In this document: in pieces, positions 1 to 64,000 of the stretch
Numbering within the stretch: the first letter of the stretch is position 1
Layout: every line of letters begins with the position of its first letter
NCBI RefSeq assembly: GCF_028713515.1
Contig: NZ_JAQTOD010000002.1
Location: forward strand, 242,501-306,500
Origin: Sulfurimonas sp.
GTDB taxonomy: Bacteria > Campylobacterota > Campylobacteria > Campylobacterales > Sulfurimonadaceae
DNA length: 64,000 bases
Reading direction: 5' to 3'
The notes under the pieces: model-generated
What the model saw: only the letters and a program-made list of their open reading frames with translations
What the model was told of the DNA's origin: nothing
Databases searched by the model: none
Position numbers and translations under genes: made by a program

Positions 1-162
1 CTCTTGCGAATATCTAAGTACAAGATTGCGCACAACCTCAGGAGCCCAATTTCCTCTATATTTTGAGTTATGAGTCGCCCAATTTCCACGCCGTCTGAAA
101 CTCCAAACTGTTGTACACTCTTGCTCAAACTCTTCGGGATGAAGTTTTTTAATCTTTGCCAT
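1..162 (-). CDS. DNA methyltransferase, N4/N6 type (partial, N-terminus only)
   Basis: Partial gene: the first 54 codons lie in the window and the rest runs off the left edge. Translation from the ATG at 162 begins MAKIKKLHPEEF and continues with WSFRRRGNWATH, KYRGNWAPEVVRN and LVLRYSQE. This pattern (W-S-F, R-G-x-W-A-T-H, Y-R-G-N-W-x-P, R-N-L, R-Y-S) is typical of the N-terminus of PF01555 DNA methylases, just before the AdoMet-binding D-P-x-x-G-S-G-T motif, which would lie outside the window. The start overlaps the end of the upstream 97-residue ORF by 14 nt, so the two are probably translated together. It is the distal gene of the restriction island. Target and modified base cannot be told. 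Confidence 0.7.
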   Translation of the reverse strand, partial: MAKIKKLHPEEFEQECTTVWSFRRRGNWATHNSKYRGNWAPEVVRNLVLRYSQE

Positions 163-442
163 TGGCAACCAATATAAAATACTTATTTAGTTCATGAACA
201 TGTTCTATTGAATAATCTATAATATGATTATTTTGCAGATTATTTTTAAACTCTGATTTTTCATCAAACTCCCAAAGTGAAACATTCTTAAGCAATTCAG
301 GTTCTAAAATTGGGATAGCTTCTAAAAAATACAAATCCCAATTTTTACTTCCTTGAAAAACAAAACCTTCTGCTATTTCTTCATTTCCTTCTAAAACATC
401 AATATCTACTACATAAAGTGACTCATAATAGGTTTTTTTCAT
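149..442 (-). CDS. small hypothetical protein in restriction island
   Basis: 97 residues, starting MKKTYYESLYVVDIDV, acidic, with no signal peptide, membrane segment or motif I recognise. A Shine-Dalgarno-like AAGGA precedes the ATG at a good distance. It lies 84 nt downstream of the DpnII-family endonuclease and overlaps the following methylase by 14 nt, on the same strand, so it is probably the fourth gene of the island transcript. Position suggests an accessory role in restriction-modification, but nothing in the sequence shows this; the function is unknown. Confidence 0.6.
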   Translation of the reverse strand: MKKTYYESLYVVDIDVLEGNEEIAEGFVFQGSKNWDLYFLEAIPILEPELLKNVSLWEFDEKSEFKNNLQNNHIIDYSIEHVHELNKYFILVANGKD

Positions 443-526
443 GGTTTATCCTTAAATAATATTAAATACATAATATCAAGTTAAGTAATAAATATTAAAA
501 AATATTGCAATTTGTCATATAATTAA

Positions 527-1405
527 CTATAAACAGATTTGTTTTAAAGCTCCGTTTTTTAACATATCTAGATTTATCACATAATCATTATGATTAAAAG
601 TTTCTTCAAGTGGGCGTAAAGAAGTAAGCCAACCTTTACCGTCAGTTATCCAAATAAAATCAATATTTTGAGCTTTAACAAAATCATTTAGATATTGATA
701 TTCGCCCGCGGTAGCTTTAAGCTTTGAACCGCCGCCGCTATAGTAATTTACCTCTATTAGAAAGAGTTTGTTTTTTATTTTGTCAAACAGTGCAAAATCA
801 AATCTTCTACTATTTTTATCTATCTCAATATCATAGTCAAAAGCAGACTTGATTCTTTTTTGTGTAGCTTGTTCTATGAATTGTAAATTTTTATTTTCCT
901 CACAAAACCCTTCTAAAAACTTAAACACAAGTTTTTCCATAATATCGCCAGTTCTATTTTTTCTCGCATTTGTATCGAAACCAACTTCCACACCAAAGCA
1001 ATAATCAACTAAATTTTTAACTGCTTTACTTTCAAAAATATCTTTCAAGCCACTCTCTTTAAAAAAGATTAACAGCTCTTTTTTAATATTTTTATCTATT
1101 GGATCATTAAAAATATATTTTTTATTTTCTGGTATTAAAGTTTCCAAATCTGTGATAATTGGTGTGCATGACAACTTATCATCTCTGATAGCTATAAGTA
1201 TCGGAAGTATTTTTCTAACCTTTGGATACTCTTCCACTAAAGATAAAAATTCCTCTTCAATATTTTCTTTACCTATTAAATAGTTAAGTAAATTTAACTC
1301 TTTTTCTATTTTTTTCACATTAAGTTTGGCTTTTTCAAAGTCTGTGAAATAATCCCATGTAAAGATTGAGTCTTGAAGTGTGTTTCTCAGTATAGTAAAA
1401 CTCAT
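527..1405 (-). CDS. type II restriction endonuclease, DpnII/MboI family
   Basis: Likely GATC-cutting endonuclease. The C-terminal half has the DpnII-family core: RRFDFALFD, then LFLIEVNYYSGGGSKLKATAGEY, then FIWITDGKGW, with a PD-(D/E)XK-like D...E-x-N arrangement, and N-terminal RNRTGDIMEKLV. About 292 residues, close to the 288 of DpnII. I chose the ATG at 1405 (MSFTILRN), preceded by GGAAG; a longer form would use TTG at 1417 inside the upstream gene. It starts 2 nt after the DUF262 stop. The Dam-type methylase upstream in the same run of genes would protect host GATC sites. Specificity is inferred from family and neighbour. Confidence 0.85.
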   Translation of the reverse strand: MSFTILRNTLQDSIFTWDYFTDFEKAKLNVKKIEKELNLLNYLIGKENIEEEFLSLVEEYPKVRKILPILIAIRDDKLSCTPIITDLETLIPENKKYIFNDPIDKNIKKELLIFFKESGLKDIFESKAVKNLVDYCFGVEVGFDTNARKNRTGDIMEKLVFKFLEGFCEENKNLQFIEQATQKRIKSAFDYDIEIDKNSRRFDFALFDKIKNKLFLIEVNYYSGGGSKLKATAGEYQYLNDFVKAQNIDFIWITDGKGWLTSLRPLEETFNHNDYVINLDMLKNGALKQICL

Positions 1406-1407
1406 AT

Positions 1408-3120
1408 TTACTTCCAAACTTCACTATATAATGACATAATAAGATCTTCTTTCCTCTCGTTAATTACTTTGTTATCCCAATTGTTATATTTGTTAAAAAC
1501 ATCATTCGTTGATAATATTGTATTTTCCGCAAGTATAGTTTCTCGTTTATTTTGATAGTTTTTTTGCCCTATTCTTGAGTTTAAATTAGAATCTAATAAA
1601 ACTAAATTGGCAATATTAATCACCAGTTTTTCATCGATTTTCGACCATTCTTGCGTTCTAGTTTCTGGACACACATGTTCAATACTAACATTGAAAAGCT
1701 TTACATTTCCATTTTGTTTTTTGTACTCTATCTTTTTTAGTGCATACTGAACTAATTTTTTATTTTTTTCTAATTCTTTATTTTTACCTTTTGTATCAGA
1801 ATAAAATAACTTTGAATCGAACTTTGCCTTAAACTGCTCGATTGTTGGCATTTTATTGTTTAAACTTACAATAAATTCATCTATTTTTTTATGTACTGCC
1901 TCTTTGTCATTAGCAAGATAAATGTTTTTAGATATTTTTGCATACATAGTATCCATTCCCGAAGATCGTAATGAACATATTGCATTATGAATAAAATGAA
2001 ACTTTTCAATAACTTGCATAGTTTTTATACAATATGCTTCAGATATTTTTTTTTCATTCAGTGCTCTCAATAAAGCGATAATAATTGCATTTGCTACTTT
2101 AACTTTAAAAATAGAAATCGCTTCAAGTGAAATATATATGGACATTAATTTATTATTTTTCCAATCAGACTCTTCAGGCATGATTATTTTATGATATATT
2201 TCTGAATCTGAGACAAGTTCTGCTAAGAAAGTTTTGTAGTTAAATCCATCTTGCTTGCTAGTTCTAATAAATTCTTTAAAAATATTCTTATCTGAAACTT
2301 TTTTGTACCTTGACGCCCAAAAGTTATTTAAAAAACTAAGTGAACTGCCCTGCGTATTATCTACGATTTTTTTCCAACTGTCTTTTGGTTCTTTTAAGTG
2401 AGCTTCTTTTGGGTAAAGCTTAAAAACTTTATTCTTAATTAAATCAAAAGCATCTAAATCTTTTCCTTTAGCATTTAATGTTTCAAATACATTATGTATA
2501 TCAGCTTCATCTTTTACTGCTACAAAAATTAATTCTAAATTCAAAACTTTATCCCTGAATGTTACAAGTTGAATATGTAATAATTGTTTAAACTCTAAAA
2601 GACACTGATTATAAGCATCTTTTATTTTTTTATCACCACTTTTTTCTGGTATTACTTTAAAATCTTTTTCGCTTGGCTTACTTTGTACTAACTTTTGGAA
2701 TAAGGGGTAAGGCATTTCACTATTTAAAACAACAAATCTTTTATTATTTCTATCTTTATTAAATATATATTTTTCATCAATTGCATTTGCATATTCTACC
2801 ATTTCTTCTTGTAATGCTTTATCTAAAGTTTCATCTTTAGCTCTTTCAATGAATATATCTCTAATAGCACATAACATAATTGTAATGGTCGTTATCCTTT
2901 GTTGTCCATCAACTACTTCAAAAAAATTACCATTAAAATCACCCTGTAAAACCATATGCCCAATAAAATAATTTTCTTGAGGGGTGCTTTCGCTTATATC
3001 ACTAATTAACTCTTTTATATTTTCAACATTCCATGCAAATTCTCTTTGATAATCAGGAATGATATAACTACCCTTAGTTAATACATTCTCTATTGTTAAA
3101 TTTTTAGCATCAACATTCAT
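1408..3120 (-). CDS. DUF262/DUF1524 protein, GmrSD-like nuclease
   Basis: 570 residues. The N-terminal DUF262 domain has IPDYQREFAW near residue 21 and the nucleotide-hydrolysis motif DGQQR (in FEVVDGQQRITT, near residue 77), then FETLNAKGKDLDAFDLIKN. The C-terminal part has an HNH-like DUF1524 signature, IEHVCPE followed by NLVLLDSNLNSRIG. This is the architecture of GmrSD-type (type IV) restriction enzymes and related anti-phage proteins, which cut modified DNA using NTP. It sits between the Dam-type methylase (16 nt upstream) and the DpnII-like nuclease (2 nt downstream), so it is embedded in a type II operon. The N-terminal and C-terminal domains are in one chain. Target is unknown. Confidence 0.8.
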   Translation of the reverse strand: MNVDAKNLTIENVLTKGSYIIPDYQREFAWNVENIKELISDISESTPQENYFIGHMVLQGDFNGNFFEVVDGQQRITTITIMLCAIRDIFIERAKDETLDKALQEEMVEYANAIDEKYIFNKDRNNKRFVVLNSEMPYPLFQKLVQSKPSEKDFKVIPEKSGDKKIKDAYNQCLLEFKQLLHIQLVTFRDKVLNLELIFVAVKDEADIHNVFETLNAKGKDLDAFDLIKNKVFKLYPKEAHLKEPKDSWKKIVDNTQGSSLSFLNNFWASRYKKVSDKNIFKEFIRTSKQDGFNYKTFLAELVSDSEIYHKIIMPEESDWKNNKLMSIYISLEAISIFKVKVANAIIIALLRALNEKKISEAYCIKTMQVIEKFHFIHNAICSLRSSGMDTMYAKISKNIYLANDKEAVHKKIDEFIVSLNNKMPTIEQFKAKFDSKLFYSDTKGKNKELEKNKKLVQYALKKIEYKKQNGNVKLFNVSIEHVCPETRTQEWSKIDEKLVINIANLVLLDSNLNSRIGQKNYQNKRETILAENTILSTNDVFNKYNNWDNKVINERKEDLIMSLYSEVWK

Positions 3121-3136
3121 TTTGAATATCCCTTAG

Positions 3137-4009
3137 TTAATTTAATTTTGTTTGAATAATTACTTCACTAATTTTCCCACGACCACTACTTTTACTGTTT
3201 ATAAATCTATTTGCCTGAATATTCTTAATTTCAAAATCTCTATATAGCTCATTTATAAAATCAGTATCCGAATTTGAGTGCATGACATGACTTTTTTGTT
3301 TTGCTAAATTATCAAAAACCTCAAAAAGCTCTTTTTGCTCTTTATCTAAAAAGCTATCTTTGTTGTATGAAGTAAAACTTGATGTTGATGTGAGCGGATA
3401 GTACGGAGGATCGAAATATACGAAATCATTCTCTTTTGCATGTAAGAGTACATCTTTATATGAGCTGTTAAAAATTTTAGCATTTTGCAGAGCTTCACTA
3501 GCATTGTGGATAACAAGTTCATCACAAATATTTGGATTTTTATAACTCCCTATCGGTACATTGTGATAGCCTTTACTGTTTACTCGGTAAAGTCCATTGA
3601 AGCAAGTTTTGTTGAGATAGATGAATCTTGAAGCACGCTCTATATCGCTTCTTTGTAAAAAGCTTTCTTCTCGATCCCAAGCTCTTACTTCATAATAAAA
3701 CTCTTTGGAGTGTTTTTCTTTAAATTCTTGAAGATTTTTTATAAGTTCTGCGGGATTATTTTTTACAATATTATATGTATTGATAAGCTCCGCATTAATG
3801 TCAAAAAGATAAATTTTTTTATCTTTTAAAAGTCTTAGTGAATAGAGTTCAAAGAAAAGTGCACCACCGCCTACAAAGGGCTCAAAGTAATTATTAAACT
3901 CTTTTGGAATAAGCGGAATGATTTGAGAAAGCAACCCTCTTTTACCGCCAACCCATTTTACAAATGGTTGATATTTTGTAAAGTTAGATTGGTTTAGAGG
4001 TGCGGTCAT
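3137..4009 (-). CDS. dam: DNA adenine methylase, Dam/DpnM type (D12 class)
   Basis: N6-adenine methyltransferase probably acting on GATC. Motif I is FVKWVGGKRGLL followed by YFEPFVGGGALFFEL; motif IV is FVYFDPPYYPL (DPPY); NKTCFNGLYRVNSKGYHNVP is typical of Dam/DpnM. About 290 residues from the ATG at 4009 (MTAPLNQSNF), which has AAGGGG just upstream and begins 1 nt after the glyQ stop. A longer reading that starts inside glyQ is unlikely. In the DpnII system this type of enzyme protects the host from the endonuclease encoded here two genes downstream. Translation is probably coupled to glyQ, so an essential housekeeping gene would drive the methylase. Confidence 0.9.
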   Translation of the reverse strand: MTAPLNQSNFTKYQPFVKWVGGKRGLLSQIIPLIPKEFNNYFEPFVGGGALFFELYSLRLLKDKKIYLFDINAELINTYNIVKNNPAELIKNLQEFKEKHSKEFYYEVRAWDREESFLQRSDIERASRFIYLNKTCFNGLYRVNSKGYHNVPIGSYKNPNICDELVIHNASEALQNAKIFNSSYKDVLLHAKENDFVYFDPPYYPLTSTSSFTSYNKDSFLDKEQKELFEVFDNLAKQKSHVMHSNSDTDFINELYRDFEIKNIQANRFINSKSSGRGKISEVIIQTKLN

Positions 4010-4010
4010 C

Positions 4011-4892
4011 TTACCCCTTAACTCTCTTATTTCTATCCTCTTCCTGAGCCTTGTAAAGTTCTGCACACCCTTTTGAGAGTTCACGGATTTTTAGGATGTA
4101 GTTTTGTCGCTCTGTTTGGCTGATAGCTTTTCTGGCGTCTAGTACATTAAAAGTGCTTGCTGCCATCATACATAAATCATAAGCGGGAAGCGGAAGTCCC
4201 ATTTCAAGTGTTTTTAGACATTCGGTACTTTTAGCATTAAACTCCGCAAAAAGCATAGCGGTATCTGCTACTTCAAAGTTATATTTTGAAAACTCTATTT
4301 CACTCTCTTTGTGAACATCGCGGTATAGAGTTTTTCCATGCTCATTCTCTCCCCAAACTATGTCAAAAACGGTGTCCACGCCTTGCAGGTACATCGCAAG
4401 TCTCTCTGTTCCGTAAGTTATCTCAACTGCTACAGGATTGCATTCAATTCCGCCGACTTGTTGGAAGTAGGTAAATTGTGTCACTTCCATGCCATTTAGC
4501 CAAACTTCCCAGCCAAGCCCCCATGCTCCAAGCGTTGGAGACTCCCAGTTGTCTTCTACAAAGCGAATGTCATGCTTGCTTACATCTAGCCCTAAAAATT
4601 CTAAAGATTTGAGATAGAGTTCTTGGATGTTGTCAGGGGAAGGTTTTATAAGTGCCTGAAATTGGTAGTAACTTCCCAGACGGTTTGGATTTTCGCCATA
4701 TCTTCCATCAGTTGGTCTGCGAGACGGCGCAACATAAGCCACCGACCATGGAGTAGAATCTAGTGAACGAAGAAATGTAGCTGGATGAAAGGTTCCTGCT
4801 CCTGCTGGGATGTCGTAAGGCTGAACAATATTACACCCCTGCTTCATCCAAAATTCTTGTAGTTTTAGTAACATTTCGCTGAAAGTTATCAT
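4011..4892 (-). CDS. glyQ: glycyl-tRNA synthetase alpha subunit
   Basis: Alpha subunit of the bacterial (alpha2-beta2) glycyl-tRNA synthetase, which activates glycine for tRNA-Gly. Diagnostic class II motifs are visible: [24 protein letters not shown] near the N-terminus, [36 protein letters not shown] and [15 protein letters not shown]. 293 residues, full length. The beta subunit (glyS) is not in the window, as is common in Campylobacterota. A TATAAT hexamer lies about 25 nt upstream. The restriction island follows directly on the same strand; in C. jejuni, by memory, glyQ follows the purE/DUF3972 genes, which here are separated from it by an AhpD-like gene and a DUF89 gene. Confidence 0.96.
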
Positions 4893-4917
4893 ATTTGCCT
4901 CTTTTAAAAATTATGAG

Positions 4918-4923
4918 ATTATA
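4918..4923 (-). promoter_or_regulatory. -10 element for glyQ and the restriction island
   Basis: TATAAT on the minus strand, 25 nt upstream of the glyQ start, in AT-rich DNA. No clear -35 is seen, as is usual for Campylobacterota sigma-70 promoters. No other promoter is obvious before the methylase, so the island is probably read from here. Confidence 0.5.
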
Positions 4924-4969
4924 TCAAAGCAAAACTTTATCCTTTTAGACAATAATAAGAATCACTTCG

Positions 4970-4975
4970 TATAAT
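4970..4975 (+). promoter_or_regulatory. -10 element for the AhpD-like gene
   Basis: TATAAT in the context TTCGTATAATAC, 22 nt before the ATG of the AhpD-like gene, followed by the ribosome site AAAGGG. Divergent from the glyQ promoter, about 50 bp away. Confidence 0.5.
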
Positions 4976-4997
4976 ACAAAAAAACCAAAGGGAAAAA

Positions 4998-5528
4998 ATG
5001 GCACATATAAAACTACCAGAATTTGAAGATATGACTCCGGCTATTCAAGAAAAAGCGCGTCCTATTTTAGAAAAAACAGGAAAACTCGGCGATATATTTA
5101 AACTTTTAGCGGTAGATGAAAAAATCTATTTTGCAACGGATGTAATGATTCAAAAATATCTTCTTGATGAAACTACACTCTCTTATGACACAAAAGAGGC
5201 TATCGCGCTTCTAGTTTCAAAAGAAAATGGATGCAAAATGTGTGTAGATGTCCACAAAAGCATCGCGAAAATGCTCGGTCTCTCTGATGAAAAGATTGAG
5301 AAAATCTTAGAGGGTGTTGATGCAATAGATACCGACGCAAAAGAAAAAGCTCTACTAAATTTCTGTCTAAGAGCTGCTCAAAAAGATAACTACAAGATAT
5401 TAAAAGAAGATATCGACACTATCAAAGCCTTAGGTTATAGCGATGTGCAAATCATTGAAGCAGTTGCGATTACTGGATACTTTAACTATATAAACACACT
5501 CTCAAATGTTTTTGGACTAGGCGCTTAG
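4998..5528 (+). CDS. AhpD-like carboxymuconolactone decarboxylase-family protein
   Basis: 176 residues, all-alpha AhpD/CMD fold by sequence pattern. The redox motif is CKMCVDVH near residue 77 (CxxC plus His three residues on), as in AhpD-type alkylhydroperoxidases, followed by GLSDEKIEKIL and the C-terminal helix YFNYINTLSNVF. Probably a thiol-dependent peroxide or disulfide reductase in the cytoplasm; substrate unknown. Single gene, divergent from glyQ, ending 1 nt before the DUF89 gene that comes from the other side. A strong ribosome site (AAAGGG) precedes the ATG. Confidence 0.8.
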   Translation: MAHIKLPEFEDMTPAIQEKARPILEKTGKLGDIFKLLAVDEKIYFATDVMIQKYLLDETTLSYDTKEAIALLVSKENGCKMCVDVHKSIAKMLGLSDEKIEKILEGVDAIDTDAKEKALLNFCLRAAQKDNYKILKEDIDTIKALGYSDVQIIEAVAITGYFNYINTLSNVFGLGA

Positions 5529-5529
5529 G

Positions 5530-6387
5530 CTAGACTATTTTACAGACTATATCGCCAATCTCTTTTTTTAGAGAATTGGCAACGACACTACATTTTACTT
5601 TTAGCAAAAAACAGATGTTTTTTCTGTGTGATGGACTCATGCACTCATAGTTTCCCATGCCTTTGCTGATAACCAAATCCACACTATCAAAAAGCTCTCT
5701 TGAGTGCTTATTTGCTCTATTGTAAGTGAATCCAGGAGTATTTACACCGCTATCCACAAGCTCACAAAGCTCAGCAAAACCAGCCTCTTTTGCTTCTTTC
5801 ATTGTGACATCATTTATAATCGGGCAACCTCGCACCATATATGAATAGGATACTTTTGGATAAAGTTTTTTTAACTCTTCAATAAATATATAGTCGAAAA
5901 TATGCTCTCCAACATTATCACCAATAACTAAAACTGTTTTTGCGTTTTGTAACTTTTCTTCAAATATATCAAAATCACTATCCGCAAACTCCGTATGAAA
6001 TATCTTCTCAAGTTCCTCTTCCAAGTCAAACTCCACAGCTGCAGCCAAATCTATTACATTGCCGGCAACTGCGATTTTTGTAGCTGTGAGGAGTCTGTTT
6101 TGCGAATAAAAAAGTTTTTCTTTTAGCAGAGGAGTAAACGAAAGAGCTTTTTTTGTAGAGGACTCTTTTAGTTCATCATACAGATCTATTTTGTTGGCGA
6201 TTTGTGCCATTTTCTCATAGACAAAAGATGCGATTTCTGGAGGGGAATTCTCAGGAGAAAACTCTTTGCTCATAAGTTCCACTGTCGAAGTTAGCTCATC
6301 AGACAAAGATTTTGAAGCATTTATGGCATTTGCAACTTTTATGCTTTGGTTGATTATGCAACCCACACACTCTTTGTCAATAAGCAT
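5530..6387 (-). CDS. DUF89/ARMT1-like metal-dependent phosphatase
   Basis: 285 residues. The pattern of the DUF89 (damage-control phosphatase) family is visible: N-terminal Cys pair CVGC, AGNVIDLA, the metal site GDNVGEHIFDY near residue 156, RGCPIINDVT, and SKGMGNYE, where DUF89 members have a conserved G-x-x-N-x-E. These enzymes remove phosphate from damaged or side-product phosphometabolites with Co, Ni or Mn; the substrate here is unknown. It is last in the cheZ-U32-purE-DUF3972 run, and its start overlaps the DUF3972 stop (TAATG), so translation is coupled. Confidence 0.75.
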   Translation of the reverse strand: MLIDKECVGCIINQSIKVANAINASKSLSDELTSTVELMSKEFSPENSPPEIASFVYEKMAQIANKIDLYDELKESSTKKALSFTPLLKEKLFYSQNRLLTATKIAVAGNVIDLAAAVEFDLEEELEKIFHTEFADSDFDIFEEKLQNAKTVLVIGDNVGEHIFDYIFIEELKKLYPKVSYSYMVRGCPIINDVTMKEAKEAGFAELCELVDSGVNTPGFTYNRANKHSRELFDSVDLVISKGMGNYECMSPSHRKNICFLLKVKCSVVANSLKKEIGDIVCKIV

Positions 6388-6857
6388 TAATTAGTGTGTT
6401 CTTCTATCGCTTTGTTCCACATAAGCTTATACTTTCTTCGCATAAACTCAACTTCCTGCTGAGATAGCTTTAGCTGTTGCGTAAGTGTTGCTATGGTATT
6501 TCTATCTTCGTCATAAAGCTCTTGAAGAGAAGCAAGCGCCTCTCTTAAAAAAGTGTTTTCTATCCTAACTGCCTGAAGTGTCTCATCTTTTGCATCAAGG
6601 ACTTTCTCGTGAAGATTTATGATAGTACCGATTGTTTTTTCAACAAAGTTTGGCTGAACCAGCATCTCCGAAGAGCCGCCAAGAGAGAGAGCTTTAAGTT
6701 GTGCCGGAACAACCTCTTGCGTACCTTTTGATGGGTCTATATATCTGATACCATCTTCCATTTTAGTGGTAAGCTTGCCTCTCTCTACCAACTCTTCTAG
6801 TGCAAAAGCATCCAAACCCGTAAGCTCCATATACTCATCATCACTCATCCACTTCAT
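6387..6857 (-). CDS. DUF3972 family protein
   Basis: 156 residues. The N-terminal ~40 residues look like a helix-turn-helix or MerR-like segment (YMELTGLDAFALEELVERGKL), and residues ~85-150 form a long coiled coil rich in Q, E and L. I recognise it as DUF3972, which is confined to Campylobacterota. In C. jejuni the counterpart lies between purE and glyQ, as here. It starts 15 nt after purE ends and overlaps the DUF89 gene. A DNA-binding or scaffolding role is only a guess. Confidence 0.7.
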   Translation of the reverse strand: MKWMSDDEYMELTGLDAFALEELVERGKLTTKMEDGIRYIDPSKGTQEVVPAQLKALSLGGSSEMLVQPNFVEKTIGTIINLHEKVLDAKDETLQAVRIENTFLREALASLQELYDEDRNTIATLTQQLKLSQQEVEFMRRKYKLMWNKAIEEHTN

Positions 6858-6872
6858 CTGCGTTCCTTTGTT

Positions 6873-7367
6873 CTAAAGAATAGTTTCAATCTCCATCGAA
6901 TCCATTTCAACTTTTTTAGCTTTTGCGATTCTATCTTCTTTAAGTTTTACAGATAGCTCTTCATTATTAAGCGCCATTATCTGCATTGCCAAATATGCCG
7001 AGTTAATAGCTCCTGCTTTTCCTATTGCTACTGTAGCAACTGGCATTCCAGCTGGCATTTGAACGGTTGAGAGAAGTGCGTCTATCCCAGAAAGTGCTGA
7101 TGCGCTCATTGGAACCCCTATTATAGGCTTTACAGTTTTAGAAGATAAAACACCGGCCAAATGTGCAGCCATACCAGCAGCAGCTATAAAGACTTGAGCA
7201 CCTTTTTTCTCGGCTGTTTCTATGTACTCTTTTGTTCTCTCAGGTGAGCGGTGAGCTGATGAGATAATTAACTCATACTCAACCCCAAAAGACTCTAATG
7301 TATCTGCGCAAGATTTCATAACATCATAATCACTTTTACTTCCTATAACAATTGAAACAAACTTCAT
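6873..7367 (-). CDS. purE: N5-carboxyaminoimidazole ribonucleotide mutase
   Basis: Class I PurE, converting N5-CAIR to CAIR in purine synthesis. 164 residues with the family signatures: VIGSKSDYDVM at the N-terminus, SAHRSPERT (catalytic His), IAAAGMAAHLAGVLSS, GVPMSASALSGIDALLSTVQMPAGMPVATVAIGKAGA. Lies 31 nt downstream of the U32 gene. purK is not present in the window. Works in the same pathway as purF (12804), which is in a separate transcript. Confidence 0.96.
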   Translation of the reverse strand: MKFVSIVIGSKSDYDVMKSCADTLESFGVEYELIISSAHRSPERTKEYIETAEKKGAQVFIAAAGMAAHLAGVLSSKTVKPIIGVPMSASALSGIDALLSTVQMPAGMPVATVAIGKAGAINSAYLAMQIMALNNEELSVKLKEDRIAKAKKVEMDSMEIETIL

Positions 7368-7398
7368 CTATACCTCTTTTTTTTTAATTAAATTATAA

Positions 7399-8691
7399 CT
7401 ATTTTTTAGGATAAGTTCCCATATCGTCATGTGCTGGTATCCTAAAAAAAGTGTATGGGGGCATTTTTGTTGGCAGAGCAATAGGATTTACATTGCCACT
7501 ATGAACCTCATCCCACACTTTTCTATTTTGTGCTAAAAGTTGTTTCAACTTCAGATACAGTCTGCCGTCTCTCTCATACGTTGAGCCTATCTCATTGTCC
7601 ACAAATTCTATCTTGGAGTTAAGCGGTGCAACAATCTCTAGCTCATCATTTGGCAGAGTTTTATATTTGCATAAGAAGTATAAACCGTCCTCTTCTACTT
7701 GTCCACTAACCTGATGCGTTCCAAGCTGCATCGTAAAATCCAGACTTTGAGTATCATGCTTCTCGAACGGTCTTGAGATAAGATAAGCATCTGTGTAACC
7801 ACGATTTTGAAGAGATTCTAGCTCATACTGATACTTGTTCACATCATAAGTTCCCTCATAATAGTCATCGATCGCCATTCTATAAGCTTTTGCAGTTACA
7901 GCAGCATAATAAGCCGTTTTTGTCCGCCCCTCTACTTTTAGAGAATCAACGGCTCCACTATCTAAAATTTCTTTTATATGCGAAGCAAGATTCAAATCTT
8001 TTGAGTTCATGATGTAAGTACCAACTCCCTCATCCTCTTCAAGTCTAAAAAGTGTTCCTGTTTCTGGATTTGCTGCAAAAATCTCATAAGGAAATCTGCA
8101 ATCATTTGCGCAACTTCCGCGATTTGGAACGCGTCCGCTTTGCAGAGTAGAGATAAGGCATCTGCCACTATAAGCAAAACACATTGAACCGTGAACAAAG
8201 ACTTCAAGTTCAAGTTTTGGGAGTGCTTTTTTTATCTCAACTAAATCTCTAAGTGCAATCTCTCTGGCTGTAATTATACGAGTAGCGCCCATTTCATAAT
8301 AGATTTGTGCATCTAAAACATTCATAACATTTGCTTGAGTCGATAGGTGTAACGGGATTTGCGGAGCCAATTCATGAGCCAACTTTAACACGCCCGGAGT
8401 CGCAACTATAAAAGCATCTGGTTTCAACTCAGCCATCGCTAAAATATGTTTCTTTAGAAGATTAAGTTGAGAGTTAAAAGGAAATCCGTTTATAGTCGCA
8501 TAAACTTTTTTGCCTCTAGCATGAGCATACTCAATACCCTCAGCAAACTCTTCCATACTAAACTCTTTTCCAGAACGAATACGCAAAGAGAAGTGACTAA
8601 CACCGCCGTAAACAGCGTCTGCTCCAAAGTCTATTGCAATTTTAAGCTTTTCTAAAGTCCCAGCCGGGGATAAAAGTTCTGCTTTTTGCAT
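7399..8691 (-). CDS. peptidase U32 family protein (TrhP-like)
   Basis: 430 residues. U32 signatures: ELLSPAGTLEKLKIAIDFGADAVYGG at the N-terminus, FVHGSMCFAYSGRCLIS near residue 165, then RGSCANDCRFPY (Cys residues that bind an iron-sulfur cluster in the family) and SKDLNLASHIKEILDSGAVDSLKVEGRTK. Closest in length and pattern to E. coli TrhP (YegQ), which with prephenate makes 5-hydroxyuridine in tRNA; older annotations call it a collagenase-like protease. RNA modification is the better guess. It overlaps the cheZ stop by 1 nt. Confidence 0.8.
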   Translation of the reverse strand: MQKAELLSPAGTLEKLKIAIDFGADAVYGGVSHFSLRIRSGKEFSMEEFAEGIEYAHARGKKVYATINGFPFNSQLNLLKKHILAMAELKPDAFIVATPGVLKLAHELAPQIPLHLSTQANVMNVLDAQIYYEMGATRIITAREIALRDLVEIKKALPKLELEVFVHGSMCFAYSGRCLISTLQSGRVPNRGSCANDCRFPYEIFAANPETGTLFRLEEDEGVGTYIMNSKDLNLASHIKEILDSGAVDSLKVEGRTKTAYYAAVTAKAYRMAIDDYYEGTYDVNKYQYELESLQNRGYTDAYLISRPFEKHDTQSLDFTMQLGTHQVSGQVEEDGLYFLCKYKTLPNDELEIVAPLNSKIEFVDNEIGSTYERDGRLYLKLKQLLAQNRKVWDEVHSGNVNPIALPTKMPPYTFFRIPAHDDMGTYPKK

Positions 8692-9386
8692 TATTTTCCA
8701 AACTGCGCTAAAAGTGCCTCTATATCATCATCGGAAGCTAAATCATTGTGAGTATCCCCAGCTATATGTTGCGCTGAAGAGACTCTTTTTTCATCAGAAA
8801 TTCTGCCCTCAAAAAGTGTATTCATATATTTCGAGAGTGCACGCATAACATTTATAACGCGCTCTATCTTTTGACGATGAATATCTTGATACTGCATAAT
8901 ATCCATAACGCTCATCATGGAGTCGCCATTGTTTTGAAGCATATCAGCAACCTCATTGGCATCATTCAAAGCATTTTTATTTGTCTCAAGTCCTGTTTTA
9001 AAAGCTTCTACATCTGGAAATTTTGCATTAAGGGTTGTAAACAACTTGATATTACTAGATAAAACCTCAAGTATATTTTTAGCGTTTGACTCTTTTTCCA
9101 TTAAATCATTACTAACTGCTTCTATAATGTCAAAAATTTCAGTAGCTTTTTCTTCACTCTCTTTTGTTACATCATCAAGCTGATGAACCATCTTATTTTC
9201 ATCTGTTGCTGGCAGTGGCCAATGATGCGCGGTTTCTTTACTGTAACCAAAAGGTTTCCCCTCATCATCCTCTTTTAAATGCTCTTCTTCAAGGATACCA
9301 CCAATCTCTTCATCCGATGAGTCGTCTAAATTATCTAAATCTTCTACATCTTCGCTCATTAAAGCATCCAATTCTTCTTGAGTCAT
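8691..9386 (-). CDS. cheZ: remote CheZ-like CheY-P phosphatase
   Basis: 231 residues, very acidic N-terminus (residues 11-45), then a long helical region. The phosphatase motif D-x-x-x-Q is seen as DIHRQ (D168, Q172) within IMQYQDIHRQKIERVINVMRAL, the expected helix position for CheZ. The C-terminus, DDDIEALLAQFGK, resembles the CheY-binding tail of CheZ. Campylobacterota are known to have such remote CheZ proteins, and C. jejuni has cheZ before the U32 gene and purE, as here. Role: removes phosphate from CheY-P to set flagellar switching. First gene of its operon, with TATAAT about 30 nt upstream. Confidence 0.8.
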   Translation of the reverse strand: MTQEELDALMSEDVEDLDNLDDSSDEEIGGILEEEHLKEDDEGKPFGYSKETAHHWPLPATDENKMVHQLDDVTKESEEKATEIFDIIEAVSNDLMEKESNAKNILEVLSSNIKLFTTLNAKFPDVEAFKTGLETNKNALNDANEVADMLQNNGDSMMSVMDIMQYQDIHRQKIERVINVMRALSKYMNTLFEGRISDEKRVSSAQHIAGDTHNDLASDDDIEALLAQFGK

Positions 9387-9416
9387 AACAAGTCCTAGTC
9401 AAATTTAATTTTTAAC

Positions 9417-9424
9417 ATTATAAT
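9417..9424. promoter_or_regulatory. shared palindromic -10 region, cheZ / histidinol-phosphatase
   Basis: ATTATAAT reads as TATAAT on both strands: on minus (9422-9417) 30 nt before cheZ and on plus (9419-9424) 26 nt before the phosphatase gene. The two divergent promoters would overlap and may compete. No -35 boxes are clear. Confidence 0.45.
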
Positions 9425-9450
9425 ATCATAAAATCCTATAAGGCTTATAA

Positions 9451-10230
9451 ATGTTAGTAGATTTACACAACCACACTCCGCTATGCAATCATGCGGAGGG
9501 CGAAATCAGCGAATTCATTGAAAAAGCCATAGAGTGTGGCACTAAATATTTTGGTTTTTCTGATCATGCACCTATGAATTTTGACCATAAATATAGAATG
9601 GATTTCAAGCAGATGGAAGGCTATGAAAATAGCGTGTTGGAGGCCAAAGAGAGATATAAAGATAAGATAGAAATTCTGCTCGGATATGAAGTTGACTATC
9701 TAAAGGGCTACATGGACGAGAGAGTTTTAAATGCTAATGTTGATTATCTAATTGGCTCTGTTCACTTTATAGATGAGTGGGGGTTTGATAATCCTGAATT
9801 TATAGGTAACTACGAAAATCAAGATATAGATGAAATATGGCAAAAATATTTTGATGCCATTAAAGAGATGGCAGAGAGTGGACTTTTTGACATAGTTGGA
9901 CATCTTGATTTGATAAAAATATTCAAATTCCTGCCAAACAAAAATATAGAATCTTTAGCGCATGAAGCACTTCTTGCAATCAAAAAAGCCAATATGACGC
10001 TTGAGCTAAATATTGCAGGATTTAGAAAACCAATTGCACAGGCATATCCATCAATCTCTCTGTTAAAAGAAGTATACAAATTAGGAATCCCGATAACATT
10101 TGCCTCAGATGCACACAAGCCTGAACAAGTAGGGCTGTTTAATGATGAAGCCATGAAAATGGCGAGAGAAGTTGGATATACGGAGTGTGTTTATTATCGT
10201 AAAAGAGTAAAATATTTCATAGATTTTTAG
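9451..10230 (+). CDS. histidinol-phosphatase, HisJ-type PHP domain
   Basis: 259 residues. PHP metal-site motifs are present: DLHNHTPLCNHA at the N-terminus, FSDHAPM near residue 36, LLGYEVDYLKG, GSVHFID, VGHLDLIK and ASDAHKPEQVG. This matches the HisJ/HisK family that removes phosphate from L-histidinol phosphate in histidine synthesis. Lone gene between cheZ (divergent) and trxA (own promoter). hisIE elsewhere in the window (16173) fits an active histidine pathway. Other PHP phosphoesterases remain possible. Confidence 0.85.
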   Translation: MLVDLHNHTPLCNHAEGEISEFIEKAIECGTKYFGFSDHAPMNFDHKYRMDFKQMEGYENSVLEAKERYKDKIEILLGYEVDYLKGYMDERVLNANVDYLIGSVHFIDEWGFDNPEFIGNYENQDIDEIWQKYFDAIKEMAESGLFDIVGHLDLIKIFKFLPNKNIESLAHEALLAIKKANMTLELNIAGFRKPIAQAYPSISLLKEVYKLGIPITFASDAHKPEQVGLFNDEAMKMAREVGYTECVYYRKRVKYFIDF

Positions 10231-10279
10231 ATTATTTTTCTACCAATCTCCATAAAGCAATTTTAAAGAGTTAGATTTG

Positions 10280-10285
10280 TATAAT
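10280..10285 (+). promoter_or_regulatory. -10 element for trxA
   Basis: TATAAT in the context TTTGTATAATGC, 32 nt before the trxA ATG and followed by the ribosome site AAGGA. No good -35. Confidence 0.55.
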
Positions 10286-10316
10286 GCTCCAAAATTAAAT
10301 ATAACAAGGAAAAACG

Positions 10317-10637
10317 ATGGCTAAATACATAGAATTAACTGCATCAAACTTTGAAGAAACTCTAAATGAAGGTGTATCTCTAGTTGATTTCTGGGCACCA
10401 TGGTGTGGGCCTTGCCGTATGATTGCTCCAGTTATTGAAGAGTTAGCGGCAGATTTTGATGGTAAAGCAAAAATCTGCAAGGTAAACACTGACGAAGAGC
10501 AAGATATCTCTGTTAAATTTGGTATCCGTTCAATTCCTACAATCATGTTTTTCAAAGATGGTAAAATGGTAGATCAAATCGTTGGAGCACAATCAAAAGC
10601 TGCTTTAGCTGAAAAAATCAACGCTCTTTTAGCATAA
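10317..10637 (+). CDS. trxA: thioredoxin
   Basis: 106 residues, full-length thioredoxin with the active site WAPWCGPCRMIAP near residue 30, the conserved VNTDEEQDISVKFGIRSIPT (cis-Pro loop) and the C-terminal GAQSKAALAEKINALL helix. Cytoplasmic disulfide reductant, recycled by the reductase encoded next (trxB, 10864). It has its own promoter and a following hairpin, so trxA is probably abundant relative to trxB. Confidence 0.97.
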   Translation: MAKYIELTASNFEETLNEGVSLVDFWAPWCGPCRMIAPVIEELAADFDGKAKICKVNTDEEQDISVKFGIRSIPTIMFFKDGKMVDQIVGAQSKAALAEKINALLA

Positions 10638-10646
10638 ATTTAAAAT

Positions 10647-10679
10647 TAACCAAAAAGAGATAATACTCCTTTTTGGTTA
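10647..10679 (+). terminator. hairpin terminator after trxA
   Basis: Inverted repeat TAACCAAAAAG / CTTTTTGGTTA, an 11-bp stem with an 11-nt loop, starting 9 nt after the trxA stop, followed by a T/C-rich stretch rather than a pure T run. Probably attenuates reading into trxB. Confidence 0.55.
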
Positions 10680-10863
10680 TTCTCTTATCCTCCTATTTTT
10701 CTCTTTATAATCACTTTTTTATAACTTTTTAAACTGATTTTATTGATAAATCACTATCTATTTTTTTTACAGATAAAACAAAAGAGTACCTTTATAAACA
10801 AGATAGTACTATACAAAATTAGAGAATTTAGATAAATTATTAAATTATAGTGAGGGTATTTAT

Positions 10864-11808
10864 ATGATTTTAGATTGCGCAATTATTGGTGGTGGTCCGG
10901 CTGGACTCACCGCTGGATTATACGCAACCCGTGGTGGTTTAGACAATGTTGTGATGTTTGAAAAAGGTATGCCTGGTGGGCAGATAACTTCTAGTAGTGA
11001 GATTGAGAATTATCCTGGAGTTACTGGCGAGATTAGTGGAATGGATCTTATGATTCCATGGCCTGCACAGTGTCAAAAATTTGGTCTAAAACATGATATG
11101 GTTGAGATAAAAAGAGTTAGCAAAGATGGTGATATTTTTAAAATTCACAAAGAAGATGGTACAGTAGTAGAAGCTTATAGCGTTATAGTTTGTACTGGCT
11201 CCTCACCAAAACATGCTGGGTTTAAAGGAGAGAATGAACTTTTTGGAAAAGGTGTAAGTAGCTGTGCGACATGCGACGGTTTTTTCTACAAAGGAAAAGA
11301 GGTTGTTGTTGTCGGTGGTGGAGACACAGCCTTGGAAGAAGCGCTTTATCTGGCTAAAATATGCTCAAAAGTTTATTTAGTTCATAGAAAAGACTCTTTT
11401 CGCTCAGCTCCAAATACAGTTGCAAGAGTAAAAAAAACTCAAAATATTGAACTTGTTTTAAATTCTATACCACAAGAGGTATATGGCGATAATATGGGAG
11501 TTACTGGGATTCTAGTAAAAGATAGTAGTGGAGAAATCAGGGACATTAAAGCGCCTGGTGTTTTTGTTTTTGTAGGAAACAATGTAAACAACAGAATTCT
11601 TCGTCAAGAAGATGGCAACTTCTTATGTGACATGAACGAAAAAGGCGAAGTTATAGTCGATATAACTATGAAAACAACAACTCATGGGCTTTTTGCAGCT
11701 GGAGATATCCGTCTCTCTGCTCCAAAGCAAGTAGTTTGTGCTGCTGGGGATGGAGCAATTGCTGCACTTGGGGCAATTTCATATGTGGATGAGTTATTAA
11801 ATCATTAA
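10864..11808 (+). CDS. trxB: thioredoxin reductase
   Basis: 314 residues. FAD site [19 protein letters not shown] at the N-terminus, redox centre SCATCDGFF near residue 136, NADPH site [17 protein letters not shown], and the C-terminal FAD motif GLFAAGDIR. Passes electrons from NADPH to thioredoxin. It follows trxA after a 226-nt AT-rich gap with no other gene, and is 12 nt ahead of dapB. The ribosome site is GTGAGG. Confidence 0.96.
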
Positions 11809-11820
11809 AAGGGGGAGTAT

Positions 11821-12588
11821 ATGGTAAGAGTTGGTGTTTTTGGTGTAAATGGAAGAGTTGGAAGATTGCTAGTTGATGATTTGAAAAAGAGTGAGAATAT
11901 TAGCCTTAGTTCTGTATATGTAAGGAGTTCTCTAGATTTTTCAATTGACCCGTCAGTTTTAGTTACAACAGAGATTAAATCATTTTTAAATGGTTGTGAT
12001 ATTGTTATAGATTTCTCTCTTCCTGAGGCTTGTGAAGTTTTACTAGAAGCTACAATCGATACACCAAAACCGCTAGTGATTGGGACAACTGGGCTCAATA
12101 CTCATCAACTAAATCTTTTAAAACAAGCAAGTGAGAATATGCCTGTTCTTTATGCTACAAATATGTCTTTAGGAGTTGCACTTTTAAACAAACTAGTTTA
12201 TCAAGCATCAAGCGCACTTAATGGATTTGATATCGAGATAGTTGAGATGCATCATAAGCACAAAAAAGATGCTCCGAGCGGAACAGCTCTAACGCTAGCC
12301 GAATCTGCCGCAAAAGGTCGTGACTTGGATTTAAACAAAGTAAGAGTTAGTGGCAGAGATGGTAATATTGGAGAAAGAAGCAGAGATGAAATCGCCGTAA
12401 TGGCTCTTCGTGGTGGCGATATCGTTGGACGACATACTGTTGGCTTCTATAATGATGGCGAGTTTATAGAGCTAAATCACACAGCAACTTCAAGAAACAC
12501 TTTTAGCAAAGGCGCCATCAGAGCTGCGCAGTGGCTAGCCAACAAAGAGAGTGGTTTGTACTCCATTTCCGATTGCTTAGAACTGTAA
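11821..12588 (+). CDS. dapB: 4-hydroxy-tetrahydrodipicolinate reductase
   Basis: 255 residues. NAD(P)H-binding GVFGVNGRVGRL at the N-terminus, DIVIDFSLPEA, VIGTTGLN, and the active-site segment EMHHKHKKDAPSGTALTLAE, followed by RGGDIVGRHTV and ELNHTATSRNTFSKGAI. Makes tetrahydrodipicolinate for lysine and meso-diaminopimelate (cell wall). A GGGGGAG ribosome site precedes the ATG. It lies 12 nt after trxB, so the two are likely in one transcript. In C. jejuni, by memory, dapB is also next to purF. Confidence 0.97.
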   Translation: MVRVGVFGVNGRVGRLLVDDLKKSENISLSSVYVRSSLDFSIDPSVLVTTEIKSFLNGCDIVIDFSLPEACEVLLEATIDTPKPLVIGTTGLNTHQLNLLKQASENMPVLYATNMSLGVALLNKLVYQASSALNGFDIEIVEMHHKHKKDAPSGTALTLAESAAKGRDLDLNKVRVSGRDGNIGERSRDEIAVMALRGGDIVGRHTVGFYNDGEFIELNHTATSRNTFSKGAIRAAQWLANKESGLYSISDCLEL

Positions 12589-12611
12589 ACTTTAATTTAA
12601 TTTGACTTTAG

Positions 12612-12617
12612 TATAAT
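12612..12617 (+). promoter_or_regulatory. -10 element ahead of the repeat and purF
   Basis: TATAAT in TTTAGTATAATTCGG, 24 nt after dapB. If used, purF mRNA would carry a leader of about 180 nt that contains the whole repeat element at 12631-12769. Confidence 0.45.
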
Positions 12618-12630
12618 TCGGCTTATACTT

Positions 12631-12769
12631 TGATGTTGCGCACTAAAGCGAACAAGTCCGTTTTAGTGGGATGGACTACTTCCCTTCCAGCCCCCTAAAG
12701 CTACAAAAAACAAGTTTTTGAGAATTACAAGGTGTTTTATACTCTTTTTTACAAGAGCGTGTAACATCA
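12631..12769 (+). repeat. structured inverted-repeat-bounded element, copy 1
   Basis: 139 bp, starting TGATGTTGCGCAC and ending GCGTGTAACATCA, so the ends are imperfect inverted repeats. It matches, in the opposite orientation, the 174-bp copy at 20488-20661 along most of its length. Internal hairpin: CACTAAAGC (12641-12649) with GTTTTAGTG (12660-12668), loop GAACAAGTCC; the other copy has the same stem with an A-U for the G-U pair here, and the same AACAAGTCC loop. A shared AACAAGTTTTT block lies further in. No open reading frame and no clear target-site duplication. It looks like a small non-autonomous mobile element or a dispersed structured repeat. Confidence 0.75.
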
Positions 12770-12803
12770 GCTATGCTTAAAGACGCTTATAAAAGGAAAT
12801 CTT

Positions 12804-14159
12804 TTGCTAGAAAATATTAATGAAAAATGTGCAGTTGTTGGAATTTTTGGTCATAAAGAGGCTTCTAAACTAGCTTATTTTTCTCTTCATGCGCTTCAAC
12901 ATCGTGGACAAGAAGCAGCAGGCATAAGCTCATCTGATGGTCATAAACTTCGCATCATCAAAGATCGTGGTTTAGTTATGAGGGTTTTTGATGGTACAAA
13001 ACTCTCTACACTAAGCGGATCAAGCGCTATTGGACACACTCGCTACTCAACTGCTGGGGATGACTCTATCCTAGATGCACAACCTGTTTTTGCAAGATAT
13101 GATCTGGGTGAAATGGCGATAGTTCACAACGGAAATCTAACAAATGCAACAGAAATCCGTGATGCACTAATCAAAAAAGGTGCAATTTTTCAGACATTTA
13201 TGGATACCGAAAATCTTATCCATCTTATAGCAAAAAGTGAAAAAGAGCATCTACTAGATAGAATTATAGATGCGGTTAACAGAATCGAAGGCGCATTTTC
13301 TCTAGTATTTTTAAGCAGAACAAAAATGTTTGCCATGAGAGACAGACATGGTTTCCGCCCACTAAGTCTTGGTCGCTTAAAAAATGGTGGTTATGTTGTT
13401 GCAAGTGAGACTTGTGCTTTTGACCTTATTGCCGCAGAGTTTATCCGTGATATTGAGCCTGGAGAACTACTTGTTTTTGAAGAGGGCAAAGCTCCACAAT
13501 CAATAAAAGTTTTTGAGCCAACGCCAAAAAGATGTATTTTTGAGTATGTTTATTTTTCAAGACCTGACTCTGTTGTTTTCGGACAAAGTGTTTATCAAAC
13601 AAGAAAAAATATGGGAATAGAGTTAGCAAAAATTGCACCGATAGAAGCTGATATTGTTATTCCTGTTCCAGATGGTGGTGTTCCTGCGGCGATTGGATAC
13701 TCACAAGCAAGTGGGATTCCTTATGAAGTTGGGATCATGAGAAATCACTACATTGGTAGGACTTTTATAGAGCCTACACAAGAGATGCGCGACCTCAAAG
13801 TAAAAATGAAACTCTCTCCAATGACTGAAATCATCAAAGGCAAAGTAGTCATCGTAATAGATGACTCAATTGTCCGTGGAACAACCTCTAGAAGAATTGT
13901 TAGGATGTTAAAAGAAGCTGGTGCAAAAGAGGTTCATATGAGAGTATCGTCTCCACCAACCACTGATCCATGTTTCTACGGTGTTGATACTCCGGATAAA
14001 GATAAACTAATTGCAGCCAATATGAGTGTTGATGAAATCTGTAAATATATCGAGGCTGATTCACTAGCTTATCTGGATGAGGCATCTCTACTTAGAAGCG
14101 TAAATGCAACGGAAGATAACTATTGTACGGCTTGTTTTACAGGAAAATATATAATTTAA
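12804..14159 (+). CDS. purF: amidophosphoribosyltransferase
   Basis: First committed step of purine synthesis: transfers ammonia from glutamine to PRPP. 451 residues. The glutaminase domain begins at CAVVGIFGH; Cys9 would be the N-terminal nucleophile after removal of an eight-residue propeptide (MLENINEK), as in the Bacillus-type enzyme. The C-terminal part has the PRPP loop VVIVIDDSIVRGTTSRR and ends with YCTACFTGKY, the Cys pair that binds a 4Fe-4S cluster in the Bacillus enzyme. The start is TTG at 12804 with AAGGAAA upstream; no ATG gives the propeptide. The radical SAM gene overlaps the stop (TAATG). Confidence 0.95.
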   Translation: MLENINEKCAVVGIFGHKEASKLAYFSLHALQHRGQEAAGISSSDGHKLRIIKDRGLVMRVFDGTKLSTLSGSSAIGHTRYSTAGDDSILDAQPVFARYDLGEMAIVHNGNLTNATEIRDALIKKGAIFQTFMDTENLIHLIAKSEKEHLLDRIIDAVNRIEGAFSLVFLSRTKMFAMRDRHGFRPLSLGRLKNGGYVVASETCAFDLIAAEFIRDIEPGELLVFEEGKAPQSIKVFEPTPKRCIFEYVYFSRPDSVVFGQSVYQTRKNMGIELAKIAPIEADIVIPVPDGGVPAAIGYSQASGIPYEVGIMRNHYIGRTFIEPTQEMRDLKVKMKLSPMTEIIKGKVVIVIDDSIVRGTTSRRIVRMLKEAGAKEVHMRVSSPPTTDPCFYGVDTPDKDKLIAANMSVDEICKYIEADSLAYLDEASLLRSVNATEDNYCTACFTGKYII

Positions 14160-15118
14160 TGAAACAACTATATACCTTTGGCAACTATCTAAGAGATAAG
14201 TTTGGGTGCAAAGTTCATAAAGTTGGTATAAATATATCTGGCTTTACCTGTCCGAACATCGATGGGACTGTTGCTTATGGTGGTTGTACGTTCTGCGAAA
14301 ACGACTCTTTTAGTGCAAGTAGTGGCGAGGTTCAAGAGCTTAAAGGTTTTTACCTGAATCTCAACTCAAAAGAGAATCCTCACTTAGAAAAACAGTTACA
14401 ACAGCTTGAAATTCAATTTAATGCAATCAGTAAAAGACAAAAAGATGAGTATGGGGCAGAAAAATTTATCGTCTATTTTCAATCTTTCACAAACACCTAC
14501 GCACCATTTGAAACCCTAAAAGCTCTTTATGAAAAAGCTCTCTCATTCCGTGATGTCGTGGGTCTGAGCATTGGAACAAGATCTGATAGTGTAACGGATG
14601 AGACACTTGAGTATTTGGCACAACTAAGCAAGCATAAAGAGATCTGGATAGAGTTTGGCATACAATCTATTTATGATGAAACACTAAAAAAAATAAATCG
14701 CGGTCATGACAGTGCAAATGTAAAAGAGTTAATACTTAGAGCTAAATCCAAAGGGTTAAATGTCTGTGGTCATCTTATATTTGGGCTTCCTGATGAGAGC
14801 AAAGAGATGATGATAGAGACTGCAAAAGCGGCCTACGCATGGGGAATAGACTCTGTTAAATACCACCCTCTTTATGTTGTAAAAAAAACAGCTTTGGCAA
14901 ATGAGTTTTTAAGAGGCGAGTTTACTCCTATAAGTGAAGAGGAGTATCTCGAAGTTTTACTTGAGTCCATCAAGCTAAAGCCAAGTAGCATATCGGTGCA
15001 AAGGGTTACGGCCGGAATAGACAACAATACCCTGCTTTCACCAGATTGGTGCAGGGATAAAAATAGTCAAATTAAAAATATAAACAACACACTAAAGCAG
15101 TTAAATTTAAAATACTAG
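14159..15118 (+). CDS. radical SAM protein, TIGR01212/YhcC family
   Basis: 319 residues from the ATG at 14159, which overlaps the purF stop. The cluster motif is CPNIDGTVAYGGCTFC, the spaced C-x11-C-x2-C typical of the TIGR01212 (E. coli YhcC) family rather than the usual CxxxCxxC. Further family marks: VYFQSFTNTYAP, LSIGTRSDSVTDETLEYL, IWIEFGIQSIYDETLKKINRGHD, VCGHLIFGLPDESKEMM and SVKYHPLYVVKKT. Function of the family is not settled. A longer reading from 14123 lies inside purF and is rejected. Its end overlaps the convergent DUF2393 gene by 4 nt. Confidence 0.85.
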   Translation: MKQLYTFGNYLRDKFGCKVHKVGINISGFTCPNIDGTVAYGGCTFCENDSFSASSGEVQELKGFYLNLNSKENPHLEKQLQQLEIQFNAISKRQKDEYGAEKFIVYFQSFTNTYAPFETLKALYEKALSFRDVVGLSIGTRSDSVTDETLEYLAQLSKHKEIWIEFGIQSIYDETLKKINRGHDSANVKELILRAKSKGLNVCGHLIFGLPDESKEMMIETAKAAYAWGIDSVKYHPLYVVKKTALANEFLRGEFTPISEEEYLEVLLESIKLKPSSISVQRVTAGIDNNTLLSPDWCRDKNSQIKNINNTLKQLNLKY

Positions 15119-15660
15119 TGTGAATGTATTTTGATATGTTCAGCACTTCCACTAAAATTAGGTGGGTATGGCATGTAAACCACAAACTCCTCACTCTCTC
15201 CAGCTTTTAGGTTCTTAGCTATGACAAACTCTTCTAAAACTTGCTGTGGCCTGATTAGCTTATTTTCTTTAGTTTTAAAAAAATCAGCTATGCTTCCCTG
15301 CTCAAAAAGTGCACCTGTCTTCATGCTACCAGATTCAAGTCCTCTATTTACTAATTTTATCTCTAAAGTAACCGTTCCAATTTCATGTTTGCCCTCATTT
15401 CTAACAACACCACTATACATAACTTGTTCTCTGACAAGTACTCTTTTACTTTTTAGCCTATGAATTTCTGCAAATTTGGTTAGTTTATCCACTGCATAAA
15501 AACTAAAACCACCTATAATCAAAGAGATGACAGAAAAAGATATAATCATCCATATTTTCGACTCCTTCTCCTCTTGTTTTGTTGCTAAAAAAATTCCAGC
15601 TAAAACAATAATAAAAGAGATAAATAGAACTATATAGTGCCAGTAGTTTAGCGTTGTCAT
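15115..15660 (-). CDS. DUF2393 family membrane protein (second of pair)
   Basis: 181 residues. Two N-terminal membrane segments (about residues 8-26 and 37-56) and a periplasmic beta-rich domain with YSGVVRNEGKHEIGTVTLEIKLVN, like the folds of FxLYD/DUF2393 proteins. DUF2393 is a Campylobacterota family. It overlaps the neighbouring DUF2393 gene by 4 nt; the two are diverged duplicates in tandem (NGSVKNESNRDF in one, YSGVVRNEGKHE in the other). Downstream of hisIE. Function unknown. Confidence 0.7.
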   Translation of the reverse strand: MTTLNYWHYIVLFISFIIVLAGIFLATKQEEKESKIWMIISFSVISLIIGGFSFYAVDKLTKFAEIHRLKSKRVLVREQVMYSGVVRNEGKHEIGTVTLEIKLVNRGLESGSMKTGALFEQGSIADFFKTKENKLIRPQQVLEEFVIAKNLKAGESEEFVVYMPYPPNFSGSAEHIKIHSH

Positions 15661-16169
15661 CTACAATCCGCCTCCACAAAGAGAGTATAATCTTTTAAAT
15701 ATGTAAATGGCTCTACAATCATCTTAAAATCCCTCTCTTCATTTATGGCTATACTATTCTCTATTATCGTCATTTTGTTAATTGGTTTAAAACTAAATAT
15801 AAAATCCTTAATCTCATTTTTAGTAGATTTAAATACTTTTGCTGTAATTTTACATCTCTTAAAATCTCTATTTGATTCATTTTTAACAGAACCGTTCAAG
15901 ACAATAGCTTTTGTAAATGTTAATTTTTTTTGATTTATGATGGTGGTTTTATTTTTGTAGAGATAGTTGTGCATCTCAACATATCCAAGAGTAGGCCCTA
16001 AAATAAGAGTCGCAAATGCAATAAGAACAAGTGGTATAGCTATATAAGTCCGTCTTCTAGCTACAATTCCTAAAATAACAAAAAAGATAAATAGAAAAAA
16101 AACAACGCCAAATAAAATGTAGTCATATAATACTAAATCATATATAAATGCGTTTATTTTTCCTGACAT
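15657..16169 (-). CDS. DUF2393 family membrane protein (first of pair)
   Basis: 170 residues. Two membrane segments (about residues 16-36 and 42-62), then a periplasmic part with IVLNGSVKNESNRDFKRCKITAK. Same layout as the next gene, with which it overlaps by 4 nt (ATGA). It begins 3 nt before the hisIE stop codon region, in the ilvE-SPFH-hisIE operon. Probably a membrane-anchored protein; no catalytic motif seen. Confidence 0.7.
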   Translation of the reverse strand: MSGKINAFIYDLVLYDYILFGVVFFLFIFFVILGIVARRRTYIAIPLVLIAFATLILGPTLGYVEMHNYLYKNKTTIINQKKLTFTKAIVLNGSVKNESNRDFKRCKITAKVFKSTKNEIKDFIFSFKPINKMTIIENSIAINEERDFKMIVEPFTYLKDYTLFVEADCR

Positions 16170-16172
16170 ATT

Positions 16173-16856
16173 TTATTTGTCTCTTGAGTTTTTCTCAGTT
16201 ATCCCACTCATATCAAATCTTCGAGCTAGCTCCTGCTTAATTCTATCAGGAGAGATATTCTTAGCAGCAAGAGCAACCAACACATGATATGTCAAATCAG
16301 AGGCTTCATAAATTATCTCAGACTCATCATCATCTTTATATGCAAAACAGAACTCCCCAGCCTCTTCTACAACTTTTTTCAAGATTGTATTTTCACCTTT
16401 ACTTAAAATCTTTGCCGTCCAAGAAGTCTCAGGATCTGCATTTTTTCTCTCTTGAATTGTATGATAAAGTGTGTCAATTACACCATACATTGCCTCAGGA
16501 TTTGCTTGGATTTCAGAGGTTATCTCTCCACTATCTAGTTCTGTGAAAAAACATGAACTGCGCCCAGTATGACAAGATATACCGCCTTTTTGAGTTACTT
16601 TTATAAGAAGTGTGTCATTGTCACAATCAATGTTAAAAGAGTGGATAGTCTGCGTGTTGCCACTACTCTCGCCTTTCATCCAGATGCGTTGCTTGCTTCT
16701 TGAGAAATAGTGAGCAATTTTTGTAGTTAAAGATAAAGATAGTGCCTCTTCATTCATATATGCCATCATTAAAACTTCGTTGCTTGCTATATCTTGAACG
16801 ACAACTGGCAAAAGCCCTATCTTTTGCCAATCTATTTTTTTGATTATCTCTTTCAT
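16173..16856 (-). CDS. hisIE: bifunctional phosphoribosyl-AMP cyclohydrolase / phosphoribosyl-ATP pyrophosphatase
   Basis: Catalyses steps 2 and 3 of histidine synthesis. Residues ~1-115 are HisI: VLMMAYMNEEAL, HYFSRSKQRIWMKGESSGNTQ, and the metal-binding CDNDTLLIKV / ISCHTGRSSCF. Residues ~125-227 are HisE: TLYHTIQERK, the acidic EEAGEF, and EIIYEASDLTYHVLVAL. 227 residues, normal for the fused form. It sits 0 nt after the SPFH gene, on the same strand. Confidence 0.95.
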   Translation of the reverse strand: MKEIIKKIDWQKIGLLPVVVQDIASNEVLMMAYMNEEALSLSLTTKIAHYFSRSKQRIWMKGESSGNTQTIHSFNIDCDNDTLLIKVTQKGGISCHTGRSSCFFTELDSGEITSEIQANPEAMYGVIDTLYHTIQERKNADPETSWTAKILSKGENTILKKVVEEAGEFCFAYKDDDESEIIYEASDLTYHVLVALAAKNISPDRIKQELARRFDMSGITEKNSRDK

Positions 16857-17912
16857 CTATTTGTTTACGCTTGTCATCTGTTTTGGATCTTTCATATCGA
16901 CCCAAATATTTGGAGTTGAACCACCAGGAGTTAGAAAAATCTTGGCATCTTTATTCTCTTTTAGGGCCTCATTAAACTTACCTTGAACATGAACCTGCTC
17001 CAGTTGTATAAGCTGATTAGTCAAAGATTTAGCGATAAGAGTATTTGCTTTTGCTTTTGCATCTGCTTCGATTGTTACTGCATCAGCTATACCTTTTGCT
17101 TCTATTCTAGCTTTTTCTGCAACTTGCTTTGCTTTTTCTACCTCTTGTTCAGCTTTTTGAACTTGCTGTTTTGCGATTTGAACATTCTCAATCTGCTCTT
17201 TTACTTTTGCAGGTAGAAGAATCTCACGAAGTTGAACGGACTCTAAAGTTGCAGGTGAGTTCTCTTTGCTCTCTATACTTTTTCTAATCTCAAGCTCTAT
17301 CTCTGTTGCGATAGCATTTCTCATTTGAGGCAACATCTCTGCATCGTATTTACCAATAATATTTCTAACAATATCTCTTACAACAGGATTGATAATTTTA
17401 TCTTCCCAGCTAAATCCCCAGTTTGAAACTGTTTGAGCAGCGTATTGAGAGTTAAGTCTATATTGAACTGTAAGCTCAATTGAAACAGGTAATCCTCGCT
17501 TATCAAGAACAGTTATAGCAGGTTTTACAACAACACCATTTGCGTTACTTGTGCCAGCATCAGTGATTGATGCGTAGTTTATTATACGAACTTTTGTATC
17601 GACGATATAAACTCTTTGAATAACTGGAATTATAAAATGAAGTCCAGGAAGAAGCGCTTGGCTAGAGTACTTACCGTTCGTGCTTAAAATCCCTCTCTCT
17701 CCCTCTTGGATAATAGTAAAAGGTCTAGCTAAAAGCAGTAAAATAACGACAGCGATAACAAAAATTATAACACCATTTTTACCACCACTAAAGTTAAAAT
17801 CTACTTTTGGTATCTGAGGACCACTTCCACCGCTATTGCCGGTAGATTTTCTATCAAAATTGCTACTCTCGTTTTTCTTCTTATTGAAATAATCATTCAT
17901 ATCTGATGCCAT
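16857..17912 (-). CDS. SPFH/prohibitin-family membrane protein
   Basis: 351 residues. A Gly/Ser/Asn-rich cytoplasmic N-terminus (1-45), one membrane segment (VIIFVIAVVILLLLA, ~48-63), then an SPFH domain (TIIQEGERGILSTNGKYSSQALLPGLHFIIP to about residue 240) and a long coiled coil (NVQIAKQQVQKAEQEVEKAKQ onward). Related to HflK/HflC and prohibitins, which build large ring or cage complexes around membrane proteases such as FtsH. In C. jejuni a similar gene follows ilvE. Lies 32 nt downstream of ilvE. Confidence 0.85.
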   Translation of the reverse strand: MASDMNDYFNKKKNESSNFDRKSTGNSGGSGPQIPKVDFNFSGGKNGVIIFVIAVVILLLLARPFTIIQEGERGILSTNGKYSSQALLPGLHFIIPVIQRVYIVDTKVRIINYASITDAGTSNANGVVVKPAITVLDKRGLPVSIELTVQYRLNSQYAAQTVSNWGFSWEDKIINPVVRDIVRNIIGKYDAEMLPQMRNAIATEIELEIRKSIESKENSPATLESVQLREILLPAKVKEQIENVQIAKQQVQKAEQEVEKAKQVAEKARIEAKGIADAVTIEADAKAKANTLIAKSLTNQLIQLEQVHVQGKFNEALKENKDAKIFLTPGGSTPNIWVDMKDPKQMTSVNK

Positions 17913-17944
17913 TATGCCGTCCTTCGTTTTTTTATCTATTTTTA

Positions 17945-18865
17945 TTAATTGACATAAGTTAAATAGTGCTCAAAATCTTTATTGCGGCCAAAAACTATAT
18001 CAAAATATGCACTTTGAAGTTTTTCTGTCATCTCTCCGCGTGCACCGCAACCAATATCTCTGCCGTCAACATGGCGAACCGGTGTAATTTCTGCTGCCGT
18101 TCCGGTTAAAAATGCTTCATCTGCGATGTAAACTTCTTCTCTTGTGATACGGCGTCTCTCAACCGGTATACCCATTTTCTCAGCCATCTCTATTACTGTT
18201 TTTTGAGTGATAGATTCTAGTGAGTTGTCGTTTGGAGGAGTTAAAAGAACGCCATTTTTTACCATAAAAAAGCTAGCTCCGCTTGCCTCTGCCACATAGC
18301 CTTGATCATCAAGTAGGAGCGCCTCGTCATAACCGCAATCAATTGCTTCATATTTTGCCATTTGAGAGTTTAGATAGTTTGCCGTTGCTTTTGCTTTGCC
18401 CATATTTGAAGTATTTGCAGGTCTTGTCATAGAGACAATTTTAAGTTTTATTCCTTTTTTCATACCCTCTTCGCCAAGGTAAGCACCCCATTCCCAAGCA
18501 GCTACAACAGTTTCAACCGGAGCATGTTTGTGATAAACTCCCATAACTCCATAGCCCAAAAATGAAAATGGACGAATATAAACATTATCGCCTTTAAAAT
18601 CGTTTCTTCTTAGCAGTTCAACTTGAGCTTCATTTAGCTCTTCAATGCTGTATGGAATATCAAAAAGTGTCATTTTTGCAGACTCTTTTAATCTTTTTGT
18701 ATGATCATTTAGACGAAAAATAGCATAACCTTTTGCTGTTTTATAAGCCTTAGTTCCCTCGATAACACCGTTTCCGTAGTGGATAGTATGAGATAAAACA
18801 TGAACCTTTGCATCATCCCAATTTACAAATTCACCATTCTTCCAAATATATTTAGCTGCATCCAT
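17945..18865 (-). CDS. ilvE: branched-chain amino acid aminotransferase
   Basis: PLP enzyme for the last step of Val, Leu and Ile synthesis. 306 residues. Fold-type IV marks: YIWKNGEFVNWDDAKVHVLSHTIHYGNGVIEG at the N-terminus, KGDNVYIRPF, the PLP lysine near MGKAKATANYLNS, EASGASFFMVKNGVLLTPP and DEAFLTGTAAEITPV. First gene of the operon with SPFH, hisIE and the DUF2393 pair. Two 13-bp direct repeats lie 46-83 bp upstream of the start. Confidence 0.95.
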   Translation of the reverse strand: MDAAKYIWKNGEFVNWDDAKVHVLSHTIHYGNGVIEGTKAYKTAKGYAIFRLNDHTKRLKESAKMTLFDIPYSIEELNEAQVELLRRNDFKGDNVYIRPFSFLGYGVMGVYHKHAPVETVVAAWEWGAYLGEEGMKKGIKLKIVSMTRPANTSNMGKAKATANYLNSQMAKYEAIDCGYDEALLLDDQGYVAEASGASFFMVKNGVLLTPPNDNSLESITQKTVIEMAEKMGIPVERRRITREEVYIADEAFLTGTAAEITPVRHVDGRDIGCGARGEMTEKLQSAYFDIVFGRNKDFEHYLTYVN

Positions 18866-18910
18866 AAAAAATCTCCATAATATCGCGTTTAAAATTTTTG
18901 TATTCTATCT

Positions 18911-18948
18911 AAAGTGTTGTTTACGCTGGCTTAACAAAGTGTTGTTTA
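18911..18948 (-). promoter_or_regulatory. tandem 13-bp direct repeat upstream of ilvE
   Basis: AAAGTGTTGTTTA occurs at 18911-18923 and again at 18936-18948, exactly identical, 25 bp apart start to start (about 2.4 helix turns). It lies 46-83 bp upstream of ilvE, overlapping where a promoter would be (TAGAAT on minus at about 18903-18908). Two identical sites on nearly the same DNA face suggest a regulator site; the protein is unknown. Confidence 0.45.
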
Positions 18949-18960
18949 AATTCTAAGAGT

Positions 18961-18987
18961 GTATGCAAGTTGAGAAGACTTGCATAC
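18961..18987. terminator. perfect hairpin after the porin gene
   Basis: GTATGCAAGT and ACTTGCATAC form a perfect 10-bp stem with a 7-nt loop. It lies 45 bp beyond the porin stop, between porin and ilvE (both minus). There is no T tract on either side, so it is either a weak terminator or an mRNA 3-prime stabiliser. Confidence 0.4.
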
Positions 18988-19031
18988 TAAGGAGAAATGA
19001 GAAAAATGAGGGTCTAATTTAAGCTATATAT

Positions 19032-20318
19032 TTACCACTTAACTTCTGTTGTAAGCATATAAACATCTTTGGATTCACCAGTGTCACCACCATTTGCTTT
19101 CTTTTCATCAATGAATTTTGCTGAACCAACGAAGCTTACATTTTTGTTATACTTATATGCTAAACCTGCAATAATTTTAGTGCCATTAGCTGAAACACTG
19201 TTTACTCCAGTTCCCATTGCAACTGTATCAATTTTATAATCATCATATCTTCCGATAATCGTCCAATCTTTTATTGGTCTAATTTCGGCATTTATTGAAA
19301 ATGCATCATACTCTTTACCATTTGTAATTGCACTGTTTCTTGCTTTATCTTCTGCTATTACATATTGTGCTGCAACTAAGAATAGTGGCTGATTGTAAAC
19401 AGCATGGATACCATAAAAAGAGCGATCATATTCACCAGCCGCACCAATAGCTACCGTATCATCTTTATGGTTTTTAGAAATTAGACCATATGTTGAAAGA
19501 TGCGCATAAGTATCCTTTAGACGATCGTTATGACTAACTTTTTCACCGCTTCCAATAAGGTGAGCAGTTAAACGCCACTCTAGAGACATGCCAGAACTAT
19601 TTTGTTGGTTTGCAGCGGCTTTATCTGCATGGTAACCCTCGCCATTAAATATACCGATTTCTGAACTGAACGAATTTGTTTTAGTTTTAAAATTTACCCC
19701 TAAATCAGCTGAGTTTACAAGGTCAAGTCCAGATTCTGTAGCAGTTCCTTTCTCTTCAAGTAAAACTTTATTGAATGAACGATAGTACCAACCATTGTGT
19801 TCTTCGTAATCAATCCAAGGACGGTGAGCCATACCCAGTTCCACTCCTGTATACGGAAGGATTCCATCTAAATATAGATAAGCGTACTTAAAATAAACAT
19901 TTGCATAACTTGTAGTTGAAGCAAGCTCTTTAGTTGCATCAAGCGTTACGCGCCAGTAATCTTTATCATTGAAAAAACCTTTTACTTGGACATAGTTTCG
20001 GCGAAGTTCAAAACCGTTTGAATTTCCAGCATACTTAGCAGTATCACTTCCTACAGCAACAGTTGTACTAGTATCAGCATTTGCTGTAGGCGCTGTTGTG
20101 CTTGGATTAGCAGATGTAAAACCAAAGTAGTGGAGACCGCTAAACTCAAGCTTGTTTGAGTTTGAGAAAACTGAACTCTCTTTACTTACTAAAGGTTTAC
20201 GACCCTCACCTTCTGTTGTAAAAACTTGACCTTTTTCATCTACAAAGAATGGAGTAGCACTCAGGCTTGTTGCACCTATTGCTAGAGCAGCTAACGATGA
20301 TAAAACGATTTTTTTCAT
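19032..20318 (-). CDS. outer-membrane porin, probably phosphate-linked
   Basis: 428 residues with a clear signal peptide (MKKIVLSSLAALAIGATSLSA), then a beta-barrel with alternating hydrophobic strands and a C-terminal aromatic residue (TTEVKW). Strands such as ELRRNYVQVKGFFNDKDYWRVTLDA and GIHAVYNQPLFLVAAQYV resemble phosphate-selective (OprO/OprP-type) porins. It lies next to pstS and has its own Pho-box-like site 10 bp before a TATAAT box, matching those of pstS and pstC. Role as the outer-membrane entry for phosphate is inferred from this context. Confidence 0.75.
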   Translation of the reverse strand: MKKIVLSSLAALAIGATSLSATPFFVDEKGQVFTTEGEGRKPLVSKESSVFSNSNKLEFSGLHYFGFTSANPSTTAPTANADTSTTVAVGSDTAKYAGNSNGFELRRNYVQVKGFFNDKDYWRVTLDATKELASTTSYANVYFKYAYLYLDGILPYTGVELGMAHRPWIDYEEHNGWYYRSFNKVLLEEKGTATESGLDLVNSADLGVNFKTKTNSFSSEIGIFNGEGYHADKAAANQQNSSGMSLEWRLTAHLIGSGEKVSHNDRLKDTYAHLSTYGLISKNHKDDTVAIGAAGEYDRSFYGIHAVYNQPLFLVAAQYVIAEDKARNSAITNGKEYDAFSINAEIRPIKDWTIIGRYDDYKIDTVAMGTGVNSVSANGTKIIAGLAYKYNKNVSFVGSAKFIDEKKANGGDTGESKDVYMLTTEVKW

Positions 20319-20363
20319 ATTTTGTTTTCCTTTTTTTTGGTTGAGAAATTATATGGTGTGTTG

Positions 20364-20381
20364 ATTACAAAATGATTACAA
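20364..20381 (-). promoter_or_regulatory. Pho-box-like site, porin promoter
   Basis: On minus: TTGTAAT-CATT-TTGTAAT, two 7-bp direct repeats with a 4-bp spacer, the layout of the E. coli PhoB box. A TATAAT (20353-20348) follows after exactly 10 bp. The same layout and spacing occur before pstS and pstC. Confidence 0.7.
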
Positions 20382-20415
20382 AAGATAAGAAACAGTAATA
20401 TAGATATTAAACTAG

Positions 20416-20449
20416 AAAAGCCCTCACAGTAGTAGCTGCAAGGGCTTTT
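20416..20449 (-). terminator. terminator downstream of pstS
   Basis: AAAAGCCCT and AGGGCTTTT form a 9-bp stem with a 16-nt loop; on minus the stem ends in TTTT. It lies beyond the repeat element and just upstream of the porin Pho box, so it separates pstS from the porin transcript. Confidence 0.6.
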
Positions 20450-20487
20450 AGAAGAAGAAATTTTTGGAGAAAAACTCTATTAGTTAC

Positions 20488-20661
20488 TGATGTTACGCAC
20501 TTTTATAAAAAATAGCGTAACAAACCTTGAAATTCTTGAAAAACTTGTTTTTCATAGCTTTTAGGTATGCTAACCAATGGCATACTTCATGATAATGGGG
20601 TTAGAAGGGACGACAGTCCCTCCCACTAAAACGGACTTGTTAGTTTTAGTGGGTAACATCA
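20488..20661 (-). repeat. structured inverted-repeat-bounded element, copy 2
   Basis: 174 bp. Read on minus it starts TGATGTTACCCACT and ends AGTGCGTAACATCA, a 14-nt terminal inverted repeat with one mismatch. It aligns with copy 1 (12631-12769) along its length but has about 32 extra bases that include a small hairpin (GTATGC / GCATAC). The leading hairpin is a perfect 11-bp stem (CCCACTAAAAC 20622-20632 with GTTTTAGTGGG 20643-20653) with the conserved loop. It lies 5 bp beyond the pstS stop, within the probable pstS 3-prime untranslated region. The whole 20319-20666 gap holds only this, the terminator and the porin promoter. Confidence 0.75.
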
Positions 20662-20666
20662 GTTGG

Positions 20667-21671
20667 TTATTTAATATTAGCTGCCCAATACTCTCTAACC
20701 ATTTTCTTAACATCCTCAGGAAGTGCAATATATCCTAACTTTTTAGCAGTTGCATCACCTTTACTAAAAGCATACTCATAAAACGCTACTGTCTTTTTGT
20801 TTGTATCTAGCTTCTCTTTTGGAAGAAGAATGAATGTAGCAGCAACCAACGGATAAGATGTATCACCTTTTTCAAGGGCTAGTACTTCAAAGAAACTATC
20901 CTCTTTTGTCCAAGTTGCATATTTTGCAGCAGCTTTAAAATTTGCCTCATTTGCAACAACCCATTTGCCGCTTGCTGTTTGTAAAATCGCAGCACTTAGA
21001 TTGTTTTTTTCTTTGTATTCAGTTTCAATGTAACCAATGGAGAATGGAGTCTGTTTAATTATACTCGTAACGCCCTCGTTGCCTTTTGCTCCAATTCCAA
21101 CAGCCCAATCAACAGATTTTGATGCTCCGAAATTGTCACTCCAGTTTTTAGAAACTTTTGAAAGATAGTATGTAAAGTTAAAAGTTGTTCCAGATCCATC
21201 AGCACGATGAACTACAATAATTTTTTGATTTGGAAGATTGATGCCTTTGTTGTCAGCTGCAATAGCCGCATCATTCCATGAAGTAATTTTTCCTGCGAAG
21301 ATGTCTGCTACAACACTGTTTTTAAGTTTTAACTTCTCATCTGCAATACCAGCTACATTAAACGCCACAACAATTGAACCGATAGCTACTGGAAACTGTA
21401 AAAGTTTTGCTTCTTCAAGTTTTTTAGGGCTAAGAGCTTCATCTGATGCACCAAAATCTACAACACGAGAAGTTATCTGCTTGATGCCTCCGCCTGAACC
21501 GATTGATTGGTAGTTGATAAGATTTTGAGTATCTTTTTTGTAGTTAAATGCCCACTCATAGTATAACGGAGCTGGAAAAGTAGCCCCCGCGCCATTGATT
21601 TTATCCGCACCAAAAAGTGAGCCAACAGAGATTGTCGCAACCAAAGCAGTTATTGCTAATTTTTTAAACAT
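20667..21671 (-). CDS. pstS: phosphate ABC transporter, periplasmic phosphate-binding protein
   Basis: 334 residues with signal peptide MFKKLAITALVATISVGSLFGA. Phosphate-binding signatures: INGAGATFPAPLYYEW, INYQSIGSGGGIKQI (residues ~58-72), VDFGASDEALSP, VVHRADGSGTTFNFTYYLS. Captures phosphate and delivers it to PstCA. Divergent from pstC-pstA-pstB-phoU rather than in the same operon. A Pho-box-like site lies 47-64 bp upstream. Confidence 0.95.
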   Translation of the reverse strand: MFKKLAITALVATISVGSLFGADKINGAGATFPAPLYYEWAFNYKKDTQNLINYQSIGSGGGIKQITSRVVDFGASDEALSPKKLEEAKLLQFPVAIGSIVVAFNVAGIADEKLKLKNSVVADIFAGKITSWNDAAIAADNKGINLPNQKIIVVHRADGSGTTFNFTYYLSKVSKNWSDNFGASKSVDWAVGIGAKGNEGVTSIIKQTPFSIGYIETEYKEKNNLSAAILQTASGKWVVANEANFKAAAKYATWTKEDSFFEVLALEKGDTSYPLVAATFILLPKEKLDTNKKTVAFYEYAFSKGDATAKKLGYIALPEDVKKMVREYWAANIK

Positions 21672-21717
21672 TTGAATCCTTGCATTTTTTAAGATGGCGA
21701 AATTATATGGAACAAAT

Positions 21718-21735
21718 ATTACAGAGTTATTACAG
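21718..21735 (-). promoter_or_regulatory. Pho-box-like site, pstS promoter
   Basis: On minus: CTGTAAT-AACT-CTGTAAT, a perfect 7-4-7 repeat very like the E. coli Pho box (CTGTCAT-AAAT-CTGTCAC). TATAAT (21707-21702) follows after exactly 10 bp. Confidence 0.75.
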
Positions 21736-21783
21736 CCTATTTTTAAAAAACCAATCTCACATTATGCTAAAACAATAAAGCAG

Positions 21784-21801
21784 TTGTAATCTTTTTGTAA
21801 C
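21784..21801 (+). promoter_or_regulatory. Pho-box-like site, pstC operon promoter
   Basis: TTGTAAT-CTTT-TTGTAAC, the 7-4-7 direct-repeat layout, followed after exactly 10 bp by the -10-like TAAAAT (21812-21817). Divergent from the pstS site 48 bp away. Confidence 0.7.
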
Positions 21802-21842
21802 CTTAATCTAGTAAAATCGCAAACTTTTAATAAGGAGTGATT

Positions 21843-22700
21843 TTGAATAATCTCGCAGATAAGTTATTTTCAAATATAAGTAAACTTGTTGCAATTTCTG
21901 TACTACTTTTGGTTGCTTGGATATTTACCACCCTTGTACAAAACTCAATGGAATCAATCAAAGCTCTTGGATTTGATTTTATTTTAGGGAATAAATGGGC
22001 GCCAAATATAGAAAAATTTGGTGCGCTTCCTGCTATTTACGGCTCTGTTATCTCGACATTTATTGCCATGATGTTAGCTGTTCCTGTGGCTATTGGAGTT
22101 GCTATATTTTTAAGTGAACTAGCCCCTGCAAAACTAAAAACTCCAGTTGGCGTGAGCATCGAGCTTCTGGCTGCAATTCCATCAGTCGTCTATGGAATGT
22201 GGGGACTTTTTTACTTTGTACCTATTGTTCGTGATATATTTGGCGGCGTTGGTATAAGTATGCTCACTGCTGGAATGGTTCTCTCAATCATGATTTTGCC
22301 ATTTATGGCGGCAGTTACAAGGGATGCCATGAACACGACTCCAGATATACTAAAAGAGTCAGCTTATGCACTCGGTGGGACAAAATGGGATGTTATAAAA
22401 GATATAGTTATTCCATACGCTAAAGCTGGAATTATTGGTTCATTTATATTGGCTCTTGGTCGTGCTATCGGCGAGACGATGGCGGTTACATTTGTTATGG
22501 GTAATGTTCATAAAATATCATTTGATTTAACAAAGGCGGCGACTTCCATTCCTGTAACGCTAGCAAATGAGTTTAATGAAGCAGATAGCGGAATCTACTA
22601 CTCATCTCTTTTTGAACTCTCACTTTTACTTCTTGTTGTGAGCTTTACGATTATATCTATAGCAAAATTTTATTTTCTTAGACGAAAAAGGATTGCATAA
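21843..22700 (+). CDS. pstC: phosphate ABC transporter permease
   Basis: About 285 residues with six membrane segments; the PstC family fold is shown by ALGFDFILGNKWAP, the gate region MAVPVAIGVAIFLSELAP, IPSVVYGMWGLFYFVPI and the coupling-loop (EAA) segment KESAYALGGTKWDVIKDIVIPYAKAGIIG. I take TTG at 21843 as the start because AAGGAG (21832-21837) would overlap the alternative GTG at 21837. Forms the channel with PstA. Its stop overlaps the pstA start. Confidence 0.95.
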   Translation: MNNLADKLFSNISKLVAISVLLLVAWIFTTLVQNSMESIKALGFDFILGNKWAPNIEKFGALPAIYGSVISTFIAMMLAVPVAIGVAIFLSELAPAKLKTPVGVSIELLAAIPSVVYGMWGLFYFVPIVRDIFGGVGISMLTAGMVLSIMILPFMAAVTRDAMNTTPDILKESAYALGGTKWDVIKDIVIPYAKAGIIGSFILALGRAIGETMAVTFVMGNVHKISFDLTKAATSIPVTLANEFNEADSGIYYSSLFELSLLLLVVSFTIISIAKFYFLRRKRIA

Positions 22701-23542
22701 TGACTCACACTCAAAAAAGAGTTTTTATAAATAATGCGGTAATGGTTTTATCTACTCTTTCAGCTCTTGTTGGGATGGGATTTTTACTTTGGATTTTATC
22801 CGTCTTGGTTATTAATGGCGTTGAAGCGCTAAACCTCAACATCTTTTTAAACGAAGGAGCTCCTTCTGGAAATCCAGATGGTGGCTTAAAACATGCTCTT
22901 ATTGGTCAGCTATATCTTGTTGGAGCTGCTACATTCATAGGCGTGCCTCTTGGTATTTTAGCTGGAACATACCTAAGCGAGTATGGGCAAAAATCAAAAC
23001 TATCCGAGACTATTCGTGATATTTCAGACATTATGATGAGTGCTCCAAGTATTGTTATTGGCGCGTTTGTTTATGCTATAGTTGTTCATCCTATGGGACA
23101 TTTTAGTGGTTGGGCTGGTTCAATCGCACTTACGATCATTATGCTCCCGATTATATTAAGAACAACCGATGATATGCTTCAACTTGTCCCCTCAACTCTT
23201 CGCGAAGCAGCTTTTGCACTCGGCGCACCAAAATACAAAGTGATAACTCAAGTAGTATATCGTGGCGCAAAAGCTGGTATATTAACAGGTGTTCTTTTAG
23301 GTGTTGCTAGAGTTGCGGGAGAGACAGCACCGCTTCTCTTTACATCTTTTAATGATAACTTTTTAAACACAGACATGATAAAACCAATGGCTTCACTTAC
23401 GGTGACTATGTACAACTATGCGACAAGTCCTTATGAAGATTGGCAAAGGCTCGGTTGGGCAGCAGCATTTATTCTCAGTATGTTTATTTTAATTCTAAAC
23501 ATAATTGGACGACTATTTTTACTAAAGAAAAAAGGCAGATAA
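22700..23542 (+). CDS. pstA: phosphate ABC transporter permease
   Basis: 280 residues, six membrane segments. Marks: [50 protein letters not shown], and the EAA loop [30 protein letters not shown]. Partner of PstC. Translation is coupled on both sides (TAATG at each junction). Confidence 0.95.
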
Positions 23543-24327
23543 TGGCAACAATCATTGAAATAACAGAAAACAAAGCACTTGAAGTTAAAAATTTTGAATT
23601 TTCGTATGCAGGAACAGATGCTCCAAGCATTAGAACACTAAATATGCCAATAGCAAAAAACAGTATAACGGCACTTATTGGACCATCTGGATGTGGCAAA
23701 ACTACGCTTCTTAGAAGCTTTAACCGTATGCATGACCTTTATCCCGGAAACAGATACAGTGGCGAAATTTTATTTCATGATAGAAATATTTTAAGTCCAA
23801 AAGAGGATCTTATACATCTTAGAATCCAAATAGGAATGATTTTCCAAAAACCTACAGCTTTTCCTATGAGTATTTTTGATAATGTTGCTTATGGAATGAG
23901 ACTTCAAGGGGTTAAAAACAAAACTGAGCTTGCAGATAGAGTTGAAAAAGCACTCAAAGATGCGGCAATTTTTAAAGAGGTAAAAGATAGACTAAAACAT
24001 GACGCAAATGGTCTCTCAGGCGGACAGCAGCAGAGACTCTGCATCGCAAGAGCAATTGCCGTTGAACCAGAAGTTCTACTTTTTGATGAACCAACAAGCG
24101 CTCTTGACCCAATCTCTACGGCTGGAATTGAGGAACTTATTGTTGAACTTAAAGATAGAGTCTCCATTGTCATAGTTACACACAATATGCAACAAGCCGC
24201 GAGGGTAAGTGACTACACTGGATTTATGTATATGGGCGAACTAATAGAACTTGGCATTACAGAAGAGCTTTTTGTTACGCCAAGAGAGAGACTAACAGAA
24301 GAGTATATAACTGGCAAATTTGGTTGA
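23542..24327 (+). CDS. pstB: phosphate ABC transporter ATP-binding protein
   Basis: 261 residues from the ATG at 23542 ([11 protein letters not shown]), which overlaps the pstA stop; the longer open frame from 23440 lies inside pstA. Walker [13 protein letters not shown]-loop [20 protein letters not shown], signature [15 protein letters not shown], Walker [15 protein letters not shown]-loop VTHNMQQA. The [11 protein letters not shown] and RTLNRMHDL-type (here [12 protein letters not shown]) segments are specific to PstB. Confidence 0.96.
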
Positions 24328-24352
24328 AAAAACAGAACATTAAGGAGATAAT

Positions 24353-25024
24353 ATGATAAAAAAGTATGATAAAAAGACTGACGAAATAAGAGAGAAAATA
24401 TCTTCACTTCTAAAAGAGATGACGGTCGCAAATGAGTTATCTTTGGAAGCTTTTAAAGACAACGATGAGGCTAAGTTTAAAGAAGTCAAAAATGTACTAA
24501 GTAAAGTAAAACTTAGAGGCGACATAATCGACAATGAGATTATAAAAGTCTTTGCTCTATATGCTCCTGAGGCAAAAGAGCTTCGTTTTTTAGTTGCATT
24601 TCTGAAAATGACAGGTGAGATTGTATCCATCGGAGAGGGAATACAAAAGTATGCAAAGCGCATGAGAGAACACCTTGGCAGTGGGTTTGATATTGAGTTT
24701 TTTAAGCCAAGCATCGCTCTTTTGCACAAAAGCAGCATAAACGCTCTTAGATATATCACAGAGTGCTTTGATAAGCATGATGAGTGCAATTTTGACGATA
24801 ACTATCGTAAAGTAGTCATAGAAGAGAGCATGAATGATGATCTTTTCTCTGTGATAGAAAAAGAGATTTTAAACAAAATCATAAGCGAAAAAGAGCTCTC
24901 AGCTGAGTATGTGAAAATACTAGGAACACTTAGAAAACTTGAGAGATCATGCGACAGATCGGTAACCATAGCAAATCTTATGAGATATGCTCAAAGAGGT
25001 GGAGAGATAAGCACTTTTAACTAA
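24353..25024 (+). CDS. phoU: PhoU-family phosphate signalling regulator
   Basis: 223 residues, all-helical, two PhoU repeats: DNEIIKVFALYAPEAKELRFLVAFLKMTGEIVSIGEGIQKYA in the first, and KEIL...KILGTLRKLERSCDRSVTIANLMRYA in the second (the conserved E/D-R-x-x-D-x-x-x-N-I-A-type motif). Links Pst transport activity to the PhoR/PhoB-type two-component system and limits uptake. Last gene of the pst operon, 25 nt after pstB, ribosome site AAGGAG. No PhoB/PhoR pair is in the window. Confidence 0.85.
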   Translation: MIKKYDKKTDEIREKISSLLKEMTVANELSLEAFKDNDEAKFKEVKNVLSKVKLRGDIIDNEIIKVFALYAPEAKELRFLVAFLKMTGEIVSIGEGIQKYAKRMREHLGSGFDIEFFKPSIALLHKSSINALRYITECFDKHDECNFDDNYRKVVIEESMNDDLFSVIEKEILNKIISEKELSAEYVKILGTLRKLERSCDRSVTIANLMRYAQRGGEISTFN

Positions 25025-25106
25025 TCTTACCTCTATTTAGAATCTTGTTTATGGTCTTGTGCGCAAAATTTAAGCACTAAACTTATTTTTTTATGTACTT
25101 ATTAGA

Positions 25107-25112
25107 TATACT
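25107..25112 (+). promoter_or_regulatory. -10 element for glnA
   Basis: TATACT in TTAGATATACTG, 26 nt before the glnA ATG, after an AT-rich stretch. No sigma-54 -24/-12 pair is seen here, unlike enteric glnA. Confidence 0.4.
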
Positions 25113-25138
25113 GTTTGCAAAATTTCAGGAGACAATTA

Positions 25139-26569
25139 ATGGGAAAATTTGTTAATAATGTAGAAGAATTCTTTGCTTTTTGTGAAGAGAATGATGTTGG
25201 ATTTGTAGATTTAAGATTTACAGATTTAAAAGGTACATGGCATCATGTTACTTATAGAGCTAGTGCGGTAAATAAAGATAACCTAACAAATGGCTTCCCT
25301 TTTGATGGCTCATCGATTGAGAAATGGCAACCAATCAACAGATCAGATATGCTTTTAAAAGCTGATGTTCCGACTGCATTTCTTGATCCTTTTACTTCAG
25401 ACCCTACCATCATTGTTATTTGTGATGTATATAACATCTATAAAAATGAACTATATGAGAAGTGTCCTCGCTCAATCGCTAAAAAAACATTAGCGCATGC
25501 AGAGTCTCTTGGTATTGCTGATGCTGCTTATTTTGGACCTGAGAACGAATTTTTTGTTTTTGATGATGTTAGAATCAAAGATAGCATGAACGAATCAGGC
25601 TATAGAATAGACACCGAAGAGGGTGATTGGAACTCAAATACTAACTACAAAGATGGCTACAACACAGGTCACCGTGGTGGCGTTAAAGGTGGCTATTTTC
25701 CAGTATCTCCAATCGATACACAAGTTGATTTAAGAGCTGAAATGATGCAAGTTTTAGAGCAAGTTGGCTTGGAAGTTGTACTTGGTCACCATGAAGTTGC
25801 ACAAGGTCAAGGTGAAATCGGTATCGTTTTCTCTGACATCATAACTGCCGCTGACAATGTACAAAAACTAAAATATGTTGTAAAAATGGTAGCTCACTTA
25901 AATGGTAAAACTGCAACATTTATGCCAAAACCACTATATGGTGATAATGGAAACGGTATGCATGTACACCAATCTCTATGGAAAGATGGTAAAAATCTTT
26001 TCTACAAACAGGGTAACTATGCTAATCTTTCAGAGATGGCTCTACACTACACTGGCGGTGTTTTTGCTCACGCTAAAGCAGTTGCGGCACTTACTAATCC
26101 ATCAACAAACTCATACAAAAGACTTATTCCAGGGTTTGAGGCTCCAAGTATCTTGACTTACTCTATGCAAAATCGTTCTGCATCTTGCCGTATCCCTTAT
26201 GGTGCTGGCGAAAAAGCTACTCGCATTGAGATGAGATTCCCAGACTCAACATCTTGTCCATATCTTGCATTTTCAGCTATGATGATGGCTGGTTTAGATG
26301 GTATCAAAAACAAAACTGTTCCTGTTGGACCAATGGATGAAGACTTATTTGAACTAAGTTTAGATGAGATTCGTGAAAAAGGTATCCCTCAAATGCCTCA
26401 CACTCTTCGCGAAGCAACAGAGGCACTGATTGCTGATCATGATTTCTTGAAACCTGTATTTACAGATCTTTTCATCACTGATTATCAACACTATATGTTC
26501 GAGAGACAAGTTTGGCCAGACGAGAGTCGCCCAACTGCATACGAGTTCAAAACTACTTACTCTTGCTAA
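25139..26569 (+). CDS. glnA: glutamine synthetase, type I
   Basis: Makes glutamine from glutamate, ammonia and ATP; main route of ammonia assimilation. 476 residues from the ATG at 25139, with CAGGAGA upstream. Motifs: [13 protein letters not shown], the metal site [11 protein letters not shown], the ATP segment [18 protein letters not shown] and [17 protein letters not shown], then [10 protein letters not shown]-type (here [23 protein letters not shown]). At the position of the adenylylated Tyr in enteric enzymes (NLYDLP) this protein has DLFELS with Phe404, so GlnE-type control cannot operate. H. pylori GlnA has a similar replacement. Confidence 0.97.
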
Positions 26570-26575
26570 ATCTCT

Positions 26576-26602
26576 AATTTTCTCGCTTTCTGCGGGGAAA
26601 TT
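26576..26602 (+). terminator. hairpin terminator after glnA
   Basis: AATTTTCTCGC and GCGGGGAAATT pair over 11 bp (two G-U) with loop TTTCT, starting 7 nt after the glnA stop. No long T run follows. Confidence 0.5.
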
Positions 26603-26680
26603 AAATCTTCCCAATTTTAAGATTTCCATACACTTTTAAACAACATCAAACTTAGCGTTAAATTTCCACAACCATTAATT

Positions 26681-26689
26681 TGCTATAAT
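26681..26689 (+). promoter_or_regulatory. extended -10 promoter for leuA
   Basis: TGCTATAAT, a TG-extended -10, 58 nt before the leuA ATG. No matching -35. The leader between it and leuA contains nothing I recognise as an attenuator. Confidence 0.55.
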
Positions 26690-26746
26690 TCCATCCACAA
26701 TAGTCATGTAAGAGTGCGCTATTGAATTTTTAAAAAAAGGTTCATA

Positions 26747-28405
26747 ATGAATCAAGCTATTATTGGGAAGTATTGCCCATATCCACAAATTAATTTGCCA
26801 AATAGAGAGTGGCCAACCAAAACTATAACAAAAGCTCCAAAATGGTGCAGTGTTGACTTGCGTGATGGAAATCAGGCGTTAATCACTCCCATGGATATAA
26901 CTAAAAAACTCTCACTTTTTGCACTCTTACTAAAACTCGGATTTAAGGAAATTGAAGTTGGTTTTCCGTCGGCTTCTAAAGTAGAATTTGACTTTTTACG
27001 CCATCTTGTTGACCATAAACTTATCCCTGATGATGTGACAATTCAGGTGCTTGTTCAAGCAAGAGAGCATCTTATTGCCAAAACTTTTGAGTCGTTAAAA
27101 GGCGTAAAAAAGGCGACTGTGCATATTTATAACTCAACTTCGGTTGCACAAAGAAAGATTGTTTTTGGCAAAAGTCAAGACGAGATTATTGCACTTGCAT
27201 TAGAGGGTGTTGATTTGGTCAAAAAATATGAGAAAGAACATGACGGAGAGATATTTTTAGAGTATTCGCCTGAGAGTTTTACGGGAACTGAACTAGAGTT
27301 TTCAGCTCGTATATGTAACGCCGTGACCGCTCGCTGGGGAATGAATGAAAACCGAAAAGTTATCATTAACTTGCCTGCAACCGTTGAGATGGCAACTCCA
27401 AATATTTATGCTGACCAGATTGAGTGGATGAGCAGACATTTAGATAATCGCGAAAATGTGATAATCTCAACACACACTCATAATGACAGAGGCACTTCGG
27501 TGGCTGCAACCGAGTTAGCACTTTTAGCCGGTGCAGACAGGGTTGAGGGAACACTTTTGAGCAATGGTGAGAGAACCGGGAATGTGGACATCATCACTTT
27601 AGCTCTAAATATGCTAACTCAAGGAGTAAATCCAGAGCTTGATTTCTCTGATATTAATGAAGTTTTAGAGGTTGTTGAGAGATGTACAGAAATGCCAACC
27701 CATCCTCGACATCCCTATGTCGGTGAATTAGTTTACACTGCATTTTCTGGTTCACATCAAGATGCCATAAATAAGGGCTTGGCGCATCAAAAAGCAAAAG
27801 AGGACAGCTTCTGGGAAGTTCCTTATTTACCGATAGACCCAGCCGATGTTGGAAGAACTTATGAGAGTATTATCCGAATCAACTCTCAATCAGGAAAAGG
27901 CGGAGTTGCGTACATTTTAGAGAAGAATTATGGCTATCAACTTCCAAAAGCAATGCATCCCGAGATAGGGCGATATGTACAAACTCTAAGCGATGAAAAG
28001 GGCAGAGAGCTTGAGCCTAGCGAGATTTTAGAGACATTTAAAAAACACTACTTTGAGATGCCAGAACATATCTCGTTAGTGGATATATCTCTCTCGTCTG
28101 GCAAGAAAGTATCAACTTGTACTTTGACTTATGAGTACAACGGGAAAACTATTATTTCTAACGGTGAAGGAAACGGTCCGATTGACGCATGCAAAGATGC
28201 TTTAATGAAAGATTACAAAAATGAGTTTAAGATAAATTCCTATTCTGAACACTCATGCGGGGATAAAAGTTCTGCGCAAGCCGTAGCCTATATCCAAATT
28301 CAGAGCAAAGATGTTCTCTCATGTTTTGGAGTAGGAATTGATAGTGATATTGCAACAGCATCCATAAAAGCGCTATTTTCCGCACTCAATAGAGCGTTTA
28401 ACTAG
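26747..28405 (+). CDS. leuA: 2-isopropylmalate synthase, long form
   Basis: First step of leucine synthesis (acetyl-CoA plus 2-oxoisovalerate). 552 residues, the long class like yeast and actinobacterial enzymes. DRE-TIM metallolyase marks: CSVDLRDGNQALITPMD near residue 34, KEIEVGFPSASKVEFDF, EYSPESFTGTELEF, NLPATVEMATPNIYADQ, STHTHNDRGTSVAATELAL with metal His pair, GADRVEGTLLSNGERTGNVD. The C-terminal ~150 residues are the allosteric leucine-binding domain. Preceded by AAAAGG. Confidence 0.96.
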   Translation: MNQAIIGKYCPYPQINLPNREWPTKTITKAPKWCSVDLRDGNQALITPMDITKKLSLFALLLKLGFKEIEVGFPSASKVEFDFLRHLVDHKLIPDDVTIQVLVQAREHLIAKTFESLKGVKKATVHIYNSTSVAQRKIVFGKSQDEIIALALEGVDLVKKYEKEHDGEIFLEYSPESFTGTELEFSARICNAVTARWGMNENRKVIINLPATVEMATPNIYADQIEWMSRHLDNRENVIISTHTHNDRGTSVAATELALLAGADRVEGTLLSNGERTGNVDIITLALNMLTQGVNPELDFSDINEVLEVVERCTEMPTHPRHPYVGELVYTAFSGSHQDAINKGLAHQKAKEDSFWEVPYLPIDPADVGRTYESIIRINSQSGKGGVAYILEKNYGYQLPKAMHPEIGRYVQTLSDEKGRELEPSEILETFKKHYFEMPEHISLVDISLSSGKKVSTCTLTYEYNGKTIISNGEGNGPIDACKDALMKDYKNEFKINSYSEHSCGDKSSAQAVAYIQIQSKDVLSCFGVGIDSDIATASIKALFSALNRAFN

Positions 28406-28414
28406 AGTGTTTTA

Positions 28415-28435
28415 CCAAAGGATAGCCTCCTTTGG
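28415..28435. terminator. hairpin between leuA and the convergent beta-barrel gene
   Basis: CCAAAGGA and TCCTTTGG form an 8-bp stem with loop TAGCC in the 48-bp gap between the two convergent stops. It could serve both strands; T tracts are short. Confidence 0.45.
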
Positions 28436-28453
28436 GCTAGACTAAACTCTCAA

Positions 28454-29614
28454 TCAAAACGACAAACTCCACTTAAAATAGTATCTATTCTCGAAAGCTC
28501 CAAATTCACTCTCATTTTTACCATTTTGTATCTGAGCGCCTATCATAAATGAGTTGTAATCATTCAGCGTATATTTTAAAGTTGGCGATACAAAGCGTGA
28601 ATTTCTGCCACTAAAACTCTCTATATATAAAATAGAAGCGTCCAAAAAGAGATTAAAGCTATATGAGAGTGTGGCTCCGGTATAAAAATTTGAATAAACA
28701 AGATTTGATAAAATATCAGAGTTTAGATTGGACAAAACCTCATCATATGAAAATTTCTTTGAACTATATAGTGATTCAAGTACTAGAGTTACGCCATTTT
28801 TAAATCCATATTCGGCGCCCACTACCCCTTGATAAAACTCTTTTTTATTCTCTTTATAGCTTGTATCAAAGAGAGTGCTTTTTATATATGCTGCCTCACT
28901 CCTAAGTTCTACCCCAGTATCAGCCAGATTCCCCTCTATCTCATAAGCTATCATTTTAGTTCTATCTGAAGATACAACATTCAAAGCAACATCTGCAAAG
29001 TTTAAAAAACTTTTATATTGCCCTGCATACTTATAACTATGTTCTGAGTTTTGACTTGCTACAAATGTCACATGCGAAGTTTCATCCAAATATCTCACAT
29101 AAGAGAGTGCGCTTACTCCAAAGACCTCATCAGGCTCCAGAGCATAGATATTTTTTGGGTTAAATATATTTGTCGGCGTCCATATTCGCCCTACCCCCAT
29201 AGAGATATTTTGCAAACCGACTACAACCCTATTTTTAGCATCTTCATAGCCTCCGTACGCTCTATAAAGTTTTGCATAAGCTGAACCATTACCGTAATCT
29301 TTAAAATTTGTCTGTGTTTTAAAAGTGGTATCAGAACGAGATCTTTTCAGGTACTCAAAATCATTTGAGTTTACATAAGCACCGCCTAAATAGTTAATGC
29401 CATCGCCGATAACAGTCCCAAAAAAACCATTATCAGTATAATCTGTTTGAACTCTCAATCTATCATAATTGTATATATTGTTTTTTTCTTTTTGAGTCAT
29501 TGAACCGCCAGAGAGTGTAATATTTGTGTTGCTGATTTTATAATCAAAATCCGCATATAACGAGCCAAAGCAGATAATTAGGGCAAAGAATAACCTTTTA
29601 TAGCTTGTGGTCAT
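28454..29614 (-). CDS. predicted outer-membrane beta-barrel of the ABC/LolA-like operon
   Basis: 386 residues with a signal peptide (MTTSYKRLFFALIICFGSLYA). The rest is amphipathic strands ending in YYFKWSLSF, with terminal Phe as in outer-membrane proteins. The segment GLQNISMGVGRIWTPTNIFNPKNIY resembles a turn seen in DUF1302-like barrels (G-R-Q-x-x-x-W-G ... N-P-x-D), some of which accompany LolA-like proteins and transporters. It overlaps the ATPase gene by 17 nt and ends the operon 34587-28454. It may be the outer-membrane exit or acceptor of the system. Family assignment is tentative. Confidence 0.65.
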   Translation of the reverse strand: MTTSYKRLFFALIICFGSLYADFDYKISNTNITLSGGSMTQKEKNNIYNYDRLRVQTDYTDNGFFGTVIGDGINYLGGAYVNSNDFEYLKRSRSDTTFKTQTNFKDYGNGSAYAKLYRAYGGYEDAKNRVVVGLQNISMGVGRIWTPTNIFNPKNIYALEPDEVFGVSALSYVRYLDETSHVTFVASQNSEHSYKYAGQYKSFLNFADVALNVVSSDRTKMIAYEIEGNLADTGVELRSEAAYIKSTLFDTSYKENKKEFYQGVVGAEYGFKNGVTLVLESLYSSKKFSYDEVLSNLNSDILSNLVYSNFYTGATLSYSFNLFLDASILYIESFSGRNSRFVSPTLKYTLNDYNSFMIGAQIQNGKNESEFGAFENRYYFKWSLSF

Positions 29615-30278
29615 TAATCAAAATACCATCATTAAGTGTTATCACTCTTCTAACGCTGTGCATAATCAACTCATCATGAGAGGCAAACAAGATACTTATA
29701 CCCTCTCTCTCATTTAGCTCCCTCATCATGTTCATAAGTATCTGTGAATTGTTAGAATCAAGATTTGCTGTCGGCTCATCAGCTAAAATTATCTTAGGTT
29801 TTGCGGCAACAGCTCTTGCGACTGCAACTCGCTGCTGCTGTCCCCCGCTGAGTGTATTTGGAAGTGACTTTAATTTATTGTCTATCTCCAAAAGTGCTGC
29901 AACCTCTAATACCCTTCTTCTTATCTCCTCATCACTAAAACCACGGAGCCTCATGACAAAACCTATATTCTCCTCAACGCTAAGTACTGGAACCAAGTTA
30001 TATGCTTGAAAAACAAATCCCAATTCATTGAGTCTAAGGGTTGTGCGCGCATCTTCATCGAGCGAGCCTATCTCTGTCTCATCAAGATATATCTCTCCGC
30101 TATCTATACCATCCAGCGCACCTATGGCATTCAAAAGTGTTGTTTTTCCGCAACCTGAAGGACCACTCAAAAGCGTAAACTCCCCAGCCTCTATTGTCAA
30201 GCTTATATCACAAAGCGCATGCACTTCTCTTGGTTCACCTCTGTAAAAATATTTGTTTACATTTTGCAGTTTTATCAT
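29598..30278 (-). CDS. ABC transporter ATP-binding protein, LolD/MacB type
   Basis: 226 residues. Walker [36 protein letters not shown], signature [15 protein letters not shown], Walker B IILADEPTANLD, H-loop FASHD. The ALDGIDSGEIYLDE and YNLVPVLSVEEN segments are typical of the LolD/MacB/FtsE group, which powers FtsX-type permeases by mechanotransmission rather than by moving substrate across the membrane. It overlaps the permease gene upstream by 4 nt. Confidence 0.9.
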   Translation of the reverse strand: MIKLQNVNKYFYRGEPREVHALCDISLTIEAGEFTLLSGPSGCGKTTLLNAIGALDGIDSGEIYLDETEIGSLDEDARTTLRLNELGFVFQAYNLVPVLSVEENIGFVMRLRGFSDEEIRRRVLEVAALLEIDNKLKSLPNTLSGGQQQRVAVARAVAAKPKIILADEPTANLDSNNSQILMNMMRELNEREGISILFASHDELIMHSVRRVITLNDGILINDHKL

Positions 30279-31486
30279 TTCTCAGCCTTAATTACTTCAA
30301 TTGGATTTAGTTTTTTAATTTTTCTAAGCGGAATTATTACACTCAAAAGCGATGCGGTTATAATCGCCACAAAAGTGGTAGTAAAATATGAGATTTTTAT
30401 CGTTCCATGTATTATCGCTTCATAGCCCCACATCTCCAGAGCATCAGAAAATGAGCTTAAATCAACTCCATAATCTCTTAAATATATTAGCAAGATTGCC
30501 CCAAAAATAGCTCCACCAAGATATCCAATAAGCCCGACAAACATAGCCTCTATAAAAATCTGCAATCTTATATATTTATAGTGCATTCCAAGACCAAGCA
30601 TAATACCAAACTCTCTAATTCTGTCAAGAATTGAAACATACATGACGCCAAATATACCAACAAAAACAACACTCATAACTATAAAAAAGGTAATGGAGTT
30701 AAATATAAACATAATATCCTGCATCATCTTCATCATGGGCTGCAGTTCTAGGAAACTCTTAACATCGAGCCCTCCGTATTTTGTCTGAAGTCTGCCTATA
30801 AGCCCTTCATCTTTGCAAACAACTGCTATCTGCGTTGCGTCACCAGAACTCGTACCCAAGAAACGGTGTATATCTTTAATATCTATAAATATTGCGCCAT
30901 CATCAAGCTCGATATTTGTAGTCTGGACTATACCTCTAATCTTCAGCGCAACCGAGTTTATCTCACCCATCACATCTTGTGTGGAAAAAACAACCTTAGA
31001 GCCGATGTGAAGTTTAAGTTTTTTTGCTAGCTCTAGCCCTATGACCGCATCTCCATTTTCTAGTTTTATTTCACCCTCTTTTAGAAACTCGCTAAATCTT
31101 CCAAAGTGATTCTCTTCTTTAATATCTATCCCCTGCATAAAGGAGAATGATGACTTTCGAGCAGTCGAAAGAAGTCCATCGGCACGGACCCTTAGAACAA
31201 CGCTCTTTACACCCTGCATATTTTTCAGTTCATCTTTTATAGCAGAGGCATTTTTAATTCTATATTTCAAATCCTTCTGAACTCTATACTCTTTTGCATA
31301 AAAAGTTATATCACCGCTTCCACTTCTTCTGTTTTTATCAATCATATTCTCAGCCATACCATCATATAGCCCCTGAATACCTAGCATCATGCTCATACTC
31401 ACCGTAATCATGGCCACAACAAGAAGCGTGCGAGCTGGTCTTAAAAATGAGTTTTTCCAAGCCATCTTAACTATTAAACTATACAT
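30275..31486 (-). CDS. FtsX/LolC-type ABC permease (second)
   Basis: About 403 residues from the ATG at 31486, which overlaps the stop of the first permease by 8 nt (ATGTATAG); a TTG reading from 31501 is less likely. Layout: one membrane segment near residue 20-40 (LLVVAMITVSMSMMLGI), a large periplasmic MacB-PCD-like domain (about 45-255), then three membrane segments with the FtsX core (VFVGIFGVMYVSILDRIREFGIMLGLGM). Works as a heterodimer with the next permease. Substrate unknown, probably an envelope lipid or lipoprotein. Confidence 0.85.
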   Translation of the reverse strand: MYSLIVKMAWKNSFLRPARTLLVVAMITVSMSMMLGIQGLYDGMAENMIDKNRRSGSGDITFYAKEYRVQKDLKYRIKNASAIKDELKNMQGVKSVVLRVRADGLLSTARKSSFSFMQGIDIKEENHFGRFSEFLKEGEIKLENGDAVIGLELAKKLKLHIGSKVVFSTQDVMGEINSVALKIRGIVQTTNIELDDGAIFIDIKDIHRFLGTSSGDATQIAVVCKDEGLIGRLQTKYGGLDVKSFLELQPMMKMMQDIMFIFNSITFFIVMSVVFVGIFGVMYVSILDRIREFGIMLGLGMHYKYIRLQIFIEAMFVGLIGYLGGAIFGAILLIYLRDYGVDLSSFSDALEMWGYEAIIHGTIKISYFTTTFVAIITASLLSVIIPLRKIKKLNPIEVIKAEK

Positions 31487-32699
31487 GTCTTGTCGCTTCA
31501 ATCGGTTTAAATGAGTTTATATAGAAGTATGGGTACAAAATACTAAGAAAATTAAGAAGATATATAATCGAAAGATTCCATAAAATAGTAGGGATTGAAA
31601 AACTAAAAGGTATCTCATCCGAAACGACTCCATAATCCCTATACATTTCAGCAATCCCATTGATAACAATAGGATTTATGCTGTAGTAGTAGCAGATACA
31701 AGTGGCTATTGGCGCAGCGATTACTACTGCCAAACTAGAGAGAATAAAAATCTCATAAAAAAGAAGCGCAAAGATATTTTTTTTCGACAGACCTACGCAT
31801 CGCAAAACACCAAACTCTTTTATACGGGAGCTTATATTTATAAAATCGTAAATCATAATAACAAAAAAGATTACCACAAGAAACAAAGAGAGAGAAATAT
31901 ATCCAAAAATATTATCAACTTCCATAGCCTCAACCATAGTGTCCATAAGAGTTTTCCAAGTGAGTGATTCCAAGTTCTTATCATTAATTATTCTTACAAT
32001 CTCGCTATTTACTCTATCTAGGTCATCCAAATTTTTTAACTTTATGTTTATATATGAAGCTCTATTTTTTGCATACATCAGCTCATCAAAATAACTCCTA
32101 GAGAGAAATGAGACACTAGAGTCAAACTCAAATAAACCAGTCTTAAATATACCGCACACCCTAAATATATCGGCCGCAAAAGAGTTATCGCTTGCACCTC
32201 CCACAAAAGCAACCTCATCACCGACATGAAGCTTTAATTTTTTTGCTAGCTCTGAGCCCATATAAATAGAGTTTCCTGAGTTCTCGTCTAAAAACTTACC
32301 CTCTTTTAATGCCAAGTGAAGCGAACTTAAAACCATCTCTTTATTTGGGCTCACTCCGGCAACCATAGAAGCCGCAGAGTGCTCACCATTTGAAAGTAGC
32401 CCATAAGTCTCATATCTTGAGCTAAAAGCTTCAATCGCATCTATTTTGGCAAGCTTCTCCATGATGGATTTTGTATCTTGAATGAGATACTCATTTCCAC
32501 CAATGTCACGATAACCTTTATGATAAATCTCAATGGCGCCCGTATAAATTTTAAGTGAATTTTTCAACATGGAGTTGTGCGAGCCATCTTGCATTGATAT
32601 AAAGAGTATCAAGAGCACCGAAGAGATAAAAGTGAGTATAAATGTTGCAATTGAACGACCTCTATAAAAGAGTATATTTTTAAGTGCAAACTTAAACAT
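31479..32699 (-). CDS. FtsX/LolC-type ABC permease (first)
   Basis: About 406 residues from the ATG at 32699, overlapping the diguanylate cyclase stop (TGATG); a GTG one codon earlier is possible. Same layout as the other permease: N-terminal segment FKFALKNILFYRGRSIATFILTF, periplasmic domain with VAGVSPNKEMVLSSLHLALKEGKF and GSELAKKLKLHVGDEVAFVGG, and FtsX core DFINISSRIKEFGVLRCVGLSKKNIF. The shared GxELAKKLKLHxG motif shows that the two permeases are paralogues. Confidence 0.85.
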   Translation of the reverse strand: MFKFALKNILFYRGRSIATFILTFISSVLLILFISMQDGSHNSMLKNSLKIYTGAIEIYHKGYRDIGGNEYLIQDTKSIMEKLAKIDAIEAFSSRYETYGLLSNGEHSAASMVAGVSPNKEMVLSSLHLALKEGKFLDENSGNSIYMGSELAKKLKLHVGDEVAFVGGASDNSFAADIFRVCGIFKTGLFEFDSSVSFLSRSYFDELMYAKNRASYINIKLKNLDDLDRVNSEIVRIINDKNLESLTWKTLMDTMVEAMEVDNIFGYISLSLFLVVIFFVIMIYDFINISSRIKEFGVLRCVGLSKKNIFALLFYEIFILSSLAVVIAAPIATCICYYYSINPIVINGIAEMYRDYGVVSDEIPFSFSIPTILWNLSIIYLLNFLSILYPYFYINSFKPIEATRHV

Positions 32700-33805
32700 C
32701 ACAAAACCTGAACTTGATTTCTACCATTCTCTTTTGCTCTATAGAGTGCCGTATCAGCTCTATTTATTATGGTTTCTATACAATCTTCTTCTCTATATTG
32801 TGTAACTCCAAAACTGCTTGTTCTATTTTTAATATTTGCAAATTCAAAATTTTCAATTTGTTCTCTAAGATATTCGGCAACTTTTTTTGCTTCACCAACA
32901 TTTGCTTCAGGAAGAATTATCAGAAACTCCTCTCCACCCCATCTACCGACAATATCAGATTTTCTAACTTTATCTTTTAAAATATTAGAAAAATCTCTTA
33001 AAACTGTATCACCAACAAGATGCCCATAGTTGTCATTAACGCTCTTGAAATTATCAATATCCACTAAAATAACAGAAAAAACTCTTTTGTAGCGCTCTGC
33101 TCTATTCATCTCTTCATCTACAAAAAATTCAATCTTAAATCGGTTGTATAATCCAGTTAGTCTATCAGTTGTTGCCAACTTCTCCAACTGCTGATCATTT
33201 AAAAAAATAATTTTATTTGACTTTTCTAAAATAAATGCGCTTAACAAACCAAATGAAAATGCGGACAACATCCATAAAAAGTGCATTAAAAAGAGCTCTT
33301 TTGTCATGGGAAATAAATAATAGCCGATTAAAATAACCAACACAAGTGTAGTCGTTGCGCTCAGTACTGCATATGAGAGACGCAAACCAGACACTATAAA
33401 TATCCAAATAATTATAAGATATATTTCAGAGAAATAGATTGTAGACTCTTTTAAGCTAATAATTAAAAACATATTTCCCAGCGCAGCACCGATGGGTGCC
33501 ACCAAAAATAAATAATTTACTGTCTTGTAAAACTTATTCCAAAAAGTAAGAAGAGTGATAAAAAAAAGAGCAGTCGGTAAAATATATAGATGTAAAAGAG
33601 TCATAACAGGTAAAATTGATGTCGGAGCAACTAGCTTATCTACTTGAGCATAGAGCAAATACAAAATTCCCGTCAACAGAGTTACGGTGCGGATTTGTAT
33701 AATTTTTGAACTCTCATACCATTTATTAAACTGCTTTTTTATCTTCTTTTCTTCAAAATAGATAGGATTCAGATAAGACAAAATACTTTTTTGCCACTCC
33801 AGCAT
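32699..33805 (-). CDS. membrane-bound diguanylate cyclase within the ABC operon
   Basis: About 368 residues from the ATG at 33805 (MLEWQKSIL), which has AAGG 8 nt upstream; earlier starts at 33811 or GTG 33832 fit the ribosome site less well. Five or six membrane segments (about residues 40-205), then a GGDEF domain: DRLTGLYNR, ILVDIDNFKSVNDNYGHLVGDTVL, and GRWGGEEFLIIL. The product-inhibition site RxxD is present (RKSD) five residues before GGEEF, so it is probably active and feedback-controlled. It is translationally coupled to the first permease. Confidence 0.85.
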   Translation of the reverse strand: MLEWQKSILSYLNPIYFEEKKIKKQFNKWYESSKIIQIRTVTLLTGILYLLYAQVDKLVAPTSILPVMTLLHLYILPTALFFITLLTFWNKFYKTVNYLFLVAPIGAALGNMFLIISLKESTIYFSEIYLIIIWIFIVSGLRLSYAVLSATTTLVLVILIGYYLFPMTKELFLMHFLWMLSAFSFGLLSAFILEKSNKIIFLNDQQLEKLATTDRLTGLYNRFKIEFFVDEEMNRAERYKRVFSVILVDIDNFKSVNDNYGHLVGDTVLRDFSNILKDKVRKSDIVGRWGGEEFLIILPEANVGEAKKVAEYLREQIENFEFANIKNRTSSFGVTQYREEDCIETIINRADTALYRAKENGRNQVQVL

Positions 33806-33858
33806 AAACATAACCTTTTTTATTATTAGCACTTAAGCAAATTGTATCAAAAAACAAT

Positions 33859-34587
33859 CTACTTAGAAAATCTCTTTAGAGCATTTTTTGTGAAATACTC
33901 ATCATAAACTCCTGTATCATACTCAATCTCTTCTAACACTATCTCAGTAAATTTATCCAGGGCATCACTTGAACCCACCTTCCAATAGGTGGGAATATAA
34001 TATTTACCTACTTTTTTTACCTTCTCATATATAAAAAATCTAACTTCTTTGTTCTCTTCATCATAAAAAATATCTCTATTTGATGTATATGTTGCCGTAT
34101 CTACATTGGTAATGATTTTTCCCCACACAACCGGAGCACCCAACTTTGGCAGCAGTTCAATTGTTACAACGGTGCCTGCTCTTTTGATAATTCTGGGCTC
34201 ATAATCCTCTACTATAGAACTTTGCCTTACCATATCATCATTTGTTATGTCGCTTCCCATCCATTTTTGTAGCATCATGGATGGTGGAATTTTAATTACT
34301 CTCTCAATTTTTGGTACATACTGCCACATTTGATTATCCAAACTAAGAAATGTTATACCACTATCTTTTGGAGGATAGATAATTTTTACAAAACTTTTCT
34401 TATTTCCCTGTGAAAAGCTTTGCATTCTCATAACTCTTTCATGGCCCATTGATACTACTTTCATGCTAACCTGCATATAGACATTTCGACCTCTGAAATT
34501 TTCATCAAGTTTTTTAATAATATCGTGAGCTTCATCAGCCATCAACTGCGTCATAATTATAGAAATTAAAAAAATAATTTTGTTCAT
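33859..34587 (-). CDS. LolA-like outer membrane lipoprotein-sorting family protein
   Basis: 242 residues with signal peptide (MNKIIFLISIIMTQLMA). Matches the LolA_like (PF17131) pattern: FRGRNVYMQVSMKVVS, KKSFVKIIYPPKDSGITFLSLDNQMWQYVPKIERVIKIPPSMM, WMGSDITNDDMVRQSSIVEDYEP. These proteins have the LolA half-barrel and bind lipid moieties in the periplasm. First gene of the operon with the cyclase, two permeases, ATPase and barrel; 53 nt separate it from the cyclase. It may carry the substrate from the ABC system to the outer membrane. Confidence 0.8.
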   Translation of the reverse strand: MNKIIFLISIIMTQLMADEAHDIIKKLDENFRGRNVYMQVSMKVVSMGHERVMRMQSFSQGNKKSFVKIIYPPKDSGITFLSLDNQMWQYVPKIERVIKIPPSMMLQKWMGSDITNDDMVRQSSIVEDYEPRIIKRAGTVVTIELLPKLGAPVVWGKIITNVDTATYTSNRDIFYDEENKEVRFFIYEKVKKVGKYYIPTYWKVGSSDALDKFTEIVLEEIEYDTGVYDEYFTKNALKRFSK

Positions 34588-34710
34588 AAAATCATCTCCC
34601 TTTGGCAGATGTCTTATTCTACTATCTATTTTCTTTTTTATAAATTATTTTTTAAATAAAAACATTTCAATAAAACATTAAAGAATCTATAATTAAATCA
34701 AAAAACATCA

Positions 34711-34719
34711 TGCTACAAT
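34711..34719 (+). promoter_or_regulatory. extended -10 ahead of the broken cytochrome gene
   Basis: TGCTACAAT, 26 nt before the relic start codon. The promoter seems intact although the gene is not. The rest of 34588-34745 is AT-rich and shows nothing else. Confidence 0.4.
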
Positions 34720-34745
34720 CAGTAATAATAAATTAAGAATTAGAT

Positions 34746-35156
34746 ATGTCAAAAAAACAGCAATAATTGCTATGGCGGCGCTATTGTTCAATTCTTTATC
34801 GGCGTATGACTTATGCAACTTTTAAACACAGAGCTTAGCGAGGTACAGAGAAATCTTATAGCAAGCGTCAGGTTGCCGTAGAGAGTTCAATAAAACAGTT
34901 TGCAAAAGATGCGCAAGAGCTTTTAGGAAACAAAGAGAGGTTTGCAGCAATGTTGCCGGCGGATAAAAAAGCAAAAGCAAGTGAAGAGGTTATGAGTGCC
35001 CAAATTATAGACCACAATGTTAAAATCATTCTAGATGCTACTGAAAACAAAGATAATAAATCTGGAAGAGTTCGCAGAGAAGCAGCTCAAACAGCTTATA
35101 CATTTATTGAGCATACATGCTTTCGTTGCCATAACATAGTTCGTGACAAACACTAG
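34746..35156 (+). pseudogene. frame-broken small periplasmic c-type cytochrome-like gene
   Basis: Reading across three frames recovers about 135 residues: a signal peptide (KKTAIIAMAALLFNSLSAYD), then MQLLNTELSEVQRNLIAS, then VAVESSIKQFAKDAQELLG to a C-terminal CFRCHN haem motif (CxxCH) and a stop at 35156. Frame breaks lie at the A-tract 34751-34757 (one A short of being in frame with the ATG at 34746), at about 34811-34824, and at about 34861-34880. The last 97 codons are open and could still make a fragment without a signal peptide. Similar to small haem proteins seen in Campylobacterota; exact family uncertain. It lies between the LolA-like operon (divergent) and PBP1A (convergent). Confidence 0.7.
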
Positions 35157-35176
35157 AGTGTAATGTGAAACTAATT

Positions 35177-35207
35177 AACTCTGCCACAAAAATTATATGG
35201 CAGAGTT
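35177..35207. terminator. strong bidirectional terminator
   Basis: AACTCTGCCA and TGGCAGAGTT form a perfect 10-bp stem with an 11-nt loop; TTT follows on plus. It lies between the broken cytochrome gene and the convergent PBP1A stop and can serve both. Confidence 0.7.
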
Positions 35208-35211
35208 TTTA

Positions 35212-37212
35212 CTAAAAGAGTAGTTTTTCCTCAGTAGTTACCTCACTATCTTTATGAGGCGGTTTTGAAACATCTGTAAAATACTCTCTTGTACCATTAA
35301 ACATCATCTCACTTACACCACTTGGAACATCAAACTTTCTTTGAGTCTGCGGATAGAGCTTTAGTAAGCTTTGGTAGTACATAGCAAAAGCCGGAGCGGA
35401 TATTCGCCCTCCAGTCTCACTTCTGTGCATCGGTGAGTTATCATCATTTCCAAACCAAACAATCGTCTCAATAGTTGGCGAATATCCAGCGAACCAAGCA
35501 TCCACATTGTTATTTGTTGTTCCTGTTTTTCCAGCTAAATCTATCCCAGGAACTCTTGCGTTTGTAGCTGTTCCTTTCTCTACGACATCTTTTAATATTG
35601 TTGTCATTAGATATGCTTGAGATGGAGTTGTTATCTGACGGCTTTTCTCTTTTTTCTCAAACAGAAGCTTACCTTCTCTTTTAATATTTTTAATCAAATT
35701 TGGCTCCATCTGCACACCAGAGTTTGCGAAAGAGGTGTAATACTTTGCAAGTTGAAGCGGCGACAGAGTAATACTTCCAAGAGAGAAAGAGAGATCTTTT
35801 GGGATATTTTGCATATTAAACTTTTTAATCTCATTTTGCATATCTCTAAAACCTATCTCCTCTACAAGAGAGATGGTTGCGAGGTTTCTTGAGTGAACAA
35901 GAGCATCTCTAAGAGTAACAATCCCCTTGAATCCCTTCTCGTAGTTTTTTGGCTGCCATAAAACTTCTTTACCATTTTGCATATAGGTATAAGTTCTAGC
36001 AATATCCGCAACTTCACTAGCACCTGAATACCCAAGATCAAGAGCAACTTGATATATAAATGGTTTAAATGCTGAACCGGCTTGTCTTACGCCTTGTGTT
36101 ATACGGTTAAATGAACTTTTTCTATAATCAACACTACCAACAAGCGCCAAGATATCTCCACTTCTTGAATCCAAGGAAATCATGGCACCATTTAGCTGAG
36201 AAGCGTTTGCGTTTAGCGTTCCGCCCTGACTCTCTTCATCTCCAACATCAGCGATAGTGCCTTTTTTATATCCACCGATTCTATCCAGTGATGCTTTATA
36301 AGCCTTTTGAAGTGACTCAACAGCTGCCTCTTGAAGCCTCATATCTATTGTAGTATAAATCTCATATCCACCAGTTCTTATATCATCAATACCCAACTCT
36401 TTTGCTCTACGAATGACCTCATCAACAATAAAAGGAGCGCCATTTTGACCCAAAGACTCATCATAAACTTTAGGATTTTCTGTAAGTGACTTACTATAAT
36501 CATCTTCCTCAATCCAGCCTAGAGCGTGCAATCTATCAAGCACTCTATTTGCTCTTCCCATAGAAATTTCATAATTTTTTGTTGGCATATAAGTATTCGG
36601 TGATTTTGGTAATCCTACCAAAATAGCTATCTCTTTAGATGTTAACTCTTTTAGCTTTTTATGAAAATATCCATCAGCTGCAGTTTTAATCCCATAATAT
36701 CCATGACCAAAATAGATCTCATTTAGATATCTCTCTAAAATCTCCTCTTTTGTTAAACTAAGTTCTACCTTCATAGAAAAAATAGCCTCTTTAATCTTTC
36801 TAGATAATTTTTTATCTCTTGTTAAAACTCTATTTTTTACCAACTGCTGAGTTATGGTGCTGGCTCCCTCTACCATTTTTCCGGCTGAGACATCTTTTAT
36901 GAGAGCCCTAAAAATTGCATCTAAGTTCACCCCTTGATGTTCAAAAAAAGTTGTATCTTCTACTGCCAAAAGTGCCTCTATGACAGCTGGTGGTATCTCA
37001 CTGAACGGGGCATAATATCTATGCTTCTCTTCGAAAAGATTTGCTATTTTTTCACCATTCTTGTCATATATTCGTGATGAGACCGCTGGGTTGTATGTGA
37101 TGATTCTTGATATATCGTAGTCGTCTTGCTTTAGATAATAAAGCAAGACTAAAAATGGAACTGATATTCCAACCGCTAAAATTGATAGTATTACCTTGGT
37201 GCGTTTTTTCAT
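35212..37212 (-). CDS. pbpA: penicillin-binding protein 1A, bifunctional
   Basis: 666 residues, class A PBP that polymerises and crosslinks peptidoglycan. N-terminal membrane anchor (8-26). Glycosyltransferase domain: EDTTFFEHQGV with the catalytic Glu near residue 89, GASTITQQLVKN, RKIKEAIFSMKVE. Transpeptidase domain: GSAFKPF (SxxK), HSRNLA (SxN) and AGKTGTTNN (KTG). Last gene of the alaS operon, overlapping the ABC ATPase gene by 4 nt. C. jejuni also has pbpA close to alaS and maf. Confidence 0.95.
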   Translation of the reverse strand: MKKRTKVILSILAVGISVPFLVLLYYLKQDDYDISRIITYNPAVSSRIYDKNGEKIANLFEEKHRYYAPFSEIPPAVIEALLAVEDTTFFEHQGVNLDAIFRALIKDVSAGKMVEGASTITQQLVKNRVLTRDKKLSRKIKEAIFSMKVELSLTKEEILERYLNEIYFGHGYYGIKTAADGYFHKKLKELTSKEIAILVGLPKSPNTYMPTKNYEISMGRANRVLDRLHALGWIEEDDYSKSLTENPKVYDESLGQNGAPFIVDEVIRRAKELGIDDIRTGGYEIYTTIDMRLQEAAVESLQKAYKASLDRIGGYKKGTIADVGDEESQGGTLNANASQLNGAMISLDSRSGDILALVGSVDYRKSSFNRITQGVRQAGSAFKPFIYQVALDLGYSGASEVADIARTYTYMQNGKEVLWQPKNYEKGFKGIVTLRDALVHSRNLATISLVEEIGFRDMQNEIKKFNMQNIPKDLSFSLGSITLSPLQLAKYYTSFANSGVQMEPNLIKNIKREGKLLFEKKEKSRQITTPSQAYLMTTILKDVVEKGTATNARVPGIDLAGKTGTTNNNVDAWFAGYSPTIETIVWFGNDDNSPMHRSETGGRISAPAFAMYYQSLLKLYPQTQRKFDVPSGVSEMMFNGTREYFTDVSKPPHKDSEVTTEEKLLF

Positions 37213-37898
37213 ATTCTAAATTTCCTATTTGCAAAATTTGCGTCTATTAAAGTTTTCGTGTACTCATTTTGTGGATTTTGTAAAACTTCGCTCATTTTAC
37301 CACTCTCCATAACCTTGCCACCTTTTATAACACAGATATCTTCACACAAACTCTTAGCTGAATTCATATCATGCGTTACAAAAAGTATTTTAAATCCAAA
37401 CTTAGCTTGAAACTCTTTTAGTAGTTCCAATATAGCGACTCTTGTTTTTGGGTCAAGTGCCGTAGTTGGTTCATCAAGCAAAATCAACTTTGGCTTATGC
37501 TCCAATGCCATGGCAATAATCACTCTTTGAAGCTGTCCACCTGAGAGCTCAGATGGAAATCTCTCCAACAATTCTGCATCTAATCCAACCTGAGCAAAAA
37601 GTTCTTCGACCCTCTGCCGTGGTACAAAAAACTGCTTTTTTATTCTAGTAAGAGGAGATAGTGCCGTAAAAGGATTTTGTGGAACAAAAGATATTGCCCA
37701 CTTTGCCCTTAGTTCAAACTCCGCATCATACTCCATCTCACATCTCATATCACTAGGCAACATCCCTAAAATTGCCTTAAGGGTTAAGCTTTTTCCACTT
37801 CCACTCTGCCCGACAAGTGCGAGCGAAGAGGAGATTTCAAAACTTATATCTACTAAAACTTTCTCATCAATAGTAACGACAAGCTTTGATACTTTCAT
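37209..37898 (-). CDS. ABC transporter ATP-binding protein, peptide/nickel type
   Basis: 229 residues. Walker A GQSGSGKSLTLK, VPQNPFTALSPL (the Q-loop form typical of the oligopeptide/nickel group), signature LSGGQLQRVIIAMAL, Walker B LILLDEPTTALDP, H-loop VTHDMNSAKSLC, and the C-terminal NPQNEYTKTLIDA of that group. No permease or binding protein is nearby, so it is an orphan ATPase or partners with distant genes. Overlaps bioF and pbpA by 4 nt each. Confidence 0.85.
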   Translation of the reverse strand: MKVSKLVVTIDEKVLVDISFEISSSLALVGQSGSGKSLTLKAILGMLPSDMRCEMEYDAEFELRAKWAISFVPQNPFTALSPLTRIKKQFFVPRQRVEELFAQVGLDAELLERFPSELSGGQLQRVIIAMALEHKPKLILLDEPTTALDPKTRVAILELLKEFQAKFGFKILFVTHDMNSAKSLCEDICVIKGGKVMESGKMSEVLQNPQNEYTKTLIDANFANRKFRI

Positions 37899-38989
37899 TC
37901 TCTTATTTTAGCTAAATTTAGAGATAAATCCTTTAGCTCCTCACAACTATTTCCCACTCTTGCAATTAATCTTATAATTGCTTTTTCTACCGTTGGTGGT
38001 CTTATAGCACCAACTGCATATCCCAAACTCTTTAGCTCATCTCTTATATAAATCGCTCTCTCGCTATCGTTAATCAAAATAGGAACAATCAAACCATCAA
38101 CCCTCAAGCCAAACTGCTCAAAAATTATATTTTGTCTTGCTCTTATCTCCTTTTTTAAACTCTGCGCATTTTCTAAAATATACACGAGTGCATTATGAGC
38201 CAGGAGTGTGTCATACAAAGAGAGAGATGTTGCATAAATGATAGGTTTTGCACGGTTTACAAGATACTCAACTATATGTGATGAAGCAAGTATAAAAGCA
38301 CCAAAACTTCCATAAGCTTTTCCAAGAGTTCCCATTTTTATGTAGTTTGGTTTTATCTCAATGTTATAATAATCGAAAGCACCCATAAGTTTTTTTCCAA
38401 CAACCCCACTGCTATGAGCTTCGTCTACTATCAAAATTGCATTATGAGTGTCACAAATCTCAAAAACAGTACCATCTACTAAGTCGCCATCCATTGAGTA
38501 AATTCCCTCAACTGCAACAATTTTTCGTTTTGCGGTTGATGATTTTAGTAAATTCTCTAACTCTTTCATGTCATTATGAGAAAAAAACTTAACACTCATT
38601 CCATTGAGTTTAGATGCCAAAATACCAGAAGCATGGTACTTCTCATCCATAAAAAGTTCATCATCTCTTCTCACTAAAGACTCAATGAGTGCTATGTTTG
38701 CATTAAACCCACTTCCTAAGATAACGCCATCCTCAAAACCATTTGCCGCGCACAAAGCCATCTCAAAATCTTTATGGATTTGATGATAGCCATTTACTAA
38801 AAATGATGCTTTAGAGCTATGTAGTGGGAGTTTTGAGAGAGTGGCGCAAGTAGCTTCATGAAGCTCTTTTTTATGAGCAAGCCCAAGATAGTCGTTAGAT
38901 GCAAAATCCAAGATAGCGTTATCTACAACTTCTCTTTTTCTATATCTATTTGCTTTTTTTAAAGCTTCTATCTCATTCTGATACTGCAT
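37895..38989 (-). CDS. bioF: 8-amino-7-oxononanoate synthase-like aminotransferase
   Basis: 364 residues, alpha-oxoamine synthase family (PLP, fold type I). Marks: LDFASNDYLGLA near residue 27, SSKASFLVNGYHQIHKDFE, LGSGFNANIALIESL, DEKYHASG, VEGIYSMDGDLV, VDEAHSSGVVG, and the PLP lysine in MGTLGKAYGSFGAF. Most likely the first committed biotin-pathway step (pimeloyl thioester plus alanine). No other bio genes are in the window. It overlaps the GGDEF gene stop by 1 nt. Confidence 0.85.
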   Translation of the reverse strand: MQYQNEIEALKKANRYRKREVVDNAILDFASNDYLGLAHKKELHEATCATLSKLPLHSSKASFLVNGYHQIHKDFEMALCAANGFEDGVILGSGFNANIALIESLVRRDDELFMDEKYHASGILASKLNGMSVKFFSHNDMKELENLLKSSTAKRKIVAVEGIYSMDGDLVDGTVFEICDTHNAILIVDEAHSSGVVGKKLMGAFDYYNIEIKPNYIKMGTLGKAYGSFGAFILASSHIVEYLVNRAKPIIYATSLSLYDTLLAHNALVYILENAQSLKKEIRARQNIIFEQFGLRVDGLIVPILINDSERAIYIRDELKSLGYAVGAIRPPTVEKAIIRLIARVGNSCEELKDLSLNLAKIRE

Positions 38990-40683
38990 TATCTCACAAC
39001 TACTCTATTTCGTCCATTATGCTTAGCTTCATAAAGTGCTTCATCTGCTCTTTTAAATGTAAACTCTAAATCTTCACCTTTTTTGTACTCAACAACACCA
39101 AAACTCATAGTTATAGAAGCTATTTTTTTATGCGCTTCTACTTTTATTCTAAGTGAATCAGCTATCTTGTATGCACCTGCCCTGTCTGTATGTGGAAGTA
39201 TCAAAGCAAACTCCTCTCCACCGATTCGGCAGAAAATATCGCTCTCTCTTAAATTTGCACCAATAAGTTTTGAGTACTCTATCAAGACACTATCACCGAC
39301 ATCATGCCCATAAGTGTCATTTATCTTTTTAAAGAAGTCCATATCAAGGATAACAAGCGAGAGCGGATAGAAATATCTGTTTGCCTCAGCAGACTCTTTT
39401 TTTATCTGAATGTTATAGAAATATCTATTTCTTATTTTTGTTAATGGGTCCGTTATAGTTGTCTCTTCAAGTTCTTTGTTGTGCAGTTCATCTTTTGTTA
39501 CATCAGAGAAAACAGCACTGTAGTGAGAATCTTCTTCAGAAATTAGCGATACACAAACAACAAAATAGTATATTTTTTCATCATAAATAAGCTTTACTTT
39601 TGCACTTTTGTTATTTTTTACTAAATATTCTATCCAATTCAATCCATCAATATTTGCACGCAGATAATCATTCTCATCCGTAAAGAAGTCAGAGATTGAT
39701 GAGTGTTTCTGCTTAAATTCTTCAATATCTCTATACCCATAAAAATATTTAAAAAATGCCCTATTTACATCAATCATCCTATTTTTATCAACAATAACTA
39801 CAATATTTGATGATAAATCGATAATATTTTTATAATATTTTTTCTGCTTTTTACTTCTGTGGTAACCCATATAAATAATAACCATAGTTAAAATTAAAAT
39901 CCCAAATACAGAGAGAGCCGACCATTTAAAAATAAAAAAATCTAAACTCTCTTTTAATTTGGAGTTAATATTTTTAGATAATAAAATATTAGCAACAACA
40001 ACATTGTCTATATCCGTAATCTCGTACAATACGATTATCTTGTCATCCTTAATCTCATAAAGTTCATTTGGATATTTTTTTAATTTATCTTTTTTTATTA
40101 CTATCTTAGTATCAATATCAAAGTTTTTTAACTCTTTTATTGTTGAGTTGAGATTAGATATAACCTCGATTGCCCCTATGTTTTGAGCCTCATTAAAGAG
40201 TGGTACAATCTCTCTAATCAAAAGACCATTTAAGTCGCCCGTCACAGAAAAGAGTGGCGCTCGCAACTTTACAGCTATATCCACATCTTGTCTAAATCTA
40301 CCATCATCTTTTATCGATACATTACTCCAACTTTTATATGGAGTCTTTAACTCTTTATCAAAAATTTCTATCCATATATTTCTACAAAGTGCATTTCTAT
40401 CAAACTTTAGAATCAAATCTTCATAATAGTGTTTATCAATATTGGCGTTTAGAATATCATCGTGCATTTTTTTATCATTAGCAATACTAAGAGCAATAGT
40501 TGTAATGGTTTTTTGTTTTTCCGCAATGAGAGAGATTAGTTTTTTTCGCATAAAAAGAGCTTCTGCTTCATAGTTAGTATTTTTTATCTTCGCATGTTCG
40601 TTTGTCAAAAATTCAAAATAAAAAGAACCTGCTAAAACAAAGAGGGCCACTAAACCAAAAATATAATATTTAACACTTTTCAA
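38989..40683 (-). CDS. membrane sensor diguanylate cyclase (Cache-like, PAS, GGDEF)
   Basis: 564 residues. Membrane segment at about 8-27, a periplasmic sensor region (~30-250) with a Cache-like pattern (KLISLIAEKQKTITTIALSIAND, FSVTGDLNGLLIREIVPLFNE), a second membrane segment (~255-273), a PAS-like domain (~285-395; VDVNRAFFKYFYGY) and a GGDEF domain: DPLTKIRNRYFYN, VILDMDFFKKINDTYGHDVGDSVL, CRIGGEEFALILP with an RESD inhibition site. Probably makes cyclic di-GMP in answer to a periplasmic small molecule. Lies in the alaS-maf-bioF-pbpA operon. Confidence 0.85.
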   Translation of the reverse strand: MKSVKYYIFGLVALFVLAGSFYFEFLTNEHAKIKNTNYEAEALFMRKKLISLIAEKQKTITTIALSIANDKKMHDDILNANIDKHYYEDLILKFDRNALCRNIWIEIFDKELKTPYKSWSNVSIKDDGRFRQDVDIAVKLRAPLFSVTGDLNGLLIREIVPLFNEAQNIGAIEVISNLNSTIKELKNFDIDTKIVIKKDKLKKYPNELYEIKDDKIIVLYEITDIDNVVVANILLSKNINSKLKESLDFFIFKWSALSVFGILILTMVIIYMGYHRSKKQKKYYKNIIDLSSNIVVIVDKNRMIDVNRAFFKYFYGYRDIEEFKQKHSSISDFFTDENDYLRANIDGLNWIEYLVKNNKSAKVKLIYDEKIYYFVVCVSLISEEDSHYSAVFSDVTKDELHNKELEETTITDPLTKIRNRYFYNIQIKKESAEANRYFYPLSLVILDMDFFKKINDTYGHDVGDSVLIEYSKLIGANLRESDIFCRIGGEEFALILPHTDRAGAYKIADSLRIKVEAHKKIASITMSFGVVEYKKGEDLEFTFKRADEALYEAKHNGRNRVVVR

Positions 40684-40695
40684 GCTATATCCTTC

Positions 40696-41244
40696 TCATA
40701 TTATAAATCTTTTTAAAATTTCTAAACTAAGTCCCATAGCGGTACTTTCGTAGCCCTTTACGCTTTTTATATATGGCTTACAAAATCCCTCAACCATACA
40801 TGCCCCAGCTTTACCTATCCAATCTGTGCCTTTTAGATATGCTTCTAGTTCAACTGTGTCAAAATCTGCAAAGAGATACTCTGTTGTAGAGATATCAATA
40901 ATTTTGATTTTTGGAGATTGGTAGATCATACAGGTGGTGATAGTTACAGAATTTCCGCTTTGCATTAAGAGAATCTCTCTTGCTTCATCGACAGAGTTCG
41001 CTTTTCTAAGAATTTTGCCATTAGCACTCACGACTGTATCCGCAACTAAAAGAGGAAAATCACTACATCCAAATACTTTTAAATTTACCTCATACTTGCC
41101 AAGAGTTGCCTTGTAAACAAAGCTTTTTGGTGATGAGGCAACTATGCTATCCTCATCAAAATCCACGCTCTCTTGTAAAAACTCAACTCCAGCTTCTCTT
41201 AGTATCTGTGCTCTAGTTTGTGAAGAAGACGCAAGTCTTATCAC
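40696..41244 (-). CDS. maf: Maf-like nucleoside triphosphate pyrophosphatase
   Basis: 182 residues. Maf signatures: RLASSSQTRAQILREAGVEF at the N-terminus, VDFDED, VADTVVSANGKILRKANSVDEAREILLMQSGN, and DWIGKAGACMVEGFCKPYIKSVKGYESTAMGLSLE. Hydrolyses noncanonical NTPs such as dTTP/UTP analogues; implicated in septum control in some bacteria. Its start overlaps the stop of the CopD-like gene. The alaS-maf order is shared with C. jejuni. Confidence 0.93.
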   Translation of the reverse strand: MIRLASSSQTRAQILREAGVEFLQESVDFDEDSIVASSPKSFVYKATLGKYEVNLKVFGCSDFPLLVADTVVSANGKILRKANSVDEAREILLMQSGNSVTITTCMIYQSPKIKIIDISTTEYLFADFDTVELEAYLKGTDWIGKAGACMVEGFCKPYIKSVKGYESTAMGLSLEILKRFII

Positions 41245-41726
41245 TACAGACTACCCGATAGGTATGTACCCAAGAAGATAGCAACCACACCAAGACCAAT
41301 ATTTACTGGCACCATAACGCTTCCTATGAGTGCGAGTTGATTTTTAGCACCAACAAAATCTCCTTTATGAAGAAGTTTTTGCGCTAGATTTTTTCTATAA
41401 ATCATAACCATAATATTTATAAACATCATGCTCCAAATACCCTCTTTAGCATGTGAAAAAACCGACAAATCGCTTTGTGATAACGAATAGCCTTTTATCA
41501 TAATAATGGCCGTAATTATTAGTGTTATGACAAATGGGATAACGATTTTAAAGAGTCGCCCAAGTGCGTCTGCTATTAACTCTAATCTTTTTGCAGGAGA
41601 CTCAATCTTTATAAATGATGGATGGGCAGCATAGCGCATAGCAACCATTCCACCAATCCATACAACACCGCTTATAACATGTAAAAAAACTATAATTGTC
41701 TTATATTCATTAAAAAATGCTTCCAT
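41244..41726 (-). CDS. CopD-like four-helix membrane protein
   Basis: 160 residues, four membrane segments: about 10-29 (VFLHVISGVVWIGGMVAM), 58-77, 95-110 and 135-156. The first helix, with LHVISGVVWIGGM, matches the CopD/HemJ-like family in which a His in this helix binds haem or metal. It lies 27 nt downstream of alaS. Function unknown; copper or haem handling is possible by family. Confidence 0.6.
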   Translation of the reverse strand: MEAFFNEYKTIIVFLHVISGVVWIGGMVAMRYAAHPSFIKIESPAKRLELIADALGRLFKIVIPFVITLIITAIIMIKGYSLSQSDLSVFSHAKEGIWSMMFINIMVMIYRKNLAQKLLHKGDFVGAKNQLALIGSVMVPVNIGLGVVAIFLGTYLSGSL

Positions 41727-41753
41727 CTGTTTTTCCTTGTTTTTTGGTTTTTA

Positions 41754-44306
41754 CTATGAAAGAAGAGCCGTTATATAGTCAAGTGAAGCCTCTTTTGCCT
41801 CTGCTATTTTAGTTATATCTTTTCCACCTGCTTGGGCAAAATCAGCTCGACCACCGCCACCACCACCTAAAATTGGAGCAATATTTTTTATCCAATCTCC
41901 AGCTTTTGCATCACAGCCTTTAACGCCTGCGGCAATTATCACTTTGTCATCTTTTACTTGAAAAAGCATCGCGCAAAGTTTTTCGTTTTTGTTTTTAAGC
42001 TCGTCAATCTTCTCTTTAACATCTCCGCCACCAACAAGTTCATCCACGACAACACAAACACCATTTAAAAGAGTTGATGAAATCTCTACTTTTATGCTGT
42101 TTTGAGCATCATGAAGCTCTTTTTTAAGCTCTTGAATATTTGTTTTTAGTCTTGTGATTCCAGCTAAAACATCCAGGTTTTTAACTTCAGCCTGAATCTC
42201 TTTGATAAGCACTCTTTGTTGCGCAAAGTGCTGATACGCTGCATTTCCGCAAACTGCTTCGATGCGTCTAACACCGGCTGAAACTCCACTCTCTTTTGTG
42301 ATGATAAATGAGCCGATAACCGCAGTGTTATTTACATGAACACCGCCACAAAACTCGACGCTTGTATCGCCAAAGCTAACAACTCGAACCTCATCGCCAT
42401 ATTTCTCGCCAAATTGAGCTTTTGCACCAGATTTTTTGGCATCATCTATGCTCATAACCTCTGTTTTTCCTGCTACTGCCCTCAATATCTCATTGTTTAC
42501 TCTTGTCTCTATCTCGACTAACTCTTCGTGTGTCAGAGCTTTTGGATGCGAGAAGTCAAATCTAAGTCTATCTGCTTCCACAAGCGAACCAGCCTGAGAG
42601 ATATGGTCGCCTAAAACATCATATAAAACCGCATGAAGAAGGTGTGTTGCTGAGTGATGTTTTGTTATCTCGTTTCTTGAAATATCTACAACCGAATCAA
42701 CACTATCTCCGACTTTTATCTCATTTGTAACTTCTACTTGCGACAAGTTAAGTCCAAAGAATTTTTTTGTATCCACTACTTTTGCAAGACCTTTAAGTTC
42801 TCCTAAATCACCACACTGTCCGCCGCTTTGGGCATAAAAAGGAGTTTTATCTAAAAATATCCACCCTTTTTGATTGCTTGAGAGTTTCTCTACATGATGA
42901 TATTGCTCGTCTAAAAGTGCTTGGACTTTTCCTGAGTGGTTTACAGACTCATATCCAACAAAACTATTTTCACCGAACTTCTCTAAAAGCTCTTTAAAGT
43001 CTCCATGAACAGCGTCATCTCCACTACCTTTCCAAGCAGCTTTTGCGCGAGTTCTCTGCTCTAACATCAGCTCCTCAAACTTTGCAGTATCAAGCGCTAA
43101 GTTTTTCTCTCTGAGCATATCTTCGGTTAAATCAAGTGGAAAACCAAAAGTATCATAAAGTTTAAACGCTACTTCGCCACTAAAAATATCTTTTGTATCT
43201 TTTAGCTCTTCGTTAAAAAGCTCAATCCCAGACGCGATAGTTTTGAAAAATCTAGCCTCTTCAAGTTCAATCTGCTCTTTTACTACATTTGATTTTTGCG
43301 CCAAATACTCATATTCACTCCCCATAATAGAGATAACCGTATCTACAAGTTTATACATAAACGGCGCACTAAATCCTAACAAATAGCCATGTCTTACTGC
43401 ACGGCGAAGAATACGGCGAAGGACATAACCCCGCCCCTCGTTTGAGAAGTTTGTACCTTGTGCAAGAAGAAAAAGAACAGTTCTTATATGGTCAGCTATA
43501 ACGCGATAAGATGCGCCAGTCGTGTAAACATACTCTTTACCGATAAGCTCCTCTACTTTGTTGATGATTGGCATAAAAAGAGATGAACTGTAGTTACTTG
43601 TTGCACCCTCACTGATGGCTACTACTCTTTCTAGTCCCATACCTGTGTCGATTGAAGGCTTTGGAAGCGGAGTTAGCGTACCATCTGCACTTCTCTCAAA
43701 CTGCATAAACACCAAGTTCCAAATCTCTAAAAATCTATCTCCGTCGCCACCCATATAATCCTCAGGGCCAGAAAAATTCTCCGCACCTTGGTCATAAAAA
43801 ATTTCGCTACAAGGGCCACATGGTCCCGTGTCGCCCATTTGCCAAAAATTATCTTTATCGCCGAGTCTCATGATTTTCTCTAAAGGCATATATTTTTGCC
43901 AAAGAAGTTCAGCTTCATCATCACTTTCATGAACCGTTACCCAAAGTTTCTCTTTTGGAAGTTTTATGACCTCTGTTATAAACTCCCACGCATAATCGAT
44001 TGCATCTTCTTTAAAGTAGTTGCCAAAACTAAAATTTCCAAGCATCTCAAAAAATGTGTGGTGTCTTGCCGTATAGCCGACATTTTCAAGGTCGTTATGT
44101 TTTCCACCTGCACGAATACATGTTTGGCATGAAGTCGCGCGAGGATTTGATGGAATTGGGATTTCGCCTGTAAAAATTGACTTAAACGGCACCATACCCG
44201 CATTATTAAAAAGCAGTGTTGCATCATCTGGAACAAGTGGCGCAGAAGCCACTCTGTTGTGGTTCTTTGACTCAAAAAATCTTAAAAATTCTTCTCTAAT
44301 ATCCAT
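41754..44306 (-). CDS. alaS: alanyl-tRNA synthetase
   Basis: 850 residues, full length. Class II core: [39 protein letters not shown] at the N-terminus, [18 protein letters not shown]-type (here NFSFGNYF), [19 protein letters not shown]. Editing domain [12 protein letters not shown] and the zinc residues FCGGVH. C-terminal glycine-rich segment ([15 protein letters not shown]). Heads a seven-gene operon to PBP1A. Confidence 0.97.
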
Positions 44307-44409
44307 TGTTACTTCTCTTATTTTATAAAATTGTGCGATTATATCTAAAATAGTTTATGCGATAGTTTAACCACCGTGCCAATAAACTATTTTCATACTC
44401 TATATGGAA

Positions 44410-44475
44410 TGACCCCAATTTTGTAGACACTTGTTAATATCCTTGAGAATACTTTTTTAATAAAACAAAGTATTC
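44410..44475 (+). other. IS3-like end remnant or hairpin region
   Basis: TGACCCCAATTTTGTAGACAC at 44410-44430 resembles left ends of IS3-family elements, and is followed by a hairpin (GAATACTT 44447-44454, AAGTATTC 44468-44475) and AAAAGGGATG. No transposase frame follows; the next plus-strand codons stop at once. It lies in the 216-bp gap between alaS and the PAP2 gene. May be a scar of a lost element. Confidence 0.25.
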
Positions 44476-44522
44476 CATCTAAAAGGGATGAAAATAAAAA
44501 AATAGTCAAAGTAGTGGCTTAG

Positions 44523-45218
44523 CTACCGCGCTAAAAAACCTTTTTTACTATCTATATAATCAACCAAGCGAACAATACACAAAATTATCAACCATGCCAT
44601 AATCATAGTGATAATTGTATGACTTAAGAAATGATCTCCTATTAGCATTTTGTAGATTCCCATGCTCCATCCGATGCTCATGGCAACTGTTGCTGCTATG
44701 GCTCTTCTTTTAAAAGAACCAAAGAGAAAAACTAGAGATAAAAGAGCAAATCCGCCGCTTGCGTGTCCTGCTGGCCAGCATTTTATTTTATTTTTTTTAC
44801 AAAGCTCAATGCTGTATCTCTTCCACACGCAGGTATCTGGATGGTCTCCGCCGAATCTTACTAGATTTTTAGGGCATGGCATATTTGTAACATCTTTTAG
44901 ACTTCCAACTAAAAGCGGAACAAAGATTACTGATGCTACAATGATTATAAGCGCTCTACGATACTGCTTTATAAGTGGCTTTTTGTAGCCAAAAATAAGC
45001 ACAAAAAGCAGTAGCACATTGAAGATAATGATGGCAAATTTTATCCCATCATAAAAGAGAAACTTTAAAACAGTCTCATCTTTAGTTACTATCCATAAGT
45101 TAGTGCTTGGGTTGTAGAAATGGCTCTGCACCCAGACATCAATACCGCTTAATCCAAAAAATATAATAGCTCCAGTTAAAAAAAGGAGCGTAATAAATAT
45201 AGATTTAATGGATACCAT
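44523..45218 (-). CDS. PAP2-family membrane phosphatase
   Basis: 231 residues, about six membrane segments. PAP2 active-site motifs in slightly altered form: KDVTNMPCP (KxxxxxxRP with Cys for Arg), CWPAGHASGGFAL (PSGH region with the His) and IGDHFLSHTII (third motif with catalytic His). Probably acts on a lipid phosphate in the inner membrane, such as lipid A 1-phosphate or undecaprenyl pyrophosphate. It overlaps the phosphoethanolamine transferase gene by 14 nt, which points to lipid A modification. Confidence 0.8.
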   Translation of the reverse strand: MVSIKSIFITLLFLTGAIIFFGLSGIDVWVQSHFYNPSTNLWIVTKDETVLKFLFYDGIKFAIIIFNVLLLFVLIFGYKKPLIKQYRRALIIIVASVIFVPLLVGSLKDVTNMPCPKNLVRFGGDHPDTCVWKRYSIELCKKNKIKCWPAGHASGGFALLSLVFLFGSFKRRAIAATVAMSIGWSMGIYKMLIGDHFLSHTIITMIMAWLIILCIVRLVDYIDSKKGFLAR

Positions 45219-46806
45219 TTAAGATACTTAACTCCGGTTTATATACTGTTGTGTTTACATCCAAAAGATTCAGTGCTGTATGAAAATATGCGTCGTGACT
45301 CAAAGACTCTTTGGCTTTTTTTGCTAACTTATCTTTGTTAACTTTAAACTGTTTTCCAAACCACATAACAGCGGGTACATGCTTTTGTGTGTCTGGCGCA
45401 ATAGCGTATGGGAAGCCGTGCAAGTAAAGCCCATTTTCTCCCAGAGATTCACCATGATCACTCACATAAAACATCGCTGTACCAAAAGAGTTATCATTTT
45501 GTTTCAATAGTCCAATAACTTTAGATAGAAAGTAGTCCGTATAAAGTATGACATTGTCATAAGCGTTAGTGATTTCGGCTTGTGTACACTGCTCAAGCTG
45601 GTTGGTTTTACAAACTGGGGTGAACTTTTCAAACTCTTTAGGATAACGCTTATAGTAAGCCGGTCCATGATTTCCCATCTGATGAAGAACTATAACAATA
45701 TCTCCTTTTGGATGAGCGTCTATATATTTTTGAAGTCCTACAAGCATTCCCTCGTCACGGCACTCTCCATCACTGCACATTGTATTATTTTTTGGTAATT
45801 TAAAATCCTCATATGGAACTCTAAGTGCCACTCCTTTTGAGTCGGAGTTGTTATCACGCCATAAAACATTTGCTCCAGCGTGGGTAAAAACATCTAAAAC
45901 ATTCTCAGTATATAGAGCTTTTTTTCCTTCATACTCTTTTCGTCCAAATGAAGAGAACATACATGGCACAGATACCGCCGTTTCAGTTCCACATGAGGTA
46001 AAGTCAGAAAAATTTATAATATCCTCTTTTTTTAGAAGTGGATTTGTCTCTCGCGAATAGCCATTTAGTGAAAAATGGTCAGCTCTAGCCGACTCTCCGA
46101 CAACTAAAATAATCAATTTTCTATTTTTATCATTTGAAGAAATCTTGGCATCTTGTCCGATTAGTTTTAGCTCCTTGCTCTCATAAGAACAAGCATCAGA
46201 GACCGATTTTCCGACTGAGTAGAGACAAAAAGATGGGTTTGCATAGTAACGAAGTGGTTTATGTTCTCTAAAAAATGAGGTGTAAAACTTGCTAAAAGTA
46301 AGTATTGTTGCAGCCACAATTACCACAATCAGAGCAACTGTCTTGATGTCAGAGATTATCTGTTTTTTATATGGAAGATGTGTGATTTGTAGTTTATATA
46401 CAATCCAAGATGGCAGAACTCCAAGAAATAAAATATAAGCAACCATCTTCAAGCTAAACAAATCAGCCGATTCGTTAAAGTTCGTCTGCATAATATTTGT
46501 TATCATATGAGTGTCTACGACGATGTCATAACTATCCATAAAATAGGCAACAGAGGCTGTAACCATCAACAAGATAATCATAAATGGTTTAAAAATCCAT
46601 CGATTAACGATTAGCGTTAAAATTAAAATAGTTGTGGATAAAAGTACAATTGTTAATGAAAAAATCGAGATACTATTTAACAATGATGGTGGATAGATTT
46701 TTAAAACATGGTTGAAAAATGTAAAGTTAGTGAAAAAAATCCAAAAAAATGAGACAGCAATAATTACAGTTCTACTACTGTGTGTGCGGTTGAAAAGGTT
46801 TAACAT
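45205..46806 (-). CDS. eptA: phosphoethanolamine transferase, EptA type
   Basis: 533 residues. Five N-terminal membrane segments (~15-175), then a periplasmic sulfatase-fold domain: VVGESARADHFSLNGYSRETNP, the nucleophile Thr in CGTETAVSVPCMFSSFGR, LHQMGNHGPAYYKRYP, and the metal site YVSDHGESLGENGLYLHG. Transfers phosphoethanolamine to lipid A (and, for C. jejuni EptC, also to the flagellar rod protein). Pairs with the PAP2 phosphatase downstream. A lipid A role is inferred from family. Confidence 0.9.
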   Translation of the reverse strand: MLNLFNRTHSSRTVIIAVSFFWIFFTNFTFFNHVLKIYPPSLLNSISIFSLTIVLLSTTILILTLIVNRWIFKPFMIILLMVTASVAYFMDSYDIVVDTHMITNIMQTNFNESADLFSLKMVAYILFLGVLPSWIVYKLQITHLPYKKQIISDIKTVALIVVIVAATILTFSKFYTSFFREHKPLRYYANPSFCLYSVGKSVSDACSYESKELKLIGQDAKISSNDKNRKLIILVVGESARADHFSLNGYSRETNPLLKKEDIINFSDFTSCGTETAVSVPCMFSSFGRKEYEGKKALYTENVLDVFTHAGANVLWRDNNSDSKGVALRVPYEDFKLPKNNTMCSDGECRDEGMLVGLQKYIDAHPKGDIVIVLHQMGNHGPAYYKRYPKEFEKFTPVCKTNQLEQCTQAEITNAYDNVILYTDYFLSKVIGLLKQNDNSFGTAMFYVSDHGESLGENGLYLHGFPYAIAPDTQKHVPAVMWFGKQFKVNKDKLAKKAKESLSHDAYFHTALNLLDVNTTVYKPELSILNGIH

Positions 46807-46830
46807 ATACTCTCCGTATAGAAATAAAAA

Positions 46831-46879
46831 AGCTATGCAATAATATCACCTAATTAAAAACGATTAAGCCGACATAGCT
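46831..46879 (-). terminator. possible terminator upstream of eptA
   Basis: On minus, AGCTATG pairs with CATAGCT over 7 bp across a 35-nt loop and is followed by TTTTTTA. It lies after the CBS-GGDEF-EAL stop and before eptA. The long loop makes it weak. Confidence 0.3.
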
Positions 46880-46910
46880 GTTAGTTAAATCTATAAAGGC
46901 AAAAATATAT

Positions 46911-49841
46911 TTAGATTATAAAGTCTATTTCACAATTCTTTTGTGTATTTAGAAGTATTTCAAACTCTTTTGCTGGGATTGGTTCGCTTTTGAAATACCC
47001 TTGATACATCGTACACCTTTTTTCTTTTAAAAACTCAAGTTGTTCAGCATACTCAACACCCTCGGCAAGAACTTGGAAATTTAACGCTTTCCCCATAGCA
47101 ATAATTGCCGTTACAATTGCCATATCATCGCTCTCATAAGGGATATCATCTATAAAACTTTTGTCTATTTTAAGAACATCAATTGGGAATCGTTTTAGAT
47201 AACTCAAAGATGAGTAGCCAGTGCCAAAATCATCAATCGCAAGCCTAATACCCTTTGCTCTAAGGGTATGGAGCATCTGTACTGTCTCCTCTTCTCTTTG
47301 CATCAAAGCGCTCTCTGTTAGTTCAAGCTCTAGCTTATCTGCATGATAGCCACTCTTTTTAAGTGCTTTTTCCACAATCAGAGGAACATTTGTATAGCGC
47401 ACTTGATGTGCCGAGAGATTAACTGCTAAAACAAGACGATAACCAAGGTCAAGCCAAATCTTCCCCTGTCTGCATGTCTCATTTAATATCCACTCACCAA
47501 TCTCGTTAATTAAACCAGTATCTTCAGCAATTGGGATAAATTCCGCCGGAGACACCATGCCTTGTTCTGGATGGTTCCATCTTATAAGTGCTTCTGCGCC
47601 TAAAATTCGCCCCGATTTAATGTGCACTTGAGGCTGATAATAGACCTCAAATTCACTATTGACTACTGCCTTGCGAAGATGCTCCTCACACTTGAGCCTT
47701 TTTTTCGCAAGGTCCGTAAGCTCATCTGTGTAGTAACAATATATTCCACGCCCCTCTGCTTTGGCTTTATAAAGAGCAGCATCGGCATATTGCAGAAGAG
47801 TAAAGGCATCTTTTGCATTATCTGGAAACAGAACAATCCCAACGCTTGAACCTATATGCCCCGAAATACCTCCTGAGAGTTTATACTCCGCCGACAAACT
47901 CTCTATCATCTCCTGTGCAATTCGCCCAGCATCTTCGGTGTTGGTAATATCTTTAAGTATAATAGCAAACTCATCACCACCCAAACGGCTGACAATATCT
48001 CCTCCTCTAAGACGCATGGAAAATCTATCCGCTACCTGTTTTAAAAGCTCATCCCCAGCGTTGTGTCCATAACTGTCATTGATATCTTTAAAGCGATCCA
48101 AGTCAAAAATAAGAAGTGCTATTTGTTTGTTCGTGCGATCTGCCTGCTTAATGCTTTTTTGAAGATGTGAGACCAAATATGAACGATTAACCAAACCAGT
48201 TAGTGTGTCGTAATTTGCCAGTGTTTCAAGGCGATTTTCATACAATTTTCTTTGTGTTATCTCTTGGGTTGTTCCAATTACATTAGTAACATTTCCATGT
48301 TTATCTGCTTCAAATTTTGCAAACTCTCGTACCCATCTTATCTCTCCATCAACAATAATTCTATGTTCCATATCATAGTATCTTGTTGACATCGCCTCTT
48401 CCCACGCTCTTATAGCCATTTCAAGATCTTCATGATATATATGTTCAAAAAGTATTTTATAAGAGATTGGCAAACCTATCTCTATTCCAAATATTCTATA
48501 TGTCTCATCAGAAAATTCTAAAACTTCTGTTCGTATATTAAACTTCCAACTACCTACATGCGCCAGAGCTTGTGCAGTGTTAAAATCATTATCTTTTTGA
48601 TAGAGCTCTTTCTCTTTTGCTTTTTGCTCACTAATATCACGATAAATGGCCATCATGTAATTCGTACCAGAGATATTTATAACTGAAACAACAATGAATG
48701 TATCTATAAGTCTTCCATCTTTTGCATGATGAACCGTTTCAAAACTATCCGACCCACTCTGTTTGATTTTATCAATATGGCTATTAATTTCTTCAGGTGA
48801 CTCATTTTTTTGATAATCTGAAATAGTAAGATTAGCGAACTCCTCTGCTGTATAACCAAGACAATGATGTGCCGCATAATTAAACTCCACCGCTTTTAGC
48901 GTTACTGTATCAATAAGTAAAATACCGTCATGAATTGACTCAAACAACTTTTGGTATTTCAGTTTGCTTGTATTGATAATCTCTTTTTCATTCTTTAACT
49001 CTTTTTTATTTTTCTCAAGCTTTGAAATAACACTATTTTTATTATCAATAAGCCAAATTAAAAAATCAAAATAGTTTCCATGTACAGCGCGTAAAATATC
49101 ATGACGGCTCAAGGAGCCAACAAGTTCATGATTTTCATCTAAAACAATGAGCTGATGTACACCGTGTCTAGTCATTAACGCCGTGGCTTCATAGAGAGAC
49201 AAATCTTTTGTAATGGTTTCAAGCTTAGAATTTGCCAGATTTAAAATAGATTTATTATAGGGCTTTTTTGCATGACCACAATAGTGTAAAATATCCCGTT
49301 CAGAAACTATGCCGACAGGTTTTGCACCACTCATCAAAACAACATAATCAGACTTTTGATTTTTCATCAACAGTACTATTTCTTCAACGGACGCATTATC
49401 GGATACTGTAAATGGTGTTTTGCTCATAACATCTGCAACAACATTGATTTTATTGAGCTCTTCAAAACCGATATGACGAAGAAAATCACCCTCCGTGATG
49501 ATTCCGACAAATATTCCATTTTTATCAACAACAACCAAGTGACGATAACCTTTCTCTTCCATAATCATATAAGCATCATGAAGATGAGTAGATTGATCTA
49601 TACAAAAAGGGCTTGGAGTCATCACATCACCCAAGCTTTTATCTGTGTCTATGTTTTCTGAAACTATACGAAGAGTGTCATGCTCTGTGAAAATTCCAAC
49701 AGGTTTGCTATGCTCATCAACCACAACAACAGAGCTTATCTTATGCTCTTGCATTGCTTTTAACGCTTCATAAAGGGGTTCAGTTACATAAAAACTTATA
49801 CTTAGAGAAGATAAAATAGACTCAAGAATTATAAATTCCAT
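46911..49841 (-). CDS. four-CBS, PAS/PAC, GGDEF-EAL signalling protein
   Basis: 976 residues, soluble. Order: four CBS domains (about 14-70, 76-135, 140-195, 203-260), each ending in the GIFTEHDTLR / GIITEGDFLR / GIVSERDIL / GSLSRHDIL pattern; two PAS domains (~300-420 and 425-545); GGDEF (~550-715; LIFDLDRFKDINDSYGHNAGD, SRLGGDEFAIIL, with RGGD inhibition site); EAL (~725-965; GAEALIRW, ELTESALM, DDFGTGYSSLSYLKRFPIDVLKIDKSFI, AEGVE, QGYF). All catalytic residues of both domains seem present. Adenine nucleotides or similar bound by the CBS domains may steer cyclic di-GMP turnover. Confidence 0.9.
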   Translation of the reverse strand: MEFIILESILSSLSISFYVTEPLYEALKAMQEHKISSVVVVDEHSKPVGIFTEHDTLRIVSENIDTDKSLGDVMTPSPFCIDQSTHLHDAYMIMEEKGYRHLVVVDKNGIFVGIITEGDFLRHIGFEELNKINVVADVMSKTPFTVSDNASVEEIVLLMKNQKSDYVVLMSGAKPVGIVSERDILHYCGHAKKPYNKSILNLANSKLETITKDLSLYEATALMTRHGVHQLIVLDENHELVGSLSRHDILRAVHGNYFDFLIWLIDNKNSVISKLEKNKKELKNEKEIINTSKLKYQKLFESIHDGILLIDTVTLKAVEFNYAAHHCLGYTAEEFANLTISDYQKNESPEEINSHIDKIKQSGSDSFETVHHAKDGRLIDTFIVVSVINISGTNYMMAIYRDISEQKAKEKELYQKDNDFNTAQALAHVGSWKFNIRTEVLEFSDETYRIFGIEIGLPISYKILFEHIYHEDLEMAIRAWEEAMSTRYYDMEHRIIVDGEIRWVREFAKFEADKHGNVTNVIGTTQEITQRKLYENRLETLANYDTLTGLVNRSYLVSHLQKSIKQADRTNKQIALLIFDLDRFKDINDSYGHNAGDELLKQVADRFSMRLRGGDIVSRLGGDEFAIILKDITNTEDAGRIAQEMIESLSAEYKLSGGISGHIGSSVGIVLFPDNAKDAFTLLQYADAALYKAKAEGRGIYCYYTDELTDLAKKRLKCEEHLRKAVVNSEFEVYYQPQVHIKSGRILGAEALIRWNHPEQGMVSPAEFIPIAEDTGLINEIGEWILNETCRQGKIWLDLGYRLVLAVNLSAHQVRYTNVPLIVEKALKKSGYHADKLELELTESALMQREEETVQMLHTLRAKGIRLAIDDFGTGYSSLSYLKRFPIDVLKIDKSFIDDIPYESDDMAIVTAIIAMGKALNFQVLAEGVEYAEQLEFLKEKRCTMYQGYFKSEPIPAKEFEILLNTQKNCEIDFII

Positions 49842-49917
49842 TATGAAACCTTAATATTTTTTATTAAATGGTAATTATTGTAGCAAATTTTTCTAAAAAC
49901 AGTCCGCCATAGCTAGA

Positions 49918-51333
49918 TTAGCAAATCACAACACTCTTTATCTCGCTCATCTCTTCAATGGCAAATCGTGGACCTTCTCGCCCAACTCCGCTTAGTTTTA
50001 CTCCGCCGTATGGTTGGATGTCAAAGCGCAATGTTGGCATATCGTTTATAATAATTCCGCCAGCATCTAGCTCGTCAATAGCTCTTTTTGTCAGAGTTAA
50101 ATCATCTGTAAAGATGGAAAATTGCAGACCGTATGGCGAGTTATTTATCCGAGGAAGTGCGTCATCAAAATCATCTACTTTTATGAGTGAGACTATCGGT
50201 GCGAACACCTCTTCACAGACGATTTTCATATCATCTTGTACATTTATCATAACGCATGGATGAAAAATTCTGCCGTCTCTATAGAGCGGAAGTAGTGAGG
50301 ACGCTCCTTCACTTGTGGCACTCTCAATCCAGTTCATGGCACGAACTGCGGCATCATCATCAATAAGTGGTCCCATAAAAGTATCATCTTCATAAGGCGA
50401 GCCAACTTTTAGTTTTTTTGTCTCTTGTGCCATCAAAGAGGCGAACTCATCATAAATCTTGCTATGCACATAAATGCGCTGAAGTGAGATACAGACCTGT
50501 CCTGAGTTTACAAAAGCACCAAGTGCACATCTTGCGGCAGCATGGCCTAAATCGGCACTTTTGTCAATGAAAGTCGCCGCATTTCCACCAAGTTCTAATG
50601 AGACTTTTTTTATCCCTGCACTCTTTGCAATAATCTCTCCAACCGGCACACTTCCCGTAAAGCTTATCACTCGCGGAATATCACTGGCAACCAAAGCACT
50701 TCCAACCTCAGCATCGCCGTAAACAACACTTAGAGCATCTTTTATGGCGTACTTGCTCTGGATGAAAAGTTTTACGAACTTATACGCAGTTAGTGGAGCC
50801 TCTGGGGTCGGCTTTAACACAACTGCATTGCCAGCTACAAGAGCAGGAGCCAGTTTATGAGCCACAAGATTTAACGGAAAATTAAACGGCGTGATTGCCA
50901 CAACAACGCCTGCAGGTTCTCGTCTAAAAAAAGCAAGAGTTTTTTTACCGCTGTTTGTCGCGTCCGTATTTATAGTCTCGCCGTGCATCGTTCGCATCGT
51001 CTCAGCACTTAGAGTTATGGTCTCGATACATCTCTCAACTTCAATTCGAGAAAACGAGATAGGCTTACCAACCTCATCAGTTATAGTTTTTGCCATATCC
51101 TCTTTCTGCTCTCTTAACATCTGGACTACATCCAAAAGCCAATCACATCGTTGCGAGAGTGTAGTTTTTTTCGCCTCTTTAGATGCAGCTTTAGCGATTA
51201 AAAGAGCTTTTTTTGCATCCTCCACATGACAGATTGGAGCACGAGAAACAACCTCTCCGCTATATGGACTTCTCCTCTGGCTAAAACTCTCTCCGACTGT
51301 TTCGTTTGAACCAAAAAATATCTTTGCATCCAT
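49918..51333 (-). CDS. aldehyde dehydrogenase family protein
   Basis: 471 residues. NAD(P)-dependent ALDH core: VVVAITPFNFPLNLVAHKLAPALVAGNAVVLKPTPEAPL, ISFTGSVPVGEII, the catalytic Glu in LELGGNAATF and catalytic Cys in NSGQVCISLQRIYV, then EEVFAPIVSL and SPYGLQFSIFTDD. Closest in style to lactaldehyde / nonphosphorylating glyceraldehyde-3-phosphate dehydrogenases; the true aldehyde is unknown. 76 nt upstream of the CBS-GGDEF-EAL gene, same strand. Confidence 0.85.
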   Translation of the reverse strand: MDAKIFFGSNETVGESFSQRRSPYSGEVVSRAPICHVEDAKKALLIAKAASKEAKKTTLSQRCDWLLDVVQMLREQKEDMAKTITDEVGKPISFSRIEVERCIETITLSAETMRTMHGETINTDATNSGKKTLAFFRREPAGVVVAITPFNFPLNLVAHKLAPALVAGNAVVLKPTPEAPLTAYKFVKLFIQSKYAIKDALSVVYGDAEVGSALVASDIPRVISFTGSVPVGEIIAKSAGIKKVSLELGGNAATFIDKSADLGHAAARCALGAFVNSGQVCISLQRIYVHSKIYDEFASLMAQETKKLKVGSPYEDDTFMGPLIDDDAAVRAMNWIESATSEGASSLLPLYRDGRIFHPCVMINVQDDMKIVCEEVFAPIVSLIKVDDFDDALPRINNSPYGLQFSIFTDDLTLTKRAIDELDAGGIIINDMPTLRFDIQPYGGVKLSGVGREGPRFAIEEMSEIKSVVIC

Positions 51334-51438
51334 AAAAACTCTCCAAATTAAACTTTTTTATCAAAGATTATATCATTATTGTTAAAATCAACTATTGACA
51401 ATGTAAAATACTGATTTAAAAAACAAAACGGAAAATCC

Positions 51439-51828
51439 ATGAAACTTCTTATCTTCATCACTCTTCTTTTATCAACGCTTTATAGTTCAGATTTAAATTG
51501 GCTACATAATTATGATGCCGCGCTCAAACAAGCGAAAAAAGAGAAAAAGGGCGTTTACCTTTTTATTGGTGCGGATGTTTGTGTTTGGTGTGACAAGTTT
51601 AAAGATATGACACTCTCCGACAAGTCTGTTATGAAGAGACTAAAAGAGGAGTATGTTCTTCTATATATGTCAAGAGATAGACATAAAATACCTGCTAATT
51701 TCACGGTAAAAGGCGTACCAAGGCACTACTTTTTAACAAGCAGTGGTAAAATCATCCATGAAGATAGAGGAAGTCGTGAAGTTGATGGCTTTTTTGCTCT
51801 TCTTGATGAAGTTAGTCTAAAAAAGTAG
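51439..51828 (+). CDS. periplasmic thioredoxin-fold protein
   Basis: 129 residues, signal peptide MKLLIFITLLLSTLYSS. Thioredoxin_7-like: KGVYLFIGADVCVWCDKFKDMTLSD with CxxC (CVWC) near residue 46, and a cis-Pro loop FTVKGVPRHYFL. Probably a thiol-disulfide reductant for periplasmic proteins (SoxW- or DsbD-gamma-like). It is 54 nt upstream of the RND adaptor on the same strand, so may be co-transcribed. Confidence 0.75.
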   Translation: MKLLIFITLLLSTLYSSDLNWLHNYDAALKQAKKEKKGVYLFIGADVCVWCDKFKDMTLSDKSVMKRLKEEYVLLYMSRDRHKIPANFTVKGVPRHYFLTSSGKIIHEDRGSREVDGFFALLDEVSLKK

Positions 51829-51882
51829 AAATAAGCACCTTAGCAGTATCATATCAAAAAAATTTAATACGAAAAAGAAACC

Positions 51883-53007
51883 ATGATTAAAACAATAATC
51901 ACGCTCTCATTAATCTTATCCATGCAGTTGTTTTTAGGATGTTCTCACGACGATGATTCAAAAGACAAAAATAAGCCTCCAGCAAAAGTTAGTTTGATGA
52001 GTGTTAAAAAAGAGATTGTTGAAGCACCGTTTGAGTTTACTGCCACGACGGTTGCGAGCAAAAGTGTTCAGATTCATGCTCGAGTGAATGGTTATCTGCA
52101 GAATATAAATTACCGTGATGGTAGCTTTGTAAAAGTTGGGCAGACTCTCTTTAAACTTGATCAAAAACCTTTTAATATTGCCGTTTTATCAGCCAAAGCA
52201 TCACTTGAAGCAGAGAGTGCAAAAAAAGAGTACACCACACAAAACCTAAAGCGTATTGAGATACTTTTTGAGAGAAAAATTTCTGGGAAACAGGAGCTTG
52301 ACGCAGCATTGGCGGCAGATAAAACACAAACCGCTCTAGTAAATGGAGCCAAAGCAGCTCTTGAGAAAGCAAAGCTTGACCTTAGCTACACAAACATAAC
52401 CGCACCGATGTCGGGATGGGTCGATAAAGCACTGCAGTATGAGGGTAGCTATATCTCTGAATCACAAAATGGACTCCTTACAACAACCCATCAAACTTCT
52501 CCAATTTTTGTGGATTTTTCAATTCCAAAAGAGGCGATGGCTAGAATCAACAGCTTAATGAACAGCGAGCAAAAAAATGAACTTTTTGTAGAGTTGATTC
52601 TCGCAGATGGAACCACATTTAAAAACAGAGGGAAGATACTGTTTTTTAGTCCTACTGTAGATGTTTCCATGGGGTCTCGCCAAGCTAGAGCTGAGTTTTC
52701 AAACCCAAAAGGAGAAATTCTTCCAGGGGAGTTTGTAAAAGTACGACTTAAAGGGCTGAAATACAGCTCAATCACCATTCCACATAAAGCCCTGATGCAG
52801 GGAGCTAAAGGCTCTTTTGTTTTTATGGTTGATGAAAATCAAACCGCACAAATTCGAGTTGTTAAAGTTGGAGAGTGGATTGGTGAGAATATCGTTATCC
52901 AAGATGGCATAAAAGAGGGTGAGAAAATTATCGCTCAAGGCAATGCCAGAGTCGATGTTGGAAAAGTTGTAAAAGTCGTCCCACCAAAACAGATAAAAGA
53001 GCATTAA
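51883..53007 (+). CDS. RND efflux periplasmic adaptor
   Basis: 374 residues, membrane-fusion protein of the AcrA/MexA type. N-terminal signal with a Cys at LFLGC, so probably a lipoprotein. Lipoyl half KSVQIHARVNGYLQNINYRDGSFVKVGQTLFKLDQKPF, alpha-hairpin (~100-155), second lipoyl half LDLSYTNITAPMSGWVDKA, then the beta-barrel and membrane-proximal domain ending in VKVVPPKQIKEH. Overlaps the pump gene by 1 nt (TAATG). Confidence 0.92.
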   Translation: MIKTIITLSLILSMQLFLGCSHDDDSKDKNKPPAKVSLMSVKKEIVEAPFEFTATTVASKSVQIHARVNGYLQNINYRDGSFVKVGQTLFKLDQKPFNIAVLSAKASLEAESAKKEYTTQNLKRIEILFERKISGKQELDAALAADKTQTALVNGAKAALEKAKLDLSYTNITAPMSGWVDKALQYEGSYISESQNGLLTTTHQTSPIFVDFSIPKEAMARINSLMNSEQKNELFVELILADGTTFKNRGKILFFSPTVDVSMGSRQARAEFSNPKGEILPGEFVKVRLKGLKYSSITIPHKALMQGAKGSFVFMVDENQTAQIRVVKVGEWIGENIVIQDGIKEGEKIIAQGNARVDVGKVVKVVPPKQIKEH

Positions 53008-56000
53008 TGTTCTCTCGTTTTTTTATAGATAGACCCATATTTTCCGGCGTTATAGCCATCTTGATTGTGGTATTTGGAACCATTTCACTACTAAATCTTC
53101 CAGTATCACAGTTTCCAAAAGTTACTCCTCCAACGGTGAGCATAAGCATCAGCTACCCAGGAGCCGAAGCAAAAACCATAGCAGATACAGTACTCGCACC
53201 CATAGAAGAGCAGATAGCTGGAACCGATCATCTCATGTATATGACCTCTTCAGCATCTGGTATGTCTGGTAGCGGAAGTATAAACTGTACATTTGAAGTT
53301 GGAACCGACATAGACAAAGCCCTTGTGGATATCCAAAACCGAGCAAATCTAGCCCTTCCGCAACTCCCAAGCGTTGTAAGAATGTTTGGAATCAATGTTA
53401 AAAAAGGTACTCAAGATATCTTGATGATTACGGCATTTTACTCGCCAGATAATTCAATGAGCGATATTGACATAAGCAACTATGTCGATACGCATATAGT
53501 CAATGAAATAAAGAGAATCCCTGGTGCTGGCGATGCTTCTATCTCGGGTCGAAGAGATTATGCGATGCGTATCTGGCTAAACCCTGACAAGATGGCTTCT
53601 ATGGGGATTACATCTTCTGATGTTGACAGTGCAATAAACGAACAAAATCTTCAAACATATCCAGGGCGATTAGGGCAAAGTCCCATAAAAACACAAGAGA
53701 TGACTGTGATGCTCACCTCAAAAGGAAGATTATCAACCGTTGAGGAATTTGAGCAGATTATTGTTCGTGCAAAGAGTGACGGAACAATTGTTCATCTGCG
53801 CGACATAGCTAGAGTTGAGTTAGGTACTAGTAACTACGAGTATTACGGAAGATTCAAAGGTAAACCTGCGGCACTTTTAGCTGTTTTTTCCAGATCAGAT
53901 GCCAACGCTATCCAAACTTGTGATGCCGTAAGTAAAGAGATAGAGCGACTCTCCAAAACATTTCCAAGTGGTCTAAAATACGAAGTTGCTCACAACTCAA
54001 CCAATTTTATAAAAATCTCCATCAAAGAGGTAATTAAAACACTAGCTGAAGCACTTCTACTGGTTATCGTGGTTATCTATCTATTTTTACAGAGCGCTAG
54101 AGCTAGTCTTATAGCACTTATTGCCGTTCCTGTCTCTCTTATGGGAGCGTTTATTGGGATGTATCTTTTAGGTTACTCAATCAACACTTTAACACTCTTT
54201 GGAGTGGTTTTAGCGATTGGAATTGTTGTTGATGACGCAATTGTGGTCGTGGAAAATATGGAGAGGATTATGCAGAGCGAGCATATAACTCCAAAAGAGG
54301 CAGCCATCAAAGCGATGGAGCAAGTCACTAGCCCAATCATTGCTATCGTTTTGGTTTTGTGTGCAGTTTTTATACCAGCGACTTTTGTCGGCGGAATGAC
54401 TGGAGAGTTATACAAACAGTTCGCTATGACAATCGCTGTATCGGTAATCTTCTCAGGTTTTGTAGCACTTACTCTATCACCATCTTTAGGAGCACTACTT
54501 TTACGCCAACACGAAAATGCTCCTCCTGCCCTATTCGTGCGCTTTAACACGATGTTCTCAAACATGACAGAACGATATATCCATCTCTCTGTATCAATGA
54601 TTAAGCGAAGTTTTATAACGCTATTTTTATATCTTGGTGTCTTTGGAATTATCTATCATCTCTCAACAACAACACCAAAATCATTTCTGCCAACAGAAGA
54701 CCAAGGCTACTTTTTTACAGTTCTCTCACTTCCAGAGGGTGCAACAATAGAGCGAACTCAGGCTGCGGTTGAAAAAGCGGAAAAAGTGGTAAAAGATATA
54801 GATGGCGTAAAAGGTATGATTGCCATCGTCGGAAGCAACTTCCTAGGAGGCGGACAAGAGCCAAACTCGGCCACACTTATTGCTAGACTTATACCGTGGG
54901 ATCAGAGAGAAACTGTAGAGTTAAGCGTCAAAGAGATTATCAAAACATTTAAAAAAGCAATCCAACCAATAAGTGAAGCAAGTTTCAATATATTCTCCCC
55001 ACCGCCAATCAGAGGGCTAAGTAAAACTGGCGGTGTTCAGCTATGGCTTCAAAGCCCTGATGGAGATATGAAAGCCCTTGCACAAAATGCACAAAAGTTT
55101 ATAAGCAGAGCCAAAGAGCTTCCACAATTTGCAAATATCACAAGCACAATGCGTCCATCATCTCCAACACTTTTTGTGGATGTAAATAGAGAAAGAGCTA
55201 AAACCCTTGGTGTTTCACTAAATGATCTGTTTTCAACAATTCAGCATACAGTTGGTGTCTCAAATATAACTCAATTTGAAAAAGATGGGCACAACTACTG
55301 GGTGAAAGTTCAAGCTGATGCGGCTTTTAGACAGACACCAACCGACATAAGCAGAGGGTTTGTAAAGTCATCATCTGGCACTATGATACCGCTAAGTGCC
55401 ATTGTATCAGTGCGTCAAGAGTCTGCTGCTGTTAGGATTGAGCATTTTAACACTGTACTCTCAGTTCCAGTCACCGCTTCGCTTAAACCAGGAGTTAGCA
55501 CAGGAGAGGCGATTGACATTATTGAAGCTCTAGCAAAAGAGACGCTCTCACCAGGGATTGTGACTAGTTGGGATGGTGTTGCTTATCAACAAATCCTTAT
55601 ACAAAATCAAGCAAAATATATCTTAATCTTTGCTCTAATAATCGTTTTCCTAATTCTATCAGCCCAATATGAAGCGTGGATTTTACCACTAGCCGTTATG
55701 CTCTCAGTACCATTTGGAATAGCTGGCGCATACATAGCATTATGGGCAACAGGGCAAAGCAACGACATCTATTTCCAGATTGGTTTGCTCACGCTAGTTG
55801 CACTCGCCGCAAAAAATTCTATCCTAGTTGTTCAGTTTGCAGAACAAGAGCGAAAAAGTGGTAAAAGCATCTACGAAGCAACCATATCAGCCGCAAGACT
55901 CCGTTATCGTCCGATGATGATGACATCGTTAGCTTTTGTATTTGGAGTATTGCCACTAGCACTAAGTACAGGGGCAGGAGCAGAGAGCCGCCACTCTATT

Positions 56001-56117
56001 GGAATTGGGATACTAGGAGGAATGATTGCAGCAACATTCGTGGAACGATATTTTATCCCATACTTGTACTATCAAGTCTCTACACTACAAGAGAAAATGA
56101 AGAGAAAGTTTAGGTAA
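53007..56117 (+). CDS. RND multidrug efflux pump, HAE1/AcrB type
   Basis: 1036 residues, inner-membrane proton-driven exporter. MFSRFFIDRPIFSGVIAI at the N-terminus, PGAEAKTIADTVLAPIEEQI, the proton-relay segment GIVVDDAIVVVENMERIM in TM4 (paired Asp), twelve membrane segments in total, and GLLTLVALAAKNSILVVQFAEQ with the TM10 Lys. The C-terminus has LRYRPMMMTSLAFVFGVLPLALSTGAGAESRHSIGIGILGGM. Forms a tripartite complex with the adaptor and the outer-membrane protein at 57009. Substrates unknown. Confidence 0.95.
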   Translation: MFSRFFIDRPIFSGVIAILIVVFGTISLLNLPVSQFPKVTPPTVSISISYPGAEAKTIADTVLAPIEEQIAGTDHLMYMTSSASGMSGSGSINCTFEVGTDIDKALVDIQNRANLALPQLPSVVRMFGINVKKGTQDILMITAFYSPDNSMSDIDISNYVDTHIVNEIKRIPGAGDASISGRRDYAMRIWLNPDKMASMGITSSDVDSAINEQNLQTYPGRLGQSPIKTQEMTVMLTSKGRLSTVEEFEQIIVRAKSDGTIVHLRDIARVELGTSNYEYYGRFKGKPAALLAVFSRSDANAIQTCDAVSKEIERLSKTFPSGLKYEVAHNSTNFIKISIKEVIKTLAEALLLVIVVIYLFLQSARASLIALIAVPVSLMGAFIGMYLLGYSINTLTLFGVVLAIGIVVDDAIVVVENMERIMQSEHITPKEAAIKAMEQVTSPIIAIVLVLCAVFIPATFVGGMTGELYKQFAMTIAVSVIFSGFVALTLSPSLGALLLRQHENAPPALFVRFNTMFSNMTERYIHLSVSMIKRSFITLFLYLGVFGIIYHLSTTTPKSFLPTEDQGYFFTVLSLPEGATIERTQAAVEKAEKVVKDIDGVKGMIAIVGSNFLGGGQEPNSATLIARLIPWDQRETVELSVKEIIKTFKKAIQPISEASFNIFSPPPIRGLSKTGGVQLWLQSPDGDMKALAQNAQKFISRAKELPQFANITSTMRPSSPTLFVDVNRERAKTLGVSLNDLFSTIQHTVGVSNITQFEKDGHNYWVKVQADAAFRQTPTDISRGFVKSSSGTMIPLSAIVSVRQESAAVRIEHFNTVLSVPVTASLKPGVSTGEAIDIIEALAKETLSPGIVTSWDGVAYQQILIQNQAKYILIFALIIVFLILSAQYEAWILPLAVMLSVPFGIAGAYIALWATGQSNDIYFQIGLLTLVALAAKNSILVVQFAEQERKSGKSIYEATISAARLRYRPMMMTSLAFVFGVLPLALSTGAGAESRHSIGIGILGGMIAATFVERYFIPYLYYQVSTLQEKMKRKFR

Positions 56118-56171
56118 CAAAGAGTAACAGGTTTATACAACCCTGCTACTAAAAAATCAAATCTTTAAAAT

Positions 56172-56876
56172 TTACTCTGCTTTCTCATCTTTTATCTGCT
56201 CTTCATCCTTGACAACAACAACCTCTTCCTCCACCTCATCGGCTTTATAGTAGTTAATTCTTGCATCCAAAAGAACTGTTTTTGCAAAATGAGCCTTTGT
56301 TCCTTTTGGAAATTCTGGGTCTTTTAGTAGAACTGATATCTCATCACTTGAGTTCTTTTTAATTATCTTCTTAAGTTTACCCTCACCCATAGCATAGGCA
56401 AAATCAGCCAGATACCAACTTCCAAACTCTCTTTTTAAGTATTTTATATACCGAATTGCCGCGTCAGTTGAACGACTTGCGTTTAGTCTCTCATCCTTTT
56501 TCTTTTTTACAATTAGTCCAAAATTGCAAGCGGTTTGCTTTCCAAACTGCCATAGTCCAGCGGAACCACATCCTCTTGAAGATGCGTTAAATTTAGATTC
56601 GGCGTATGGAACAAGAGAAAAGTAAGGAGGTATTCCAGCTTTTTCAAACTTAGCTTCTATTGGTGCCAAAGCCACTCTAGTTGCTTGGTGGCGTTTGTAA
56701 AGCACAGAGATGGTTCCCTTGTAGTGATTGAGAGTTTTTTCAATTATTGGGTCATCAGCGAGCGTTTCGTTGCTCTCCAAGGAAGTCAAAGATGCGTTGA
56801 TGGAGCGAGTGTTGTCCGCCGCAAATAAGGAGAGTCCAGCAAAGAAAAATAGGGTTATAAGCAGATATTTAAGCAT
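56172..56876 (-). CDS. lytic transglycosylase (SLT domain)
   Basis: 234 residues with signal peptide (MLKYLLITLFFFAGLSLFA). SLT fold: IPPYFSLVPYAESKFNASSRGCGSAGLWQF with the catalytic Glu in AESKF near residue 92, AIRYIKYLKREFGSWYLADFAYAMGEGKL. C-terminal acidic tail (EEEVVVVKDEEQIKDEK). MltD-like. Cleaves glycan strands in the periplasm. It lies in reverse between the pump and the outer-membrane channel of the efflux set. Confidence 0.85.
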   Translation of the reverse strand: MLKYLLITLFFFAGLSLFAADNTRSINASLTSLESNETLADDPIIEKTLNHYKGTISVLYKRHQATRVALAPIEAKFEKAGIPPYFSLVPYAESKFNASSRGCGSAGLWQFGKQTACNFGLIVKKKKDERLNASRSTDAAIRYIKYLKREFGSWYLADFAYAMGEGKLKKIIKKNSSDEISVLLKDPEFPKGTKAHFAKTVLLDARINYYKADEVEEEVVVVKDEEQIKDEKAE

Positions 56877-56969
56877 TAACTTCCTTGATTTTTATTAGTT
56901 TTCTAACTTCTATCGTAGCGTAAAAGGCTTAATAGGTCAAATTTCATGTCTGTTTGATTGGCTCTTTTT

Positions 56970-56978
56970 TGGTACAAT
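56970..56978 (+). promoter_or_regulatory. extended -10 promoter for the outer-membrane efflux gene
   Basis: TGGTACAAT, a TG-extended -10, 30 nt before the ATG and followed by the ribosome site GGGGAAA. It gives the outer-membrane gene its own promoter, independent of the adaptor-pump transcript. Confidence 0.5.
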
Positions 56979-57008
56979 TTGCCTTCCAAATAGGGGAAAA
57001 CAGAGAAA

Positions 57009-58385
57009 ATGAAAAAAATAGCATTTTTGATAATCACACTTTTTTTAGTAAGCGGATGCACTGTGGTAGGTCCTGACTTTTCCCCTCCTCACACAGATAC
57101 ACCGATTGATTGGCAAACAGATGAAGATATTTTTGTTGAAAATATGGATAGATGGTGGGAAAAATTAGGCGATAAAAATTTAAATCTTCTAGTAGAAAAA
57201 GCGATTAAACAGAACAAAAACATCATGATTGCCGCTGCACAAAACGAGGGCTTTATGGCAAAACTTGGAGTTGCGAATGCAAGTTTTTTCCCTCAGATAA
57301 ACGCAGAAGGCACTACAACAAAAGAAAAATCATCAAACGCAATTAGTACGACTTATGGTGTTGGTCTTGGAATGAGTCAGTTTGAGATTGACTTCTGGGG
57401 AAAATACAAAAGAGCAAGTGAGTCAGCAAAAGCAATGCTTCTTGCAAGCAGATATAACAGAGAGTTAGTTCGCTCCTCGACCATCACAAATATAGTAAGC
57501 ACTTACAACACGATTCTAACAGCGCAAAAGCTCCTAAAAAATGCCAAAGATAATTACCTGCTTTTAGAAGAGATAACTTCCATATTTAAAACAAAACTCG
57601 AGCAAGGAGTAGGTTCAAATAGCGATGTTTTACAATCAGAAGCACTATTAGAGCAGACATACAGCGATATTCCAGCGAGAGAAGCAAAAATATCAACGCT
57701 GGAAAATGCTCTAGCTTTTCTAGTTGGAGAGGCTCCAGGTAGCGTTAAAGTAACCGAATCAACTCAGTGGAGCAAAGATATTGAAGTTCCAGCAGGAATT
57801 CCATCTGAACTTCTAGAGCGTCGCCCAGATATTTTATCAGCAGAAGCATCTTGGCGCGCAACAAATGCAACCATAGGCATAGCGGAGAGTGGCTATTTCC
57901 CATCTTTTTCACTAACAGGATTATTAGGATTTCAAAGCACAGAGCTCTCTTCACTACTAAATGGTTCTTCACAGATATGGCAAGTAACCCCTGCTGTCTC
58001 ACTTCCAATTTTTACAGCAGGAAGAACAAAAAGCGAGATTAATCTAGCAAAAGCGCAAACAAAAGAGGCAAAAACACAATATGAGCAGACGCTACTAAGA
58101 GCTTTTGGAGAAGTTGACAATGCCTTAAGAGATCGCAAAAGTATAAAAATGAGCCGAAAGTATCTTGAGAATGCACAAGAAAAATATAAACTAGCAGAAA
58201 AAATGAGCTTATTCGAATATGATAATGGAAAAACAGGGTATCTCTCAGTGCTTCTTGTCAGACAATCACTAGTTTCAAACGAGAGTCACATGATAGTAAA
58301 CGACGATTCAAAATACCTAAACTTTATAGCGCTATGCAAGGCTCTTGGTGGAGGATGGGAGAGATTTAAAACAGATTCAAAGTAG
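57009..58385 (+). CDS. outer-membrane efflux lipoprotein, NodT/OprM type
   Basis: 458 residues. Lipoprotein signal with lipobox LVSGC at residue ~17, then TVVGPDFSPPHTDTPIDW, typical of NodT-family channels. Two OEP repeats of coiled helices: NKNIMIAAAQNEGFMAKLGVANASFFPQI and ATIGIAESGYFPSFSLTGLLGFQS; ELLERRPDILSAEASW is the conserved RRPDI motif. Outer-membrane channel for the RND pump encoded upstream. Confidence 0.92.
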   Translation: MKKIAFLIITLFLVSGCTVVGPDFSPPHTDTPIDWQTDEDIFVENMDRWWEKLGDKNLNLLVEKAIKQNKNIMIAAAQNEGFMAKLGVANASFFPQINAEGTTTKEKSSNAISTTYGVGLGMSQFEIDFWGKYKRASESAKAMLLASRYNRELVRSSTITNIVSTYNTILTAQKLLKNAKDNYLLLEEITSIFKTKLEQGVGSNSDVLQSEALLEQTYSDIPAREAKISTLENALAFLVGEAPGSVKVTESTQWSKDIEVPAGIPSELLERRPDILSAEASWRATNATIGIAESGYFPSFSLTGLLGFQSTELSSLLNGSSQIWQVTPAVSLPIFTAGRTKSEINLAKAQTKEAKTQYEQTLLRAFGEVDNALRDRKSIKMSRKYLENAQEKYKLAEKMSLFEYDNGKTGYLSVLLVRQSLVSNESHMIVNDDSKYLNFIALCKALGGGWERFKTDSK

Positions 58386-58413
58386 ATTCAAGTGAAGTAA
58401 AAATCTACTTTTT
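58379..58413. terminator. terminator between efflux channel and prfB
   Basis: AAAGTAGAT and ATCTACTTT form a 9-bp stem with a 15-nt loop, followed by TT on plus (T5 in all). It overlaps the stop of the plus gene and ends 5 nt before the prfB stop, so it can serve both convergent genes. Confidence 0.55.
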
Positions 58414-58417
58414 GAAC

Positions 58418-59515
58418 TTAAGCTCTACTTTGAGAGATTAAAACATCTTCCAACATTTTTCCTATATCTCCATCCAATATAGTAGCAACATTAGAGTAAG
58501 CAATATTGCTTCTTGTATCTTTTATCTGCTGATACGGCTGCATGACATAAGAGCGAATCTGGTGTCCCCAACCAATCTCGCTCTTTGCAATACCAGCAAC
58601 TTCCGCCTTTTGCGCTTCAAGCTCTAACTCATATAGTCTTGATTTTAGCATTTTCATAGCAGTAGCTTTGTTTTTGTGCTGGCTTCTGTCGTTTTGACAT
58701 TGAACCACTACATTTGTTTTTATATGAGTGATTCTTATGGCGGACTCAGTTTTATTTACATGCTGTCCGCCAGCGCCACTAGAGCGGTAAGTGTCTATGC
58801 GAATATCTCTATCTTCTATCACAATATTTATATCATCATCAACCTCAGGAGATACCATAACCGAACTAAATGATGTATGTCTTTTTGCATTTGAGTCAAA
58901 AGGCGAGATGCGAACAAGTCTATGAATCCCATTTTCTACCTTTAAATAGCCATAGGCATTTTCACCTTTTATAAGAATAGAAACATCTTTTATCCCGGCT
59001 TCATCACCTGCTTGATAATCAAGCACCTCAATCGTATATCCGTTTCTCTCAGCAAATCTTTTGTACATCCTAAGAAGCATCGATGCCCAATCTTGTGACT
59101 CTGTTCCGCCAGCTCCAGGATGAATGGACAAAATTGCATTGTTTGCGTCCATCTCTTCGCTTAACAGAACCTCAACTTCCATATTTAGTATAAGATTCTC
59201 TAAGTTCTGGGCATCATCAAAACATTCAGCAATCGCTTCATCATCATTTTCATCTTTTGCCATCTCATAAAGTTCAACTGCATCATCAACCTTGTCTTTG
59301 GCAATGAAATATTTTTTAAGTTTTCTCTCAAGCTGTGTCTTCTCTTTTTGAATCACTGCAGCACTATCAGCGTCACTCCAAAAGTCTTGCTCGTTTTCCA
59401 TCTCTTCTATTGCATCCAGTCTATCTTGCAATTTTTGAGGCTCCACAACACCAGTTATGTTGCTCATTTTGATTGTAATATTTTTTAAAAGTTCACTGTA
59501 TTCGTAGTTATCCAT
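58418..59515 (-). CDS. prfB: peptide chain release factor 2
   Basis: Ends translation at UGA and UAA. 365 residues in one uninterrupted frame: the programmed frameshift found in many prfB genes is absent (no in-frame TGA near codon 25). Tripeptide SPF in [17 protein letters not shown], catalytic GGQ in [18 protein letters not shown], and [20 protein letters not shown]. Divergent from panC with closely set -10 boxes. Confidence 0.96.
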
Positions 59516-59533
59516 AAATAAATTCCATTGTTG

Positions 59534-59549
59534 TATAATTGCGATTATA
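59534..59549. promoter_or_regulatory. divergent -10 boxes, panC and prfB
   Basis: TATAAT on plus at 59534-59539, 29 nt before panC, and TATAAT on minus at 59549-59544, 28 nt before prfB. The two are inverted and only 4 bp apart, so polymerase binding to one would block the other. Confidence 0.5.
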
Positions 59550-59568
59550 ACACACTAAGGCGCAATTT

Positions 59569-60390
59569 ATGAAGATATTCTCCAACCCACAAGAGTTAAA
59601 AATTTATTTAAAAGAGATAGATAAAACCGTTGGTTTTGTGCCAACAATGGGAGCTCTGCACGAGGGACATATCTCGCTTGTAAAAAAAGCAAAAGAGCAA
59701 AATGAGGTTGTTGTTGTCTCTATTTTCGTAAATCCAACACAATTTTTAAAGGGCGAAGATTTTGAGAAGTATCCGAGAAAAGATGAGGCAGATAAGCAGA
59801 TTTGTAAACTGAGCGGTGTTGATGTTCTCTTTTTTCCACAAGCAGAAGATATTTACACAGATGACGAAGTTAGCTTAAATGCCCCTAGAATAAGGGGTTT
59901 TGTTCTTGAAGGAAACAGTAGACCGTCACATTTTGATGGAGTATTAACGGTTGTCATGAAACTCTTAAATATAGTAAATCCGACAAGGGCGTATTTTGGC
60001 AAAAAAGATGCACAGCAACTAAATCTTATCTCTTTGATGGTAAAACAACTCTTCATGAGCGTTGAGATTGTTCCAGTTGATACAGTAAGAGAAAAAGATG
60101 GTTTAGCGCTTAGTAGTCGAAATGTTTATCTCTCATCTCCACAGAGAAAAGAGGCTCTAAAAATAGTATCCTCGCTCCATAGTGCCGGCATAATGGTTAG
60201 TAAAAATATTTTAAATTCAGAGCTTATTACAAATGAGATGCGTAAAATTCTAGCTCCACTAGAGATTTCTTATGTTGAAATTTTAAATCGTGATTTTCAA
60301 AAGATAGAAATACTAGAGATTGGAAATAGCGTTATTTTAGTGGAGGCTAAGGTTGGCGTCACTAGGTTGCTTGATAATATCTGGCTTTAA
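59569..60390 (+). CDS. panC: pantothenate synthetase
   Basis: 273 residues. Joins pantoate and beta-alanine with ATP. Nucleotidyl-transferase signatures: VGFVPTMGALHEGHISLVKKA (HxGH), VVSIFVNPTQFLKGEDFEKYPR, RPSHFDGVLTVVMKLLNIVNP, AYFGKKDAQQLNLI, and KDGLALSSRNVYLS. Its last 54 bp overlap the end of the convergent ftsI gene. Confidence 0.96.
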   Translation: MKIFSNPQELKIYLKEIDKTVGFVPTMGALHEGHISLVKKAKEQNEVVVVSIFVNPTQFLKGEDFEKYPRKDEADKQICKLSGVDVLFFPQAEDIYTDDEVSLNAPRIRGFVLEGNSRPSHFDGVLTVVMKLLNIVNPTRAYFGKKDAQQLNLISLMVKQLFMSVEIVPVDTVREKDGLALSSRNVYLSSPQRKEALKIVSSLHSAGIMVSKNILNSELITNEMRKILAPLEISYVEILNRDFQKIEILEIGNSVILVEAKVGVTRLLDNIWL

Positions 60391-62145
60391 GTAACTATCT
60401 TCAACCAAAATGTCTACCGCCTTCTTAAAGATTGGCACGGAAGTTTGAGCAGCAAATTGACTCTTCTTCGGTTGCATTACAACTACGCCAATCATATACT
60501 TGTTATTTTTATCATTTGCAAAACCGGCAAATGTAGTGTTGTATTTACTAACATAAACACTTTTTTCAACCATATGAGCGGTTCCAGTTTTTCCACCAAT
60601 CTCTAAACCTTCTGTTTTGGCAAGTACACCAGTTCCCTCATTTACAGTTTTTATAAGAATTCCCTTTATCTTCTCAGCGGTAGTGTTTTTTATAACCTGA
60701 ACTTGTGGCTCCACCTCGATAGGTATCTCTCGATTATAGGCGTCCACAAAGCAGTTTACGATTCTTGATTTAACTATTTTACCGCCATTATTAAAAGCGC
60801 TGTATGCCTGAATAATCTGCATCAAATTTGCTCTCATTCCATATCCATAGGCACATGTTGCTTTATATATCTCATTGTTTAGTCTTTGGGCGTCTGGGAT
60901 TGAGCCAGCTTTTTCGTATATAAGGTCATTTGTTGAATCTTGCGCAAATCCAAATTTCATCAATCCATCATGAAACTCCGCTCCTGAAAGCTTTTGGGCA
61001 ATCTGAGCTATACCGATGTTTGATGAATGTATGATTATATCCTCAACACTGAGCCAGTCAAATGTGTGTTCATCAGTTATTACTTTTGAACCAATTGCAT
61101 AACGACCATTATGACCATTTACCATATCATATGGATTTACGGCTCCTTTGTCTAAAAGAAGCGACAAAATAACACTTTTTATAACACTTCCAGGCTCAAA
61201 ACTATACTCAATCATACCGCTGTTTAAAGATGAGTAATCACTTCTTTGGATAGCCTTTGGTATAAATCTATTTGAGCTAGCCATTGCAATTACTTTGCCA
61301 TCCTTAGCGCTCATAATAACACACATTGCCTCTTCTGCCATCAAATCTATCTTCATCTTATCGAGCATTCTCTCGACTTTTACCTGAAGCGATATAGGAA
61401 TATTGAGCTTAACATCAAGACCATTGATTGCCTGTTTTGTAAAGCTATCTTTATTTAAGATGATGTAACTATTTACATCTCTATAGCCCTTAGTTGATGC
61501 GTCTTGCTTTGCAGTAAGCTCCGTCTCAAACATCTTTTCTAGACCTTTGACGCCATTAATGTTCGTATAACCATCATCCTCTGATTTATGTGTATAGCCT
61601 AAAATTGGTGTTAAGATGTTTCCGTAACTATACTCTCTGCTCTCTCCACTCTCAATAACACTAAGCCCCTGAAGTGAAGTTTTACCAGTTCTTGGATTTT
61701 TTAACTCCATAAAAACATTGTATTTTCGAAGCTCGTATGTCAAACTCTTCAAATTCTGAGCAATTTTTTCAGGTATATCATAGCTGAGGACAACTACACC
61801 ATTTTTACCTTGAATTTTTTTAATAATTTCATTTTTGGGAATTTCTGAATATATGCTAAATAGCTCAACGAAAAGCTCTTTTTTCTGAGGATCTATATAG
61901 TTTGTATTTACGACAGCTTTGTAGAGTTTTTTTGTTGTGGCAATATGAAAGCCATCAGCGCTGATAATGCTTCCTCTTTTGGCTTTTGAGCCATCATCCG
62001 AGTAAAGAGATGGTAAGTCACGAGATTTTACTACAGTTAGAAGCATTACCGCCAAAAATATAATAAAACCAAACGAAATTAGTGAAAAAAGAAGAAATAT
62101 TTTTTTGCTTTTGTTTTGATTTATCATACTTGTACCAAATTCCAT
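60337..62145 (-). CDS. ftsI: septal peptidoglycan transpeptidase (PBP2/FtsI type)
   Basis: 602 residues, class B PBP. One membrane anchor (~16-38), dimerisation domain with KRGSIISADGFHIATTKK, and transpeptidase motifs EPGSVIKSV (SxxK), HSSNIGI (SxN) and GGKTGTAHM (KTG). The start at 62145 or an internal ATG at 62127 are both possible. In C. jejuni pbpB precedes fliE in the same way. Its 3-prime end overlaps panC on the other strand by 54 bp. Confidence 0.9.
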   Translation of the reverse strand: MEFGTSMINQNKSKKIFLLFSLISFGFIIFLAVMLLTVVKSRDLPSLYSDDGSKAKRGSIISADGFHIATTKKLYKAVVNTNYIDPQKKELFVELFSIYSEIPKNEIIKKIQGKNGVVVLSYDIPEKIAQNLKSLTYELRKYNVFMELKNPRTGKTSLQGLSVIESGESREYSYGNILTPILGYTHKSEDDGYTNINGVKGLEKMFETELTAKQDASTKGYRDVNSYIILNKDSFTKQAINGLDVKLNIPISLQVKVERMLDKMKIDLMAEEAMCVIMSAKDGKVIAMASSNRFIPKAIQRSDYSSLNSGMIEYSFEPGSVIKSVILSLLLDKGAVNPYDMVNGHNGRYAIGSKVITDEHTFDWLSVEDIIIHSSNIGIAQIAQKLSGAEFHDGLMKFGFAQDSTNDLIYEKAGSIPDAQRLNNEIYKATCAYGYGMRANLMQIIQAYSAFNNGGKIVKSRIVNCFVDAYNREIPIEVEPQVQVIKNTTAEKIKGILIKTVNEGTGVLAKTEGLEIGGKTGTAHMVEKSVYVSKYNTTFAGFANDKNNKYMIGVVVMQPKKSQFAAQTSVPIFKKAVDILVEDSYLKPDIIKQPSDANLSLH

Positions 62146-62187
62146 TAACCATGCAGACTTAAGAGCAAAAAAGAGTCTCTTATTAGA

Positions 62188-62502
62188 TTACAGTTGTGTT
62201 CTTCCTAACTCTTTATAGGCATTGAGCGCTTTATTTCTTATCTCAAGCATTAGCTTCATGCTTGTCTCTGCTTTAGAAATTGCGAGTGCTGCTTGATGAA
62301 GGTCTTTTACCTGTCCAGTTGCCATATCTCCAAGAGCTTTTTCATTATCTACTTGAAGTTCATTTACTTCATTTAGAGCAGATTTTAGATGTTTTGAAAA
62401 TGAGTCACCACCATCTTCAAGCCCATCAACCCCACTTATCTTACTCTTTTGCTTTAGCAGTTCAGCAGTAGATGAACCAGCAACGCCACTTATATTATTC
62501 AT
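62188..62502 (-). CDS. fliE: flagellar hook-basal body protein FliE
   Basis: 104 residues. Rod-to-MS-ring adaptor of the flagellum. Conserved C-terminal helices: FSKHLKSALNEVNELQVDNEKALGDMATGQVKDLHQAALAISKAETSMKLMLEIRNKALNAYKE. 16 nt after flgC, in the flgB-flgC-fliE operon. Confidence 0.95.
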   Translation of the reverse strand: MNNISGVAGSSTAELLKQKSKISGVDGLEDGGDSFSKHLKSALNEVNELQVDNEKALGDMATGQVKDLHQAALAISKAETSMKLMLEIRNKALNAYKELGRTQL

Positions 62503-62518
62503 AATCTAACCTTTTTTA

Positions 62519-63013
62519 TTACTGTAGTAGCGAAATAGCACTATTTGCTATATTTTTTGCGCTCTCAAATGCAGCCACATTTGCCTGATAAGAACGAGTT
62601 GCTTCAACCAAATCGGCCATTTCTATAACAGGATTAATATTTGGATATGCAACATAACCTTTTGCGTCTGCATCTGGATGCGATGGATCATATTTCATCT
62701 TTGGCTCTCTGTCATCTCTTGAAATCTTATCAACAACCACACTCATAATTGCGGGATTTACTTTTCTGCCAAATTGACCTTCGTTTAGTGGGTCTTGATA
62801 GCTGGCACTCTGTGTCATTGAGTCTAACGCCTTATTAAACTGCTGGTTAAAGTCAATAGCTTTAAAAACAACCTCTTTTCTTCTATAGGGTCCGCCCTCT
62901 GTCGTTCTTGTCGTTTGAGCATTTGCAATATTTTCAGAAATAACATTTACACGAACTCTCTGCGCGGAAAGGCCATAGCCACTTATATCAAAACTGTTCA
63001 AAAAGTTACTCAT
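62519..63013 (-). CDS. flgC: flagellar basal-body rod protein FlgC
   Basis: 164 residues. FLNSFDISGYGLSAQRVRVNVISENIANAQTTRTTEGGPYRRKEVVFKA at the N-terminus and the C-terminal VIEMADLVEATRSYQANVAAFESAKNIANSAISLL are the conserved rod/hook coiled-coil ends. Proximal rod. 9 nt after flgB. Confidence 0.96.
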   Translation of the reverse strand: MSNFLNSFDISGYGLSAQRVRVNVISENIANAQTTRTTEGGPYRRKEVVFKAIDFNQQFNKALDSMTQSASYQDPLNEGQFGRKVNPAIMSVVVDKISRDDREPKMKYDPSHPDADAKGYVAYPNINPVIEMADLVEATRSYQANVAAFESAKNIANSAISLLQ

Positions 63014-63022
63014 CCTCTACTC

Positions 63023-63454
63023 CTAGTTCGCTTTACTTGATGTATCTATTACATTTCTAAAGTTCGCCTGATCTTTCTTCATAGCGCTTATTAATGCAGT
63101 AAACATTATTGAGTTTTTACTCATCTCTGTTGTCTCAACATCCAAGTCAACGCTATTTCCGTCATTTCTAGCCATGTGTCCATCTCTAAAGAAAGTTTTT
63201 GGCTTTAGTGAACTACTCTCTTCGCTCAAAGGCAGATGAGCTGGATTTGTTTGAGCCATCTGCAGTTTTGTGTTGTTTTGGTTGTATATCTTCGCCTTCT
63301 CATCAGCCAAAACACCCTCAAAACTAACATCCCTTGGTCTATAAAAAGGAGTATCAACATTTGCAATATTTGAAGCAATCATATCCTGACGAGCAGCTCT
63401 ATAATCAAGCGCTTTTGCCATTAAATCATTTGTTGCTGATATTTTTATACTCAT
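63023..63454 (-). CDS. flgB: flagellar basal-body rod protein FlgB
   Basis: 143 residues from the ATG at 63454 (MSIKISATND) with AAAGGAG upstream; a longer TTG reading starts inside the promoter region. Marks: LMAKALDYRAARQDMIASNIANVDTPFYRPRDVSFEGVL and the C-terminal KNSIMFTALISAMKKDQANFRNVID. Proximal rod subunit, first gene of flgB-flgC-fliE, read from a sigma-54 promoter. Confidence 0.95.
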   Translation of the reverse strand: MSIKISATNDLMAKALDYRAARQDMIASNIANVDTPFYRPRDVSFEGVLADEKAKIYNQNNTKLQMAQTNPAHLPLSEESSSLKPKTFFRDGHMARNDGNSVDLDVETTEMSKNSIMFTALISAMKKDQANFRNVIDTSSKAN

Positions 63455-63510
63455 ATTAACTCCTTTAGTAAATCTCAAGGGAACGAAAGAACACCAATTT
63501 TAGAACAACA

Positions 63511-63526
63511 AGCAAATTCGGTTCCA
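63511..63526 (-). promoter_or_regulatory. sigma-54 (RpoN) promoter of flgB-flgC-fliE
   Basis: On minus: TGGAAC-CGAAT-TTGCT, matching TGGCAC-N5-TTGC(A/T) in all but one position, with the GG and GC spaced 10 nt as required for -24/-12. It lies 57 nt before the flgB ATG, between RDD and flgB. In Campylobacter, rod genes are RpoN/FlgR-dependent, which fits. Confidence 0.8.
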
Positions 63527-63532
63527 AAACCG

Positions 63533-63997
63533 TTATTTTTTCTCAACCACAACTATAGTTCTACAAACCAAATCATGCAGAGCTTTTTTATCTTTTCTAT
63601 AAAAGGGAACGATTAATCCCAAGAGCGTGGTTGCAGTAAATAAAAATGCAACAAATCTAAACAAAGCCCTTGCAAAGCTTATATTTTTACCACTCTTATC
63701 ATCCACAACCTTCATATCATAAGCTTTTTTCCCCGGAGTTTGACCAAATCTGCTTAAAAGTAGTGCATACACAAATGCGTAAGTCGTTACTCCTGCAAGA
63801 GGTGCAAGCTGTGATGACTGAAAATCATCTTTGCCGTTCATAATCACATAAGTTATAGTATAGAGGATAGGAGCATATATCATAAACAAATCGACAATAA
63901 AAGACTTTACCCTAAAGCTATATGGAGCATAAATATATTTTGGAAGAACGGTCTCTTTTTTGGTTTTACTCTTTTTTTTAAGTTCTCTAAATTTCAT
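63533..63997 (-). CDS. RDD-domain membrane protein
   Basis: 154 residues, three membrane segments (~34-54, 70-86, 113-133). RDD signatures: PYSFRVKSFIVDLFMIYAPIL (R...D), FGQTPGKKAYDMKVVDDKSG and the C-terminal RKDKKALHDLVCRTIVV. Function of the family is not settled (ion handling in some members). It begins 3 nt from the window end with an ATG at 63997, upstream of the flgB promoter on the same strand. Confidence 0.85.
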   Translation of the reverse strand: MKFRELKKKSKTKKETVLPKYIYAPYSFRVKSFIVDLFMIYAPILYTITYVIMNGKDDFQSSQLAPLAGVTTYAFVYALLLSRFGQTPGKKAYDMKVVDDKSGKNISFARALFRFVAFLFTATTLLGLIVPFYRKDKKALHDLVCRTIVVVEKK

Positions 63998-64000
63998 AAT

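Follow-up and report, generated by a model that had tools for sequence, protein, structure and literature searches.

Gene content of the locus

Six open reading frames lie on the minus strand between positions 28454 and 34587 of the window, the whole 64,000-nucleotide stretch of Sulfurimonas DNA analysed here (Table 1). They encode a LolA-like protein, a membrane diguanylate cyclase, two permeases, an ABC ATPase and a predicted outer-membrane barrel, and all are present in the sequence where the first-pass annotation had placed them. That annotation described the genes as mostly overlapping. This holds for nearly all of them, including the barrel and ATPase genes, which overlap by 17 nt, and fails for the cyclase and LolA-like genes. 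ATG 33805, where its homologues begin, is the most likely start of the cyclase; this places the gene 53 nt downstream of the LolA-like stop, with no overlap. Promoter-like matches such as the one in this gap are no commoner than expected. At the other end of the cyclase gene, the reported TGATG junction with permease 1 is present, and this overlap argues for coupling of the two genes.

Table 1. Features of the locus, from the first gene of the operon to the last, with an upstream hairpin
Feature	Positions	Strand	Basis and remarks
LolA-like periplasmic carrier (PF17131), 242 aa	33859..34587	-	Pfam; signal-peptide-like N-terminus
Gap, LolA-like stop to cyclase start	33806..33858	-	53 nt; holds promoter-like match TTGATA-17-AATAAT
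Membrane diguanylate cyclase, 368 aa	32699..33805	-	Pfam GGDEF; start chosen by homologues; apparent lineage-specific insertion
Permease 1, FtsX/MacB_PCD, LolC/LolE fold	31479..32699	-	Pfam and structure model; start ATG 32699
Permease 2, FtsX/MacB_PCD	30275..31486	-	Pfam; ATG start picked by homologues; TTG 31501 possible
ABC ATPase, LolD/FtsE/DevA type	29598..30278	-	Pfam ABC_tran; under curated equivalog cut-offs
Outer-membrane 18-strand porin-type barrel, 386 aa	28454..29614	-	Structure model; signal-peptide-like N-terminus
Terminator-like hairpin	35177..35207	-	After upstream pbp1a gene; sets pbp1a apart from the cassette

Domains and predicted folds

The carrier matches LolA_like (PF17131, E 2.5e-40) as its only Pfam family; the canonical LolA family PF03548 is not matched. 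The ATPase matches ABC_tran (E 8e-32). Both permeases contain FtsX and MacB_PCD domains in Pfam, as expected of the FtsX-type pair described earlier, but they are only about 25% identical to each other. The model of permease 1 has LolE as its best structural match (9xro_E, Z 30.1 over 371 residues, rmsd 9.4), followed by 9rld_E (27.1) and LolC (7mdx_A, 24.8), and thus a LolC/LolE fold is predicted. In a five-sequence alignment, both permeases lack 5-6 residues relative to LolC in the region of its Hook.

The barrel has no match in Pfam or NCBIfam. Its assignment to the outer membrane is borne out by a porin-type beta-barrel model with a mean pLDDT of 85.8, for which the structural matches include Wzi (Z 22.6, 284 residues, rmsd 3.1), OprD/Occ (about 22), AlgE (about 21) and MOMP (about 20). 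No Omp85 entry is among the structural matches listed, though the barrel may still be related to Omp85. The barrel likewise lacks a Pfam match to DUF1302, and a profile comparison of its family with DUF1302 is weak, with only 125 C-terminal columns aligned (probability 80). A PHROGs search with the barrel and with the cyclase N-terminus found nothing.

The cyclase matches the GGDEF domain over its full length (E 2.6e-46, Pfam positions 1-161 of 161). Its motifs are intact, with a GGEEF active site at residue 290 and an RxxD I-site, and it has about six hydrophobic segments.

Conservation of the cassette and its separation from Lol

The comparison covered 71 distinct loci from Sulfurimonas and its relatives. 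The order LolA-like gene, permease, permease, ATPase, barrel is conserved far beyond chance in Sulfurimonadaceae, Sulfurovaceae and other Campylobacterales, with the barrel as the final gene throughout, and it is also found in Vibrio campbellii and Persicobacter (Bacteroidota). The gene-order search that had been proposed thus recovers the five genes across relatives, without the cyclase at the window's position. Within the genus the cassette is patchy (37/135 genomes), and the adjoining regulators vary by genome, among them TetR, a two-component pair, LapG-LapD and GGDEF proteins. This pattern fits a conditional exporter and not an essential sorter. In some genomes the neighbours are lipid-related, namely a fatty-acid desaturase and a phospholipase A1.

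The first-pass annotation proposed a dedicated route from the inner to the outer membrane, separate from housekeeping Lol, and the separateness is upheld. A LolA above its curated cut-off is adjoined by a LolF-like permease and SecA elsewhere in the genome (G000:C1), with the genome's PF03548 protein at C1:643408. Because LolF, SecA and LolA are located there, the cassette is distinct from housekeeping Lol. The cassette shares with LolCDE-LolA (LolF-LolA in Campylobacterota; PMC7240156) the type VII ABC permease fold and a LolA-superfamily carrier. It differs in having a PF17131 carrier in place of PF03548, a dedicated barrel, a patchy distribution and scores under the curated cut-offs: the permeases reach 113.8 and 81.4 bits against 362.45 for TIGR02212, and the ATPase 184 against 307.75 for TIGR02211. 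The LolF-like permease of the same genome is also under the TIGR02212 cut-off, at 235.9. No single candidate for the housekeeping LolD was picked out in this genome; LolD is likewise unidentified in H. pylori (PMC7240156).

Insertion of the cyclase in one lineage

Only the window's genome has a cyclase at this position, so the cyclase is rejected as a conserved component of the operon. In a tree of the cassettes built with FastTree, the window cassette is nested with those of four genomes (G543, G429, G463 and G439; support 0.997) and then with that of G262; all of these lack a cyclase at the position. Since the cyclase is unique to the window's genome and the closest cassette relatives have a gap of 6-11 nt in its place, we interpret it as a single-lineage insertion from a family of stand-alone cyclases. 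Its homologues elsewhere are solo genes. By sequence it belongs with the stand-alone membrane diguanylate cyclases of Sulfurimonadaceae, to which its N-terminal half is up to 46-47% identical, though these occupy other loci and not a transport cassette. The earlier description of the cyclase as built into the operon is therefore hard to sustain, as its absence from homologous operons, named in advance as evidence against that description, is nearly complete.

An unrelated cyclase lies between the ATPase and barrel genes in three other genomes (G437/G484/G511). Common descent with the window's cyclase is ruled out, because the proteins are separate in the tree and have only slight similarity outside the GGDEF domain.

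Cyclic di-GMP genes beside the cassette

Six independent associations of GGDEF or LapD genes with the cassette are seen in Campylobacterota, and one more in Vibrio. Besides the two cases inside the cassette, GGDEF genes lie upstream of it in G427, G254 and BB41/BB14, LapG-LapD is joined to it in G374/G361/G386, and in V. campbellii a GGDEF gene lies 102 nt upstream. Independent events were counted, as single-linkage families merged all GGDEF proteins into one. With the window left aside, GGDEF/LapD accounts for 5 of 36-46 linked families, above a background expectation of 2-3%, in a count made post hoc. However, this enrichment is weaker than it appears, because within this genus control ABC operons are also rich in GGDEF neighbours (7/228 and 12/241 genes), and one of them is followed immediately by a co-directional GGDEF gene in 3/20 loci. 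Local cyclic di-GMP control, in the form first proposed, is not borne out by these comparisons, given that other cassettes have no cyclase at the position and that GGDEF genes are common beside control operons. A specific cyclic di-GMP link to the cassette is suggestive only. The LapD domain has no match in the window's genome, and the control genomes likewise gave none, which makes the negative uninformative; no papers on LapD/LapG in Sulfurimonas were found.

Discussion

We suggest that the cassette is a widespread, little-studied system that probably carries hydrophobic molecules from the inner membrane to the outer one; no description of it in Campylobacterota was found in the literature searched. 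It is most likely a conditional exporter of hydrophobic cargo, analogous to two known systems. One is the BBJ23-BBJ29 cluster of Borrelia, for which extraction of a non-polar inner-membrane ligand destined for the outer membrane has been proposed (PMC13078400, 2026). There, too, a LolA-like protein is clustered with an ABC permease and ATPase of the MacB/LolCDE type and with an outer-membrane barrel, and a search with permease 1 of the window finds matches in Borreliella valaisiana. However, the Borrelia cluster has one permease (a proposed homodimer), an Omp85-family barrel and extra chaperone-like proteins, whereas the window has two permeases and a porin-type barrel of 18 strands, and no cyclase is described there (PMC13078400). 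The other is AmeABCD, the apolar monoterpene efflux system of Castellaniella defragrans (PMC6394551), which likewise has an outer-membrane barrel, a LolA-superfamily periplasmic protein and an inner-membrane pump. The solved structures cited in connection with AmeB, its LolA-superfamily protein (3BUU, 4Z48 and 3BK5; PMC6394551), are also the PDB relatives of the window's carrier. AmeABCD differs in its RND pump, while the window cassette encodes an ABC transporter; its barrel is a DUF1302 protein, to which the barrel family of the window shows the weak resemblance noted above.

We favor, with some confidence, a five-gene conditional transporter that passes hydrophobic cargo from the inner membrane to the carrier and on to the barrel, with an inserted cyclase coupled to permease 1. 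Permease 1, permease 2 and two ATPases would form a type VII ABC transporter, in which ATP would power the removal of a hydrophobic cargo embedded in the inner membrane. We infer that this cargo is likelier to be a lipid or an amphiphilic small molecule than lipoproteins in general. The LolA-like protein would take up the cargo in the periplasm and hand it to the dedicated barrel. This handover is put conditionally because the permeases and the ATPase fall under the curated Lol thresholds and the Hook region is shortened. The outward direction is also our inference, since the 18-strand fold is common to uptake porins and exporters. A membrane diguanylate cyclase of the stand-alone family has entered between the carrier gene and permease 1 in the lineage of the window, most likely as a recent acquisition; it is now co-oriented with permease 1 and appears translationally coupled to it. 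If the genes are co-transcribed, as their layout suggests, the cyclase would most likely be made whenever the transporter is, which would tie its cyclic di-GMP output to operon expression. The cyclase might also control transport directly, though this is less likely.

A second Lol system, specialised for some outer-membrane or surface lipoproteins, would also be built from a LolC/E-like permease fold, a LolD-like ATPase and a LolA-superfamily carrier, and lipoproteins or another non-polar ligand have been put forward as the cargo of the similar Borrelia cluster (PMC13078400). We nevertheless regard such a system as unlikely, because LolA and LolF are already present in the genome, the scores are far under the LolC/E and LolD cut-offs, no dedicated lipoprotein gene travels with the cassette in most genomes, and Lol sorting needs no porin-type barrel. 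A drug efflux pump of the MacAB-TolC kind is strongly disfavoured, even though the permeases have MacB_PCD and FtsX domains and TetR genes adjoin the cassette at three loci (L084, L154 and L286). Neither the window's cassette nor the conserved five genes include a membrane-fusion (HlyD/MacA) protein or TolC, the ATPase is separate from the permeases, a LolA-like carrier stands in place of the adaptor, and an operon resembling TolC-HlyD-ATPase-permease is found elsewhere in the genome (L165).

As for the cyclase, it could have landed neutrally, with no functional tie to the transporter. The gap between the LolA-like gene and permease 1 is permissive, since toxin-antitoxin pairs occupy it in two relatives (MazE-PemK in G453; an AbiEii pair with other ORFs in G508). 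Further inserts lie between permease 2 and the ATPase in G301, G425, G433 and G437, and cyclase genes are abundant, with 29 GGDEF matches in the window's genome. We consider a neutral insertion possible but not probable, as a chance landing would need neither the clean, co-oriented placement of the cyclase nor its overlap with the next start codon, and neither control ABC operon has a GGDEF gene inside. At the other extreme, the cyclase may be a functional part of the transporter, with locally made cyclic di-GMP switching lipid or lipoprotein export on or off. The TGATG coupling, the intact motifs, the six independent joinings in Campylobacterota, the upstream GGDEF gene of V. campbellii and the excess over background would all agree with such a switch. 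We find it doubtful, however, in view of the lack of a cyclase in nearly all cassettes, the frequent GGDEF neighbours of control operons, the lack of a Pfam c-di-GMP receptor domain in any cassette protein, and counts that were made after the pattern was noticed. We are similarly hesitant to view the cassette as a cyclic di-GMP-linked exporter of surface or biofilm material, whose lineages would repeatedly gain unrelated cyclases or LapG-LapD in or beside the operon; the coupled cyclase of the window would then be one case, with output and export tied at translation.

The cyclase of the window is thus a lineage-specific addition, and not the defining feature of the cassette, which is present in at least three phyla. 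Since the cassette is distinct from the essential Lol system, it can probably be deleted and the resulting strains profiled. The passage of lipids and other hydrophobic molecules across the periplasm is poorly understood, and the cassette offers a compact, ABC-powered candidate for it. The repeated arrival of cyclic di-GMP genes beside it is a hint that export may be linked to a surface lifestyle.

Architecture and conservation of the cassette

The first-pass annotation was right in its observation of an operon. Its six open reading frames on the minus strand are borne out by the ORF positions and Pfam domains (table), and the TGATG at which the cyclase stop overlaps the start of permease 1 is present in the sequence. 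Because cyclase homologues start at ATG 33805, versus the listed GTG, 53 nt separate the LolA-like stop from the cyclase. The genome is 2.0 Mb in size and 99.97% complete. Upstream, pbp1a is followed by a terminator-like hairpin about 600 nt from the cassette. Where the window has the cytochrome c-like remnant in between, the related genomes G262 and G439 hold an intact gene of 142-153 aa. The co-oriented run just upstream of the cassette holds a second GGDEF gene that overlaps bioF, an ABC ATPase and pbp1a, and this run, with a GGDEF protein, is kept in several relatives.

Genes of the window and of loci in compared genomes (L, locus handle; G, genome handle)
Feature	Location	Strand	Description
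LolA-like	34587-33859	minus	LolA_like PF17131; first gene, 5' end of run
Cyclase	start ATG 33805	minus	GGDEF; second gene
Permease 1		minus	FtsX + MacB_PCD; third gene
Permease 2		minus	FtsX + MacB_PCD; fourth gene
ATPase		minus	ABC_tran; fifth gene
Barrel	29614-28454	minus	last gene, 3' end of run
Cytochrome c-like remnant	34750-35153	plus	CxxCH, small; over three frames, between cassette and pbp1a
Run with second GGDEF gene	35212-40683	minus	PAS-GGDEF, 564 aa
GGDEF gene and housekeeping lolA	L166 9352-12226		window's genome
Four-permease cassette	L085 4754-12235		G089; one ATPase
Split cassette	L210 5651-14426		G437; opposite-strand cluster incl. ABC protein
ATPase/barrel cyclase	L207 7576-8727; L208 1496-2644; L210 15277-16446		three Sulfurimonas genomes
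LapG-like protease and LapD-like receptor	L144 1880-4419 (also L145, L148)		another genus of the family
Permease near TOMM peptide gene	L284 6004-13023		Borreliella valaisiana lp28-8

By name, the relatives are Sulfurimonas, Sulfurovum and other Campylobacterales; permease 1 orthologues occur in 37 of 135 genomes of the genus. Gene order was read around 71 distinct cassette loci (some cut by contig ends): the LolA-like gene is followed by permease 1, permease 2, the ATPase and the barrel, an arrangement that is kept, mostly with overlaps of a few bases. The same order occurs in Vibrio campbellii and Persicobacter sp. JZB09. The closest relatives retain the full neighbourhood of bioF, ABC ATPase, pbp1a, cassette and leuA, and therefore their cassettes are true orthologues. 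At one locus, four permease genes surround one ATPase, which suggests permease duplication; at another, a cluster splits the cassette between permease 2 and the ATPase.

Relation to the housekeeping Lol route

The cassette is not the housekeeping Lol system. The first-pass annotation held that it would be simply Lol if Lol were absent elsewhere; at other loci, the genome has LolA (NF000663, 183.6 bits versus a cut-off of 120), SecA and a permease of the LolC/E type with LolF as its best solved relatives. In H. pylori, which has no lolB, both lolA and lolF are essential (PMC7240156). The window permeases and ATPase score well short of the curated Lol cut-offs; the genome's LolF-like permease also misses the LolC/E cut-off, though its score is much higher than theirs. 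In addition, the window carrier belongs to PF17131, not PF03548. Separately, a GGDEF gene converges on the housekeeping lolA and overlaps its end.

The cyclase and a possible cyclic di-GMP link

About six hydrophobic segments occur in the cyclase, which also carries a GGEEF motif and an RxxD I-site; in base composition, its gene does not stand out from the operon. The cyclase had been regarded as a built-in part of the operon and its unusual feature, yet no GGDEF gene lies between the LolA-like and permease 1 genes at any other of the 71 distinct loci read, some of them cut by contig ends. In the tree of concatenated cassette proteins, the window groups with G543, G429, G463 and G439 (support 0.997), with G262 next to them. 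All five lack a cyclase at this position, and their permease 1 starts 6-11 nt after the LolA-like stop. The cyclase family comprises membrane cyclases at other loci in other Sulfurimonadaceae, with a best identity of about 46% in the N-terminal half. The gap is permissive, since a MazE-PemK pair (G453) and an AbiEii pair with other ORFs (G508) sit there. The cyclase is a lineage-specific, possibly incidental, insertion.

The idea of local cyclic di-GMP control is kept alive by recurrent GGDEF recruitment to the cassette. Independent GGDEF or LapD genes lie inside or directly upstream of it in six Campylobacterota lineages, window included. In G437, G484 and G511, an unrelated cyclase lies between the ATPase and barrel genes, with 1 nt to the barrel in all three; this is a second independent entry of a cyclase into the operon. 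The others are a CBS-GGDEF gene 13 nt upstream (G427), a CHASE-PAS-GGDEF-EAL gene (G254), GGDEF genes in BB41 and BB14 (the one in BB41 with a recognised dCache_3 sensor), and LapD in G374, G361 and G386 (with a gene for the LapG protease recognised upstream of it in G374). In V. campbellii, an SBP_bac_3-GGDEF gene lies 102 nt upstream. The LapD-like genes at L144, L145 and L148, directly upstream of the cassette together with a LapG-like protease gene, overlap the LolA-like gene or lie at most 80 nt from it.

With the window left out, 5 of 36-46 linked families carry such genes, above the 2-3% background (binomial 0.0007-0.012), in a test framed after the pattern had been seen. This enrichment is tempered by the neighbours of two ABC operons of the genus that served as controls: GGDEF genes make up 7/228 and 12/241 of the surrounding genes, and at 3 of 20 loci one of the operons is immediately followed by a same-strand GGDEF gene. 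Neither control operon contains a GGDEF gene or has a same-strand one in the 120 nt upstream. The link between the cassette and cyclic di-GMP is suggestive, not shown.

Proposed transport route

The model of permease 1 is a type VII ABC permease that, by structure comparison, is closest to LolE (Z 30.1 and 27.1), followed by LolC (Z 24.8) and MacB (Z ~19). The barrel has no family match in the Pfam and curated family searches; its model is an 18-strand porin-type barrel with a signal peptide, resembling Wzi, OprD/Occ channels, AlgE and Campylobacter MOMP at 5-14% identity. The LolA-like protein matches the solved LolA-superfamily proteins 3BUU, 4Z48 and 3BK5, the same three structures that are cited for a LolA-superfamily member of AmeABCD, a monoterpene efflux set (PMC6394551). 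Like the window cassette, the published Borrelia cluster BBJ23-29 combines a LolA-like protein with an ABC transporter of the MacB/Lol type and a barrel, and is proposed to move a non-polar ligand, cargo unknown, to the outer membrane (PMC13078400). On Borreliella valaisiana lp28-8, only a few genes separate the related FtsX-type permease from a gene annotated as a TOMM peptide and its SagB/SagC/YcaO-type enzymes, a possible hint at the cargo of the Borrelia system.

From these folds, superfamily matches and the two known systems, we infer that the ATP-driven transporter would extract a hydrophobic cargo and hand it to the LolA-like carrier, which would deliver it to the barrel. The handover is putative: the stretch that corresponds to the LolC Hook is shorter in each of the two permeases. 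Neighbours in some genomes, namely a fatty-acid desaturase, phospholipase A1, TetR and two-component pairs, none of them universal, are in keeping with regulated export of a lipid or amphiphile. The patchiness of the cassette across the genus fits a conditional system, and it is this transport cassette that deserves attention.
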